Shown: one piece after another, positions 1-37,047 of the stretch
How the letters are laid out: each line of letters opens with the position of its first letter
Position numbering within the stretch: position 1 is the stretch's first letter
Assembly (NCBI RefSeq): GCF_028435365.1
Contig: NZ_JAGTJJ010000088.1
Coordinates: 1 to 37,047 of the forward strand
Reading direction: 5' to 3'
Origin: Polyangium jinanense
Lineage (GTDB): Bacteria > Myxococcota > Polyangia > Polyangiales > Polyangiaceae
Length of the DNA stretch: 37,047 nucleotides
Program-made: the position numbers and the translations under genes
Notes under the pieces: model-generated
What the model was told of the DNA's origin: nothing
What the model saw: only the letters and a program-made list of their open reading frames with translations
Databases searched by the model: none

Positions 1-118
1 ACCGCGCAGTTCTTCCAACCCGAGTCCAGGGCTTGCCCTGGTTCGGGTCGAGGGGCGAACAGCCCCCGCGGGGTCCGGGGCAGCGCCCCGGCGCGGCGTC
101 CCCAAGAAGAAACCAATG
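1..118 (-). repeat. gene-terminal four-hairpin repeat, copy 1 (subtype B, truncated by the window edge)
   Basis: Read on the minus strand, this follows the isoamylase stop by about 36 bases. It shows a hairpin CCGGGGC/GCCCCGG, a CCCC/GGGG stem, a hairpin CCAGGGC-AA-GCCCTGG, and then the start of a terminal palindrome (GAAGAACTGCGC) that runs off the window edge. It closely matches the copy at 34852-34988, including the flanking AAGAAG..CCAATG. Position and orientation suggest a 3'-end element, possibly a terminator; the function is inferred. Confidence 0.8.
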
Positions 119-153
119 GTCAGCGCAACGGCACCCGCGTCACCGCCCTCCCT

Positions 154-2610
154 TCATTTCGCCACGAGCACCAGCACGCTCCGGGCGCACATCCCGTATT
201 TCGTGGATTCGCCGCCTATGAGCGTTTCCGCGCCCGGGTTTGCGACCTGGTTATCGCCCTCGGCCCAGTTGCAGGTGTCCGTCACGCGGTGCCACGCCTT
301 CCCGTTGCCCGGCCACGGCAGCGTGAAGTCGACGCTGCCCGACCAGCCGTTGTAGGCGATGTAAATTGCGCTCGCCGGGTCGCCGAACTCGGTGCCGTCG
401 ATGCGCCACGCGAGGGCGTGGTTGCTCCCGCTGTTGAAGTAGGCGCTGTCGGGCACGGTCCCGTCCGACTTGAACCAGCGGAGCTGCTCCATGACGTTCC
501 CGTTGCCGTCCGTGCCGCTGTAGTATTGATCGGGGCGCAGCGCGGGGTGGGCCTTGCGGAATGCGATGAGACGCCGGGTGAACGTGCGGAGGTTTTCCTT
601 GTCCGTCGACGTCGTCCAGTCGATCCAGTTCTTGTCCGAGTCCAGGTTGTAGACATTGTTGTTGCAATACTGCGTGCGCAAGAGCTCGTCCCCGCCGGTG
701 AACATCGGCGTGCCGGCGCTCAGCATGAGGAACGCGAAACCGTTCCGGGCTGCCCTGCGCTGGTCCGCGGCGGCGCCGCCCTGGTCCCAGCTGTGGTTGT
801 CGTCCTCGCCCCCGTCCGAGGGCCCGTACGGCCAGGGTTGCGAATTGCTCTTTTGGTTGCACGCGTAAACATCTCGCAACGTGAAGCCGTCGTGGGCGAC
901 CATGAAGTTGATGGAGTTCCACGGCTTGCGCCCGTCGTCGCCGAAGAGATCCGACGAGCCGACGAAGCGGCTGGCGAGTTGGCCCGGGGTGACCGTCGCG
1001 ACGCCGAGCTGGTTCTGATCCTTGCGCAGCGTGTCGCGGAAAATGCCGTTCCATTCGGACCAACCCGAAGGATAGTTGCCGACCTGGTACGAATTGCCGC
1101 CGATGGCCCAGGGCTCGGCGATGAGGTCCACGCCGGCGCCGCCGCCCGCGGGGCGGGGCTCGAGATCCTTCCAGATGCGATTGAGCGCGGTGTTCGCGTC
1201 GAACTTGTCGTAGTTGAAGCAGCCGTGCTGGCAGGTATTGCCCAGGACCGAGGCGAGATCGAAGCGGAAGCCGTCGACGCCGAGGGTGTCCTTCCAGTGC
1301 GCGAGCGAATGGACGATGAGGTCCTGGGCGATCGGGTTGTATGTATTGAAATTGCCGCCGACCCCGGTGTTGTCCCAGCTGTGTTGCAGGTCCGCGCTCA
1401 GGCTGTAGTAGGTGGGATTGTCGAGGCCCCGGAAGGACATCACGTTGTAGGTGGTCTTGTCGTTCGCGCTCCAGGCGCCGCCTTCGCCGGTATGGTTGTA
1501 GACGACGTCGATGAAGACCTTGATGCCCTGGTCGTGGAACGCCTTCACCATCTCCTTGAACTCGCGCGTGGGGCCGCCGGCCGTCTGATCGGAGGCATAG
1601 CGGCGATCAGGCGCGAAGTAATTCAGCGTCATGTAGCCCCAGTAATTGTCCCCCGCGGTGCTGGTCGGGGCGACGTCGTTCGCGTCGTTGTCCGTCTCCT
1701 GCACGGGGAGGAATTCGACCGCCGTGACGCCGAGCTGCGCGAGGGCAGCCGCCTTCAGGCCCGCACCCTTGTACGTGCCGCGGTACGCGGCGGGAATGCT
1801 CGCGTCGCTCTTGGTCAAGCCGCGGACGTGGACCTCGTAAATGACGTCGTCCTTGAGGGACCGTGTGGGCTTCGCGCCATAGGAGGTCGCGTCCGGCGGC
1901 AAGACGATGCCCTTCGTGGCCTTCGTGCCGCTGTCGAGGTTGCGGTACGAGGCGCCTGAGGCGAATACGGTGCCGTCCGTGTTGCTCGGGTTGATCGGGT
2001 CGTGGCTGATCTCGAAGGCGTAGGGATCGAGGAGCAACTTGTTCGGATTGAAGCGATTGCCCTGCGCGTCCACGTCCGCGAGGAAACCGGAGCCCGAGCC
2101 CTTGGTCCAGCTGCTCGTGTACGGCCAGTTCGGCCCCCAGGCGCGATACCCGTAATAAACGGGGCCGGTGATGCCGTAGGTATTCTTGAGCGTGGAGACG
2201 GCGACGGTCTTCGACCAGACGTTCGTCGCGGCGTCCTTGGTGAGCACGTACTTGATCTTCTCCTGCGCGCCTTGCGACTGCGCGTAGAGGTAGACCTCGA
2301 TACGCGTGGCCCGAGAGGAGTAGACGCGGAAGGTGATGTTGCTCTGCGTCGCGTCGTAACGCGCGCCCAGCGTGAAGGTCACCGCAAGCTGGGAGGGCGC
2401 GGGGCCGTCGGGGAGCGCGAGGAGCGGCGCGTCTTCGTCAAGCGTGTCGTCGGGCGCGGTCTCCGTGAGCGCATCCTCCAGCGTATCCTCCGGCGCATCC
2501 AGCGCGGGGCCGCAGCCGGCGAGGAGTGTAATCAAGACCGAAGCAGCAAAGCGGCGCCCGAATACGTGGCGCCGCCCGCCCTGCGAAGTTTCGTCGTTTC
2601 CGGTGAGCAT
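154..2610 (-). CDS. iam: isoamylase (GH13 debranching enzyme), lipoprotein
   Basis: Predicted isoamylase (EC 3.2.1.68), which hydrolyses alpha-1,6 branches of glycogen or amylopectin. The 818 residues begin with a lipoprotein signal ending in LLAGC (Cys33). An acidic Asp/Glu/Thr-rich linker follows, then a CBM48-like N-domain (about 60-190) and the GH13 barrel. Region I is DVVYNHTGEGG. The nucleophile is Asp451 (GFRFDLA), the acid/base is Glu499 (IAEPWAIGG) and the stabiliser is Asp574 (AHDGFTL). The sequence follows the classic Pseudomonas isoamylase almost block by block (for example YYGYRAWGPNWPY, RFNPNKLLLDPYA, VTAVEFLPVQET), so it is a true isoamylase rather than cytoplasmic GlgX. The loop between Asp451 and Glu499 is about 12 residues shorter than in that enzyme. 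An AGAGG ribosome site precedes the ATG. The lipobox suggests cell-surface or periplasmic attachment, fitting a polymer-degrading predator (inference). Confidence 0.95.
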   Translation of the reverse strand: MLTGNDETSQGGRRHVFGRRFAASVLITLLAGCGPALDAPEDTLEDALTETAPDDTLDEDAPLLALPDGPAPSQLAVTFTLGARYDATQSNITFRVYSSRATRIEVYLYAQSQGAQEKIKYVLTKDAATNVWSKTVAVSTLKNTYGITGPVYYGYRAWGPNWPYTSSWTKGSGSGFLADVDAQGNRFNPNKLLLDPYAFEISHDPINPSNTDGTVFASGASYRNLDSGTKATKGIVLPPDATSYGAKPTRSLKDDVIYEVHVRGLTKSDASIPAAYRGTYKGAGLKAAALAQLGVTAVEFLPVQETDNDANDVAPTSTAGDNYWGYMTLNYFAPDRRYASDQTAGGPTREFKEMVKAFHDQGIKVFIDVVYNHTGEGGAWSANDKTTYNVMSFRGLDNPTYYSLSADLQHSWDNTGVGGNFNTYNPIAQDLIVHSLAHWKDTLGVDGFRFDLASVLGNTCQHGCFNYDKFDANTALNRIWKDLEPRPAGGGAGVDLIAEPWAIGGNSYQVGNYPSGWSEWNGIFRDTLRKDQNQLGVATVTPGQLASRFVGSSDLFGDDGRKPWNSINFMVAHDGFTLRDVYACNQKSNSQPWPYGPSDGGEDDNHSWDQGGAAADQRRAARNGFAFLMLSAGTPMFTGGDELLRTQYCNNNVYNLDSDKNWIDWTTSTDKENLRTFTRRLIAFRKAHPALRPDQYYSGTDGNGNVMEQLRWFKSDGTVPDSAYFNSGSNHALAWRIDGTEFGDPASAIYIAYNGWSGSVDFTLPWPGNGKAWHRVTDTCNWAEGDNQVANPGAETLIGGESTKYGMCARSVLVLVAK

Positions 2611-2768
2611 GGATAGGACCTCTTTCGCGCGGCCCGAGAAGGGGCCCGCACCGCCAGAGGTCCCGGCGTAAAGTCGCTCCCCGCACGAGTCAAGAAACCT
2701 TGGATGCGACCCTTGGACGTTTTTTTATGATGATATGGCTAAAATCTCCCATGACGGTCGAAGGGGGA

Positions 2769-2787
2769 GCCGGCCCCCGGAGCCGGC
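2769..2787 (-). terminator. GCCGGC hairpin downstream of the FHA regulator
   Basis: Six-base arms GCCGGC/GCCGGC with a 7-base loop, about 105 bases after the regulator's stop. No T-tract is seen. It is only a weak candidate for a transcription end. The rest of 2611-2892 is leader DNA for the isoamylase, with no gene visible. Confidence 0.25.
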
Positions 2788-2892
2788 GCGCGTTTCCCCC
2801 TCGGCGTCCGCCTCCGCTCCGCTCCGATGGATGTAGCGTCCACCCTGCGATGAACGACCACACTCTCGTCTCGGAGTGTTTCCGGATGCGAT

Positions 2893-4368
2893 TCAGGGAT
2901 GCGGCTTCGAGGGCGCGTCGCGCTCGCCCGGAGCCGCGTCGCGTCTGCGGATTCCCAAAGCCTTCAGCTTGTGGACCAAGGTTCGGAGCGGCATGCGCAA
3001 CCTGCGCGCGGCCTCCGTTTGATTGCCGCCCGCTTGCCGGAGCGCCTCCTGGATCAGCTCGCTCTCGTAGCGCTGCACGCGCTCGCGCAGGTCCGCCTGA
3101 TCGTCGAGGGGAGCGGCGGCGCGGCGCGCAGGGCTCGGGGAGGCAGGCCGAGCGCCGTCACGTACGCGCTCCGGCAGGTCGCCCAGGGTGATCGTATTGC
3201 CCTCGGCGACGATCACCGCGCGCTCGATCGCATTGCGGAGCTCGCGAACGTTGCCCGGGAACGAATAACGATGCAGCGCCGAGAGCACCGCGGGGTCGAT
3301 GCCCCGGATCTCCCTCTCGTGCTCCCGCGCAGCCTGCCTCGTGAAACGCAGCGCGAGCGGCTCGATCTCCTCGGGGCGCTCGCGCAGCGGTGGCAGGGTC
3401 AAGACCATGGTGTTGAGGCGGTAGAGCAGATCGAGGCGGAACGTCCCCTCGTCGCACATGACCTCGAGATCGCGGTGGGTCGCGGCAATGAGGCGAATGT
3501 CGACCGTCGTCTCCCTGCTCGAGCCGACCCGGGTCACGCGCTTGGTCTCGAGGACACGCAGGAGCGCGGCCTGCGCCGAGGCGGGTAGCTCCCCGAGCTC
3601 GTCGAGAAAAACCGTGCCGCCGTGCGCTGCCTCGAATACGCCTTTCTGCTGCTGCACCGCGCCCGTGAATGAACCCCGCTCGTGCCCGAAGAGGGTGCTC
3701 TCGACGAGCTCGCGCGGCAGGGCGCCGCAATTGACGGAGACCATCGGCCCCGAGCGTCGATCGCTGCGGTCGTGGAGGGCGCGGGCGAGGATCTCCTTGC
3801 CGGTGCCGGTCTCACCCCGCAGCAAAACCGAAATCGAAGAGCGCCGCAGCTTGTCGATGGCTTCGAAGAGGCGGCGCATCGCGGGGCTCGCGATGATGGG
3901 CCCGTCGTCCTCCCCACCGTCTGCGGCGCGCGAATGCGGCGAGGCTCGACCTCTCTCGCGGCGCGCGACGGCATCGTCGGGCGCGAGCGCGTACACGGAG
4001 ACCACGACACGACCGAGGAGCAGCTGATCGCCGGGGCCGACCTCGCCGCGCGTGACGCACTCGCCCCGGATGCGAACCCCATTCGTCGAATCCAGGTCCT
4101 CGACGCGCACGACACCACCCTGCAGCGTCAAACGCGCGTGTCGTCGTGACAGGCTCGCGTCCGGGATCCGGACATGCGACGGCTCGAGGCGCCCGACGAT
4201 AATGGGGCGCCCGGGGCTCAACGGGACGAATTGCGTTCGCCCGTCGTGATGGACGACCAGCGCGACACCGGCTCCCTTTCGATCCACCTGCTCCACGGCC
4301 TCGACGGCGCCTTCGGGTAGGCGCACGGTGATGGCGGCGGCGACCGGATCGATGCTCGGGATATTCAT
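2893..4368 (-). CDS. FHA-domain sigma54-dependent transcriptional activator (enhancer-binding protein)
   Basis: A 491-residue activator of sigma54 RNA polymerase. An N-terminal FHA domain (about 45-128) has the GRP..VGR, SRRH and STNG signature residues for binding phosphothreonine. The AAA+ domain (about 150-385) has Walker A GETGTGKE (185-192), loop 1 GSFTGA (232-237, Ser in place of the usual Ala) and Walker B FLDE (254-257). A Fis-type helix-turn-helix lies at about 448-472 (GGNQTEAARRLRM). FHA-type activators are expanded in myxobacteria and are typically coupled to Ser/Thr kinases; the kinase at 7723-9918 is a nearby but unproven partner. I chose the ATG at 4368 because GAGGAG lies just before it and the FHA domain starts soon after. 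An in-frame ATG at 4521 would add 51 low-complexity residues with no ribosome site. Confidence 0.92.
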   Translation of the reverse strand: MNIPSIDPVAAAITVRLPEGAVEAVEQVDRKGAGVALVVHHDGRTQFVPLSPGRPIIVGRLEPSHVRIPDASLSRRHARLTLQGGVVRVEDLDSTNGVRIRGECVTRGEVGPGDQLLLGRVVVSVYALAPDDAVARRERGRASPHSRAADGGEDDGPIIASPAMRRLFEAIDKLRRSSISVLLRGETGTGKEILARALHDRSDRRSGPMVSVNCGALPRELVESTLFGHERGSFTGAVQQQKGVFEAAHGGTVFLDELGELPASAQAALLRVLETKRVTRVGSSRETTVDIRLIAATHRDLEVMCDEGTFRLDLLYRLNTMVLTLPPLRERPEEIEPLALRFTRQAAREHEREIRGIDPAVLSALHRYSFPGNVRELRNAIERAVIVAEGNTITLGDLPERVRDGARPASPSPARRAAAPLDDQADLRERVQRYESELIQEALRQAGGNQTEAARRLRMPLRTLVHKLKALGIRRRDAAPGERDAPSKPHP

Positions 4369-4605
4369 GGCTCCTCGGGACGAGCGAGACGCCCCGGGGA
4401 CCGGGCGGTCATCCAGAGCATTGCGTGTCGCCATATCACCGGCGGCATCCGGCGCAAGGAAAACCAGCTCGCCCGCGGCCCTCGGTCGTGGCGTGCCGTA
4501 CGGCGCGCCCACGGTGCCCATGGTTTCGTTTTATTCGAGGATTGCCCGCGGAGGTCGAGATGCGGGAGGGGGAAACGCAGCCGGTCGAGGACGACGAGGG
4601 CAGCA

Positions 4606-4625
4606 GGGGGCCCGACGGGGCCCCC
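4606..4625 (-). terminator. strong GC hairpin after the M4 protease gene
   Basis: A perfect 8-base stem (GGGGGCCC/GGGCCCCC) with a 4-base loop starts 15 bases past the protease stop. There is no T-run, as is common in very GC-rich genomes. It is a likely transcript end or 3'-protecting hairpin. Confidence 0.5.
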
Positions 4626-4639
4626 GCCATTTGGAGGGT

Positions 4640-7102
4640 TCAGGGCACGTTCGCGGCGCCGGGCGTCACGGTGGAGGTGGCGGCCCAGTCGGCGGCGGCG
4701 TCATCGGTGTCCGCGCCGCTCGGGATGCGGCAAAGCGAGCGCTCGGTCCGGCCGCTGTCCGCGGTGGTGAAGGGGTTGCCCTCGACGAGACTCACCTGGC
4801 CGACATTCGGGATATTCGCGGCCGTGATCCGGCCCTCGTACGAGAGCGCGTCGAGCATGGCGCCGTCCTTGATGAGCGCCACGCCGTCCGGCCCACCGTT
4901 CTGGATCTGGTTTTCGGAGCCCTGGAAGTTGATCTTCAGCGCGCCCTCCGGGACCAAAACCGATGGGCTACCCACCACCAGGAATTGCCCCGCCCCGAGC
5001 GTTCCGGCCTGGCCGAGGTCGACGGTCGCGTAGACCTCACCGTATTGCCCTTCCACGAAGACCAGCGAATGGCCAGCGAGGTTCACGGGCGACGCGCTAC
5101 CATTCCAGATCTCCACGAACTCCGCCTGGTCCGCCCCCGCGTTGTCGTAATCGATCTCGTTGATGACGAGGGCGGCGCCGTCGCCGTACGTGCCGGTCAA
5201 CGTCACGCCCGAGTAAGCGCTGAAGCCGCGGACCATCACCCAGTACGTGCCGGGCTTGATGTCGGTGATGGTGCAAGTCTCGTTGCTATCCCCGCCGAAC
5301 GGCCGGCACTCCCACTTCGAGCCCCGCGGCGGCTCGCCGAAGAGAACGTAAAGGTCGGCGTCGCCTTCTCCGCCCTCGATGGTGAACGTGAGGCTCGTCG
5401 CCCCCTCGGGCACCTCCAGCGTGAAATACTGCTTGCCGTTCGGGTCGCCGCTGAGGTTCGCGACGGGCACCCCATTCTCGAGCGCAGTTGCATTCGGTAG
5501 CGGTATCGGGACGCCCACGCCCACGGCCTCCCAGGCGTTCGAGACCGATTCGAGCTCCGCGTCCGGGAGCCCGAGGATCCGCGCCGCCTGCTCCGTCGCA
5601 GCCTTGGCCTGGTCGAACGTGGTGGTCGACGTCATGATCGCCATGTTGGCCAGGTAGAAGACGCGCGCCGCCTTCTCGACGCCGATGCCCCGCACCTCGA
5701 CCGAGGTCTTGCCTCGCGGATGCGTGCCGCCCTGGGCGAGGAGATAAAAGGCGAGGTTCGCGATGCCCGAGCTGAAATGGACGTCGATGCCATCCTCGTA
5801 ATCCGGGAAGTAATCGAGCGATATCCCGTCGAGCGCCGGATCGGCCAAGTAACGGAGCGCATCGCCCTCGGTCGCGGGCGTCCACACGTCCTCGCCAATC
5901 TTCCAGGTATTCTCATCGGCGACGCGGCCCGCCCGGAACCACTCGCACACGCTCCCGAAGATGTCGCTCATGGCCTCGTTCAGCCCCCCCGACTCGCCGA
6001 CGTATTCCAGGTTCGACGTGCTCTGGGTGACGGCGTGGGTGAGCTCGTGGGCGGTGATGTCCATCGATTCGGCGAGGTTCGAGGCCGTCACGCCGTCGCC
6101 GTCGCCGTACACCATCTGGGTGCCGGTCCAGAAGGCGTTGACGAAGTTTTCGCCGAAGTGGACGGAGCTCACCAGCGTGGCCCCCAAGCCGTCCAGGGAG
6201 TCGCGGCCGAAGAGGGTCGCATAACAATCGTACGTGACGCCGATGTGCTCGTAGTTGGTATTGACGGTGCTATCCTCGACCGGTTCTTCCCCCTCGCTGC
6301 GAGCGAGCGCTCCGGGCAGCTCCATGCCGTGCGCGAGATCGTGGATCTCCCGGTTCTTCGCCGAGTGGATATGCGGGATGCGGCGGACCACCTTGCCGCT
6401 CTCGGCGTCCACGAGCACAGTGTCGCGAATGGGCGTGCCGTCTGCGCGCATACCCGTCACCTCGACCTGATAGACCAGCGAGAGGGCTTCGGGCGTCCGC
6501 ACATAAGCAAGCTTCGCCTCGCCGGCGGCCAAGGCCTCGGGGAGCGACGGTACGGCGCCGTTGGCCACGGAGATCGCCGTGCTCGCGTCGATCCGCGGCT
6601 CGCGCGGCGCCGGCAGGTCGTCGCGGGCCTGGCCGTTGGCCGACGTGAGAATGCCCTTTTTCACGTGGACGACCAGCTCGCCACCGATGACGGGCAGGCC
6701 ATGCTTCATCTGCTGGAAACGCAGATGCTGGTTGCCGAACGAATCGTGGTGGACCGTCTTCTGGACGAGATCCGCGGAGTTTGCGCGGAACGCAGGGGCC
6801 ATGACAGCGAGGGCCGAGCGCACGTCGATTTTTCCGTCGTCCTCCCGGACCTCGGCAGCCCCGAGGTTGCCCTGGAGAGACGTCGGCACGCCGGCTTTGT
6901 CCACGTCGACGACGCGGACCGAGGGGAGCGCGTCGAGGTGCTTCTGGATATCGAGACCGGATCGCCCGACGAGACCGGATTGCCCGTCGAGACCGGATTG
7001 CCCTTCGAGCTCCGCGCCCGTGTCCCCCGGGCCCTGGCATGCAGCTGCGAGAACCGTGGCAGAAGCAAAACCAAGTACACCCACAATCCCAATCTTCTTC
7101 AT
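4640..7102 (-). CDS. thermolysin-like (M4) metalloprotease with PPC and lamin-tail domains, secreted
   Basis: An 820-residue zinc endopeptidase precursor. The signal peptide ends in LAAAC (Cys22, possible lipoprotein). Next come three copies of a (G)xSGL hexapeptide, an FTP/PepSY propeptide (about 60-230) and the M4 catalytic domain. The zinc ligands are His352 and His356 in HELTH with catalytic Glu353, and Glu376 in GGLNEAMSD. The proton-donor histidine is His442 in DVHFSSG. The spacings (20 and 90 residues) match thermolysin. A PPC domain (about 545-650) and a lamin-tail domain (about 660-815) follow and probably aid surface or substrate binding. AGGA precedes the ATG. The autoinhibitory propeptide implies activation after export. 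It is probably a predation or nutrient protease (inference). It is divergently arranged with the kinase-peroxidase gene. Confidence 0.95.
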   Translation of the reverse strand: MKKIGIVGVLGFASATVLAAACQGPGDTGAELEGQSGLDGQSGLVGRSGLDIQKHLDALPSVRVVDVDKAGVPTSLQGNLGAAEVREDDGKIDVRSALAVMAPAFRANSADLVQKTVHHDSFGNQHLRFQQMKHGLPVIGGELVVHVKKGILTSANGQARDDLPAPREPRIDASTAISVANGAVPSLPEALAAGEAKLAYVRTPEALSLVYQVEVTGMRADGTPIRDTVLVDAESGKVVRRIPHIHSAKNREIHDLAHGMELPGALARSEGEEPVEDSTVNTNYEHIGVTYDCYATLFGRDSLDGLGATLVSSVHFGENFVNAFWTGTQMVYGDGDGVTASNLAESMDITAHELTHAVTQSTSNLEYVGESGGLNEAMSDIFGSVCEWFRAGRVADENTWKIGEDVWTPATEGDALRYLADPALDGISLDYFPDYEDGIDVHFSSGIANLAFYLLAQGGTHPRGKTSVEVRGIGVEKAARVFYLANMAIMTSTTTFDQAKAATEQAARILGLPDAELESVSNAWEAVGVGVPIPLPNATALENGVPVANLSGDPNGKQYFTLEVPEGATSLTFTIEGGEGDADLYVLFGEPPRGSKWECRPFGGDSNETCTITDIKPGTYWVMVRGFSAYSGVTLTGTYGDGAALVINEIDYDNAGADQAEFVEIWNGSASPVNLAGHSLVFVEGQYGEVYATVDLGQAGTLGAGQFLVVGSPSVLVPEGALKINFQGSENQIQNGGPDGVALIKDGAMLDALSYEGRITAANIPNVGQVSLVEGNPFTTADSGRTERSLCRIPSGADTDDAAADWAATSTVTPGAANVP
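6952..7005. repeat. three in-frame 18-base tandem repeats
   Basis: Units at 6952-6969, 6970-6987 and 6988-7005 share CGAGACCGGAT(C/T)GCCC. They encode the SGL hexapeptide repeats just after the protease signal peptide. As 18 bases is a multiple of three, copy-number change would keep the frame. Confidence 0.9.
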
Positions 7103-7148
7103 CTGGAGTTCCTAGGATACAACGCTGCTCTTCGCCGCGCGCTCCGGT

Positions 7149-7165
7149 GATCCGACCGTCGGATC
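7149..7165. promoter_or_regulatory. palindrome upstream of the M4 protease (candidate operator)
   Basis: Perfect 8-base arms GATCCGAC/GTCGGATC around a single centre base, about 47 bases upstream of the protease ATG. The position fits a repressor or activator site; no binding protein is identified. Confidence 0.4.
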
Positions 7166-7360
7166 CACGTTCGCTCTGCGGCGTGGCGTCGGACTGAGCA
7201 TTGAGCAGGGGTCGTGCCAGCGGCGGGGATACGGTCTGGCAGGGCGAACGAAAGGTCCTCCAGGGCGCGCCTTTTTATCCGCGCGGGGGCTTTTTCGCGG
7301 GAGCACCGGCTTCGTCGTCCCCTACCCCGGCGCATGAGCATCGGCAGCAATGCCATGGGG

Positions 7361-7415
7361 GTTCGAGCAACCCGTTGCTCGAACAGGGCTCCCATCCGAG
7401 CAACGGGTTGCTCGG
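7361..7415. promoter_or_regulatory. twin palindromes with the same core (candidate paired operators)
   Basis: The first (7361-7384) has 11-base arms GTTCGAGCAAC/GTTGCTCGAAC around CC. The second (7396-7415) has 9-base arms CCGAGCAAC/GTTGCTCGG around GG. They share the core CGAGCAAC..GTTGCTCG and their centres are 33 bases apart, close to three helical turns. This fits a dimeric regulator binding twice on one DNA face; a dispersed repeat is the alternative. Confidence 0.5.
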
Positions 7416-7722
7416 GTGACCATGGACCTATCGTGTGGGGGCCGTGATGTGCGAAAGACGGGTATCTGGAGGAAGATTGAGACGCACCATTGGCTGGGCT
7501 ACATCCATCGTCGGGCGACGAGCTTGCCCGGCAGGGTGCGCCCCCGAGCCATGACGTCCTCGGCGCGAAGCGAGCGAACTCGACGAAGGACCGAGCGTGC
7601 GACGAAGCGCCCGTCGCGGCGCCTTGCCGGTCACAGGCGCCCCACCCAGGTTTGGGGGAGGCCGTGCTATACCCACCCCAGCCGGGGCGCCTCGTTCGCG
7701 TCGTCCGACGGACCCAAAGATC

Positions 7723-9918
7723 ATGGACATCCCGCATGTCGACGTCCCGCGACCGGGTGACATCGTGGCCGGCAAGTACCGGATCGAGGGTACGCTCGGG
7801 CAGGGCGGAATGGGCGTCGTGCTCGCTGCCGAGCACCTGGCGCTCAGGCAGCCGGTCGCGCTGAAGTTATTGCTCCCCCGCCACGGGGGCACTGTCGAGG
7901 CTGAGGAGCGCTTTCTGCGCGAAGCCCGAGCGACCGCGTCGCTGCAGAACCAGCACGTGGTGCGTATCCTCGACGCCGGCCTGCTACAGACGGGCGTGCC
8001 GTATCTGGCGATGGAGCGGCTGCGGGGGCTCGACCTCCAGGAGGTGCTCCACCTGCGCGGGCCCTTCTCGAGCATCGCGGCCGTCGACCGCTTGCTGGAG
8101 GCGTGCGAGGGGATCGCCGAAGCGCACGCGCGCGGAATCATCCACCGCGATTTGAAGCCGGCCAATCTGTTCCTGGCCACGGGAGCCGACGGGGTGGAAA
8201 TCGTCAAGGTGCTCGATTTTGGTTTGTCGAAGTGGCTCACGCCCGAAGGCCCGACAGAGAGCAGCTTGACCGACTCGAATGCGATCGTCGGATCGGTCCC
8301 GTACCTCGCGCCCGAGCTCTTGCGAGGCCTGAAGTGGGCTGACACGCGCGCCGACATCTGGGCCCTCGGCGTGATCCTTTATGAGTTCCTCACGGGGCAA
8401 CGCCCCTTCGAGGCCTGCACCACACCACAATGCCTGCTCAAGATCCTCGAGCATCCGCCGGTCCCCATGGATGCCTGGGGGGTCGTCGTGCCGGCGGGCA
8501 TCGATCGCGTGGTCCTGCACTGCCTGGAGAAAGACCCCGGAGACCGCCCGCAGACGGTCGCCGAGCTCGCCCAGGCGCTCGAGCCATTCGGCTCCTCCGC
8601 GGCGCGCGCGTCCCTCGATCGCATCCGCCGCTATCAGGCGAACGAGGGTCCCAGCCGCCCCCAGAGCAGTCTCGTCGCCGAGCCACCTCCTTCGGAGCGC
8701 GTGGCGTCCCTCCACCGGGAGGAGACCCCGAAGCCCTGGGTGTCGTCGGACGCGCCTCCGCGCCCGCGTCCAGGAAGCGGCCGGTTCGGCCCCACGACGA
8801 CCCCCCTACACGAATTGAACGCCCAGACACCCAGCCGTGCGCTCGCCCCGCCGGAGCGTCCGAGAAGCTTCTCCTGGGGCCTGGCCCTCGCCCTCGGAAT
8901 GGCCGTGGCCGCTGGGCTCGCATTTGGGCTCTCGCGCATGACGCGGCGCATGGACGTCGTGTCGGCCGAGATCATACCGGAGCGGCTGACGAGCTTCGCG
9001 CCTCTGCCGGTCGAGTCGACGATACCGCCCGATCCGACGTCCGCGGCGCAGATTCGGCTGGGTCGGGTCCTTTTTCACGATCCGCGCCTGTCCAAGAACC
9101 AGGATATCTCGTGCGCCTCGTGCCACCCCCTCGAGGCCTGGGGCGTCGACCGCAGAAAGCTATCGCGAGGGAGCGACAATCGAGAGCCCCCCCGGAACAC
9201 GCTGAGCGTCTACAACGTCGACGGCTATTTCGCCCTGCTCTGGGACGGTCGGCAGGACAACCTCGTGGATCAGGCCAAGGAGGTGCTGCGATCCCCGCGG
9301 GCCATGGCGGCCACGCCCGAGCGCGTCGAGGCGACGCTCCGCTCCTCCAAAGGTTATACGCAGGCGTTCGCGCAGGCGTTCCCCGGTCCGACGCAGCCCG
9401 TGACGTTCGACAATGTCGCGCGCGCGCTCGCGGCGTTCCAGGCCACGCTGTACACGCGGAGCCGCTGGGATCGATTCCTCGAGGGAGACAAGGCCGCGCT
9501 GAGCGACGAGGAGAAGGCGGGCTTCAACCGGTTCGTCGAGATTGGCTGCATCACCTGCCATTTCGGACCCAACGTGGGCGCGACGATGTACCAGAAGGCT
9601 GGGCTCGTGAAGCCCTGGCCGGACACGAAGGATCGGGGCCGCTACGAAATCACGCGGCGAGACGTCGACTGGATGGTTTTCCGGGTACCCAGCCTGCGCA
9701 ACGTCGCCCGGACGGGGCCGTACTTCCATGATGGCTCGGTCTCCTCCCTGGAGGAGGCCGTGAAGATGATGGGGAGACATCAGCTCGGGCAGGAGCTGTC
9801 CGACAGGGACGCGCGCTTGATCATGCGGTGGATGGAGAGCCTGACGGGTGAGATCCCCCGCGACGCCATCGAGCTCGACGAGGCGTCACGCGTGCTCTTG
9901 AAGGGAAACGTGCCGTGA
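7723..9918 (+). CDS. membrane Ser/Thr protein kinase fused to a di-heme cytochrome c peroxidase/MauG-like domain
   Basis: 731 residues in one open frame. The N-terminal half is a complete Pkn2-type kinase: Gly-rich loop GQGGMGVV (26-33), Lys48 in VALK, HRDLKPAN (catalytic Asp143), DFG at 165-167 and LAPELL. A Pro/Ser/Arg-rich linker follows (about 305-380), then one membrane helix (about 382-405). The C-terminal half is a di-heme peroxidase domain: LGRVLFHDPRLS, first heme site CASCH (464-468), WDGR, second heme site CITCH (609-613), FRVPSLRNV, YFHDGS and MGRHQLG. In CCP/MauG proteins a NPxEM-like segment carries the distal catalytic Glu; here it reads SPRAM, with Ala527 in that place. The topology would put the kinase in the cytosol and the hemes in the periplasm, where c-type heme is attached. 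Myxobacterial kinases often carry C-terminal sensor domains, so a redox or peroxide receptor kinase is the natural inference. The ATG at 7723 starts right before the kinase fold; an upstream in-frame start at 7597 adds 42 low-complexity residues. Confidence 0.93.
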   Translation: MDIPHVDVPRPGDIVAGKYRIEGTLGQGGMGVVLAAEHLALRQPVALKLLLPRHGGTVEAEERFLREARATASLQNQHVVRILDAGLLQTGVPYLAMERLRGLDLQEVLHLRGPFSSIAAVDRLLEACEGIAEAHARGIIHRDLKPANLFLATGADGVEIVKVLDFGLSKWLTPEGPTESSLTDSNAIVGSVPYLAPELLRGLKWADTRADIWALGVILYEFLTGQRPFEACTTPQCLLKILEHPPVPMDAWGVVVPAGIDRVVLHCLEKDPGDRPQTVAELAQALEPFGSSAARASLDRIRRYQANEGPSRPQSSLVAEPPPSERVASLHREETPKPWVSSDAPPRPRPGSGRFGPTTTPLHELNAQTPSRALAPPERPRSFSWGLALALGMAVAAGLAFGLSRMTRRMDVVSAEIIPERLTSFAPLPVESTIPPDPTSAAQIRLGRVLFHDPRLSKNQDISCASCHPLEAWGVDRRKLSRGSDNREPPRNTLSVYNVDGYFALLWDGRQDNLVDQAKEVLRSPRAMAATPERVEATLRSSKGYTQAFAQAFPGPTQPVTFDNVARALAAFQATLYTRSRWDRFLEGDKAALSDEEKAGFNRFVEIGCITCHFGPNVGATMYQKAGLVKPWPDTKDRGRYEITRRDVDWMVFRVPSLRNVARTGPYFHDGSVSSLEEAVKMMGRHQLGQELSDRDARLIMRWMESLTGEIPRDAIELDEASRVLLKGNVP

Positions 9919-9957
9919 GGTCGGCCGCCCCGTGGTCCGGTTTGAACGGTAAAACCC

Positions 9958-10428
9958 TCAGAGGCCGAGCTCGGTCAGCCCGGGCCAATCGGCGGGCCTC
10001 GGGCCATCCGATTCCCACAGGAATTTGCGCTCGCTCGCGGCGATGTGCACGTCATTGATGCTGGCCTCTCGGCGGCGCATCAGGCCGTCGTCGTCGAACT
10101 CCCATTGTTCGTTGCCATAGGAGCGGAACCACTGGCCGTCGGCGTCGTGCCATTCGTACTGGAAGCGCACCGCGATGCGGTTGCCGTCGAACGCCCAGAG
10201 TTCCTTGATCAGCTTGTAATCGAGCTCCTTGGCCCACTTGCGCGTCAAGAACTCGATGATCGCCGCGCGTCCCTGGAAAAACTCCGCGCGGTTTCGCCAG
10301 ACGCTGTCCTCGGTGTAGGCGAGCGCCACACGCTGGGGATCGCGGGAGTTCCAGGCGTCCTCGGCCAGGCGGGCCTTGCGGATGGCGGTCTCGCGGGTGA
10401 ACGGAGGAAGCGGGGGCCGGGGGGACAT
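9958..10428 (-). CDS. DUF1348 / SnoaL-like (NTF2-fold) protein
   Basis: 156 residues with the DUF1348 pattern: a helical start ([28 protein letters not shown]), then F(F/Q)GR..I.EFL..KW..ELDY, the [18 protein letters not shown] core and the [19 protein letters not shown] stretch. The family folds like nuclear transport factor 2 and has no agreed reaction. It has no signal peptide, so it is probably cytosolic. AAGGAG seven bases before the ATG supports the start. It is convergent with the kinase-peroxidase gene, with 39 bases between stops. Confidence 0.88.
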
Positions 10429-10527
10429 GGCAGGGCTCCTTGGTCGGTACCGAGATAGGTACAGCGTTCAGGGAGCGCGCGTCAACGGGCGACGCCCCCT
10501 CCCCGCGGCGCCGCCGCGCCCTTCGCT

Positions 10528-11292
10528 TCACCAGCTCGCCAGGAGGGAGCCGTCGTCGGAGGCGACCAGCGTCGTCGTCTCCGCCGGGTCGAGCCGCGCA
10601 TAAATCACGTATTGCCGCTCCCAGTAACTTCCGTCCGGGTGCGGCGTCGTCTCGCTGATGTCGCTGCGGGCGATGAAGCGCTGGGCGTTCATGGCCGTGT
10701 TCGTGAGCTTCGGCAGGATCCGATACTGCGCCGTCTGGCCGTTCGCCGCGCAATGATAGTACAAGGAGACGGGCGCCGTCGTCTTGCCGGACGCCGTCTT
10801 GAACATCCCGTTGAAGGGCATCCAGCATTGCCCGCTGTACCCGGCCGGGGTGACGTAGGCCGTTCCGTGAACGACCGGGTTATTGGCATTGGTCCCGGTC
10901 CCGTATTTGAGCTGCGTCCAGCCGTTCACGTACATGCCGATGCTGAAATCGTATTCGCTGCCCAGCGCATCGGTCTGCTCGTACACCGGAACCGTGGCGC
11001 CCTGCCAAACTCCGCAGCCGCCGGCGCCGCACGCTCGCTCCCGCATGCCCAGCATGAAGTTGCCGAACGTGGCAGGCTTCGAGGCGAACTTGGTGCGAAT
11101 CTGCGTCGCAGTGAGCGCGCCGACCTTGATGTCGCTCTCGAACAGCTCCTCGGTCCCCGTGGTGAGGGCCGACGCGCTCGTCGAAATCGCCTCGTCGAGT
11201 GCGTCTTCCATCTCGCCCTCCGCGGCCGGCGAGGCCACGCAAGCGATGGGAGCCAGGCAAAAGAGCATACACAGACCAATCCAGCGAGACAT
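10528..11292 (-). CDS. exported protein of unknown function
   Basis: 254 residues that I do not recognise. A signal peptide (MSRWIGLCMLFCLAPIAC) may end at a lipid-modified Cys18, though Pro at -3 is atypical. The acidic segment EGEMEDALDEAIS follows. The mature part has Cys pairs (RACGAGGCGVW; QCWMPFNG; YYHCAANG) that could form disulfides and many aromatic residues, suggesting a beta-rich secreted domain. GGAGG lies just before the ATG at 11292; a longer frame reading to 11571 lacks coding character. It follows the STAND regulator by about 98 bases on the same strand. Confidence 0.8.
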   Translation of the reverse strand: MSRWIGLCMLFCLAPIACVASPAAEGEMEDALDEAISTSASALTTGTEELFESDIKVGALTATQIRTKFASKPATFGNFMLGMRERACGAGGCGVWQGATVPVYEQTDALGSEYDFSIGMYVNGWTQLKYGTGTNANNPVVHGTAYVTPAGYSGQCWMPFNGMFKTASGKTTAPVSLYYHCAANGQTAQYRILPKLTNTAMNAQRFIARSDISETTPHPDGSYWERQYVIYARLDPAETTTLVASDDGSLLASW

Positions 11293-11390
11293 GTTGCCTC
11301 CGTTATCGTCTTCGGCGCTGCAAGGGAGCGCGCCCGCGTTGACGGAGAGCACTATGCGCCTGGGACGGGCGCGCCTCTGGTTACGAGCGG

Positions 11391-14177
11391 TTACATCGCG
11401 CTCGCGCCGAGGCGGCCGAGGCGCACGGGCACGCCGAGTCGGTAGCCGTCTCCGTCGCGGAGGAGCAGCGCCGGCTCTTTCGGCTTCTCTTCCAGCACCT
11501 GCCGCATCCGGTGGACGGCGACCTGCAGCCGCTTGTCGTCGCGATGCGGATGGTAACTCGGCAGGCCCCACGCGCCGAGCACCAGGTCCTCCTTCGTCGC
11601 GCGCCCGCCGCCGCGCACGAGCACCTCCAGGATGCGCACGTGCAAGTCCGCCGACGAGAGGTCCACCCGCTTGCCGGAAGGCAGCAAAAGGGCGCGCTGC
11701 TCGAGGTCGAGCACCACCACCACCGAATCCTCGCTTCGTGCCGCCGCATGGGCCGAGCGCGCCACGATTCTTCGGTCCAGGGCGTCCTGCGTGTCCTCGC
11801 GCCCGAGCAGCCCTCGCGCCCGCCGGCGCACGACGGGCGACGCCGGGTCTTCCGCCATCGAAAGGAGGACGGCCGGGTCCCTCCGGTCCGAGACGAGCCA
11901 GGTCGCGAGGCGCGCCTCCGCGGCGAGGCGCGCCGAGCCGAGTCGCTCCGCTGCCTGCGCAAGAGAACGCGCGATGAGCTCGACGAGCGTGCGCGCGCTC
12001 GTGCCCCGGGCCGCGCGGAGGAGGCGCACGTCGAGCAGGAGCGCGAGCAGGTTCGCCTCTTCGATGGCAAAGCCCTCGCGCCGGGCGAGATCCAGCGCGC
12101 CCTCGAGAATGCCATCGGCGTGATCGAGCTCATCCCGGGCGATCGCAGCCTCCGCCTCCGCGCGTCGCGCGACGAGCCCCACGTCGGTCGGCAGGTCCGG
12201 CGGCGTCGTAAAGGAGGCCGTCGCCGCGCCGCGACGCGCCGCGACGATCACCTGCCACGCTTCGAGCAGCACCCGCGCCGTTCCTTCCGGGACAGCCATG
12301 CCGGCCGGCAGATCCGCGAGCGTGACAGGCGGCGCGCACGTGACGTCGATGGCCGCCTTGGCGCAGAAGGACCAGACGACGAGCTCCGGCAACTTGAACT
12401 GCGGGGCGTCGAAGGCGAGCTCGCGCGCGAGCTCCTCCAGGCCTTCCCCGGGTCCCGCGAAGAGGCGCAACCGGAGCGTATTGTAACGGTGAACGAAGCG
12501 CAGGTAGACGGATTCGTCGACGAAGGGCTCGACACGATCGAGGAGCCGCCGCCCGAGGTCAAAGCGTCCGCGCTCGACCGCCAGCGCGAGGTGCGCGAAG
12601 AGCTCGGTCGGGCGGCAGTCGGCGGGCGGCTCGCCAGCGCCGAGCACGCGCTCGAGCTCGCGGAAGCGCGAAGACGCGAGGAGCGCCGAGGCGAGCGTGG
12701 CGCGCAGCCGGCGGCGCTCTTCGACCCGGAGGCCCTCGAGTTTTTCCGGCATGGACGCGAGCATGTCCGTCGCGCGAGCGAAATCCCCGCGCAACATGAG
12801 CGCCGTCGCGAGCCGCAGGTCGCGATCGATCCGCTGGGACGTGCTGCGCACCTCGAGCCGCTCGAGCAAAGCGACCGACGCGTCGACCTCCGCCGTGTGG
12901 CGGAGGATGTCGGCGAGGAGCAACGCCGCGTCCGTCTGGAGGTCGACAGGCCCGTGCTCCGCGAGCGCACGGGCCGTGTCGCGCGCCCGCGCCACGGCTC
13001 CTCCATGCACGAGCAACCTGCACCAGAGCAGGCGCACGCGGGGATCGGCGGGCTCGGGCAGAGCCGCGGCCCATGCGAGCGACGCCCCCCCGTGGATCCA
13101 ATCGGCGCAGCCGAGCCGATGCCCGAGCAGGGCCGGGCTTTCGAGGCGACCGAGCAGTTCGAAAAGCCCTTCGGCATACCCGGCCGCGCAGAGCATGAAC
13201 AGGCGCTCGTCGAGCAGCGACGCGCAGAGCGCCGCGTCGCCTTCCTCGATCGCGAGTCGCACGGCCTCGAACGCAGAGGCAGGGCCCTCGGTATGGAGGA
13301 CCAGCGAAAGCGCGGTACGCCGCGCCTCGGCCGCGTCGAGAGGCTCGGCGTCCAAAAGGGAGCGCAGGCGATCGTCGAGACGAACCCCGCTCGCCGTGAG
13401 CCGGATCAGCCCGCGCTCGTCGAGCTCGCGCGCCACATGCGCGGGCAACGCGGCGGCAAAGCGGAGAACCCGCAACGCTTGCACGGCGCGTTTCGCCTCG
13501 TCGCCGAGATCGACGAGCAGCGACCCGCCCGGATCGGCGCCCTGCGAGAGGACCAGGCGGCGGGCGCGGAAGGGGGAGCCCATGGCCTCGCGCGCGAGCG
13601 CCGCCGCCTCGGGGGCACCGCGCAAGGGCGCGCAGCGACGCACGAGCCGCGCGAGATCTTCTTCGGGGAGCGGCTCGATGCGGAGCGCCTTGTCCGCGAG
13701 CTCCTCGTGGCGGGGGCGCGTGCGTGTCATCACGACGAAACGGCTCTTGCGCGCATAACGGCTGATCGACAGGAGCAGCCGCTCCGTGAGGTCGTGATCG
13801 ACCGCGTGGAGGTCGTCGACGAGGACCACGGCGCCCGCTCGCTCGGCGAGCTCGATGTTCAGCATGATGAGATCGGCGCGCGAGCGCCCCTGCGCCAGCC
13901 ATTCGACCGTCTCTCCGGCGAGCCCGGCGAGGCATCGCCCGAAGCTGATCAGGAAGGTCGTATCCTCGGGCGTGTCGAGCGCCGAGTGATAGGCGGCGCG
14001 TGGGATTCGAAGGTCCGCGACGACGCGCAAAGCGAGCCCGGTCTTGCCGAGGCCGAGCGGGCCCCAGAGGATGGAGAGGGGGCTTTGCGCGAGCCGCCCG
14101 CAGAGCCACGCGCGCTCGTCCGTTCGGCCTTCGAAGATCTCCGGTGGATTCGGCAGGTGGTACATGCGGTCGTACAT
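11391..14177 (-). CDS. STAND-type ATPase with C-terminal OmpR-like winged helix (transcription regulator)
   Basis: 928 residues. The N-terminal NTPase has Walker A GPLGLGKT (39-46) and Walker B VVLVDD (117-122) followed by LHAVD, like MalT/NB-ARC-type ATPases. The middle is a long Ala/Leu/Arg-rich helical region resembling TPR repeats. The last 100 residues form a winged helix of the OmpR/SARP type (SADLHVRILEVLVRGGG..; then LQVAVHRMRQVLEE and GDGYRLGVPV). In SARP/AfsR regulators this DNA-binding domain is at the N-terminus, so the order here is reversed. By analogy, signal binding to the TPR part would drive nucleotide-dependent assembly on DNA. The first 229 bases overlap the 3' end of the upstream frame. 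No clear ribosome site precedes the ATG, so the exact start is uncertain. Confidence 0.85.
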   Translation of the reverse strand: MYDRMYHLPNPPEIFEGRTDERAWLCGRLAQSPLSILWGPLGLGKTGLALRVVADLRIPRAAYHSALDTPEDTTFLISFGRCLAGLAGETVEWLAQGRSRADLIMLNIELAERAGAVVLVDDLHAVDHDLTERLLLSISRYARKSRFVVMTRTRPRHEELADKALRIEPLPEEDLARLVRRCAPLRGAPEAAALAREAMGSPFRARRLVLSQGADPGGSLLVDLGDEAKRAVQALRVLRFAAALPAHVARELDERGLIRLTASGVRLDDRLRSLLDAEPLDAAEARRTALSLVLHTEGPASAFEAVRLAIEEGDAALCASLLDERLFMLCAAGYAEGLFELLGRLESPALLGHRLGCADWIHGGASLAWAAALPEPADPRVRLLWCRLLVHGGAVARARDTARALAEHGPVDLQTDAALLLADILRHTAEVDASVALLERLEVRSTSQRIDRDLRLATALMLRGDFARATDMLASMPEKLEGLRVEERRRLRATLASALLASSRFRELERVLGAGEPPADCRPTELFAHLALAVERGRFDLGRRLLDRVEPFVDESVYLRFVHRYNTLRLRLFAGPGEGLEELARELAFDAPQFKLPELVVWSFCAKAAIDVTCAPPVTLADLPAGMAVPEGTARVLLEAWQVIVAARRGAATASFTTPPDLPTDVGLVARRAEAEAAIARDELDHADGILEGALDLARREGFAIEEANLLALLLDVRLLRAARGTSARTLVELIARSLAQAAERLGSARLAAEARLATWLVSDRRDPAVLLSMAEDPASPVVRRRARGLLGREDTQDALDRRIVARSAHAAARSEDSVVVVLDLEQRALLLPSGKRVDLSSADLHVRILEVLVRGGGRATKEDLVLGAWGLPSYHPHRDDKRLQVAVHRMRQVLEEKPKEPALLLRDGDGYRLGVPVRLGRLGASAM

Positions 14178-15886
14178 GTGCGATGGGCGGTCTCTGGCCG
14201 CAATCTCGTAGCTCGGCAGGTAGCCCGCCCGCGAGCTCCAACAGGCCGGCGGCGTACAGCGGCAATGGCGACTGCGATCACCGCGAGGCCGACCGTGTTC
14301 CTATCGTCGTCGGTGCTCGCGAAATCGCACGCGCACGCCGAGCGCTTCTGGACGCGTGGCGGCTCGACGGGCTCCGCGCCGCCGGTCGCGGGCTGATTTG
14401 CCGGAGCGGGGCGGGGCTTCGGATTGGTGACGAGCAGCTCGCCGAGCGCAATGCGCCGGTCCTTTTGGTCCTGCGCGCTCGTCATCCGCGCCATCAATTC
14501 GACCTTGTACACGCCGGGATCGAGGGGCGGATCGAAGGCGAGCAGGACACCCAATGAGCCGTCCCCCACGTAGCCCCACCCGCCTCCCATGTCCATCGGC
14601 ACCCGCCTCTCGCCGGCCGAGCTCTTCAGCGTGATCTCGCCGTGGTCGACCCGCCAAGGACTTCCGTCGTACGAGACCCAGCGGAGGTGGAGCGCCCGCC
14701 CGCGAAGCGAGCCGCTCATCACGGGGCTCGGGGCGCGCGTCGTATCGAGTTGTCCGACGATCCCGAGAGCAATCGCGCTCCTGACCATGGCATACCGAAC
14801 GGCATCGTCCTCCTCGAGTGGCCACCGCGCGACGATCGCGGCGCCGGAGATCTTCGCGTTCGGCTCACGCGTATCGACGGCGCCGGCGGCCGCGGCGCGG
14901 ACGCGGGCGTCGGGGTCGTCGAGGAGGCTCGCAATGCGGCGGGGCATCGACTCCAAGAAGGATCGCGGCCCCCAAGCGTGGTGCAAGAGCTGGATTGCAG
15001 CGACACGGGCGCGCGGCGAGGCGGCGCGGTTCGTGGCGACATCGAGGATCCGCGCCTTGTCGACTTTCTGGCGCATGATCAAGAAGTCGACGCCCTGGGC
15101 GCGTCCGAGCGCGTCACAGAAGGATTCTGCATCGTTCGTCGTCGCGATGGCTTGGAGCGATCGCACCGCGACGAGGTTCTCCCAGCGGGGGAACGGCACC
15201 ACGGCGAGTCCATCGACATCCCGTGTGTCGTCGGGCCCGACCTCGGCGGCGAGCGCCTCCACGTTCTGAGAAGGGGCGCGAAGCAGGGCGCGCACGCGGT
15301 CGGCACGCGCGATCGCGCGTTCGATCGCCGGCTCGAGCTCGGCGAGGGTCAGGGGAGCGCTTCCTCCGCGTGGATCACCGGCGGCGTCGTATGGATCGTG
15401 GCCCTGCGGGACCGGGACGAACGGTCCCGGGTTCCACCCTTGCTCGAACCGATACGCGCGGCCGTCGACGAACACGCGCAGCCCGGATTGCACGAGGTAG
15501 TGCTCCGGCATGCCGGGAGCCCGCTCGACCTTTTCGTCGAACCGCTTGAGGAAGAGGATGACGTCGGCCGAGGGAGCCCCGGGGAGCCGCCCGATGGACG
15601 GGTCGAGCTCATAGACCCCATATTCGACGGCCACCGCGTCGTTTGGCGCGAGCGTACCGCGATACGCCTTCTTCACGACGTGGTCGACGACCGCCTGGTA
15701 GGGCCCGATCCGTCGCTCGCCGGTGCGCGTCGCGAGGACGATGTGATCGCTTTCGAGCGCGAGCGACGCGAGGTCGTAGTGTTTCATCATGGCCGCCTCG
15801 GCGCGGCCAGCCGTTCCAAGCAGGAGCGCGAGCACGGCGATCATCAAGATCGACGCCCAGCGGCGGGCCCTGTGTCGGTGCGCCAA
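13949..15886 (-). CDS. exported HEAT-like protein with probable MYXO-CTERM anchor; 3' end overruns the next gene
   Basis: The start is TTG at 15884-15886 with GGAGG five bases upstream. A signal peptide (about 1-31, ending AEA) leads into a domain of unknown function. HEAT-like helices are visible near 275-350 (ARVAAIQLLHHAW, RIASLLDDPDARVRAAA), followed by a beta-rich domain. At 518-548 there is CAC, a short hydrophobic stretch (VGLAVIAVAIAAV) and RRR: the Cys/helix/Arg layout of MYXO-CTERM sorting signals. Such proteins normally end within a few residues, near base 14243. Here the frame runs about 97 more residues of Arg/Ser/Thr-rich sequence into the start of the STAND gene, which is clearly coding in another frame. 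The tail is probably not native; a lost stop, a frameshift or a sequencing error would explain it. It begins 16 bases after the oxidase stop, so the two are probably co-transcribed. Confidence 0.75.
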   Translation of the reverse strand: MAHRHRARRWASILMIAVLALLLGTAGRAEAAMMKHYDLASLALESDHIVLATRTGERRIGPYQAVVDHVVKKAYRGTLAPNDAVAVEYGVYELDPSIGRLPGAPSADVILFLKRFDEKVERAPGMPEHYLVQSGLRVFVDGRAYRFEQGWNPGPFVPVPQGHDPYDAAGDPRGGSAPLTLAELEPAIERAIARADRVRALLRAPSQNVEALAAEVGPDDTRDVDGLAVVPFPRWENLVAVRSLQAIATTNDAESFCDALGRAQGVDFLIMRQKVDKARILDVATNRAASPRARVAAIQLLHHAWGPRSFLESMPRRIASLLDDPDARVRAAAAGAVDTREPNAKISGAAIVARWPLEEDDAVRYAMVRSAIALGIVGQLDTTRAPSPVMSGSLRGRALHLRWVSYDGSPWRVDHGEITLKSSAGERRVPMDMGGGWGYVGDGSLGVLLAFDPPLDPGVYKVELMARMTSAQDQKDRRIALGELLVTNPKPRPAPANQPATGGAEPVEPPRVQKRSACACDFASTDDDRNTVGLAVIAVAIAAVRRRPVGARGRATCRATRLRPETAHRTCTTACTTCRIHRRSSKAERTSARGSAGGSRKAPSPSSGARSASARPGSLCASSRTFESHAPPITRRSTRPRIRPS

Positions 15887-15902
15887 AGGTGCCTCCAGGA
15901 GC

Positions 15903-17360
15903 TCAGTCGAAAATGGCAGGGCCGGGCGTGAGGATGCGGCGGGGGTCGAAGCGGTGTTTCAAGTGGGCGAAGGCCGGCCACAGGGCGCCGAAGTGATCAT
16001 GCCAATCGGCGGACGTGAAGGGAATGCCGCTCGCCGCATACCGTTTGCCGCCGAGATCGCGGAGGGTTTCGTAGATGGCGCGGTTCTTGGCGAGGAGAGT
16101 GGCGACGACGGGAGGGGGCGCGAAACGGAGGAGAGAGAAGAGATACACCGTGGGCTCGTCGGGGAGGGCGACGAAGGGAGCGGTGACGGCGGCGCGTTTG
16201 AACGGGTAGATGAGGATGGGTCCGCCACCCATGTCGTCGGGGGTCGTCTGGTCGAGGACGGATTGAATGAAGGAGGCCGCCTCGGAGCCGGGGACGAACA
16301 TGTCGATCCACGGGTGGGGAAGCTGCCAGGCGCCGACGGACTTCAGGAGCGCGACGAGGGGGGCAATGCGGTTGGTGAAATCGAAATGGGTGAGGTCTTC
16401 CACCGTGAGGGTGGAAGGTGCGAAGGTGAGGTCGCCGGTGAGCGCGGCGTCGTCCGGGGGCTCTCCCGCAGCGTAGTATTTGACGGCCTCGATCTGATAC
16501 ACCCATCCACCACCTTCGGCGGGTTGAGCGAAACCTTCGAGGTAGTCGAAGCGCCCGTCGTCGATGAGTTTTTCCTGGTCGGCCATCAGGTCGACGAGGG
16601 CGGGGTACAAGGCGGTATAGCGGCGGGCCATGCCGGGGACGTCGATGAGGCGGACGCGGGCGCGGACGATGATGCCGAACTGGCCAATCCCCCCGAGGGC
16701 AGCCTGAAAGAGATCGGCGTGGTGGGTGGGAGAGCAGGCAATGAGTTTCCCCTTCCCCGTGATGATCTCGAGCTCGAGGACGTTGTCCACGAGCATGCCG
16801 TGGCGGAAAGCCTGGCCGCCGATGCCGCCCACGGAGAGGGTGCCGCCGATGCTGAGGTCGATGTGATCGGTGAGGGCAGGAGGGCTTTTGCCGAGCGGTG
16901 TCGTGGCGGCGAGGAGGTCGATCCAGCGGACGCCGGCATCGACGAGAGCGCTATCTTCGTCGATCTCGTGAATGGTGGCGAGGGAGGCCATGTTGATCAC
17001 GATGCCAGCCTCGACCTGGGATTGGCCGTAGACGCTATGGGTATTGCCGATCATGCTCATCCCGCCGACCGGGATCCGGTGGGCGTTGGCGAAGCGGAGG
17101 ATCGCGCGGATGTCGTCGATCGAGCCAGGGAGGAGGACGGCAACGGGGGTCTGGTGGACGATGTGGCCAAAATCGTCCGCCGCAGCGGCGAGGTCGTCGG
17201 GAGCGAAAAGGAGCTGTCCGTCGAGGGATGGGAGGCAGACGGCGTCGGAGGCGGCGTCGGGCTGGGATAACCAGGCGCGGGCAGAGGGGCTGAAGGCGAG
17301 GATGGCGGAGGCGGCGGTGAGGCCGGCGAGGAAGGTTCTGCGGGTCTGGGGCTGCGTCAT
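15903..17360 (-). CDS. Tat-exported FAD oxidoreductase resembling cytokinin dehydrogenase
   Basis: 485 residues. A twin-arginine signal (TRRTFLAGL, Arg7-Arg8) predicts export of the folded flavoprotein. A PCMH-type FAD domain carries THS with His108, at the position of the covalently flavinylated His of plant CKX. DLSIGGTLS..GIGGQAFRHG and LGGIGQFGI closely follow plant enzymes, and Asp165 (LTDHI) matches the catalytic Asp of maize CKX1 (Asp169). The C-terminal substrate domain also fits: HPWIDMFVPGS, GPILIYPFKR, VYLFSLLRFAP, HFGALW, DPRRILTPG. CKX enzymes oxidatively cleave isoprenoid cytokinins to adenine and an aldehyde. The natural substrate here is not proven. AGGAG precedes the ATG, and a promoter-like sequence lies 33 bases or more upstream. 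Confidence 0.9.
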   Translation of the reverse strand: MTQPQTRRTFLAGLTAASAILAFSPSARAWLSQPDAASDAVCLPSLDGQLLFAPDDLAAAADDFGHIVHQTPVAVLLPGSIDDIRAILRFANAHRIPVGGMSMIGNTHSVYGQSQVEAGIVINMASLATIHEIDEDSALVDAGVRWIDLLAATTPLGKSPPALTDHIDLSIGGTLSVGGIGGQAFRHGMLVDNVLELEIITGKGKLIACSPTHHADLFQAALGGIGQFGIIVRARVRLIDVPGMARRYTALYPALVDLMADQEKLIDDGRFDYLEGFAQPAEGGGWVYQIEAVKYYAAGEPPDDAALTGDLTFAPSTLTVEDLTHFDFTNRIAPLVALLKSVGAWQLPHPWIDMFVPGSEAASFIQSVLDQTTPDDMGGGPILIYPFKRAAVTAPFVALPDEPTVYLFSLLRFAPPPVVATLLAKNRAIYETLRDLGGKRYAASGIPFTSADWHDHFGALWPAFAHLKHRFDPRRILTPGPAIFD

Positions 17361-17399
17361 GGTCGATCGCTCCTGAAGAAGGGAGAGGCGGACGGAACC

Positions 17400-17428
17400 A
17401 GTATAGTGGAAACGGGGCGCCCTGACAG
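17400..17428 (-). promoter_or_regulatory. sigma70-type promoter for the cytokinin-dehydrogenase-like gene
   Basis: On the minus strand CTGTCA (-35) is followed by a 17-base spacer and TATACT (-10, one mismatch to consensus). Transcription would begin roughly 33 bases before the ATG at 17360. This is the best sigma70-like match I found in the window. Confidence 0.55.
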
Positions 17429-17445
17429 CCGCCCTCGTGCGGGCT

Positions 17446-18354
17446 TCAAGAGCCGTTCGTGAAGCTGACGCGCAAGATCCGACCTATCTCCAGGGCGATC
17501 CATATGGCCCCATCGGGTCCGAGCACCAGGCCATGCGGCTCGGAGGACGGGGTTGGCAGATCGTATTCGTGGATCACGCCCTCCGAAGTGATGTGACCCA
17601 GCCGGTTCGCGCCCCACTCCGTGAACCAGCATGCACCGTCTGGATCGGCCACGATTGCGTGGGGCCGCGCAGTACGATCCGGGAGAGGAAACTCGCGCGT
17701 CGTGCCATCCGGGGTGATCCTCCCGATCTGGCCTGCGCCAATCTCGACGAACCAGAGGGCGCCGTCACGGCCGAGGGTGATACCCACGGGCGCGGCGAAA
17801 GGCGTGGGCAGAGGATGGATCGCGACCTCGCCCTCCGGCGTGACACGGCCGATGGCATTGGCCTGATTGAGGGTGAACCAGAGGGCGCCGTCGGGGCCAG
17901 CGGTCATGGCCGAAGGGAACGCGCCTTGGATGGGCAGCGCGAACTCCGTGATCGCGCCGTCCGTCGTGATGCGGCCGATCTGATCGGCGTTCATCTCTGT
18001 GAACCACAAGGCGCCATCCGGACCCGAGGCAATGCCGAAGGGACCCGCGTTCGCGGTGGGCAGAGGAAAAGACGCCATCTCGCCCGCGGTCGTGATGCGC
18101 CCGATCTGGTGATCGCCGGATCGGGTGAACCAGAGCGCCCCGTCGGGTCCCGGCGTGAGGATGCAGGGCCGAGATCCCGAGGCATCGAGCGGAAAGACGT
18201 CGAGCTGGCCTTCCAGGGTCATGCGCGCGACCGCCCCGCCGTGGACCAGCGTGAACCAAAGGGCTCCGTCGGGGCCCGTGGTGATGCCGTAAGGGCCAGC
18301 GTCCAGGCGCGCGAGGGGGATTTCCCGAAAGACGGGGCGTCCAATTCCTGCCAT
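17446..18354 (-). CDS. vgb: streptogramin B (virginiamycin B) lyase
   Basis: 302 residues forming a seven-bladed propeller of repeats like P.GI..GPDGALWFTE..N.IGRIT..G.I.EFPLP. Vgb linearises type B streptogramins by an elimination reaction at the ester bond, without hydrolysis. The staphylococcal catalytic and metal residues His228, Glu268, His270 and Glu284 correspond here to His232 (RPHAI), Glu272 and His274 (SEPHGL) and Glu289 (ALEIGRI). The 40- and 2-residue spacings are identical and the last differs by one. Blade details such as ALWFVEIGA and WFTEWGANRLG also match. There is no signal peptide. Many related propellers in environmental bacteria lack these residues, so this one is a good candidate for true lyase activity. 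No clear ribosome site precedes the ATG. Confidence 0.88.
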   Translation of the reverse strand: MAGIGRPVFREIPLARLDAGPYGITTGPDGALWFTLVHGGAVARMTLEGQLDVFPLDASGSRPCILTPGPDGALWFTRSGDHQIGRITTAGEMASFPLPTANAGPFGIASGPDGALWFTEMNADQIGRITTDGAITEFALPIQGAFPSAMTAGPDGALWFTLNQANAIGRVTPEGEVAIHPLPTPFAAPVGITLGRDGALWFVEIGAGQIGRITPDGTTREFPLPDRTARPHAIVADPDGACWFTEWGANRLGHITSEGVIHEYDLPTPSSEPHGLVLGPDGAIWIALEIGRILRVSFTNGS

Positions 18355-18415
18355 CGAGATCTACACCAGCAGGAGTCGCCCGGGCTGTCAACCGGGGTAC
18401 GAAGACAGCCCAGCG

Positions 18416-18775
18416 TCAGCGATAGACGGGAGGTGCGTTTTCGTGCTGCACGAGCAGGGTGGTCATCTGCTGCCCGTACGTGAACGCGACGCGGCAGTAG
18501 ACGATGCGGCCGCGGAACTGGGCGAGCGTGTCGAGATCGCCGCGCACCTCCAGCGACGGAGGATGGTCACGAACGATCAAGGAGCTTATCTCTCGATAAA
18601 ACATGGCTTCCGAATAAATCACGCCGGTGTCGACCACTTGCAGCCAGGTGCCCTTGTAGTCGTTCGAGAAAATGCCGCCCTTTTGCTGCGCGATCCATAC
18701 GTCGACCAGGGTGCCGTTCGCGAGGGGGACGGCCCCAGGCATGTCGATACGTACGACGTTGTTCGACGCTCTCAT
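18416..18775 (-). CDS. hypothetical protein
   Basis: 119 residues from the ATG at 18775 (MRASNNVVRIDMPG); an in-frame start at 18826 would add 17 Arg-rich residues. I do not recognise it. It has alternating hydrophobic stretches (TLVDVWIAQQKGG, GRIVYCRVAFTYG, MTTLLVQHENAPP) suggesting a small mostly-beta soluble domain, with no signal peptide. It lies 61 bases upstream of the lyase gene on the same strand, so co-transcription is possible. Confidence 0.65.
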   Translation of the reverse strand: MRASNNVVRIDMPGAVPLANGTLVDVWIAQQKGGIFSNDYKGTWLQVVDTGVIYSEAMFYREISSLIVRDHPPSLEVRGDLDTLAQFRGRIVYCRVAFTYGQQMTTLLVQHENAPPVYR

Positions 18776-18930
18776 GTATCGACCTGTGGACCGCCCATGA
18801 TCCCGTCGGCCTCTCGTAGCACGCATCCCGCGCGGCGGTCAAACCGTCCGGTGCGCGGGGCGCCCCCTCCCCTTTTGCATGCCGATCCCAGGTCCTCGCC
18901 GCGCCCTCCCCGGACCCGGGAAGGGTCTCC

Positions 18931-19092
18931 TCACGGCGCGCCGCCGAGGATGGGCGTCGCCGGAGCCTCGTCCCCTGCGCCTCCGGAAGCGGAACGAGCG
19001 TCGCTCCCGGGCCCGCGGGAGAGGAAAACGCCCGCGCTGATCAGGCACAACACCACCACGATGACCGCGATTATCTCGAGGACCTTCTTCAT
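18931..19092 (-). CDS. small single-pass membrane protein
   Basis: 53 residues: MKK, then a strong hydrophobic helix (VLEIIAVIVVVLCLISAGVF) and a short Gly/Ala/Ser-rich tail. GGAGG sits three bases before the ATG, the best argument that this short frame is real. Function is unknown. The N-terminal helix could be a membrane anchor with the tail outside. Confidence 0.65.
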   Translation of the reverse strand: MKKVLEIIAVIVVVLCLISAGVFLSRGPGSDARSASGGAGDEAPATPILGGAP

Positions 19093-19430
19093 TCTCCTCC
19101 ACTGCGATATCGCACCGCGACACCGCAGCCTCCTCGCCGGGACGGTGGATTGAATCTCAACAATGCGCGCGCACCGCGCCATTCCACGCGGAGCGATCCG
19201 CCTGCTCGGCTCGCGTGCGCAGCCCGTCGTCGAGCGCGGCGTAGATTGCCCGCCGAGAGGCCCCACGTCCAGAAGAATTCCCCGCATTGCGGACATTGCT
19301 TGTCCGACCCTCCCCCGCGGCGGCGAGCGCGGCGCGCGCCGATCTCCGTCCGAAGAGTTCACGAGGTGCGAGAAAGAGGTGGGTAAGCGGCCTACACGAC
19401 GCGTGGAGGCGAAGGATGCGTTCGACTCTG
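19093..19430. other. intergenic stretch without a clear gene
   Basis: 338 bases. A plus-strand frame here contains a protein-like piece (EEFTRCEKEVGKRP..VEAKDAFDSV) that runs into the antisense of the membrane-protein gene. It has no ribosome site and may be a relic. No strong hairpin or promoter was found. Confidence 0.5.
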
Positions 19431-20234
19431 TCAGAAGCGGATTCCCGGCCCGAGGACGCCCAGCGTCAGGGCCGTGATCGCGGCGCCCGCCGTCAACCAC
19501 GCGGGCGTCGGAGCCAGCTCAAGGGGTGGTCCGACCTCCCCCCGCGGAGCCTTCACCCACGCGGGGAGCCATGCCAGAAAAAAGGTGCCTCCCAGGGTCG
19601 CGAGCGCGGAGGACACCACGTATTGCATCCCCTCGGCATTCATGAGCGCCGCGATGCTGAAGAGCACACCGCCGACCGCGCCGTAGGGAACCCAGCAGAG
19701 AATACGCGCCGCCGTCGCCCGCTCGGGGAGCTCGGTGCCCAGGTGAGGATCGAGCCGGCGTAGCAGCACGCGCAGCGCTGCGGCGGAAAGGATGGCTCCG
19801 GTGAGCGTCAGCGCGATCCTCCAGGCAAGCGGGCGCGAAAGGCCTGCGATGAAGTCGGCCCAGTCGCCATGATTCCCGAAGGGTGACGTCATCAAATAAC
19901 CCGCGCCCATAAAGAGATTCGTGGCAGCGAGCAGCCAGTGTGCGTACCAGCGGTTGCTAGGCCGCCCGGGCGCGCGTGGCATGGTGGCCAAAAAGAAGGC
20001 GCCGAGGAGCAGGTTGGCGACGGTGCCGCCGGCCTTGATGGCGCGCACCGCCCATTCGCTCAAGCCCTGCTTGTCGCAATCGAACCAGGCGCTCGACATC
20101 CGCAGCGCCTTCCCGCCCACGATCAAGCAAGCTCCCCCGTGACCCACGCCCTCGTGACCCGCCGTGGCAACGAAATACGCCATCACGCCGATCACGAGGG
20201 TCGTCATCACGGTCGATCGCGTCGGGTTCTTCAT
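19431..20234 (-). CDS. polytopic membrane protein with M50-protease-like features
   Basis: 267 residues with six or so predicted helices. In the first helix lies GHEGVGHGG (His27, Glu28, His32), which resembles the zinc motif of M50 site-2 proteases but with one extra residue between Glu and the second His. A later AGGTVANLLLGAFF resembles the conserved M50 segment AGPLANLLLA. No clear LDG/NPDG motif is visible, so activity is uncertain; a non-enzymatic relative is possible. The ATG at 20234 has AGGA about 10 bases upstream and precedes the first helix. A longer frame to 20429 adds Arg-rich non-coding-like sequence and overlaps the divergent gene. Confidence 0.75.
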   Translation of the reverse strand: MKNPTRSTVMTTLVIGVMAYFVATAGHEGVGHGGACLIVGGKALRMSSAWFDCDKQGLSEWAVRAIKAGGTVANLLLGAFFLATMPRAPGRPSNRWYAHWLLAATNLFMGAGYLMTSPFGNHGDWADFIAGLSRPLAWRIALTLTGAILSAAALRVLLRRLDPHLGTELPERATAARILCWVPYGAVGGVLFSIAALMNAEGMQYVVSSALATLGGTFFLAWLPAWVKAPRGEVGPPLELAPTPAWLTAGAAITALTLGVLGPGIRF

Positions 20235-20382
20235 GCAGAGGATCCTCGTCCGGCCGCGGTCCTGGCGGCCTCCGTCGAGGCTACAACGAGCGCGCGCCGC
20301 GGGACAACGGCGCGGCGTCCGCTCCCGCTCCCGCTCCCCCCTCCCAATCTTTCCCCGCCCTGCCCGTCCTACCCCCGGCCGT

Positions 20383-20967
20383 ATGCTCCGACTTCTTCGC
20401 CGCCGCCCCGCCCCGGACGCCCACGTCATCCGTCCTCCGGGCCCTCGCCTCCTTCGCCGTATCGCCCTCCGCTTCTTTCAGTGCCCTCCCCGTGCGTGGC
20501 GCACGCTGCCGGGCGTGCGCGCGCCCGTCATCCTCGCCTTCATCTTGCCGCTCGCCTGTTACGCGTTCGGCTTGTTCCCCGCGTTCTCGGCCTCCGGAGA
20601 GTGCTGCAGCCCTTTGCGTCTGCCCTGCCTCCCGGCTGCATTCCATGGCGAGGACCTGGTGGACGCTCCCCTGGTCGTCGTCGATCGCCACCACGTGTCC
20701 GTCGACGGCGTCGTCGTGGCCGACACGCCCGAGCTCGGCGATGCCCTCGAGCCTCTCCACCTCGACGAGCTTCGCGTGCTGCTCGTGACCAAAAAGGAGC
20801 TCTGGAGGCAGGTCCGTCCCGACGCACCATTCCCTGGTGAGGTCCTCATCGCTGCCGCCCATGACCTCCCCATCTCCGCCGTCAAGAGCGTCATGGCCAG
20901 CGCCGCCGCGGCGGGGTATCCGCATACGAGCTTCATGGTCCAGAAGCTCTATCCCCCGGTGCGCTGA
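20383..20967 (+). CDS. ExbD/TolR-like biopolymer-transport protein
   Basis: 194 residues: a basic N-terminus, one membrane helix (about 46-68), then a periplasmic domain like ExbD/TolR with VVVDRHHVSVDG, LHLDELRVLLVTKK and a conserved ending AAAHDLPISAVKSVMASAAAAGY. ExbD partners ExbB and TonB to use proton-motive force for outer-membrane work. No exbB or tonB is adjacent, so it is an orphan here. The two consecutive Cys (GECCSP) after the helix are unusual. The N-terminus is longer and more basic than typical ExbD, so a later start is possible. Confidence 0.72.
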   Translation: MLRLLRRRPAPDAHVIRPPGPRLLRRIALRFFQCPPRAWRTLPGVRAPVILAFILPLACYAFGLFPAFSASGECCSPLRLPCLPAAFHGEDLVDAPLVVVDRHHVSVDGVVVADTPELGDALEPLHLDELRVLLVTKKELWRQVRPDAPFPGEVLIAAAHDLPISAVKSVMASAAAAGYPHTSFMVQKLYPPVR

Positions 20968-20994
20968 GGTCGAGCCGCCTCGGGCCGCCTGCGA

Positions 20995-22287
20995 TTACCC
21001 GCGGCGCGATACGGACTTCATCGCGCGATCGATGCCGGTCTTGAGGCTCCCCGTCGTCACGAGGCCTCCGAACTCTGCGCCCAGGCCCACGAGGGTTTGC
21101 GCGACCTCCGCGCGAATTCCGCTGAGAATGACCTCTGCGCCGAGGAGCCGCGCGGCTTGCGCGGCGCGGAGCAAGGCGCTCGCGACCTGGGTATCCACCA
21201 CGGCCACGCCCGTGATATCGAGGATGGCCACGGCCGCGCCCGTGCGGCTCACGCCTTCGAGCAGCGTCGTGAGGACCTGCTCGGCTCGCTCGGGATCGAG
21301 CGCCCCGACGAGCGGCATCGTGAGAATCTGATCGGTGATGGGGATGAGGGGCGTCGACAGATCCGCGACCCGCTGGCGCTGCGCCTCGATGATCTCTTTT
21401 TGCGACATCGTCTCGCGCAAGAGCTCCTCGGCTTGCTGGCGGTCGCTGATATCGATCAGCGTTCCGATGAAACCCTCGATCGCGCCATCCGCGCTCCTCG
21501 TCGGCACGGCCTTCCCGCTGACCCAGCGCAGGGATCCATCGGGCAAGCGGAACCTGAAGTCGATGGCGTGCTTTTGCTCCCCCGTTTTCACGATCTCGAC
21601 CCAGCTCTCGACGACGTGGCTCACGTCGTCCGGGTGGACGGCACGGATCCATCCTTCGCCCAAGGCCTCACGCGCCGGCACGCCGGTGACGGTCGACCAG
21701 GTGTCGTTGACGAACGTGATGTGCCCCTCGGCGTCGGTCTCGAAGACCGCAAGGGGCAGGCGCATCGTGATCGAGCGGGAGCGCTCTTCGCTCCTGCGCA
21801 ATGCGCGCTCCATCTCTCGCTGCTCGTTGACGTCGACGCAGCAACCGACCCACTTCCCGATGCTACCGTCCTCGAGCAGGTGCGGAACGCCTATCGACCA
21901 GAATTGGTGATAGAAACCGTCTCGGCCCCGAAGGCGAAACTCGACGTTGAATATGCCGCAAGTGCCGACGGCGTTCAGCCAGGCCGTCGCCGCGCGGGCG
22001 CGATCCTCTGGATGCAGGGCGTCGACCCAGCCGACGCCCTGGAGCTCCTCGACGGTTTGCCCCGTGAACGCGCACCATTCCACCGACGCGAGGCCCGACG
22101 TTCCGTCGGCGTTCGTCGACCACAAAATCTTCGCCACGGCCGCGACCAGCGCCTGGGATTGCTCCGCGCTCATGCGAAACTCGTGCCGCTCCAGCTCGAG
22201 CTCGGCGACCCTCGCCTCGAGAGACGCGATCCGCTCGTGCAGCGCGCTCATCTCGTCGGCGTGGCTGTCCGTCGTTTCGGGATCCAT
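20995..22287 (-). CDS. PAS-PAS-STAS protein, RsbR-like stressosome component
   Basis: 430 residues from the ATG at 22287 (a GTG at 22338 would add 17). A short coiled coil is followed by two PAS folds with PAC endings (WVGCCVDVNEQREME; GFIGTLIDISDRQQAE) and a C-terminal STAS domain. The STAS part matches RsbR: DITGVAVVDT and GIRAEVAQTLVGLG hold the two Thr positions phosphorylated by RsbT in Bacillus. The PAS domains would sense a small ligand, redox state or light, and pass it to a partner switch. No rsbS or rsbT lies nearby, so partners must be elsewhere. It is convergent with the ExbD-like gene, with 27 bases between stops. Confidence 0.88.
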   Translation of the reverse strand: MDPETTDSHADEMSALHERIASLEARVAELELERHEFRMSAEQSQALVAAVAKILWSTNADGTSGLASVEWCAFTGQTVEELQGVGWVDALHPEDRARAATAWLNAVGTCGIFNVEFRLRGRDGFYHQFWSIGVPHLLEDGSIGKWVGCCVDVNEQREMERALRRSEERSRSITMRLPLAVFETDAEGHITFVNDTWSTVTGVPAREALGEGWIRAVHPDDVSHVVESWVEIVKTGEQKHAIDFRFRLPDGSLRWVSGKAVPTRSADGAIEGFIGTLIDISDRQQAEELLRETMSQKEIIEAQRQRVADLSTPLIPITDQILTMPLVGALDPERAEQVLTTLLEGVSRTGAAVAILDITGVAVVDTQVASALLRAAQAARLLGAEVILSGIRAEVAQTLVGLGAEFGGLVTTGSLKTGIDRAMKSVSRRG

Positions 22288-22466
22288 GGGACGACCGTAC
22301 CACGATCGGACGTCGTTGGAATCACCCGTCGGCACCAAGGCGGGAGCCGGTGGGGGGCCCGGTGCCTTCCCTCACGGATCGCCAAAAACATGACGATTCG
22401 AGATGCAATTCCAGCATCGCGCGCTCGGCTTCCCAAGACGAACGTTCCTTCGGTACACTGCCGCGC

Positions 22467-23054
22467 ATGCAGAGCAAAGCGGGCACCGTCGAAGCGTATC
22501 TCGAGAGCCTTCCCAGCGATCGTCGTGCGGCACTGGAGGCCGTGCGCGAGGTCATCCTGAAGAACCTCGATGGGGAGTACGAAGAGGGCATGCAATACGG
22601 CATGATTGGGTACTACGTGCCCCACCGTGTGTTTCCGCCGGGATACCATTGTGACCCGCGGCAGCCGTTGCCCTTCGCGAGCCTCGCATCCCAGAAGAAC
22701 TACATGTCCGTCTACCTCATGGGCGTCTACGGCGATACGGACGCGCGGAAGTGGTTCGAGGACGCCTGGGCGAAGGCGGGAAAGAAGCTCGACATGGGCA
22801 AGTCCTGCGTGCGATTCAAGAAAGTCGAGGACCTGGCGCTCGACGTGCTCGGCGCGGTGATCAAACGAATGCCCGCGAAGAAGTACGTCGCGCAGTATCA
22901 AGCGACGCTCGGCGCCATGGGCAAGGGCAAGGGCCGGCCTGCGAAGGCGGAGGCGGCGACGGAAAAACCGGCGGCCAAGAAGGCCGCGAAGAAGGCGCCT
23001 GCCGCGAAAAAGGCTCCCGCGAAGAAGGCGGGCGCGAGGGGCTCGGCAGGTTGA
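22467..23054 (+). CDS. DUF1801 protein with a histone-H1-like Lys/Ala tail
   Basis: 195 residues. Residues 1-140 match the DUF1801 (YdhG-like) fold: VEAYLESLPSDRR, EGMQYGMIGYYVP, YMSVYLMGVYG and GKSCVRFKKVEDLALDVL. From about 152 a tail of repeated AKKA/PAKK units (KKAAKKAPAAKKAPAKKAG) resembles eukaryotic H1 or bacterial HU-extension tails that bind DNA. DUF1801 has no firm function. The tail suggests nucleic-acid binding (inference). The chosen ATG directly begins the conserved fold; upstream in-frame sequence from 22350 is not family-like. It is convergent with the hybrid kinase, with 16 bases between stops. Confidence 0.85.
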   Translation: MQSKAGTVEAYLESLPSDRRAALEAVREVILKNLDGEYEEGMQYGMIGYYVPHRVFPPGYHCDPRQPLPFASLASQKNYMSVYLMGVYGDTDARKWFEDAWAKAGKKLDMGKSCVRFKKVEDLALDVLGAVIKRMPAKKYVAQYQATLGAMGKGKGRPAKAEAATEKPAAKKAAKKAPAAKKAPAKKAGARGSAG

Positions 23055-23070
23055 ACATGGAACCGAGGTC

Positions 23071-26000
23071 CTACCCGGCAGCTCGCGCGAGCACGGCGTA
23101 GAGCTCGCGGAGCTGGAATGCCTCGGCCATCGCCCGCACCTCGGCCGCCCACGCGGAGAACCGCGCGTCCTCCTCTTCGATGGCAGCAAGCGCCTGCAAG
23201 AGCTCCGGAATTCGCCCCCGCTCGGCCAGGTCGAGGAGGCGCGCCATCACCTCCCGAGGCGGCTCGATGCGTGGCGCGGGCGTAGGGTCCTTCTCGGCCT
23301 CGTCCACGACGCGCGGAGCGCGGATCCACGTGATTTCGAGGCGCCGCGCGAGCACGTCGAAGAGCGCCGGGAGGCGCACGGGTTTGGGGAGGAATTCGTC
23401 GCAGCCCGCGTCCTTGGCGCGCTTTTGTTGCGCCTCGTCCACGCTCGCGGACGAAGCCACGAGGGGCAAACCGGCGAGCGCAGGGAGACGGCGAAGGCGC
23501 CGCGCGACCTCGTCGCCGGGGAGGTCCGGCAATGCGAGGTCGAGGATCACGAGATCGGGCCGCCGCGCCTCGATCTGGGCGAGGGCCAACGTGCCGTCCT
23601 CGGCCAGGAGGACCTCGAACCCGAGCGGACCAAGCGCGTCCCGCAGGAATACCCGATTGCCCTCGTTGTCGTCGACGACGACCACGACCCGCCGCGCTCC
23701 CTCGTAGCCCGTGATCACCTCGGCGGGGTGCGCCTCGCCGGCCGACTCTTTTTCCGCGACGACGGAGAGCGGCAGCGCCACCGTGAACGTGCTGCCCTCG
23801 CCGAGCGAGCTTTCGACGTCGAGCCGGCCTCCCATTTGCTCCACGATCTTGCGGCTGATCGAGAGCCCGAGCCCGACGCCCTCGGCGCGCGCTCCCCGAT
23901 CGCCGGCCTGCTCGAAGGGATCGAAGATCCGCGCGAGATCCGCTTTCGCGATCCCCGGCCCCGTGTCCTCCACGCGAAAAACGAAATCACCGCCGCTCGT
24001 ATCGACCTTCAGGGTGACGCTCCCCGCGCGGGTGAATTTGATGGCATTGCCGAGCAGGTTGAGCAGGACCTGCGTCAATCGTTTCTCGTCGACCCGGGCC
24101 CAGACGGGCAGAGCCTCGGCGGGCATGTAATGAAAACCGAGCCCCTTCTGCTCCGCGCGGACCCGGCAGAGATCGGCGACGCTTTGCAAGAGCGCCGGGA
24201 GGTGGACCTCCGCCGGGGCGAGCTCCATCTTGCCCGCCTCGATCCGTGCGATGTCGAGGACATCGTCGATGAGCGCGAGCAGGTGCTCGCCCGACCGCTG
24301 CACGACGTCGAGCCCCGCGTGGTCCTCCCGCGAGAGCCGCGGGGACCGGGCGAGGATCTGCGTATACCCGAGGATGCCATTGAGCGGCGTGCGCAGCTCG
24401 TGGCTCATGCCCGCGAGGAAGCTCGATTTCGCGCGGTTCGCAGCGTCGGCCGCCTCCATCGCCGCTTTCAGCTCGGCCGTCCGCTCCTCCACCTGCGTTT
24501 CGAGCTCCTCGTTGCGCCTCGCGAGCGCCCGGAGCCTCACCCGAACGCCTCCGTACACGAGCGCCGAAGCCGTCAGCACATACCCGAGGTAGGCCCACCA
24601 CGTCCGCCACGGCGCGGGCTTGACCTGGAACGCGATCGATACGGGCCCCGCCACGTTGCCGGCATAATCGCGGCCCCACGCCTGGAAGGTGTACGCCCCC
24701 ACGGAGAGGTTCGTGTAACGCGCCTTCGTGTCCACGGTCCAATCGCTCGGCGAAGGGTCGAAGCCCAGGAGTTGCATGCGATATCGCGTGTCGGGCGCGC
24801 GAAAAAAGGAGAGGAGCGAGACGTCGAAGGCGACCGTGTTCTGATCCCAGGGGAGCACCGCCTCCGGCGCGAGCGCCCCGCCCGCCGCGCGGACCGCGGA
24901 GAGGACGAGGGGCTTCGGCGTGACGTCCTCGATTTCGCCCGCCGGATCGAAGACGGCCGCGCCTCCCACCGTGCTGACCCAGATACGGCCGCGGCTATCG
25001 ACGAACGAGCCGTTCTGCTGGCACTCGTTGCTTGGCAGCCCATCGTCGGTCGTGAAGGTGTACAGGGAAAACTCCGCCGGATCGTCGGGCGTGGGCGCGC
25101 GGGGCGTGAGGCGCGCGACGCCGCGCACCGTGAAGAGATACGTGCGCCCCCGGCTGTCGGCGCGCACCTGCACGATATCGTCGCTCGGCAGCGCCGGCCG
25201 GCTCTTCGTGTCGAGCCGCTCGAGCCACACCTCGGCGTCGAGGTCATACCGCGCGACGCCGGCGCCCAGGGTGCCTATCCAGAGCACGCGCGCCCCGCGC
25301 GTATCGCGTAGCTCGGCGAGGGTCGTCACAAAATTGGAGCCGAGCGGCGTGTTCGCCGTGGTGTAACTCCTCCACGCTCCGTCGTCGAGGCGCGAGAGGC
25401 CCTTGAGCGTGGCAAACCACGTGCTCGTCCCGCCTCCCGGACGTGGGGTCTCCAGAATGGCGTGTACCTGGTCGTCGAGGAGCGGGGAGCTCCCCTGCTG
25501 AAATACCTGCCACGTCCCGTCTTCGTCGAGGCGCCCAGCGCCGACCGACGCCACCCAGAGGCCGCGCCCGTCGATCGACTCCTTCAGGTCGAACACGTTG
25601 CTTTGCAGGATCGGCACGTGGCTCGCGCCGTACGTCGTCAGCCGACCGGCCTCCCAGCGGTGGAGTTTGCCGCCGTCGTCCCCGAACCAGACCACCCCGG
25701 GCTCCCGTCGAGAGGGTAGGAGGGCCGTGATCATCGACTTGTCCGACATCTCGGGCGGAAGGACCGGAGACATCCCCTGCTCCGAGAGCCGGAACAGCTT
25801 GTTGTCCGCGCCCATCCAGGTCTCGCTCCTGCCCTCCGCGTCCCGCACCTCGCCGAGCCCCATGCTCGTGCCGGAGAGCGGTGAATTGCGCGGCGTGAAG
25901 GCCACCCACCCGTCGTGCCGGAGTTGCCCGAGCCCGCCTGCGCCCATCCAGAGCGTGCGGCCGGTCGCCGCGACCGCGAGGACGACGTTGTCGGGCAGAT

Positions 26001-26916
26001 TGGAGTTTGTCGTGGTGAGCGTCGCCCATTGCCCCTTGGAGAAGCGGGCGAGACCGCCGCCATAGGTGCCGGCCCAGATCGTACGTTCTCCCGAACCATC
26101 CACCGTCTCGGCGAGCGCGCGGATCGGCACACGAGGCGCGTGCGGGGATTCCGGCCCGACACGCTCCCACCGGCCGTCCGTATATCGGAGGACGCCGGAA
26201 CGCGCGGCCGCCCAGAGCTCGTGCTCGCCTTTCCCATCGGCGGTCTGCAAAAGCGAAAAGACGCCTTGCACGTCTTCGACTGCGCCATCCGCCTCGAAGG
26301 GCGCGCAGCGTCCCTCCTCGCAATGAAAGATTTCATCGACGCCGACCCAGAGCGTCGGCTCGCCAGACGGCAATGTACCTTCGAGGAGCGAGTAGATGTC
26401 CGGGTACTCGAGGCCCGGCCCGAGCTCGACGCGGTGGAAACGCCCGCCGTCGAACCGATACAGCCCATGGGTGCTGCCCACCCAGACCGCGGGCCCACGG
26501 CGTGATCCGAGCATGGAACGGATCGGATACCCACTCGGGAGGCCCTCGGCGGCCCCGAACCGCTGAAACGCCCCGTCGGCAAACCGGAAGACAGCGCCGT
26601 CGACCATGCCGAACCAGACGGAGCCGTCCTGCGCCGCGGCGATTGCCTGGACCCAGCTCGGCGAGCCGCCCGTCGGAATGGCCAGGGGCGTGATGCGCTG
26701 GCCATCGTGGTAGGCCGCGCCGCTCTGCGTGCCGATCCACATGCGGCCGCCGCGGTCGAAGGTGATGGCGTTGACGACGCTATGGGGGAGGCCCTGGTCG
26801 ACGCCGAAGACGCGGATCGTAGGCGTGCCGAGCGCGGCCGCGTCCGCCGCGGAGGACGCACGAGCTAGTGTCGCGGCGAGCGCGAGGGCGAGGACGGCAA
26901 CGAGGCGGCGGGTCAC
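23071..26916 (-). CDS. hybrid histidine kinase with Reg_prop propeller sensor and receiver (paralogue 1)
   Basis: 1,281 residues from the GTG at 26916, chosen because the paralogue at 29597-33505 starts the same way (GTGACC..). A signal peptide ending ASSA leads to a periplasmic sensor of many two-component propeller repeats (GRMWIGTQSG, LWVGSTHGLYR and so on), then a Y_Y_Y domain (WTVDTKARYTNLS..AYTFQAWGRDYAGN). One membrane helix (WWAYLGYVLTASALVYGGV) and a coiled coil follow. HisKA carries His839 (SHELRTPLNG); HATPase has NLLGNAIKF, DTGPGI and GVGLGLS. The receiver has Asp1126 (ILDLALPD). The C-terminal helical tail has no DNA-binding domain, unlike Bacteroides HTCS regulators, so output must go through another protein. 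HTCS-type propellers often sense oligosaccharides; the ligand here is unknown. Confidence 0.93.
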   Translation of the reverse strand: MTRRLVAVLALALAATLARASSAADAAALGTPTIRVFGVDQGLPHSVVNAITFDRGGRMWIGTQSGAAYHDGQRITPLAIPTGGSPSWVQAIAAAQDGSVWFGMVDGAVFRFADGAFQRFGAAEGLPSGYPIRSMLGSRRGPAVWVGSTHGLYRFDGGRFHRVELGPGLEYPDIYSLLEGTLPSGEPTLWVGVDEIFHCEEGRCAPFEADGAVEDVQGVFSLLQTADGKGEHELWAAARSGVLRYTDGRWERVGPESPHAPRVPIRALAETVDGSGERTIWAGTYGGGLARFSKGQWATLTTTNSNLPDNVVLAVAATGRTLWMGAGGLGQLRHDGWVAFTPRNSPLSGTSMGLGEVRDAEGRSETWMGADNKLFRLSEQGMSPVLPPEMSDKSMITALLPSRREPGVVWFGDDGGKLHRWEAGRLTTYGASHVPILQSNVFDLKESIDGRGLWVASVGAGRLDEDGTWQVFQQGSSPLLDDQVHAILETPRPGGGTSTWFATLKGLSRLDDGAWRSYTTANTPLGSNFVTTLAELRDTRGARVLWIGTLGAGVARYDLDAEVWLERLDTKSRPALPSDDIVQVRADSRGRTYLFTVRGVARLTPRAPTPDDPAEFSLYTFTTDDGLPSNECQQNGSFVDSRGRIWVSTVGGAAVFDPAGEIEDVTPKPLVLSAVRAAGGALAPEAVLPWDQNTVAFDVSLLSFFRAPDTRYRMQLLGFDPSPSDWTVDTKARYTNLSVGAYTFQAWGRDYAGNVAGPVSIAFQVKPAPWRTWWAYLGYVLTASALVYGGVRVRLRALARRNEELETQVEERTAELKAAMEAADAANRAKSSFLAGMSHELRTPLNGILGYTQILARSPRLSREDHAGLDVVQRSGEHLLALIDDVLDIARIEAGKMELAPAEVHLPALLQSVADLCRVRAEQKGLGFHYMPAEALPVWARVDEKRLTQVLLNLLGNAIKFTRAGSVTLKVDTSGGDFVFRVEDTGPGIAKADLARIFDPFEQAGDRGARAEGVGLGLSISRKIVEQMGGRLDVESSLGEGSTFTVALPLSVVAEKESAGEAHPAEVITGYEGARRVVVVVDDNEGNRVFLRDALGPLGFEVLLAEDGTLALAQIEARRPDLVILDLALPDLPGDEVARRLRRLPALAGLPLVASSASVDEAQQKRAKDAGCDEFLPKPVRLPALFDVLARRLEITWIRAPRVVDEAEKDPTPAPRIEPPREVMARLLDLAERGRIPELLQALAAIEEEDARFSAWAAEVRAMAEAFQLRELYAVLARAAG

Positions 26917-27320
26917 GCGGGTGGATGGTAGTCCCTGCGAGGTCGAATGTCCTCGGTCCACTTGCCCGGGATCCATAGGACTCTGGTCCCATGGCGGGAT
27001 CTTTCCTGCAGAAGACGCCGCCGAAGCGCTCGCAGCGCTCGGCGACATCGTGGACGACGACCGGCGGGCCGCGACGATCATCCAGCGCATGCGCGGTCCG
27101 TTACCGGCTTCGGAGGAGAATGGTGCGTAAGGGGAGCGCGCCTCGTCCACGAAGGCGAGCTCCCAGAGCCGTGCGGTCTTCCGTACCCGTGCATCGATAT
27201 CCGGCGGTGGGGGGAGGCGCCCCGGCTGATCAAAAGCTCGCTCGGTTCCCAGGCGCATCGTGAGCCCCCTGGCTCGTTTTCCATTGTCGTCCAGTCGGTC
27301 GACGTGCGATTCGATACTCC
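26917..27320. other. intergenic stretch holding a histidine-kinase relic
   Basis: 404 bases between the first hybrid kinase and the nuclease lipoprotein. Apart from the relic at 26990-27130 I see no gene, clear promoter or repeat. Frames crossing it on the minus strand show no recognisable family. Confidence 0.6.
26990..27130 (+). pseudogene. fragment of a FixL/PAS-type histidine kinase dimerisation domain
   Basis: The plus-strand frame ending in TAA at 27130 reads AEALAALGDIVDDDRRAATI followed by IQRMRG. This matches the second DHp helix of sensor kinases of the type (R)EAL.DIV.DDRRA.EVI.RMR. Only about 45 codons survive; there is no start, no H-box and no ATPase domain. It is best read as a decayed gene. 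Confidence 0.5.
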
Positions 27321-28295
27321 ATGCAAGCAATGACGAGACACCGCTCGGCAATGCTGGGCGTGCTGGTGTTGGGCTTTGGTGGAGCAGGGATGACGGGGGC
27401 GTGCGGGTCGCCTCTCGATCCGGGACCTGTCGATTCGTGCCCGACTCCAGCCGACACCCCGACCGACACGTCGACCGAATGCGCGGAGCCGATGCCCAAG
27501 CCGTGCATGCTTTACCGCATCCCGCTCGTGGGAAACCCGAAGGAGGACGTCGCGCTGCGCAGCAAGTACATCGCCGCGTTCGGCAGCGCTTGCTACATGT
27601 CCGAGGCCGGTTCGTTCGACTGTTTTTACAAGACGTGGGAGGCAGCGTGCGCCGATGCCGCGAAGATCGGCGAGGTGTCGGGAAATGCGCCGTACGACAC
27701 AGGCTACAAGTGCCAGCCCGTCGGCAACGGTGACTACACGCTGCAAGTCGGCTCGGATGTCGCGAACAAGATCCTGATCAACTACCAGGCCGCGCCGCTC
27801 CAGACGTCGCTCATCGAGATCAAGAGCGTCCCGACGGAGGTGAGCGGTCCGTACCGGAACTTGGTCGAGGTCACGACCATCAAAACGGACAAAGGCTTCT
27901 ACTGCTCCAGCGGCCAAGTCAACGAAAAGGGCGAGCCCCTCAACCAGAGGGAGTGGGTCCTCCAGGTCAACCGCAAGGCGCACAAGGGCGAGATTCACTC
28001 CGATCTCGCGGGCTTCACGTGGCCTTGCGAGGATGAGAACTGCAAGCCAACGACGTGCACGGAGAAGCTCGTCCTCCTGGATCCGGATGATGACAAGACG
28101 CCTCGATACGACCCCGATCGCGCGGAGGTGCACCACGTGGTGCCCATGAAGGATCTGCGCAGTTGCCCGTGGGGCACGAACGCGTACAAGAACGCAGCCG
28201 TCATCTCGCGGAGGCTCAATCGATTTCTCTTCAACAAGGTCCCGCCGGAAAAAGAGGTGGCGCAGATCAACAAGGTTCTGCCGTACACGCCGTGA
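27321..28295 (+). CDS. secreted lipoprotein with C-terminal HNH-nuclease-like domain (SitA-like toxin candidate)
   Basis: 324 residues. The signal peptide ends at MTGAC (Cys28, loose lipobox), followed by a Pro/Thr/Asp-rich linker and a Cys-rich domain (about 45-250; numerous cysteines likely paired after export). The C-terminus has an HNH/endonuclease-VII-like signature: VHHVVPMKD (His271-His272), then CPWGTNAYKNAAVISRRLNR with Asn287, Asn291 and Asn300. A nuclease domain on an exported lipoprotein next to an unrelated cytosolic gene resembles the SitA toxins of Myxococcus, which are lipoproteins passed between kin by outer-membrane exchange and neutralised by SitI from the next gene. Assignment to that system is inference from architecture. 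An extracellular scavenging nuclease is the alternative. No good ribosome site is visible; ATGs at 27321 and 27330 are both possible. Confidence 0.82.
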   Translation: MQAMTRHRSAMLGVLVLGFGGAGMTGACGSPLDPGPVDSCPTPADTPTDTSTECAEPMPKPCMLYRIPLVGNPKEDVALRSKYIAAFGSACYMSEAGSFDCFYKTWEAACADAAKIGEVSGNAPYDTGYKCQPVGNGDYTLQVGSDVANKILINYQAAPLQTSLIEIKSVPTEVSGPYRNLVEVTTIKTDKGFYCSSGQVNEKGEPLNQREWVLQVNRKAHKGEIHSDLAGFTWPCEDENCKPTTCTEKLVLLDPDDDKTPRYDPDRAEVHHVVPMKDLRSCPWGTNAYKNAAVISRRLNRFLFNKVPPEKEVAQINKVLPYTP

Positions 28296-28361
28296 CGCGG
28301 TAGGCGGACGCAGGCGGCGAGCCCGTTGACGCCGAGACCGACGAAGTCTAGGCGAAACACC

Positions 28362-29165
28362 ATGATCGAACGGGCCACCCCTCACTTCGGGCGCCTCGTC
28401 TTCGACCGAGACGCCATCGTCCGCGCCGCGCTGCGCGCGTACGTCGAGACCTACCTCAAGCGGATCGCGCGCTTTTGGTATCCAGCCTCCGACGGCGCCG
28501 AGTGGATGGGCGACCCGAAGCGGGGCGCCATCTACAACGACGACGGAGAAGGAAACTACGAGGTTGTCGCGTGGACCGAGGCGGGCGTCGTCGGCCTCGC
28601 GTGCGAGATCGGGGCCGGGTCGATCGAGCAGCTCGGCCTCTCGCTCGATGCGGTGACCGGCGGCCCGGACGACGTGCGCGGGGCCGTGCCGGGGCTCCCC
28701 GCCGAGCTCGAGCCCGCGTTCGTGGTGGCCGTCGGCATGCTCGACGTGGGGGAAGAGCATGGGGAGAGGCGGGCGGGCGTGGGCTTCTGGCTTCATGGCG
28801 ATCGCGTCGGCGGCACGCTCCTCGCCGTCGACGATCCGTATCGGGCCCACGGCGCCGTCCGGCTGGCCGCGTGGGGCTTGCTCTACAACGGGCGGCTCTT
28901 GCCGCTGTCGTGTGAGTCGTATCGTCCACGCCCCGGGTGGATCGTGACGTACCACGACCGCCCGCAAGACGCCCCCGCCCACGCGGTCATCGACGCGGTG
29001 GTCGACCGGAGGCTCGCTGGCCCCACGGAATTCACGCCCGCCGAGCTCGAGACGCTCCTTCTCCCCACGCCCGACCCGAAGCGCGTACGTGGCGCTCAAC
29101 GCAGGCTTCAAAAGGTCGGCATCACCTGGCCCGGCTCGCCCGAGATCCCCGAGGAGCCGACATAA
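28362..29165 (+). CDS. cytosolic protein of unknown function, candidate immunity protein to the upstream nuclease
   Basis: 267 residues from the ATG at 28362 (a TTG at 28326 is possible). There is no signal peptide or membrane helix, and I do not recognise a family. The first half is rich in aromatic and acidic residues (RFWYPASDGAEWMGDPKRG, YNDDGEGNYEVVAWTEAG), and the second has VGFWLHGDRVGG and LAAWGLLYNGRLLPLS. It lies 66 bases downstream of the nuclease lipoprotein on the same strand with no terminator between. That placement is the main support for an immunity role (inference). Confidence 0.8.
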   Translation: MIERATPHFGRLVFDRDAIVRAALRAYVETYLKRIARFWYPASDGAEWMGDPKRGAIYNDDGEGNYEVVAWTEAGVVGLACEIGAGSIEQLGLSLDAVTGGPDDVRGAVPGLPAELEPAFVVAVGMLDVGEEHGERRAGVGFWLHGDRVGGTLLAVDDPYRAHGAVRLAAWGLLYNGRLLPLSCESYRPRPGWIVTYHDRPQDAPAHAVIDAVVDRRLAGPTEFTPAELETLLLPTPDPKRVRGAQRRLQKVGITWPGSPEIPEEPT

Positions 29166-29229
29166 CGGGCCAACCCCTTTTTGCGGTGACTCGTCTCCCC
29201 AAATGAAGGCGCAAGCTCCCACCGATTGA

Positions 29230-29493
29230 CCTACCTCGTCGCAAAGCGGCAGCGGTGGCGGTAGCGCGAACGGCAACTTCGGACTCCGCGCGCGCGTCCA
29301 CGCACCTCGCGAGCACGTCCACGGACCCCGCAAGCAAGTCTTCGGACGCCGCGAGCACAAGCCCGGCCTGCTCGCGACGTTCGAATCGACGATCCGGTAT
29401 CACGCGCTCTACGCGGACAGGAGCGCCGCCACCCGGCGCAAGAACCAGGAAAGCGCAGCCGCGTCTGCCGCGGAGCCCACGAACGAAGCATAG
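29230..29493 (+). pseudogene. 3' remnant of an unrecognised gene
   Basis: An 87-codon frame with no plausible start ends in TAG at 29493. Its last part (KPGLLATFESTIRYHALYAD then RSAATRRKNQESAAASAAEP) has normal-looking composition and about 80% G/C at third positions. The upstream part has short imperfect repeats of about 21 bases (29300-29360). It looks like the C-terminus of a broken gene. With the relic at 29530-29562 and the hairpin at 29563-29600 it fills the 29166-29596 gap, where I see no intact gene. Confidence 0.4.
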
Positions 29494-29529
29494 AGCCCCG
29501 GGCGCCACGCCCCCGCGGGACGCCCTACC

Positions 29530-29562
29530 GCGCGCCTACAAGAGCACCGCGCATTCGATCCC
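29530..29562 (-). repeat. echo of the 3' end of the lipoprotein gene at 34996-35565
   Basis: 33 bases match 34990-35022 with only three differences. In the intact gene this encodes the last residues and TAG stop (..FDCVVLL); here it reads IECAVLL and stop. Upstream similarity is lost at once, so it is a small relic of a paralogue or a mobilised gene end. Confidence 0.6.
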
Positions 29563-29600
29563 GTGAGCCCACCACCCGTAAAACGGGGGGCTACGCTCAC
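29563..29600 (-). terminator. hairpin overlapping the stop of hybrid kinase 2
   Basis: The outer arms GTGAGC/GCTCAC and an inner stem CCCGT/ACGGG form a long imperfect hairpin beginning at the kinase stop codon. It is a likely transcription end for the minus-strand kinase. There is no clear T-run. Confidence 0.45.
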
Positions 29601-32600
29601 CCCGATGCGAGCTTCTCGCAGAGCTCGCGAAGGCGATACGTCTCGGCCAGCGCGCGCACCTCGCTCACCCACGCAGAGAGCCGCGCGTCCTCTGCTGCGA
29701 GCCCCTCCAGCGCCTGCAACAGCTCCGGGATTCGTCCTCGTTCGGCGAGGTCGGACAAGCCCGCCACCACGTCCGCGGGTGGCTCGATCCGGGGCGCGGG
29801 CACCTCTTCCCGAGGAGCCTCCCCCATCACGCGCTGCGTGCGGATCCAGGTGAGGCCCAGGCGCCGCGCGAGCAGCGCGAAGAGCGCCGCGAAGCGCACC
29901 GGCTTGGGGAGGAACTCGTCGCAGCCGGCCTCCTCCGCGCTTCGCCGCTGCGCCTCGTCGCCGCTCGCGGAGCAGGCGACGATGGGCATTGCCTCGAGCG
30001 CGGGGAGCTGACGCAGGCGGCGCGCGACCTCGTCGCCGTGCATGTCCGGCAGGACGAGGTCCAGCATCACCAGATCAGGCTTCCTTTCCTCGACCAGCGC
30101 GATGGCGCGCGCGCCGTCCTCGGCCTCCTCCACCAAAAATCCGAGCGGGCCGAGCGTGTCGCGCAAGAGCGTTCGGTTGTTCTCGTTGTCGTCGACCACG
30201 AGCAGCACCCGCCGCGGGCCCTCGTAGCCCGTGATCGGCTCGGAGGGGCGCTCATCGACGGCCGTCGTCCGCTCCGGAACGTCGGGCAGGCGGAGCGCGA
30301 CCGTGAACGTGCTGCCCTCGCCCAGCACGCTCCGCACCTCGATCCGACCGCCCATCTGCTCCACGATGGCGCGGGTGATCGACAGCCCGAGCCCCGCGCC
30401 CTCGGCGCGCGCGCGCCGATCCCCCGATTGCTCGAAGGGCTGGAAGATGCGCGCGACGTCCGCAGGCGCAATGCCCGGCCCGGTGTCTTCGACGTGAAAG
30501 AAAAATTCCTCGCCCCGAGCCTCGACGCGGAGGGTGACGCTCCCCGTTCGGGTGAACTTGATCGCATTGCCGAGCAGATTCAGGAGCACCTGGGTGAGCC
30601 GCTTCTCGTCGGCCCGCACCCAGGTCGGCGCGCCCTCGGCGGGCAGGTCATGAAATGCGATCCCCTTGTCCTGCGCGCGCACCCGGCAGAGGTCCACCAC
30701 GCCCTGCACGAGCAGGGGCAAATGGACGTCGCTCGGGGCAAGCTCCATCCTGCCCGCTTCGATCCGGGCCAGATCGAGCAGGTCATCGATCAACGCGAGC
30801 AGGTGCTCGCCCGACCTCTGCACGACGCCGAGCCTTTCGTGGTTCTCCCGTGAAATCTCCGACGATCGGGCGACGAGCTGCGTGTAGCCGAGAATGCCAT
30901 TGAGCGGCGTGCGCAGCTCGTGGCTCATGCTGGCGAGGAAGCTCGATTTCGCGTGGTTCGCCCGGTCGGCCGCCTCCTTGGCCGTTTTCAACTCCGCCGT
31001 GCGCTCCTCGACCTGCTGCGCTAGCTCCAGGTTACGCCTGGCAAGCGCCCGGAGCCGCACGCGCACCCCTCCCCAGACGAGCCCCGAGAGCGCGAGCGCA
31101 TACCCGAGGTAGGCCCACCACGTCCGCCACGGCGCGGGTTTTACCTGGAAGGCAATCGAGACCGGCCCCGCCACGTTCCCGGCATAGTCGCGCCCCCAGA
31201 CCTGGAAGGTGTACGCGCCTGCGGAGAGGTTCGTGTAGCGCGATCGAGTGTCCGTGGTCCAGTCGCTCGGCGCCGGGTCGAAGCCGATCATCTGGGTGCG
31301 CAGGCGCGTGTCGCGCTCGCGGAAGAACGACAGGAGCGCGTAATCGAAGGAGACGGTGTTCTGGTCCCACGCGAGCGCCGCGCCGGGATCGAGCGCGAGC
31401 GCGCCCCCCGCCGCCCGCGCCGAGAACAAGGCGAGCGGCTTGGGCGTGACGTCCTCGATCTCCTCGGCCGGATCGAAGACCGCCGCGCCGCCGGCCGTGC
31501 CCGCCCAGATGCGGCCCCGGCTGTCGACGAACGAGCCGTTCATATTGCACTCGTTGCTCGGGAGCCCGTCGTCGATGGTGAAGGTGTAGAGGGAAAATTC
31601 CGCGGGATCGTCCTCGGTGGGCGCGCGGGGGGCGAGGCGCGCGACGCCGCGGTTGGTGAAGAGGTAGACCCGGCCGCGGGCGTCCGCGCGCACCTGATAG
31701 ACGGCGTCGTCCGGCAAGGCCGGGCGGGACTTGGTGCCGAGAGGCGCGCGCCACGCCTCGGCGTCGAGGTCGTAGCGCGCGACGCCGCCGCCCAGGGTGC
31801 CGATCCAGAGCACGCGCGCGCCACGAGCATCGGGCAGCTCGGCCAGCGTGGCGACGAAATCCCCTCCGAGCGGCGCATGGGCCGACGTGTAGCTCGTCCA
31901 CTGGCCGTCCTCGAGCCGGGACAACCCGCGGCGCGTGCCGAACCACGTGGTGATCTTGCCGCCCGGGCGGCCCGTCTCCAGGACGGCCGTCACCCCGTCA
32001 TCGAGGATCTGCGAATTGTCCCGCCTGAGGACTTGCCACGCGCCCTTGTCGTCGAGGCGCGCGGCGCCGCCGCCCAGCGTCGTGACCCATAACCCGTGCC
32101 CGTCCAGCGACTCGCGCGCGTCGGTGACGTTGCCGCGTGGCATCGGGGAGCTCCGCGGGTCGTAGGTCGTCAGGTGCCCGTCCTGAAAGCGGTGGAGCTG
32201 CCCGCTGGCGCTGCCAATCCAGACCACGCCGAGCTCGCGACGCGAGGCGAGGAGCGTGGTGATGCTGCTGCCGAGCCCCCCCGGTGTCTCGGGCTCCGTC
32301 AGCGTCGAAAAGCCTCCCGCAGCGTACCGGATCACGCTGCCATCCATGCCGAACCACAGCTCGGGCGCGCCGCCCTGGGCGTGCACCTCCGTCATCGCGT
32401 ACACGGCGCCGGCGAGGGGCGAGTTGCGCGGCGTGAACGCCGTCCACCCCTCGTGCCGCAACCGGGAGAGCCCGCCGTTGTTCGTGCCGATCCACAGCAC
32501 CTGCGCCCCGTGCGCGCCGCCGCTCGGCGCAAGTGCCATGACGTAATCGTCCGGCAGGGCCCCGCGCGCCTTGTTCGACACCGCCCACGTGCCGTCGTGC

Positions 32601-33505
32601 AGGCGTGCGAGGCCGCCGCCGAACGTACCGATCCAGAGCGTCCGTTTTCCGGTGCCGCTCACCGTCTCGCCGAGCGTCCGCACGAACCCGGCCGGCAATG
32701 GTGAATTCTTCGTCGTGAGCTGCTCCCAGCGCCCGTCTGCGTAATGGGCCAGGCCCTCCATCGTGCCGACCCAGAGCTCGGGCCGGCCCCCGTCGCCGAC
32801 GGTGGTGAGCAGCGCGGTGACGGTGGGATGGGGCAAGCCGTCCGCCTTGGTCGCGAACGGGGCGCAGCGCCCGGCCTCGCAATGCAAGAGCCCGCCGGTC
32901 GTGCCGACCCAGAGCGTCGGCTCGCCGCTCGGCAACCGGCCTTCGCGTACGGCGTCGACTCCGACGCGCTCGAAGCCCGGCCCGAGCTCGACCCGGCGCA
33001 AACGCTCGCCCTCGTCGACGCGATAGAGGCCGCCCTGCGTGCCCACCCAGAGCACGTGGCCGCTCCCCTCCTGCGTCTCCACGATCGTGCGCACGAGGCC
33101 GCCCCCGGGGCCCTCGGCCGCCACGACGCGCGTGAACCGTTCGCGCGCATAGCGGAAAACGTCGCCCATCTCGAGCCCGAACCAGACGGCGCCGTCGTGC
33201 GTCACCGCGATGGCCGTCACCCAGTTCGAGGCCGCCGCCTGCGGCAAGGGCAGCGGCGTGAAGCGCCGACCGTCATAAGAGGCGGGGCCGGCCTGGGTGC
33301 CGATCCACATCCGCCCACCGGGCTCGAAGGCGATGGCGTTGACGCTGTTCTGCGGGAGGCCGTCGTCCGCGCCGAAGGAGCGAATCGTGGGCGCGCCGAG
33401 CGTGACGATGTCGGCGGCGGAGGATGCGCGCGCGAGCGACAGGACGAGCGCGCTGGCGATCCCGGAGAGTACGCGGCGATGGCGGGAGGAGGGTCGGAGG
33501 GTCAC
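29597..33505 (-). CDS. hybrid histidine kinase with Reg_prop propeller sensor and receiver (paralogue 2)
   Basis: 1,302 residues from a GTG start, with the same layout as the gene at 23071-26916: signal peptide (ending ASSA), propeller repeats, Y_Y_Y domain, membrane helix (TWWAYLGYALALSGLVWGGV), coiled coil, HisKA with His862 (SHELRTPLNG), HATPase (NLLGNAIKF, DTGPGI, GLGLS), receiver with Asp1149 (MLDLVLPD) and a helical tail. The membrane-to-kinase part is nearly the same as in the paralogue, and the stretch around FQVKPAPWRTWWAYLGY is identical. The first 300 residues of the propeller differ much more, suggesting that the two sense different ligands with a common output (inference). The tail (LSDLAERGRIPELLQALEGL) is of the kind seen after receivers in other hybrid kinases and lacks a phospho-accepting His. 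Confidence 0.93.
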   Translation of the reverse strand: MTLRPSSRHRRVLSGIASALVLSLARASSAADIVTLGAPTIRSFGADDGLPQNSVNAIAFEPGGRMWIGTQAGPASYDGRRFTPLPLPQAAASNWVTAIAVTHDGAVWFGLEMGDVFRYARERFTRVVAAEGPGGGLVRTIVETQEGSGHVLWVGTQGGLYRVDEGERLRRVELGPGFERVGVDAVREGRLPSGEPTLWVGTTGGLLHCEAGRCAPFATKADGLPHPTVTALLTTVGDGGRPELWVGTMEGLAHYADGRWEQLTTKNSPLPAGFVRTLGETVSGTGKRTLWIGTFGGGLARLHDGTWAVSNKARGALPDDYVMALAPSGGAHGAQVLWIGTNNGGLSRLRHEGWTAFTPRNSPLAGAVYAMTEVHAQGGAPELWFGMDGSVIRYAAGGFSTLTEPETPGGLGSSITTLLASRRELGVVWIGSASGQLHRFQDGHLTTYDPRSSPMPRGNVTDARESLDGHGLWVTTLGGGAARLDDKGAWQVLRRDNSQILDDGVTAVLETGRPGGKITTWFGTRRGLSRLEDGQWTSYTSAHAPLGGDFVATLAELPDARGARVLWIGTLGGGVARYDLDAEAWRAPLGTKSRPALPDDAVYQVRADARGRVYLFTNRGVARLAPRAPTEDDPAEFSLYTFTIDDGLPSNECNMNGSFVDSRGRIWAGTAGGAAVFDPAEEIEDVTPKPLALFSARAAGGALALDPGAALAWDQNTVSFDYALLSFFRERDTRLRTQMIGFDPAPSDWTTDTRSRYTNLSAGAYTFQVWGRDYAGNVAGPVSIAFQVKPAPWRTWWAYLGYALALSGLVWGGVRVRLRALARRNLELAQQVEERTAELKTAKEAADRANHAKSSFLASMSHELRTPLNGILGYTQLVARSSEISRENHERLGVVQRSGEHLLALIDDLLDLARIEAGRMELAPSDVHLPLLVQGVVDLCRVRAQDKGIAFHDLPAEGAPTWVRADEKRLTQVLLNLLGNAIKFTRTGSVTLRVEARGEEFFFHVEDTGPGIAPADVARIFQPFEQSGDRRARAEGAGLGLSITRAIVEQMGGRIEVRSVLGEGSTFTVALRLPDVPERTTAVDERPSEPITGYEGPRRVLLVVDDNENNRTLLRDTLGPLGFLVEEAEDGARAIALVEERKPDLVMLDLVLPDMHGDEVARRLRQLPALEAMPIVACSASGDEAQRRSAEEAGCDEFLPKPVRFAALFALLARRLGLTWIRTQRVMGEAPREEVPAPRIEPPADVVAGLSDLAERGRIPELLQALEGLAAEDARLSAWVSEVRALAETYRLRELCEKLASG

Positions 33506-33618
33506 GCGGCGCGCATCTTACGCGCACGACGGCTCTTGTGGCGCCCGTCGACAGCGGCATCCGTCGGAGCGGGCCACGAGTTGCGCAGACACAACCGTTC
33601 CGTGCATCATGCGCCCCC

Positions 33619-34647
33619 ATGCACCCCCGGCCGAATCGAACCCCGCTCACCCCCGCCGCTCGCAGCGAGCTCGCCGCCGACGCTGCCCGCCTAAAGGTCT
33701 GCTTCGAGCATGTGCGCGCGCACGCTCGCGGCGAGGTCGAAGGCCTGTTCGGGCCGGGCTCGATGACATGGCGCGTCTGGCGCGAAGGCTCGTGGGTCAC
33801 CTCCATGATGGCGATGTTGCTGCTCGAGATTGCCCATCCAAGCGTCGGGGCCGGCGTGGTGCAGAACAGCAACTTCCAGAACGACGTGATCGGGCGGGCG
33901 CGAAGGACCGTCGCCTCGACCGCCGCCTGGGTCTTTGGGGATCTGCAGACCGCCCTCACGACCAGTTACAAGATCCACAAGCTGCACGCCCGCGTGCGCG
34001 GGACCATCCCACCCGAGGTCAGCCCGCGGCTCGCCGGGCAGCCCTACCGCGCCAACGACACACAGCTGCTCTTCTGGGTCCATGCCACGATGGTGGATTG
34101 TGTCGTGAAGATGTACGAGTCTTTCGTGGAGCCGCTCTCCGCTGCGGAGCTCGAGCGCTACCATGAAGAATCGAACCTGCTGGCGATCCTGATGGGCGTA
34201 CCCCCCAATGAGGTGCCGGCCACCTGGGCGGACTTCCGTGCCTACATGGACCGCATGCTCAACGGCGATACGCTCGAGGCTGGCCCAGCCGTCCGCAAGG
34301 TCGCTCATGCTCTCTTCAATACCTCGGTCACGCGTGGTCCGCTCGACGAGGCGCTGACCCTCGGGCTGCTGCCGCCGCACCTGCGCGAGGCGTTCGGTCT
34401 GCCCTGGGGACCCCGCTGGCAACAAGCGCACGATACGCTCTTCGCGGCGCTGCGCGCCGGCCGGCGAGCGCTCCCCGAGGCGCTACGTTACCTGCCCGGC
34501 TACCATCAGGGATGCCTGCGTGTCGCCGTGGCCCGAGGCGAGCACCTGCCCTGGGAAGCGCGGCTCGTCAACGGGCTGGACCGCTGGGTAGACCTCCCGT
34601 GGAGCCTCAAGCCCATTCCCATTCCAGACATGGACGACGATATCTGA
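33619..34647 (+). CDS. MpaB/DUF2236-family oxygenase-like protein
   Basis: 342 residues matching the DUF2236 (MpaB-like) family: LFGPGSMTWRVWREG near the start, then MLLLEIAHPSVGAGV, RARRTVASTAAWVFGD, NDTQLLFWVHATMVDCVV and YHEESN. MpaB, in mycophenolic acid biosynthesis, is an oxygenase that cleaves a prenyl chain; the latex-clearing protein Lcp shares the family and uses heme b. No substrate can be assigned here. There is no signal peptide. The ATG at 33619 directly precedes the family start, and upstream in-frame sequence is not family-like. It is divergent from hybrid kinase 2 and followed after 10 bases by a four-hairpin repeat. Confidence 0.88.
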   Translation: MHPRPNRTPLTPAARSELAADAARLKVCFEHVRAHARGEVEGLFGPGSMTWRVWREGSWVTSMMAMLLLEIAHPSVGAGVVQNSNFQNDVIGRARRTVASTAAWVFGDLQTALTTSYKIHKLHARVRGTIPPEVSPRLAGQPYRANDTQLLFWVHATMVDCVVKMYESFVEPLSAAELERYHEESNLLAILMGVPPNEVPATWADFRAYMDRMLNGDTLEAGPAVRKVAHALFNTSVTRGPLDEALTLGLLPPHLREAFGLPWGPRWQQAHDTLFAALRAGRRALPEALRYLPGYHQGCLRVAVARGEHLPWEARLVNGLDRWVDLPWSLKPIPIPDMDDDI

Positions 34648-34656
34648 TGGCGCTGA

Positions 34657-34763
34657 GCTGGGGCGTTGCCCCAGGCCCCACCAGGGGCTATCCGCCCCTG
34701 GACCCGGACCAGCGCAAGCGCTGGACCCGGGGTCGATGAACTGCGCGATGCGCAGTTCATCGA
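34657..34763 (+). repeat. gene-terminal four-hairpin repeat, copy 2 (subtype A)
   Basis: Starts 10 bases after the MpaB-like stop. In order: CTGGGGC-GTT-GCCCCAG; then a segment that can fold either as GCCCC/GGGGC or as CCAGGGGC/GCCCCTGG; CCAGCGC-AA-GCGCTGG; and a terminal palindrome with 14-base arms (TCGATGAACTGCGC) around GAT at 34733-34763. 103 bases match the copy at 36945-37047 with two differences. Confidence 0.92.
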
Positions 34764-34851
34764 ACAGGCCAGGTCAAGACCGGCGGGCGACCCTGCCAAC
34801 CAAGACAGCCACGCTGCCCTTTCAACGGGCAACGCGGTCCAACCGGCCCGT

Positions 34852-34988
34852 TGGAAGAACTGCGCGGAGCGCAGTTCTTCCATCACGAGTCCAGGGCTTG
34901 CCCTGGTCCGGGTCGAGGGGCGGATAGCCCCCGCGGGGTCCGGGGCAGCGCCCCGGCGCGGCGGCCCCAGCCCAAGAAGAGGCCAATG
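34852..34988 (-). repeat. gene-terminal four-hairpin repeat, copy 3 (subtype B)
   Basis: Read on the minus strand it begins 8 bases after the stop of the lipoprotein gene and ends in a palindrome with 14-base arms (TGGAAGAACTGCGC) around a 3-base centre at 34852-34882. It faces copy 2 across about 90 bases, giving a large imperfect inverted repeat between two convergent genes. Confidence 0.92.
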
Positions 34989-34995
34989 CGCGCGC

Positions 34996-35565
34996 CTACA
35001 AGAGCACCACGCAATCGAACCCGCCGATCGACAGTCCCCAGTCGTCCCCGATGTTCCAGCGACGGAGCTCGGCGTCGATGATGCGGAGCGCCTCGTCGGC
35101 GTGGCGGAAGTCGTGGATGCGGCTCGACCAGTTCCACTGGGGGCTCGGCGCGTCGCTCGGGTCGGCGCAGGCCCCGAGCCCCAGGCCTTCGACGCTCATC
35201 TCCCCGAGCGCTTTCTGCATCGCCCCGTGCACCGACAAGCTGAACGCATGGAAGTGCACCTTCGGGCACGCGACGGGATCGGCGTCGGGGGCGTCGCATT
35301 CATTCAGATCGCGACGGCTGTAATCGATCTGGCGCGTCCCGTGGCCGTGGACGCGGATGTAATACTGTGGGGCGTCCGGATACTGGCCCCGACAGGTCTT
35401 CGGTGGCTCGAACGAGACCCCTTCGGCGCTCGGGACGAGCGTGATCTGCGAGGGCTGCCCCTTCACCCTTGCCTCCGGGCAGTCCGTCGCGGCCAAGCGC
35501 GGCGGGGGAGGCGCGCAGCCGACGAAAGCGGCGCAAGCCACGAGGACGAGGACGTGAAGCCGCAT
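34996..35565 (-). CDS. lipoprotein of unknown function
   Basis: 189 residues from the ATG at 35565. The signal peptide has a good lipobox FVGC (Cys17). The mature part has six or so Cys and motifs APQYYIRVHGHGTRQIDYSR, PKVHFHAFSLSVHGAMQKAL and RIHDFRHADEALRIIDAELR; several His residues (HGHG, HFHAF, HDFRHAD) could bind metal. I do not recognise the family. A longer frame to 35835 adds Arg-rich sequence lacking a ribosome site and is not preferred. A degraded copy of its last codons occurs at 29530-29562. Its 3' end abuts repeat copy 3. Confidence 0.75.
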   Translation of the reverse strand: MRLHVLVLVACAAFVGCAPPPPRLAATDCPEARVKGQPSQITLVPSAEGVSFEPPKTCRGQYPDAPQYYIRVHGHGTRQIDYSRRDLNECDAPDADPVACPKVHFHAFSLSVHGAMQKALGEMSVEGLGLGACADPSDAPSPQWNWSSRIHDFRHADEALRIIDAELRRWNIGDDWGLSIGGFDCVVLL

Positions 35566-35953
35566 TGTCGCGAGCGCTTCGCGCCCGAGGGCTCGTTGTC
35601 TGAGCATGCCATGTCTTCTCCGGCGGACGTTTTGATGAACCGTGCACGCGCTGTCCAGGCAGCGATCGTGCCAGCCCGAGCCGCCGGCTCCGACTCCACC
35701 GCCGGCACGTAGCTGTCGACAGGGCGTCCACGCCCCCGCTTCGGTTGTGGACGCCCCGTCGACAGCGCTCCGACGAGGATGCCGAGAAGAAAGATCGCGG
35801 TCGCTCCCCGCGAATCGCCTCCTGCACCGCCGCAACCCGGCCCCCGCCTGCGCGCCCGCCGACCTCGAGCGCTGTGAACCGCCGATCCCTGGGCGCGTCC
35901 TCCCCCCTGCGGCGCCGCAGGCCGCCCTCCGCGCTCACCCGCACCCGATCGAT

Positions 35954-36002
35954 GGCGCCCGAGGTCGCCGATCCCGCTCCGGGAACGCCGACCTCGGGCG
36001 CC
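35954..36002. repeat. long inverted repeat (14-base perfect arms)
   Basis: Arms GGCGCCCGAGGTCG (35954-35967) and CGACCTCGGGCGCC (35989-36002) are perfectly complementary across a 21-base loop. It could form a cruciform or RNA hairpin upstream of the gene at 36252. Confidence 0.85.
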
Positions 36003-36030
36003 GCAAGTCGCCCTCCGCAAGGCCGTCTCC

Positions 36031-36149
36031 CATCCTGCAGCGCCGCAGGTCCCCGAACGCGCTCTCCGCCCCCCATCCTGCGGCGCCGCAGGTCCCCGAA
36101 CGCGCTCTCTGCCCCCCATCCTGCGGCGCCGCAGGTCCCCCTCCGCGCT
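36031..36149. repeat. 43-base tandem repeats, nearly three copies
   Basis: Units start at 36031, 36074 and 36117 with CATCCTGC(G/A)GCGCCGCAGG and continue TCCCC. The first two are nearly identical over the full 43 bases; the third diverges after about 25. Each contains the 16-base palindrome (one mismatch in the first). Confidence 0.9.
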
Positions 36150-36251
36150 CGCGCGAGCACGATTTGGCCGCCCTCCGCCCGCATCGGTCCTTTCTCCGCT
36201 CCGTCCGACGCCGCGGTAACCATCCCCGCAACCCTTTCGAGAGGTATTCCC

Positions 36252-36929
36252 ATGGGAGAAATCATTCGCAAGAACGCGGCGGCCGACGACATCATCGCCG
36301 ACGCCCAGACGACCCTCACCCAGGCCAAGGCCCGCGGCAGCCGCTGGCACGAGCTCGCCGAGGGTCGCCTCGGCTCCGCACTCGCCCTGCACGCGGGCGT
36401 CGAGGCCCAGCGCAAGGCCGCCGAAACCACGCTCACCCCGCTGCGCGCCCAGATCGACGCCCGCAACGACAAGGCCGACAAGACCATCGGCAAGGTGTAC
36501 GATATCGTCTGGAACGAGATCGGCCGCCCCGCCCACGACGCGGCCCTCGCCGTGATCTTCCCCGACGGCATCGCCTACTACGCCGAGGGCGACACCAACG
36601 AGCAGCCCGAGCGCATGGATATCCTCGTGCAGCTCCTGCAATCAGGCATTCACCCAAAGCTCTCCCACGCAACCGCCATGAGCGCCGCCGCCGAGATCAT
36701 GGCGGAGAGCGAGGCCCTACGCGCCGCCGTGGAGGCCGCCCGCAAGCCCGCAGCGCAGCTCAAGGTCCTCGGGCGCGTGCGCACCTCGCTCGCCCGGGTC
36801 GTGCACGCAGAGCTGTCGAATCTGAAGCGGCTCTACAAGGCTGAGGGATTCAGCGAGGCAGAGATCCACGCAGTCATCCCCGACCGCCCCACGGCAAAGC
36901 CAGCAAAGAAGGCAGCGCCGACCGAGTGA
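36252..36929 (+). CDS. hypothetical helical/coiled-coil protein
   Basis: 225 residues. GAGG eight bases before the ATG supports the start. The sequence is mostly Ala/Glu/Lys-rich helix (NAAADDIIADAQTTLTQAKA; AQIDARNDKADKTIGKVYDI) with a central segment NEIGRPAHDAALAVIFPDGI and a Lys/Pro tail (PAKKAAPTE). There is no signal peptide. I do not recognise the family; a structural or filament-associated role is only a guess. It follows the palindrome-rich stretch and is followed after 15 bases by repeat copy 4. Confidence 0.82.
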   Translation: MGEIIRKNAAADDIIADAQTTLTQAKARGSRWHELAEGRLGSALALHAGVEAQRKAAETTLTPLRAQIDARNDKADKTIGKVYDIVWNEIGRPAHDAALAVIFPDGIAYYAEGDTNEQPERMDILVQLLQSGIHPKLSHATAMSAAAEIMAESEALRAAVEAARKPAAQLKVLGRVRTSLARVVHAELSNLKRLYKAEGFSEAEIHAVIPDRPTAKPAKKAAPTE

Positions 36930-36944
36930 CCGGGGAGGCGCTGC

Positions 36945-37047
36945 GCTGGGGCGTTGCCCCAGGCCCCACCAGGGGCTGTCCGCCCCTGGACCCGGACCAG
37001 CGCAAGCGCTGGACTCGGGGTCGATGAACTGCGCGATGCGCAGTTCA
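36945..37047 (+). repeat. gene-terminal four-hairpin repeat, copy 4 (subtype A), at the window end
   Basis: 103 bases differ from copy 2 at only two positions. It starts 15 bases after the stop of the preceding gene and ends in the palindrome TGAACTGCGC-GAT-GCGCAGTTCA at the last base of the window, so its full palindrome may continue outside. Confidence 0.92.

What the first reader, a model, noticed from the sequence alone, without database searches (positions are those of the whole stretch)
7723..9918. Receptor-like Ser/Thr kinase fused to a di-heme cytochrome c peroxidase domain
One uninterrupted frame encodes a complete Ser/Thr kinase (Lys48, Asp143, Asp165), a membrane helix and a CCP/MauG-like domain with two CxxCH heme sites (464-468, 609-613). 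The c-type hemes must be attached in the periplasm and the kinase needs cytosolic ATP, so the topology makes sense only as a transmembrane device. I know of no described receptor kinase that uses a di-heme peroxidase fold as its outer domain. It could read periplasmic peroxide or electron-carrier redox state and report it by phosphorylation, for instance to FHA proteins such as the activator at 2893-4368 (inference).
Basis: partly seen in the sequence, partly recalled or inferred. Interest (0 to 1): 0.87.

Follow-up and report, generated by a model that had tools for sequence, protein, structure and literature searches.

The report
Receptor kinase with pseudo-peroxidase heme sensor
A soil myxobacterium encodes a membrane-crossing protein kinase whose outer half is a two-heme peroxidase domain that has lost a residue needed for peroxidase chemistry but is otherwise strongly conserved, so it most likely works as a heme sensor that tells the cell about conditions outside the inner membrane.

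Summary
In detail: window 7723-9918 (+) is one 731-aa frame with a complete Hanks-type kinase, a membrane helix and a di-heme cytochrome c peroxidase (bCCP) fold. It is not a chance fusion: 106 of the 120 listed relatives carry both domains; the named ones are Polyangium, Sorangium and Polyangiaceae. The acid-base Glu essential in bCCPs and MauG is Ala527, the pocket Pro is Val521, the pocket Phe is Leu506. Both CxxCH sites, E-heme Met, Trp, Gln and Ca2+ ligands are kept, under strong purifying selection (dN/dS 0.05-0.07). CCP domains of 25 sampled fusions form one clade, but their kinases do not (AU p 1.6e-6), and one member has CHAT plus a STAND NTPase instead of a kinase: one outer module, exchanged inner outputs. 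Best reading: a heme-based (redox or small-ligand) receptor kinase derived from a peroxidase. The proposed FHA partner is absent from the syntenic locus of the nearest relative examined. The searches made found no paper on this architecture. No activity is shown; a newly conserved Glu520 leaves a relocated peroxidase possible.

The parts
7723..9918 (+). whole gene, 731 aa receptor kinase with di-heme CCP outer domain
   Evidence: orthologue P0002 (96% identical over the CCP part) in Polyangium sp. 15x6
7777..8556 (+). Ser/Thr kinase domain (residues 19-278), predicted cytosolic; K48, E67, HRD 141-143, N148, DFG 165-167, PE 197-198
   Evidence: Pfam E 6.8e-41; residue conservation; PknB-like fold TM 0.92
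8269..8271 (+). activation-loop Thr183 (T in 100 of 102 fusions), likely autophosphorylation site
   Evidence: equivalence to a PknB activation-loop Thr is recalled
8620..8874 (+). Pro/Ser/Arg-rich disordered juxtamembrane linker (about residues 300-384)
   Evidence: pLDDT under 50 at 308-386; sequence
8878..8934 (+). transmembrane helix (residues 386-404)
   Evidence: best hydrophobic 19-mer, mean Kyte-Doolittle 1.91; helix 386-407 in the model; family statistics
8971..9858 (+). periplasmic di-heme bCCP domain (about residues 417-712)
9112..9126 (+). P-heme attachment site CASCH 464-468
   Evidence: conserved 121 of 121
9172..9174 (+). Ser484 at the position of the P-heme distal His ligand of classical bCCPs
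   Evidence: alignment to solved bCCPs; column counts
9238..9240 (+). Leu506 in place of the pocket Phe
   Evidence: L in 42 of 44 window-clade rows, F in 159 of 167 non-fused rows
9241..9243 (+). Trp507, inter-heme electron-transfer Trp, kept
   Evidence: 111 of 111 fused and 119 of 119 other rows
9271..9273 (+). Gln517, distal pocket Gln, kept
   Evidence: 107 of 111 fused, 119 of 119 other rows
9280..9285 (+). Glu520-Val521: new conserved Glu, and Val replacing the pocket Pro
   Evidence: E520 in 43 of 44 and V521 in 39 of 44 window-clade rows; P in 159 of 167 non-fused rows
9301..9303 (+). Ala527 in place of the acid-base catalytic Glu of bCCPs and MauG
   Evidence: Glu role in PMC10094543 and PMC6405878 passages
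9547..9561 (+). E-heme attachment site CITCH 609-613
   Evidence: conserved 121 of 121
9769..9771 (+). Met683, E-heme distal Met ligand, kept
   Evidence: 111 of 111 fused and 118 of 119 other rows

Best explanation
A single-pass receptor Ser/Thr kinase. The N-terminal Hanks-type kinase is in the cytosol and a di-heme domain of bCCP descent stands in the periplasm. In the window's lineage that domain is no longer a normal peroxidase: the distal pocket of the P heme has lost its acid-base Glu, its Pro, its Phe and the distal-loop His, leaving a probably five-coordinate, more hydrophobic heme next to an intact His/Met E heme, Trp bridge and Ca2+ site. It most likely senses through heme state: the E heme equilibrates with the periplasmic electron-carrier pool and/or the open P heme binds a small ligand such as NO. 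The resulting change in conformation or pairing of the outer domain, which in classical bCCPs couples reduction and Ca2+ to loop movement and dimer packing, sets the pairing of the kinase domains and hence trans-autophosphorylation. Shown by sequence: domains, topology statistics, pocket changes, conservation, and, for 25 sampled fusions, one CCP clade with kinases that are not one clade. Inferred: heme loading, ligand, coupling by dimerization, substrates.
For: Domains and folds. Topology: helix in 100 of 102, more K+R on the kinase side in 86 of 102 fusions. Catalytic kinase residues and activation-loop Thr conserved. Catalytic Glu: non-Glu in 48 of 125 kinase-fused rows against 6 of 172 other rows, two of those six being truncated fusions. 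Of 14 positions fixed in the window clade but rare elsewhere, 10 lie at 480-524, the distal loop and pocket stretch. Constraint: dN/dS 0.051 (442-712) to 0.069 (416-715) in the CCP part against 0.213 in the kinase, window versus L111. The outer module of 25 sampled fusions is one clade against 26 chosen non-fused CCPs (support 100/100), whereas the kinases of the same 25 proteins are not one clade (AU p 1.56e-6). P0097, in that CCP clade, carries CHAT plus nSTAND1 instead of a kinase. Sorangium sp. So ce375 holds both types, P0007 without and P0081 with the Glu. In print: Glu and Gln variants inactive, and reduction with Ca2+ opens the pocket and changes the dimer interface (PMC10094543 passages); E277Q of BthA inactive (PMC6405878 passages); dimerization takes part in activation of receptor STKs (PMC6213207 passages).
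Against: No heme, ligand, kinase or dimer data. Glu520 is newly conserved (43 of 44) and could be a relocated acid; no coordinates were available to see where it points. P0027 and P0028 sit inside the window clade and keep Glu527. The independent-pairs test of Glu loss against kinase fusion was not significant (median p 1): the loss is mostly one event with a few smaller ones, and it also occurs in non-fused rows (L042; P0146, P0148, P0159). In the larger quick tree (297 rows) only 117 of 130 rows counted as fused fall in one clade of 119, with support 36, and 13 lie outside. The distal His is missing in many non-fused CCPs too (H in only 82 of 119). Most fusions outside the window clade keep Glu and could be active peroxidases. 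No conserved partner gene was found.
Confidence: 0.65

Rival explanations
1. The outer domain is still a peroxidase with a rebuilt active site: Glu520 replaces the lost Glu527 as acid-base catalyst, so the protein reports H2O2 (or clears it) while signalling.
For: E520 conserved in 43 of 44 window-clade rows; Gln517, Trp507 and Met683 kept; P0027 and P0028 carry E520-V521-E527, a possible intermediate; most fusions outside the window clade keep the Glu.
Against: The Glu and Pro described as conserved across bCCPs, MauG and BthA (PMC6405878 passage) are both gone; point variants at the Glu are inactive in print; residue 520 lies 7 residues earlier and its direction is unknown.
Confidence: 0.2
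2. The CCP part is a membrane-tethered electron-transfer or peroxidase enzyme and the kinase controls it or uses the helix only as an anchor; there is no outside-in signal.
For: A close non-fused relative, L133 from a genome of the same phylum, reads as a lipoprotein CCP, so the module probably came from an enzyme; the linker is long and disordered.
Against: In the sampled fusions kinase partners were exchanged while the outer module was kept, and a CHAT-STAND output replaces the kinase once, the pattern of a receptor; pocket loss in the window clade argues against enzyme use.
Confidence: 0.1
3. Degenerate or artefactual fusion: the outer domain is a decaying leftover, or two genes joined by an assembly error.
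For: Loss of catalytic residues taken alone could mean decay.
Against: Same single frame in L111 and kinase plus CCP in one frame in at least 9 of 183 order genomes (in one, G167, only part of the kinase is in frame); dN/dS 0.05-0.07 in the CCP part; both heme sites 121 of 121.
Confidence: 0.02

Closest known systems
Receptor Hanks-type Ser/Thr kinases (PknB, PknD, PrkC, StkP)
   Same: N-terminal cytosolic kinase with PknB-like fold, disordered juxtamembrane linker, one helix, C-terminal outer sensor
   Different: The outer domain is a di-heme bCCP fold instead of PASTA repeats or a beta-propeller; no PASTA was found by Pfam, and the NCBIfam PASTA-kinase model matches only its kinase part, below cut-off
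Classical bacterial di-heme cytochrome c peroxidases (MacA, P. aeruginosa and Paracoccus CCP)
   Different: Window lineage lacks the catalytic Glu, pocket Pro and Phe and the distal His; fused to a kinase
MauG and MbnH-type di-heme enzymes
   Different: Less similar in sequence; E-heme ligand position is Met as in bCCPs, not Tyr; the Glu that MauG needs is absent
c-type heme sensor domains (sCache_heme/DUF3365, Geobacter GSU0582 and GSU0935)
   Same: Covalent c-heme in an outer sensor domain fused through the membrane to a signalling domain; fused ones have properties of NO sensors (PMC12889525 abstract)
   Different: [quoted passage not shown] a find for 'serine' in that paper gave no occurrence

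Membership tests
Hanks-type Ser/Thr kinase | VAIK Lys, alphaC Glu, HRD, DFG, APE-type motif | tested here: met
   K48, E67, H141-D143, D165-G167, P197-E198; in the 102 rows chosen for DFG: K 99, E 100, HRD 102
Hanks-type Ser/Thr kinase | phosphotransfer activity | not testable with these tools
   needs protein
Receptor Ser/Thr kinase | kinase inside, single helix, sensor outside | tested here: met
   sequence prediction only: helix in 100 of 102, more K+R on the kinase side in 86 of 102
Receptor Ser/Thr kinase | activation by ligand-driven dimerization | not testable with these tools
   inference from PknB and PknD (PMC6213207 passages)
PASTA kinase | PASTA repeats outside | tested here: not met
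   no PASTA match in Pfam at E up to 1
bCCP | di-heme CCP fold with two CxxCH | tested here: met
bCCP | His/Met E heme, bridging Trp, pocket Gln, Ca2+ ligands Asn/Thr/Pro | tested here: met
   residues present: M683, W507, Q517; N492, T664, P666; roles from PMC10094543 passages
bCCP (working peroxidase) | distal acid-base Glu | tested here: not met
   Ala527
bCCP (working peroxidase) | distal pocket Pro | tested here: not met
   Val521
bCCP (reductively activated type) | distal-loop His ligand of the P heme | tested here: not met
   Ser484 by alignment; His also absent from 37 of 119 non-fused rows
bCCP | peroxidase turnover | not testable with these tools
   needs protein
MauG | Tyr as E-heme distal ligand | tested here: not met
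   Met683 aligns with the bCCP Met ligand (that this Met is the ligand is recalled, His/Met ligation is in PMC10094543); Tyr ligation of MauG and BthA from PMC6405878 passages
sCache_heme sensors | Cache fold with one CxxCH | tested here: not met
   [not shown]

The most novel reading that the evidence does not exclude
A class of heme-based receptor Ser/Thr kinases in which a periplasmic di-heme peroxidase was recruited once or a few times as an outer sensor, had its kinase exchanged (once for a CHAT-STAND effector), and in the Polyangium/Sorangium branch became a 'pseudo-peroxidase' that senses redox state or a gas such as NO through a rebuilt five-coordinate heme instead of turning over peroxide.
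Probability: 0.55. Interest if true: 0.86.

Novelty: new variant of a known kind. Interest (0 to 1): 0.75.

Why it matters
Sorangium cellulosum So ce56 held 317 eukaryotic-like kinases, by far the most in any prokaryote genome when counted in 2010 (PMC2887360 passage); from general knowledge, few myxobacterial kinases have a known signal. Here the outer domain has known chemistry, so the signal is directly testable with standard heme biochemistry. If right, it would be a case of an enzyme turned into a receptor by loss of its catalytic acid, would link periplasmic redox or NO to Ser/Thr phosphorylation in multicellular predators, and would offer a natural pair (Glu-bearing and Glu-less paralogues in one Sorangium strain) for separating sensing from catalysis.

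Tried and rejected
Own-genome search: no genome is held for the window. Viral contigs: no relative.

Operon or partner gene: ORFs of L111-L120 and the first 20 kb of the window were clustered. Window and L111 share their neighbours; L113, L118 and L119 (Sorangium-type loci with the window-type fusion) share clusters among themselves, and Pfam on L113 gives lipoxygenase, carbonic anhydrase and M36 peptidase there; L112, L114, L115 and L116 form another set, with a LolA-like gene beside the fusion (Pfam tested on L112 only). I saw no cluster of real neighbours common to the window and the Sorangium sets; the clusters that span them are the fusion itself and shadow frames on it. A dedicated FHA substrate was therefore left as unsupported.

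Promoter/terminator scan: 0 promoter-like and 1 terminator-like site (inside the gene), not above shuffles.

Other N-terminal fusions: eight long CCP frames showed only CCP and cytochrome c-type domains at E up to 0.001; high-GC frames stay open far upstream, so open-frame length alone was not used as evidence. Seven further phylum loci had no kinase in the CCP frame.

Simple claim 'Glu loss follows kinase fusion': independent-pairs test not significant; kept only as a description.

Literature: searches found no paper on a kinase-CCP fusion (listings only; one search was weak, 6,764 papers by two common terms, 15 listed). Searches gave background. The library holds open-licence papers only, so absence is not proof.

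Full report
WHAT IS THERE. Window 7723-9918 (+) is one open frame of 731 codons plus stop. Residues 19-278 match Pfam Pkinase (E 6.8e-41) and 442-590 match CCP_MauG (E 4.5e-47). Sequence comparison with solved structures puts the outer part closest to bacterial cytochrome c peroxidases (2c1u, E 2e-68) ahead of a MauG-like di-heme enzyme (6e1c, 4.5e-31) and MauG (3svw, 2.8e-21). Between the domains lie a long disordered linker (pLDDT under 50 at 308-386) and a hydrophobic helix at about 386-404.

IT IS A CONSERVED ARCHITECTURE. Searching with the outer part found 599 relatives (E up to 1e-10), of which 120 were listed; by the precomputed Pfam column 106 of the 120 carry both Pkinase and CCP_MauG, and 102 of the 121 sequences aligned (query included) carry a kinase DFG. 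Several rows without a kinase label are truncated fusions: of 15 rows whose N-terminal parts I tested, P0019, P0029, P0037, P0048, P0056 and P0094 match the C-terminal part of a kinase profile built from the fusions; P0049, P0059 and seven others had no match. In the order of the MAG G001, 66 of 183 genomes had a close CCP match at E up to 1e-90; kinase and CCP in one frame were verified in 10 loci of 9 genomes (in G167 only part of the kinase is in frame). That is a lower bound: at most 13 candidates per genome were scored and not every match was fetched. In a phylum sample, 75 of 377 genomes matched at E up to 1e-105, at most 6 candidates each scored; of these, G152 and G001 are verified fusions, and seven other long or strong matches had no kinase in the CCP frame.

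TOPOLOGY. In the 102 fusions a helix of mean hydropathy 1.4 or more lies between kinase and first CxxCH in 100. The 20 residues before it carry on average 3.8 K+R against 1.8 after it, more before than after in 86 of 102, with 9 ties. An earlier, too narrow distance filter had passed only 53 of 121. This fits kinase in, CCP out, which c-heme attachment also needs (established biology, not tested here).

THE KINASE LOOKS ACTIVE. In the 102 rows (chosen for DFG) HRD and the catalytic-loop Asn are invariant, Lys48 is kept in 99, Glu67 in 100, activation-loop Thr183 in 100. The model matches PknB (TM 0.92 by target length).

THE PEROXIDASE POCKET IS REBUILT. Aligned to solved bCCPs, the window protein keeps both heme sites, bridging Trp507, pocket Gln517, E-heme Met683 and the positions of the Ca2+ ligands (N492, T664, P666; roles from PMC10094543 passages). 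It has Ala527 where bCCPs have the acid-base Glu, Val521 for the pocket Pro, Leu506 for the pocket Phe and Ser484 where classical bCCPs have the distal-loop His. In print, variants of the Glu and the Gln are inactive (PMC10094543 passage), BthA E277Q is inactive, and Glu, Gln and Pro are conserved across bCCPs, MauG and BthA (PMC6405878 passages). P. aeruginosa numbering (His71, Gln104, Glu114), used in my notes, is recalled.

A first set of 230 CCP rows (strong profile matches, identical rows merged) gave Glu in 116 of 119 rows without and 66 of 111 rows with a kinase match. With proteins added (120 listed of 185; 297 rows in all), Glu is missing in 48 of 125 fused and 6 of 172 other rows; P0029 and P0037, two of the six, are truncated fusions. 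Parsimony places one large loss (49 rows, the window clade), a return or retention in P0027/P0028, small losses in P0127 and P0132/P0133 (fused), and in L042 and P0146/P0148/P0159 (not fused). The independent-pairs test between fusion and Glu state was not significant, so fusion is not claimed to cause loss. The distal His is not diagnostic: 82 of 119 non-fused rows have it.

Comparing 44 window-clade rows (chosen for lacking Glu; P0027, P0028, P0108, P0127, P0132 and P0133 left out) with 75 Glu-bearing fusions and 167 non-fused rows, 14 positions are fixed in the clade but rare elsewhere. Ten lie in the distal loop (480, 482, 487-490) and pocket stretch (L506 42 of 44, E520 43 of 44, V521 39 of 44, S524 43 of 44); the others are 579, 646, 650 and 699. 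This looks like remodelling, not decay: between window and L111 the CCP part has dN/dS 0.051 (442-712) to 0.069 (416-715), the kinase 0.213, linker 0.256, helix region 0.877 (31 codons only).

ONE OUTER MODULE, SEVERAL INNER ONES. In a careful tree the CCP domains of 25 chosen fusions, with P0094 and P0097, form one side of a branch against 26 chosen non-fused CCPs, support 100/100 (53 rows). The kinase domains of the same 25 proteins, with 21 kinases without CCP, do not: forcing them together costs 131 log units, AU p 1.56e-6 (LG+G4, long branches flagged). The 21 were drawn from kinases most similar to the window's, so sampling is uneven. In the larger quick tree of 297 rows, 117 of the 130 rows counted as fused fall in one clade of 119 with weak support (36), whose other two rows are P0097 and the truncated fusion P0094; 13 fused rows lie elsewhere, so a second or third recruitment is possible. 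The window group's kinases form one group (94/93) beside kinases without CCP. P0097 has CHAT, nSTAND1 and CCP with a strongly hydrophobic segment at 749. The simplest reading is that the outer module kept its job while its inner output was exchanged. Sorangium sp. So ce375 holds both pocket types, P0007 without and P0081 with Glu.

SURROUNDINGS. The gene is flanked by an M4 metallopeptidase gene (4640-7102, -) and a DUF1348 gene (9958-10428, -). The FHA sigma-54 activator (2893-4521, -) is absent from the syntenic place in L111, where 5 bases separate its flanks. In the Sorangium-type locus L113 the window-type fusion sits beside lipoxygenase, carbonic anhydrase and M36 peptidase genes instead. 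There is no sign of an operon partner.

HOW IT MOST LIKELY WORKS (inference). Reduction of the E heme with Ca2+ opens the P-heme loop and changes the dimer interface in classical bCCPs (PMC10094543 passages); dimerization takes part in switching on receptor Ser/Thr kinases (PMC6213207 passages). A bCCP domain on a kinase therefore already has a redox-to-pairing lever. In the window lineage the loss of the acid and of the distal His should leave an open, more hydrophobic heme suited to binding a ligand rather than splitting peroxide; NO is a candidate by analogy with c-heme Cache sensors (PMC12889525 abstract). The main rival is that Glu520 has taken over catalysis.

NOVELTY. Receptor kinases, bCCPs and c-heme sensors are each known. 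A bCCP as the outer domain of a Ser/Thr kinase was not found in the searches made (open-licence papers only). I file it as a new variant of receptor Ser/Thr kinases; I do not file the outer domain as a working bCCP, because the Glu test was not met.

Noticed in passing
P0097 (1106 aa, Myxococcales MAG; no window coordinates): CHAT protease-like domain plus nSTAND1 NTPase, a hydrophobic segment at 749 and a di-heme CCP domain that groups with the kinase-fusion CCPs: a possible heme-triggered CHAT-STAND effector.
   Followed up: partly
window 2893-4521 (-): FHA sigma-54 activator gene present in the window but absent at the syntenic place in L111 (Polyangium sp. 15x6), 5 bases between the flanks.
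   Followed up: partly
window 3-109, 34649-34968, 36933-37047: Related repeat copies; members match two places in L111 (within 2189-2471 and 10468-10793), one just downstream of its kinase-CCP gene, where the window match has no such stretch.
   Followed up: no
window 17446-18354 (-): Strong match to the virginiamycin B lyase family (PF24684, E 1.1e-144).
   Followed up: no
window 4640-7102 (-): M4 thermolysin-type peptidase with PPC and lamin-tail domains.
   Followed up: no
P0137, P0139: Long CCP proteins that also carry PF12849 and PF16694, one from a Chloroflexota MAG: other CCP fusions.
   Followed up: no
L133:743-2191 (-): Non-fused CCP that reads as a lipoprotein, about 61% identical to the CCP part of two fusions (P0047 and P0052 by their lengths): a possible model of the ancestral enzyme.
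   Followed up: partly
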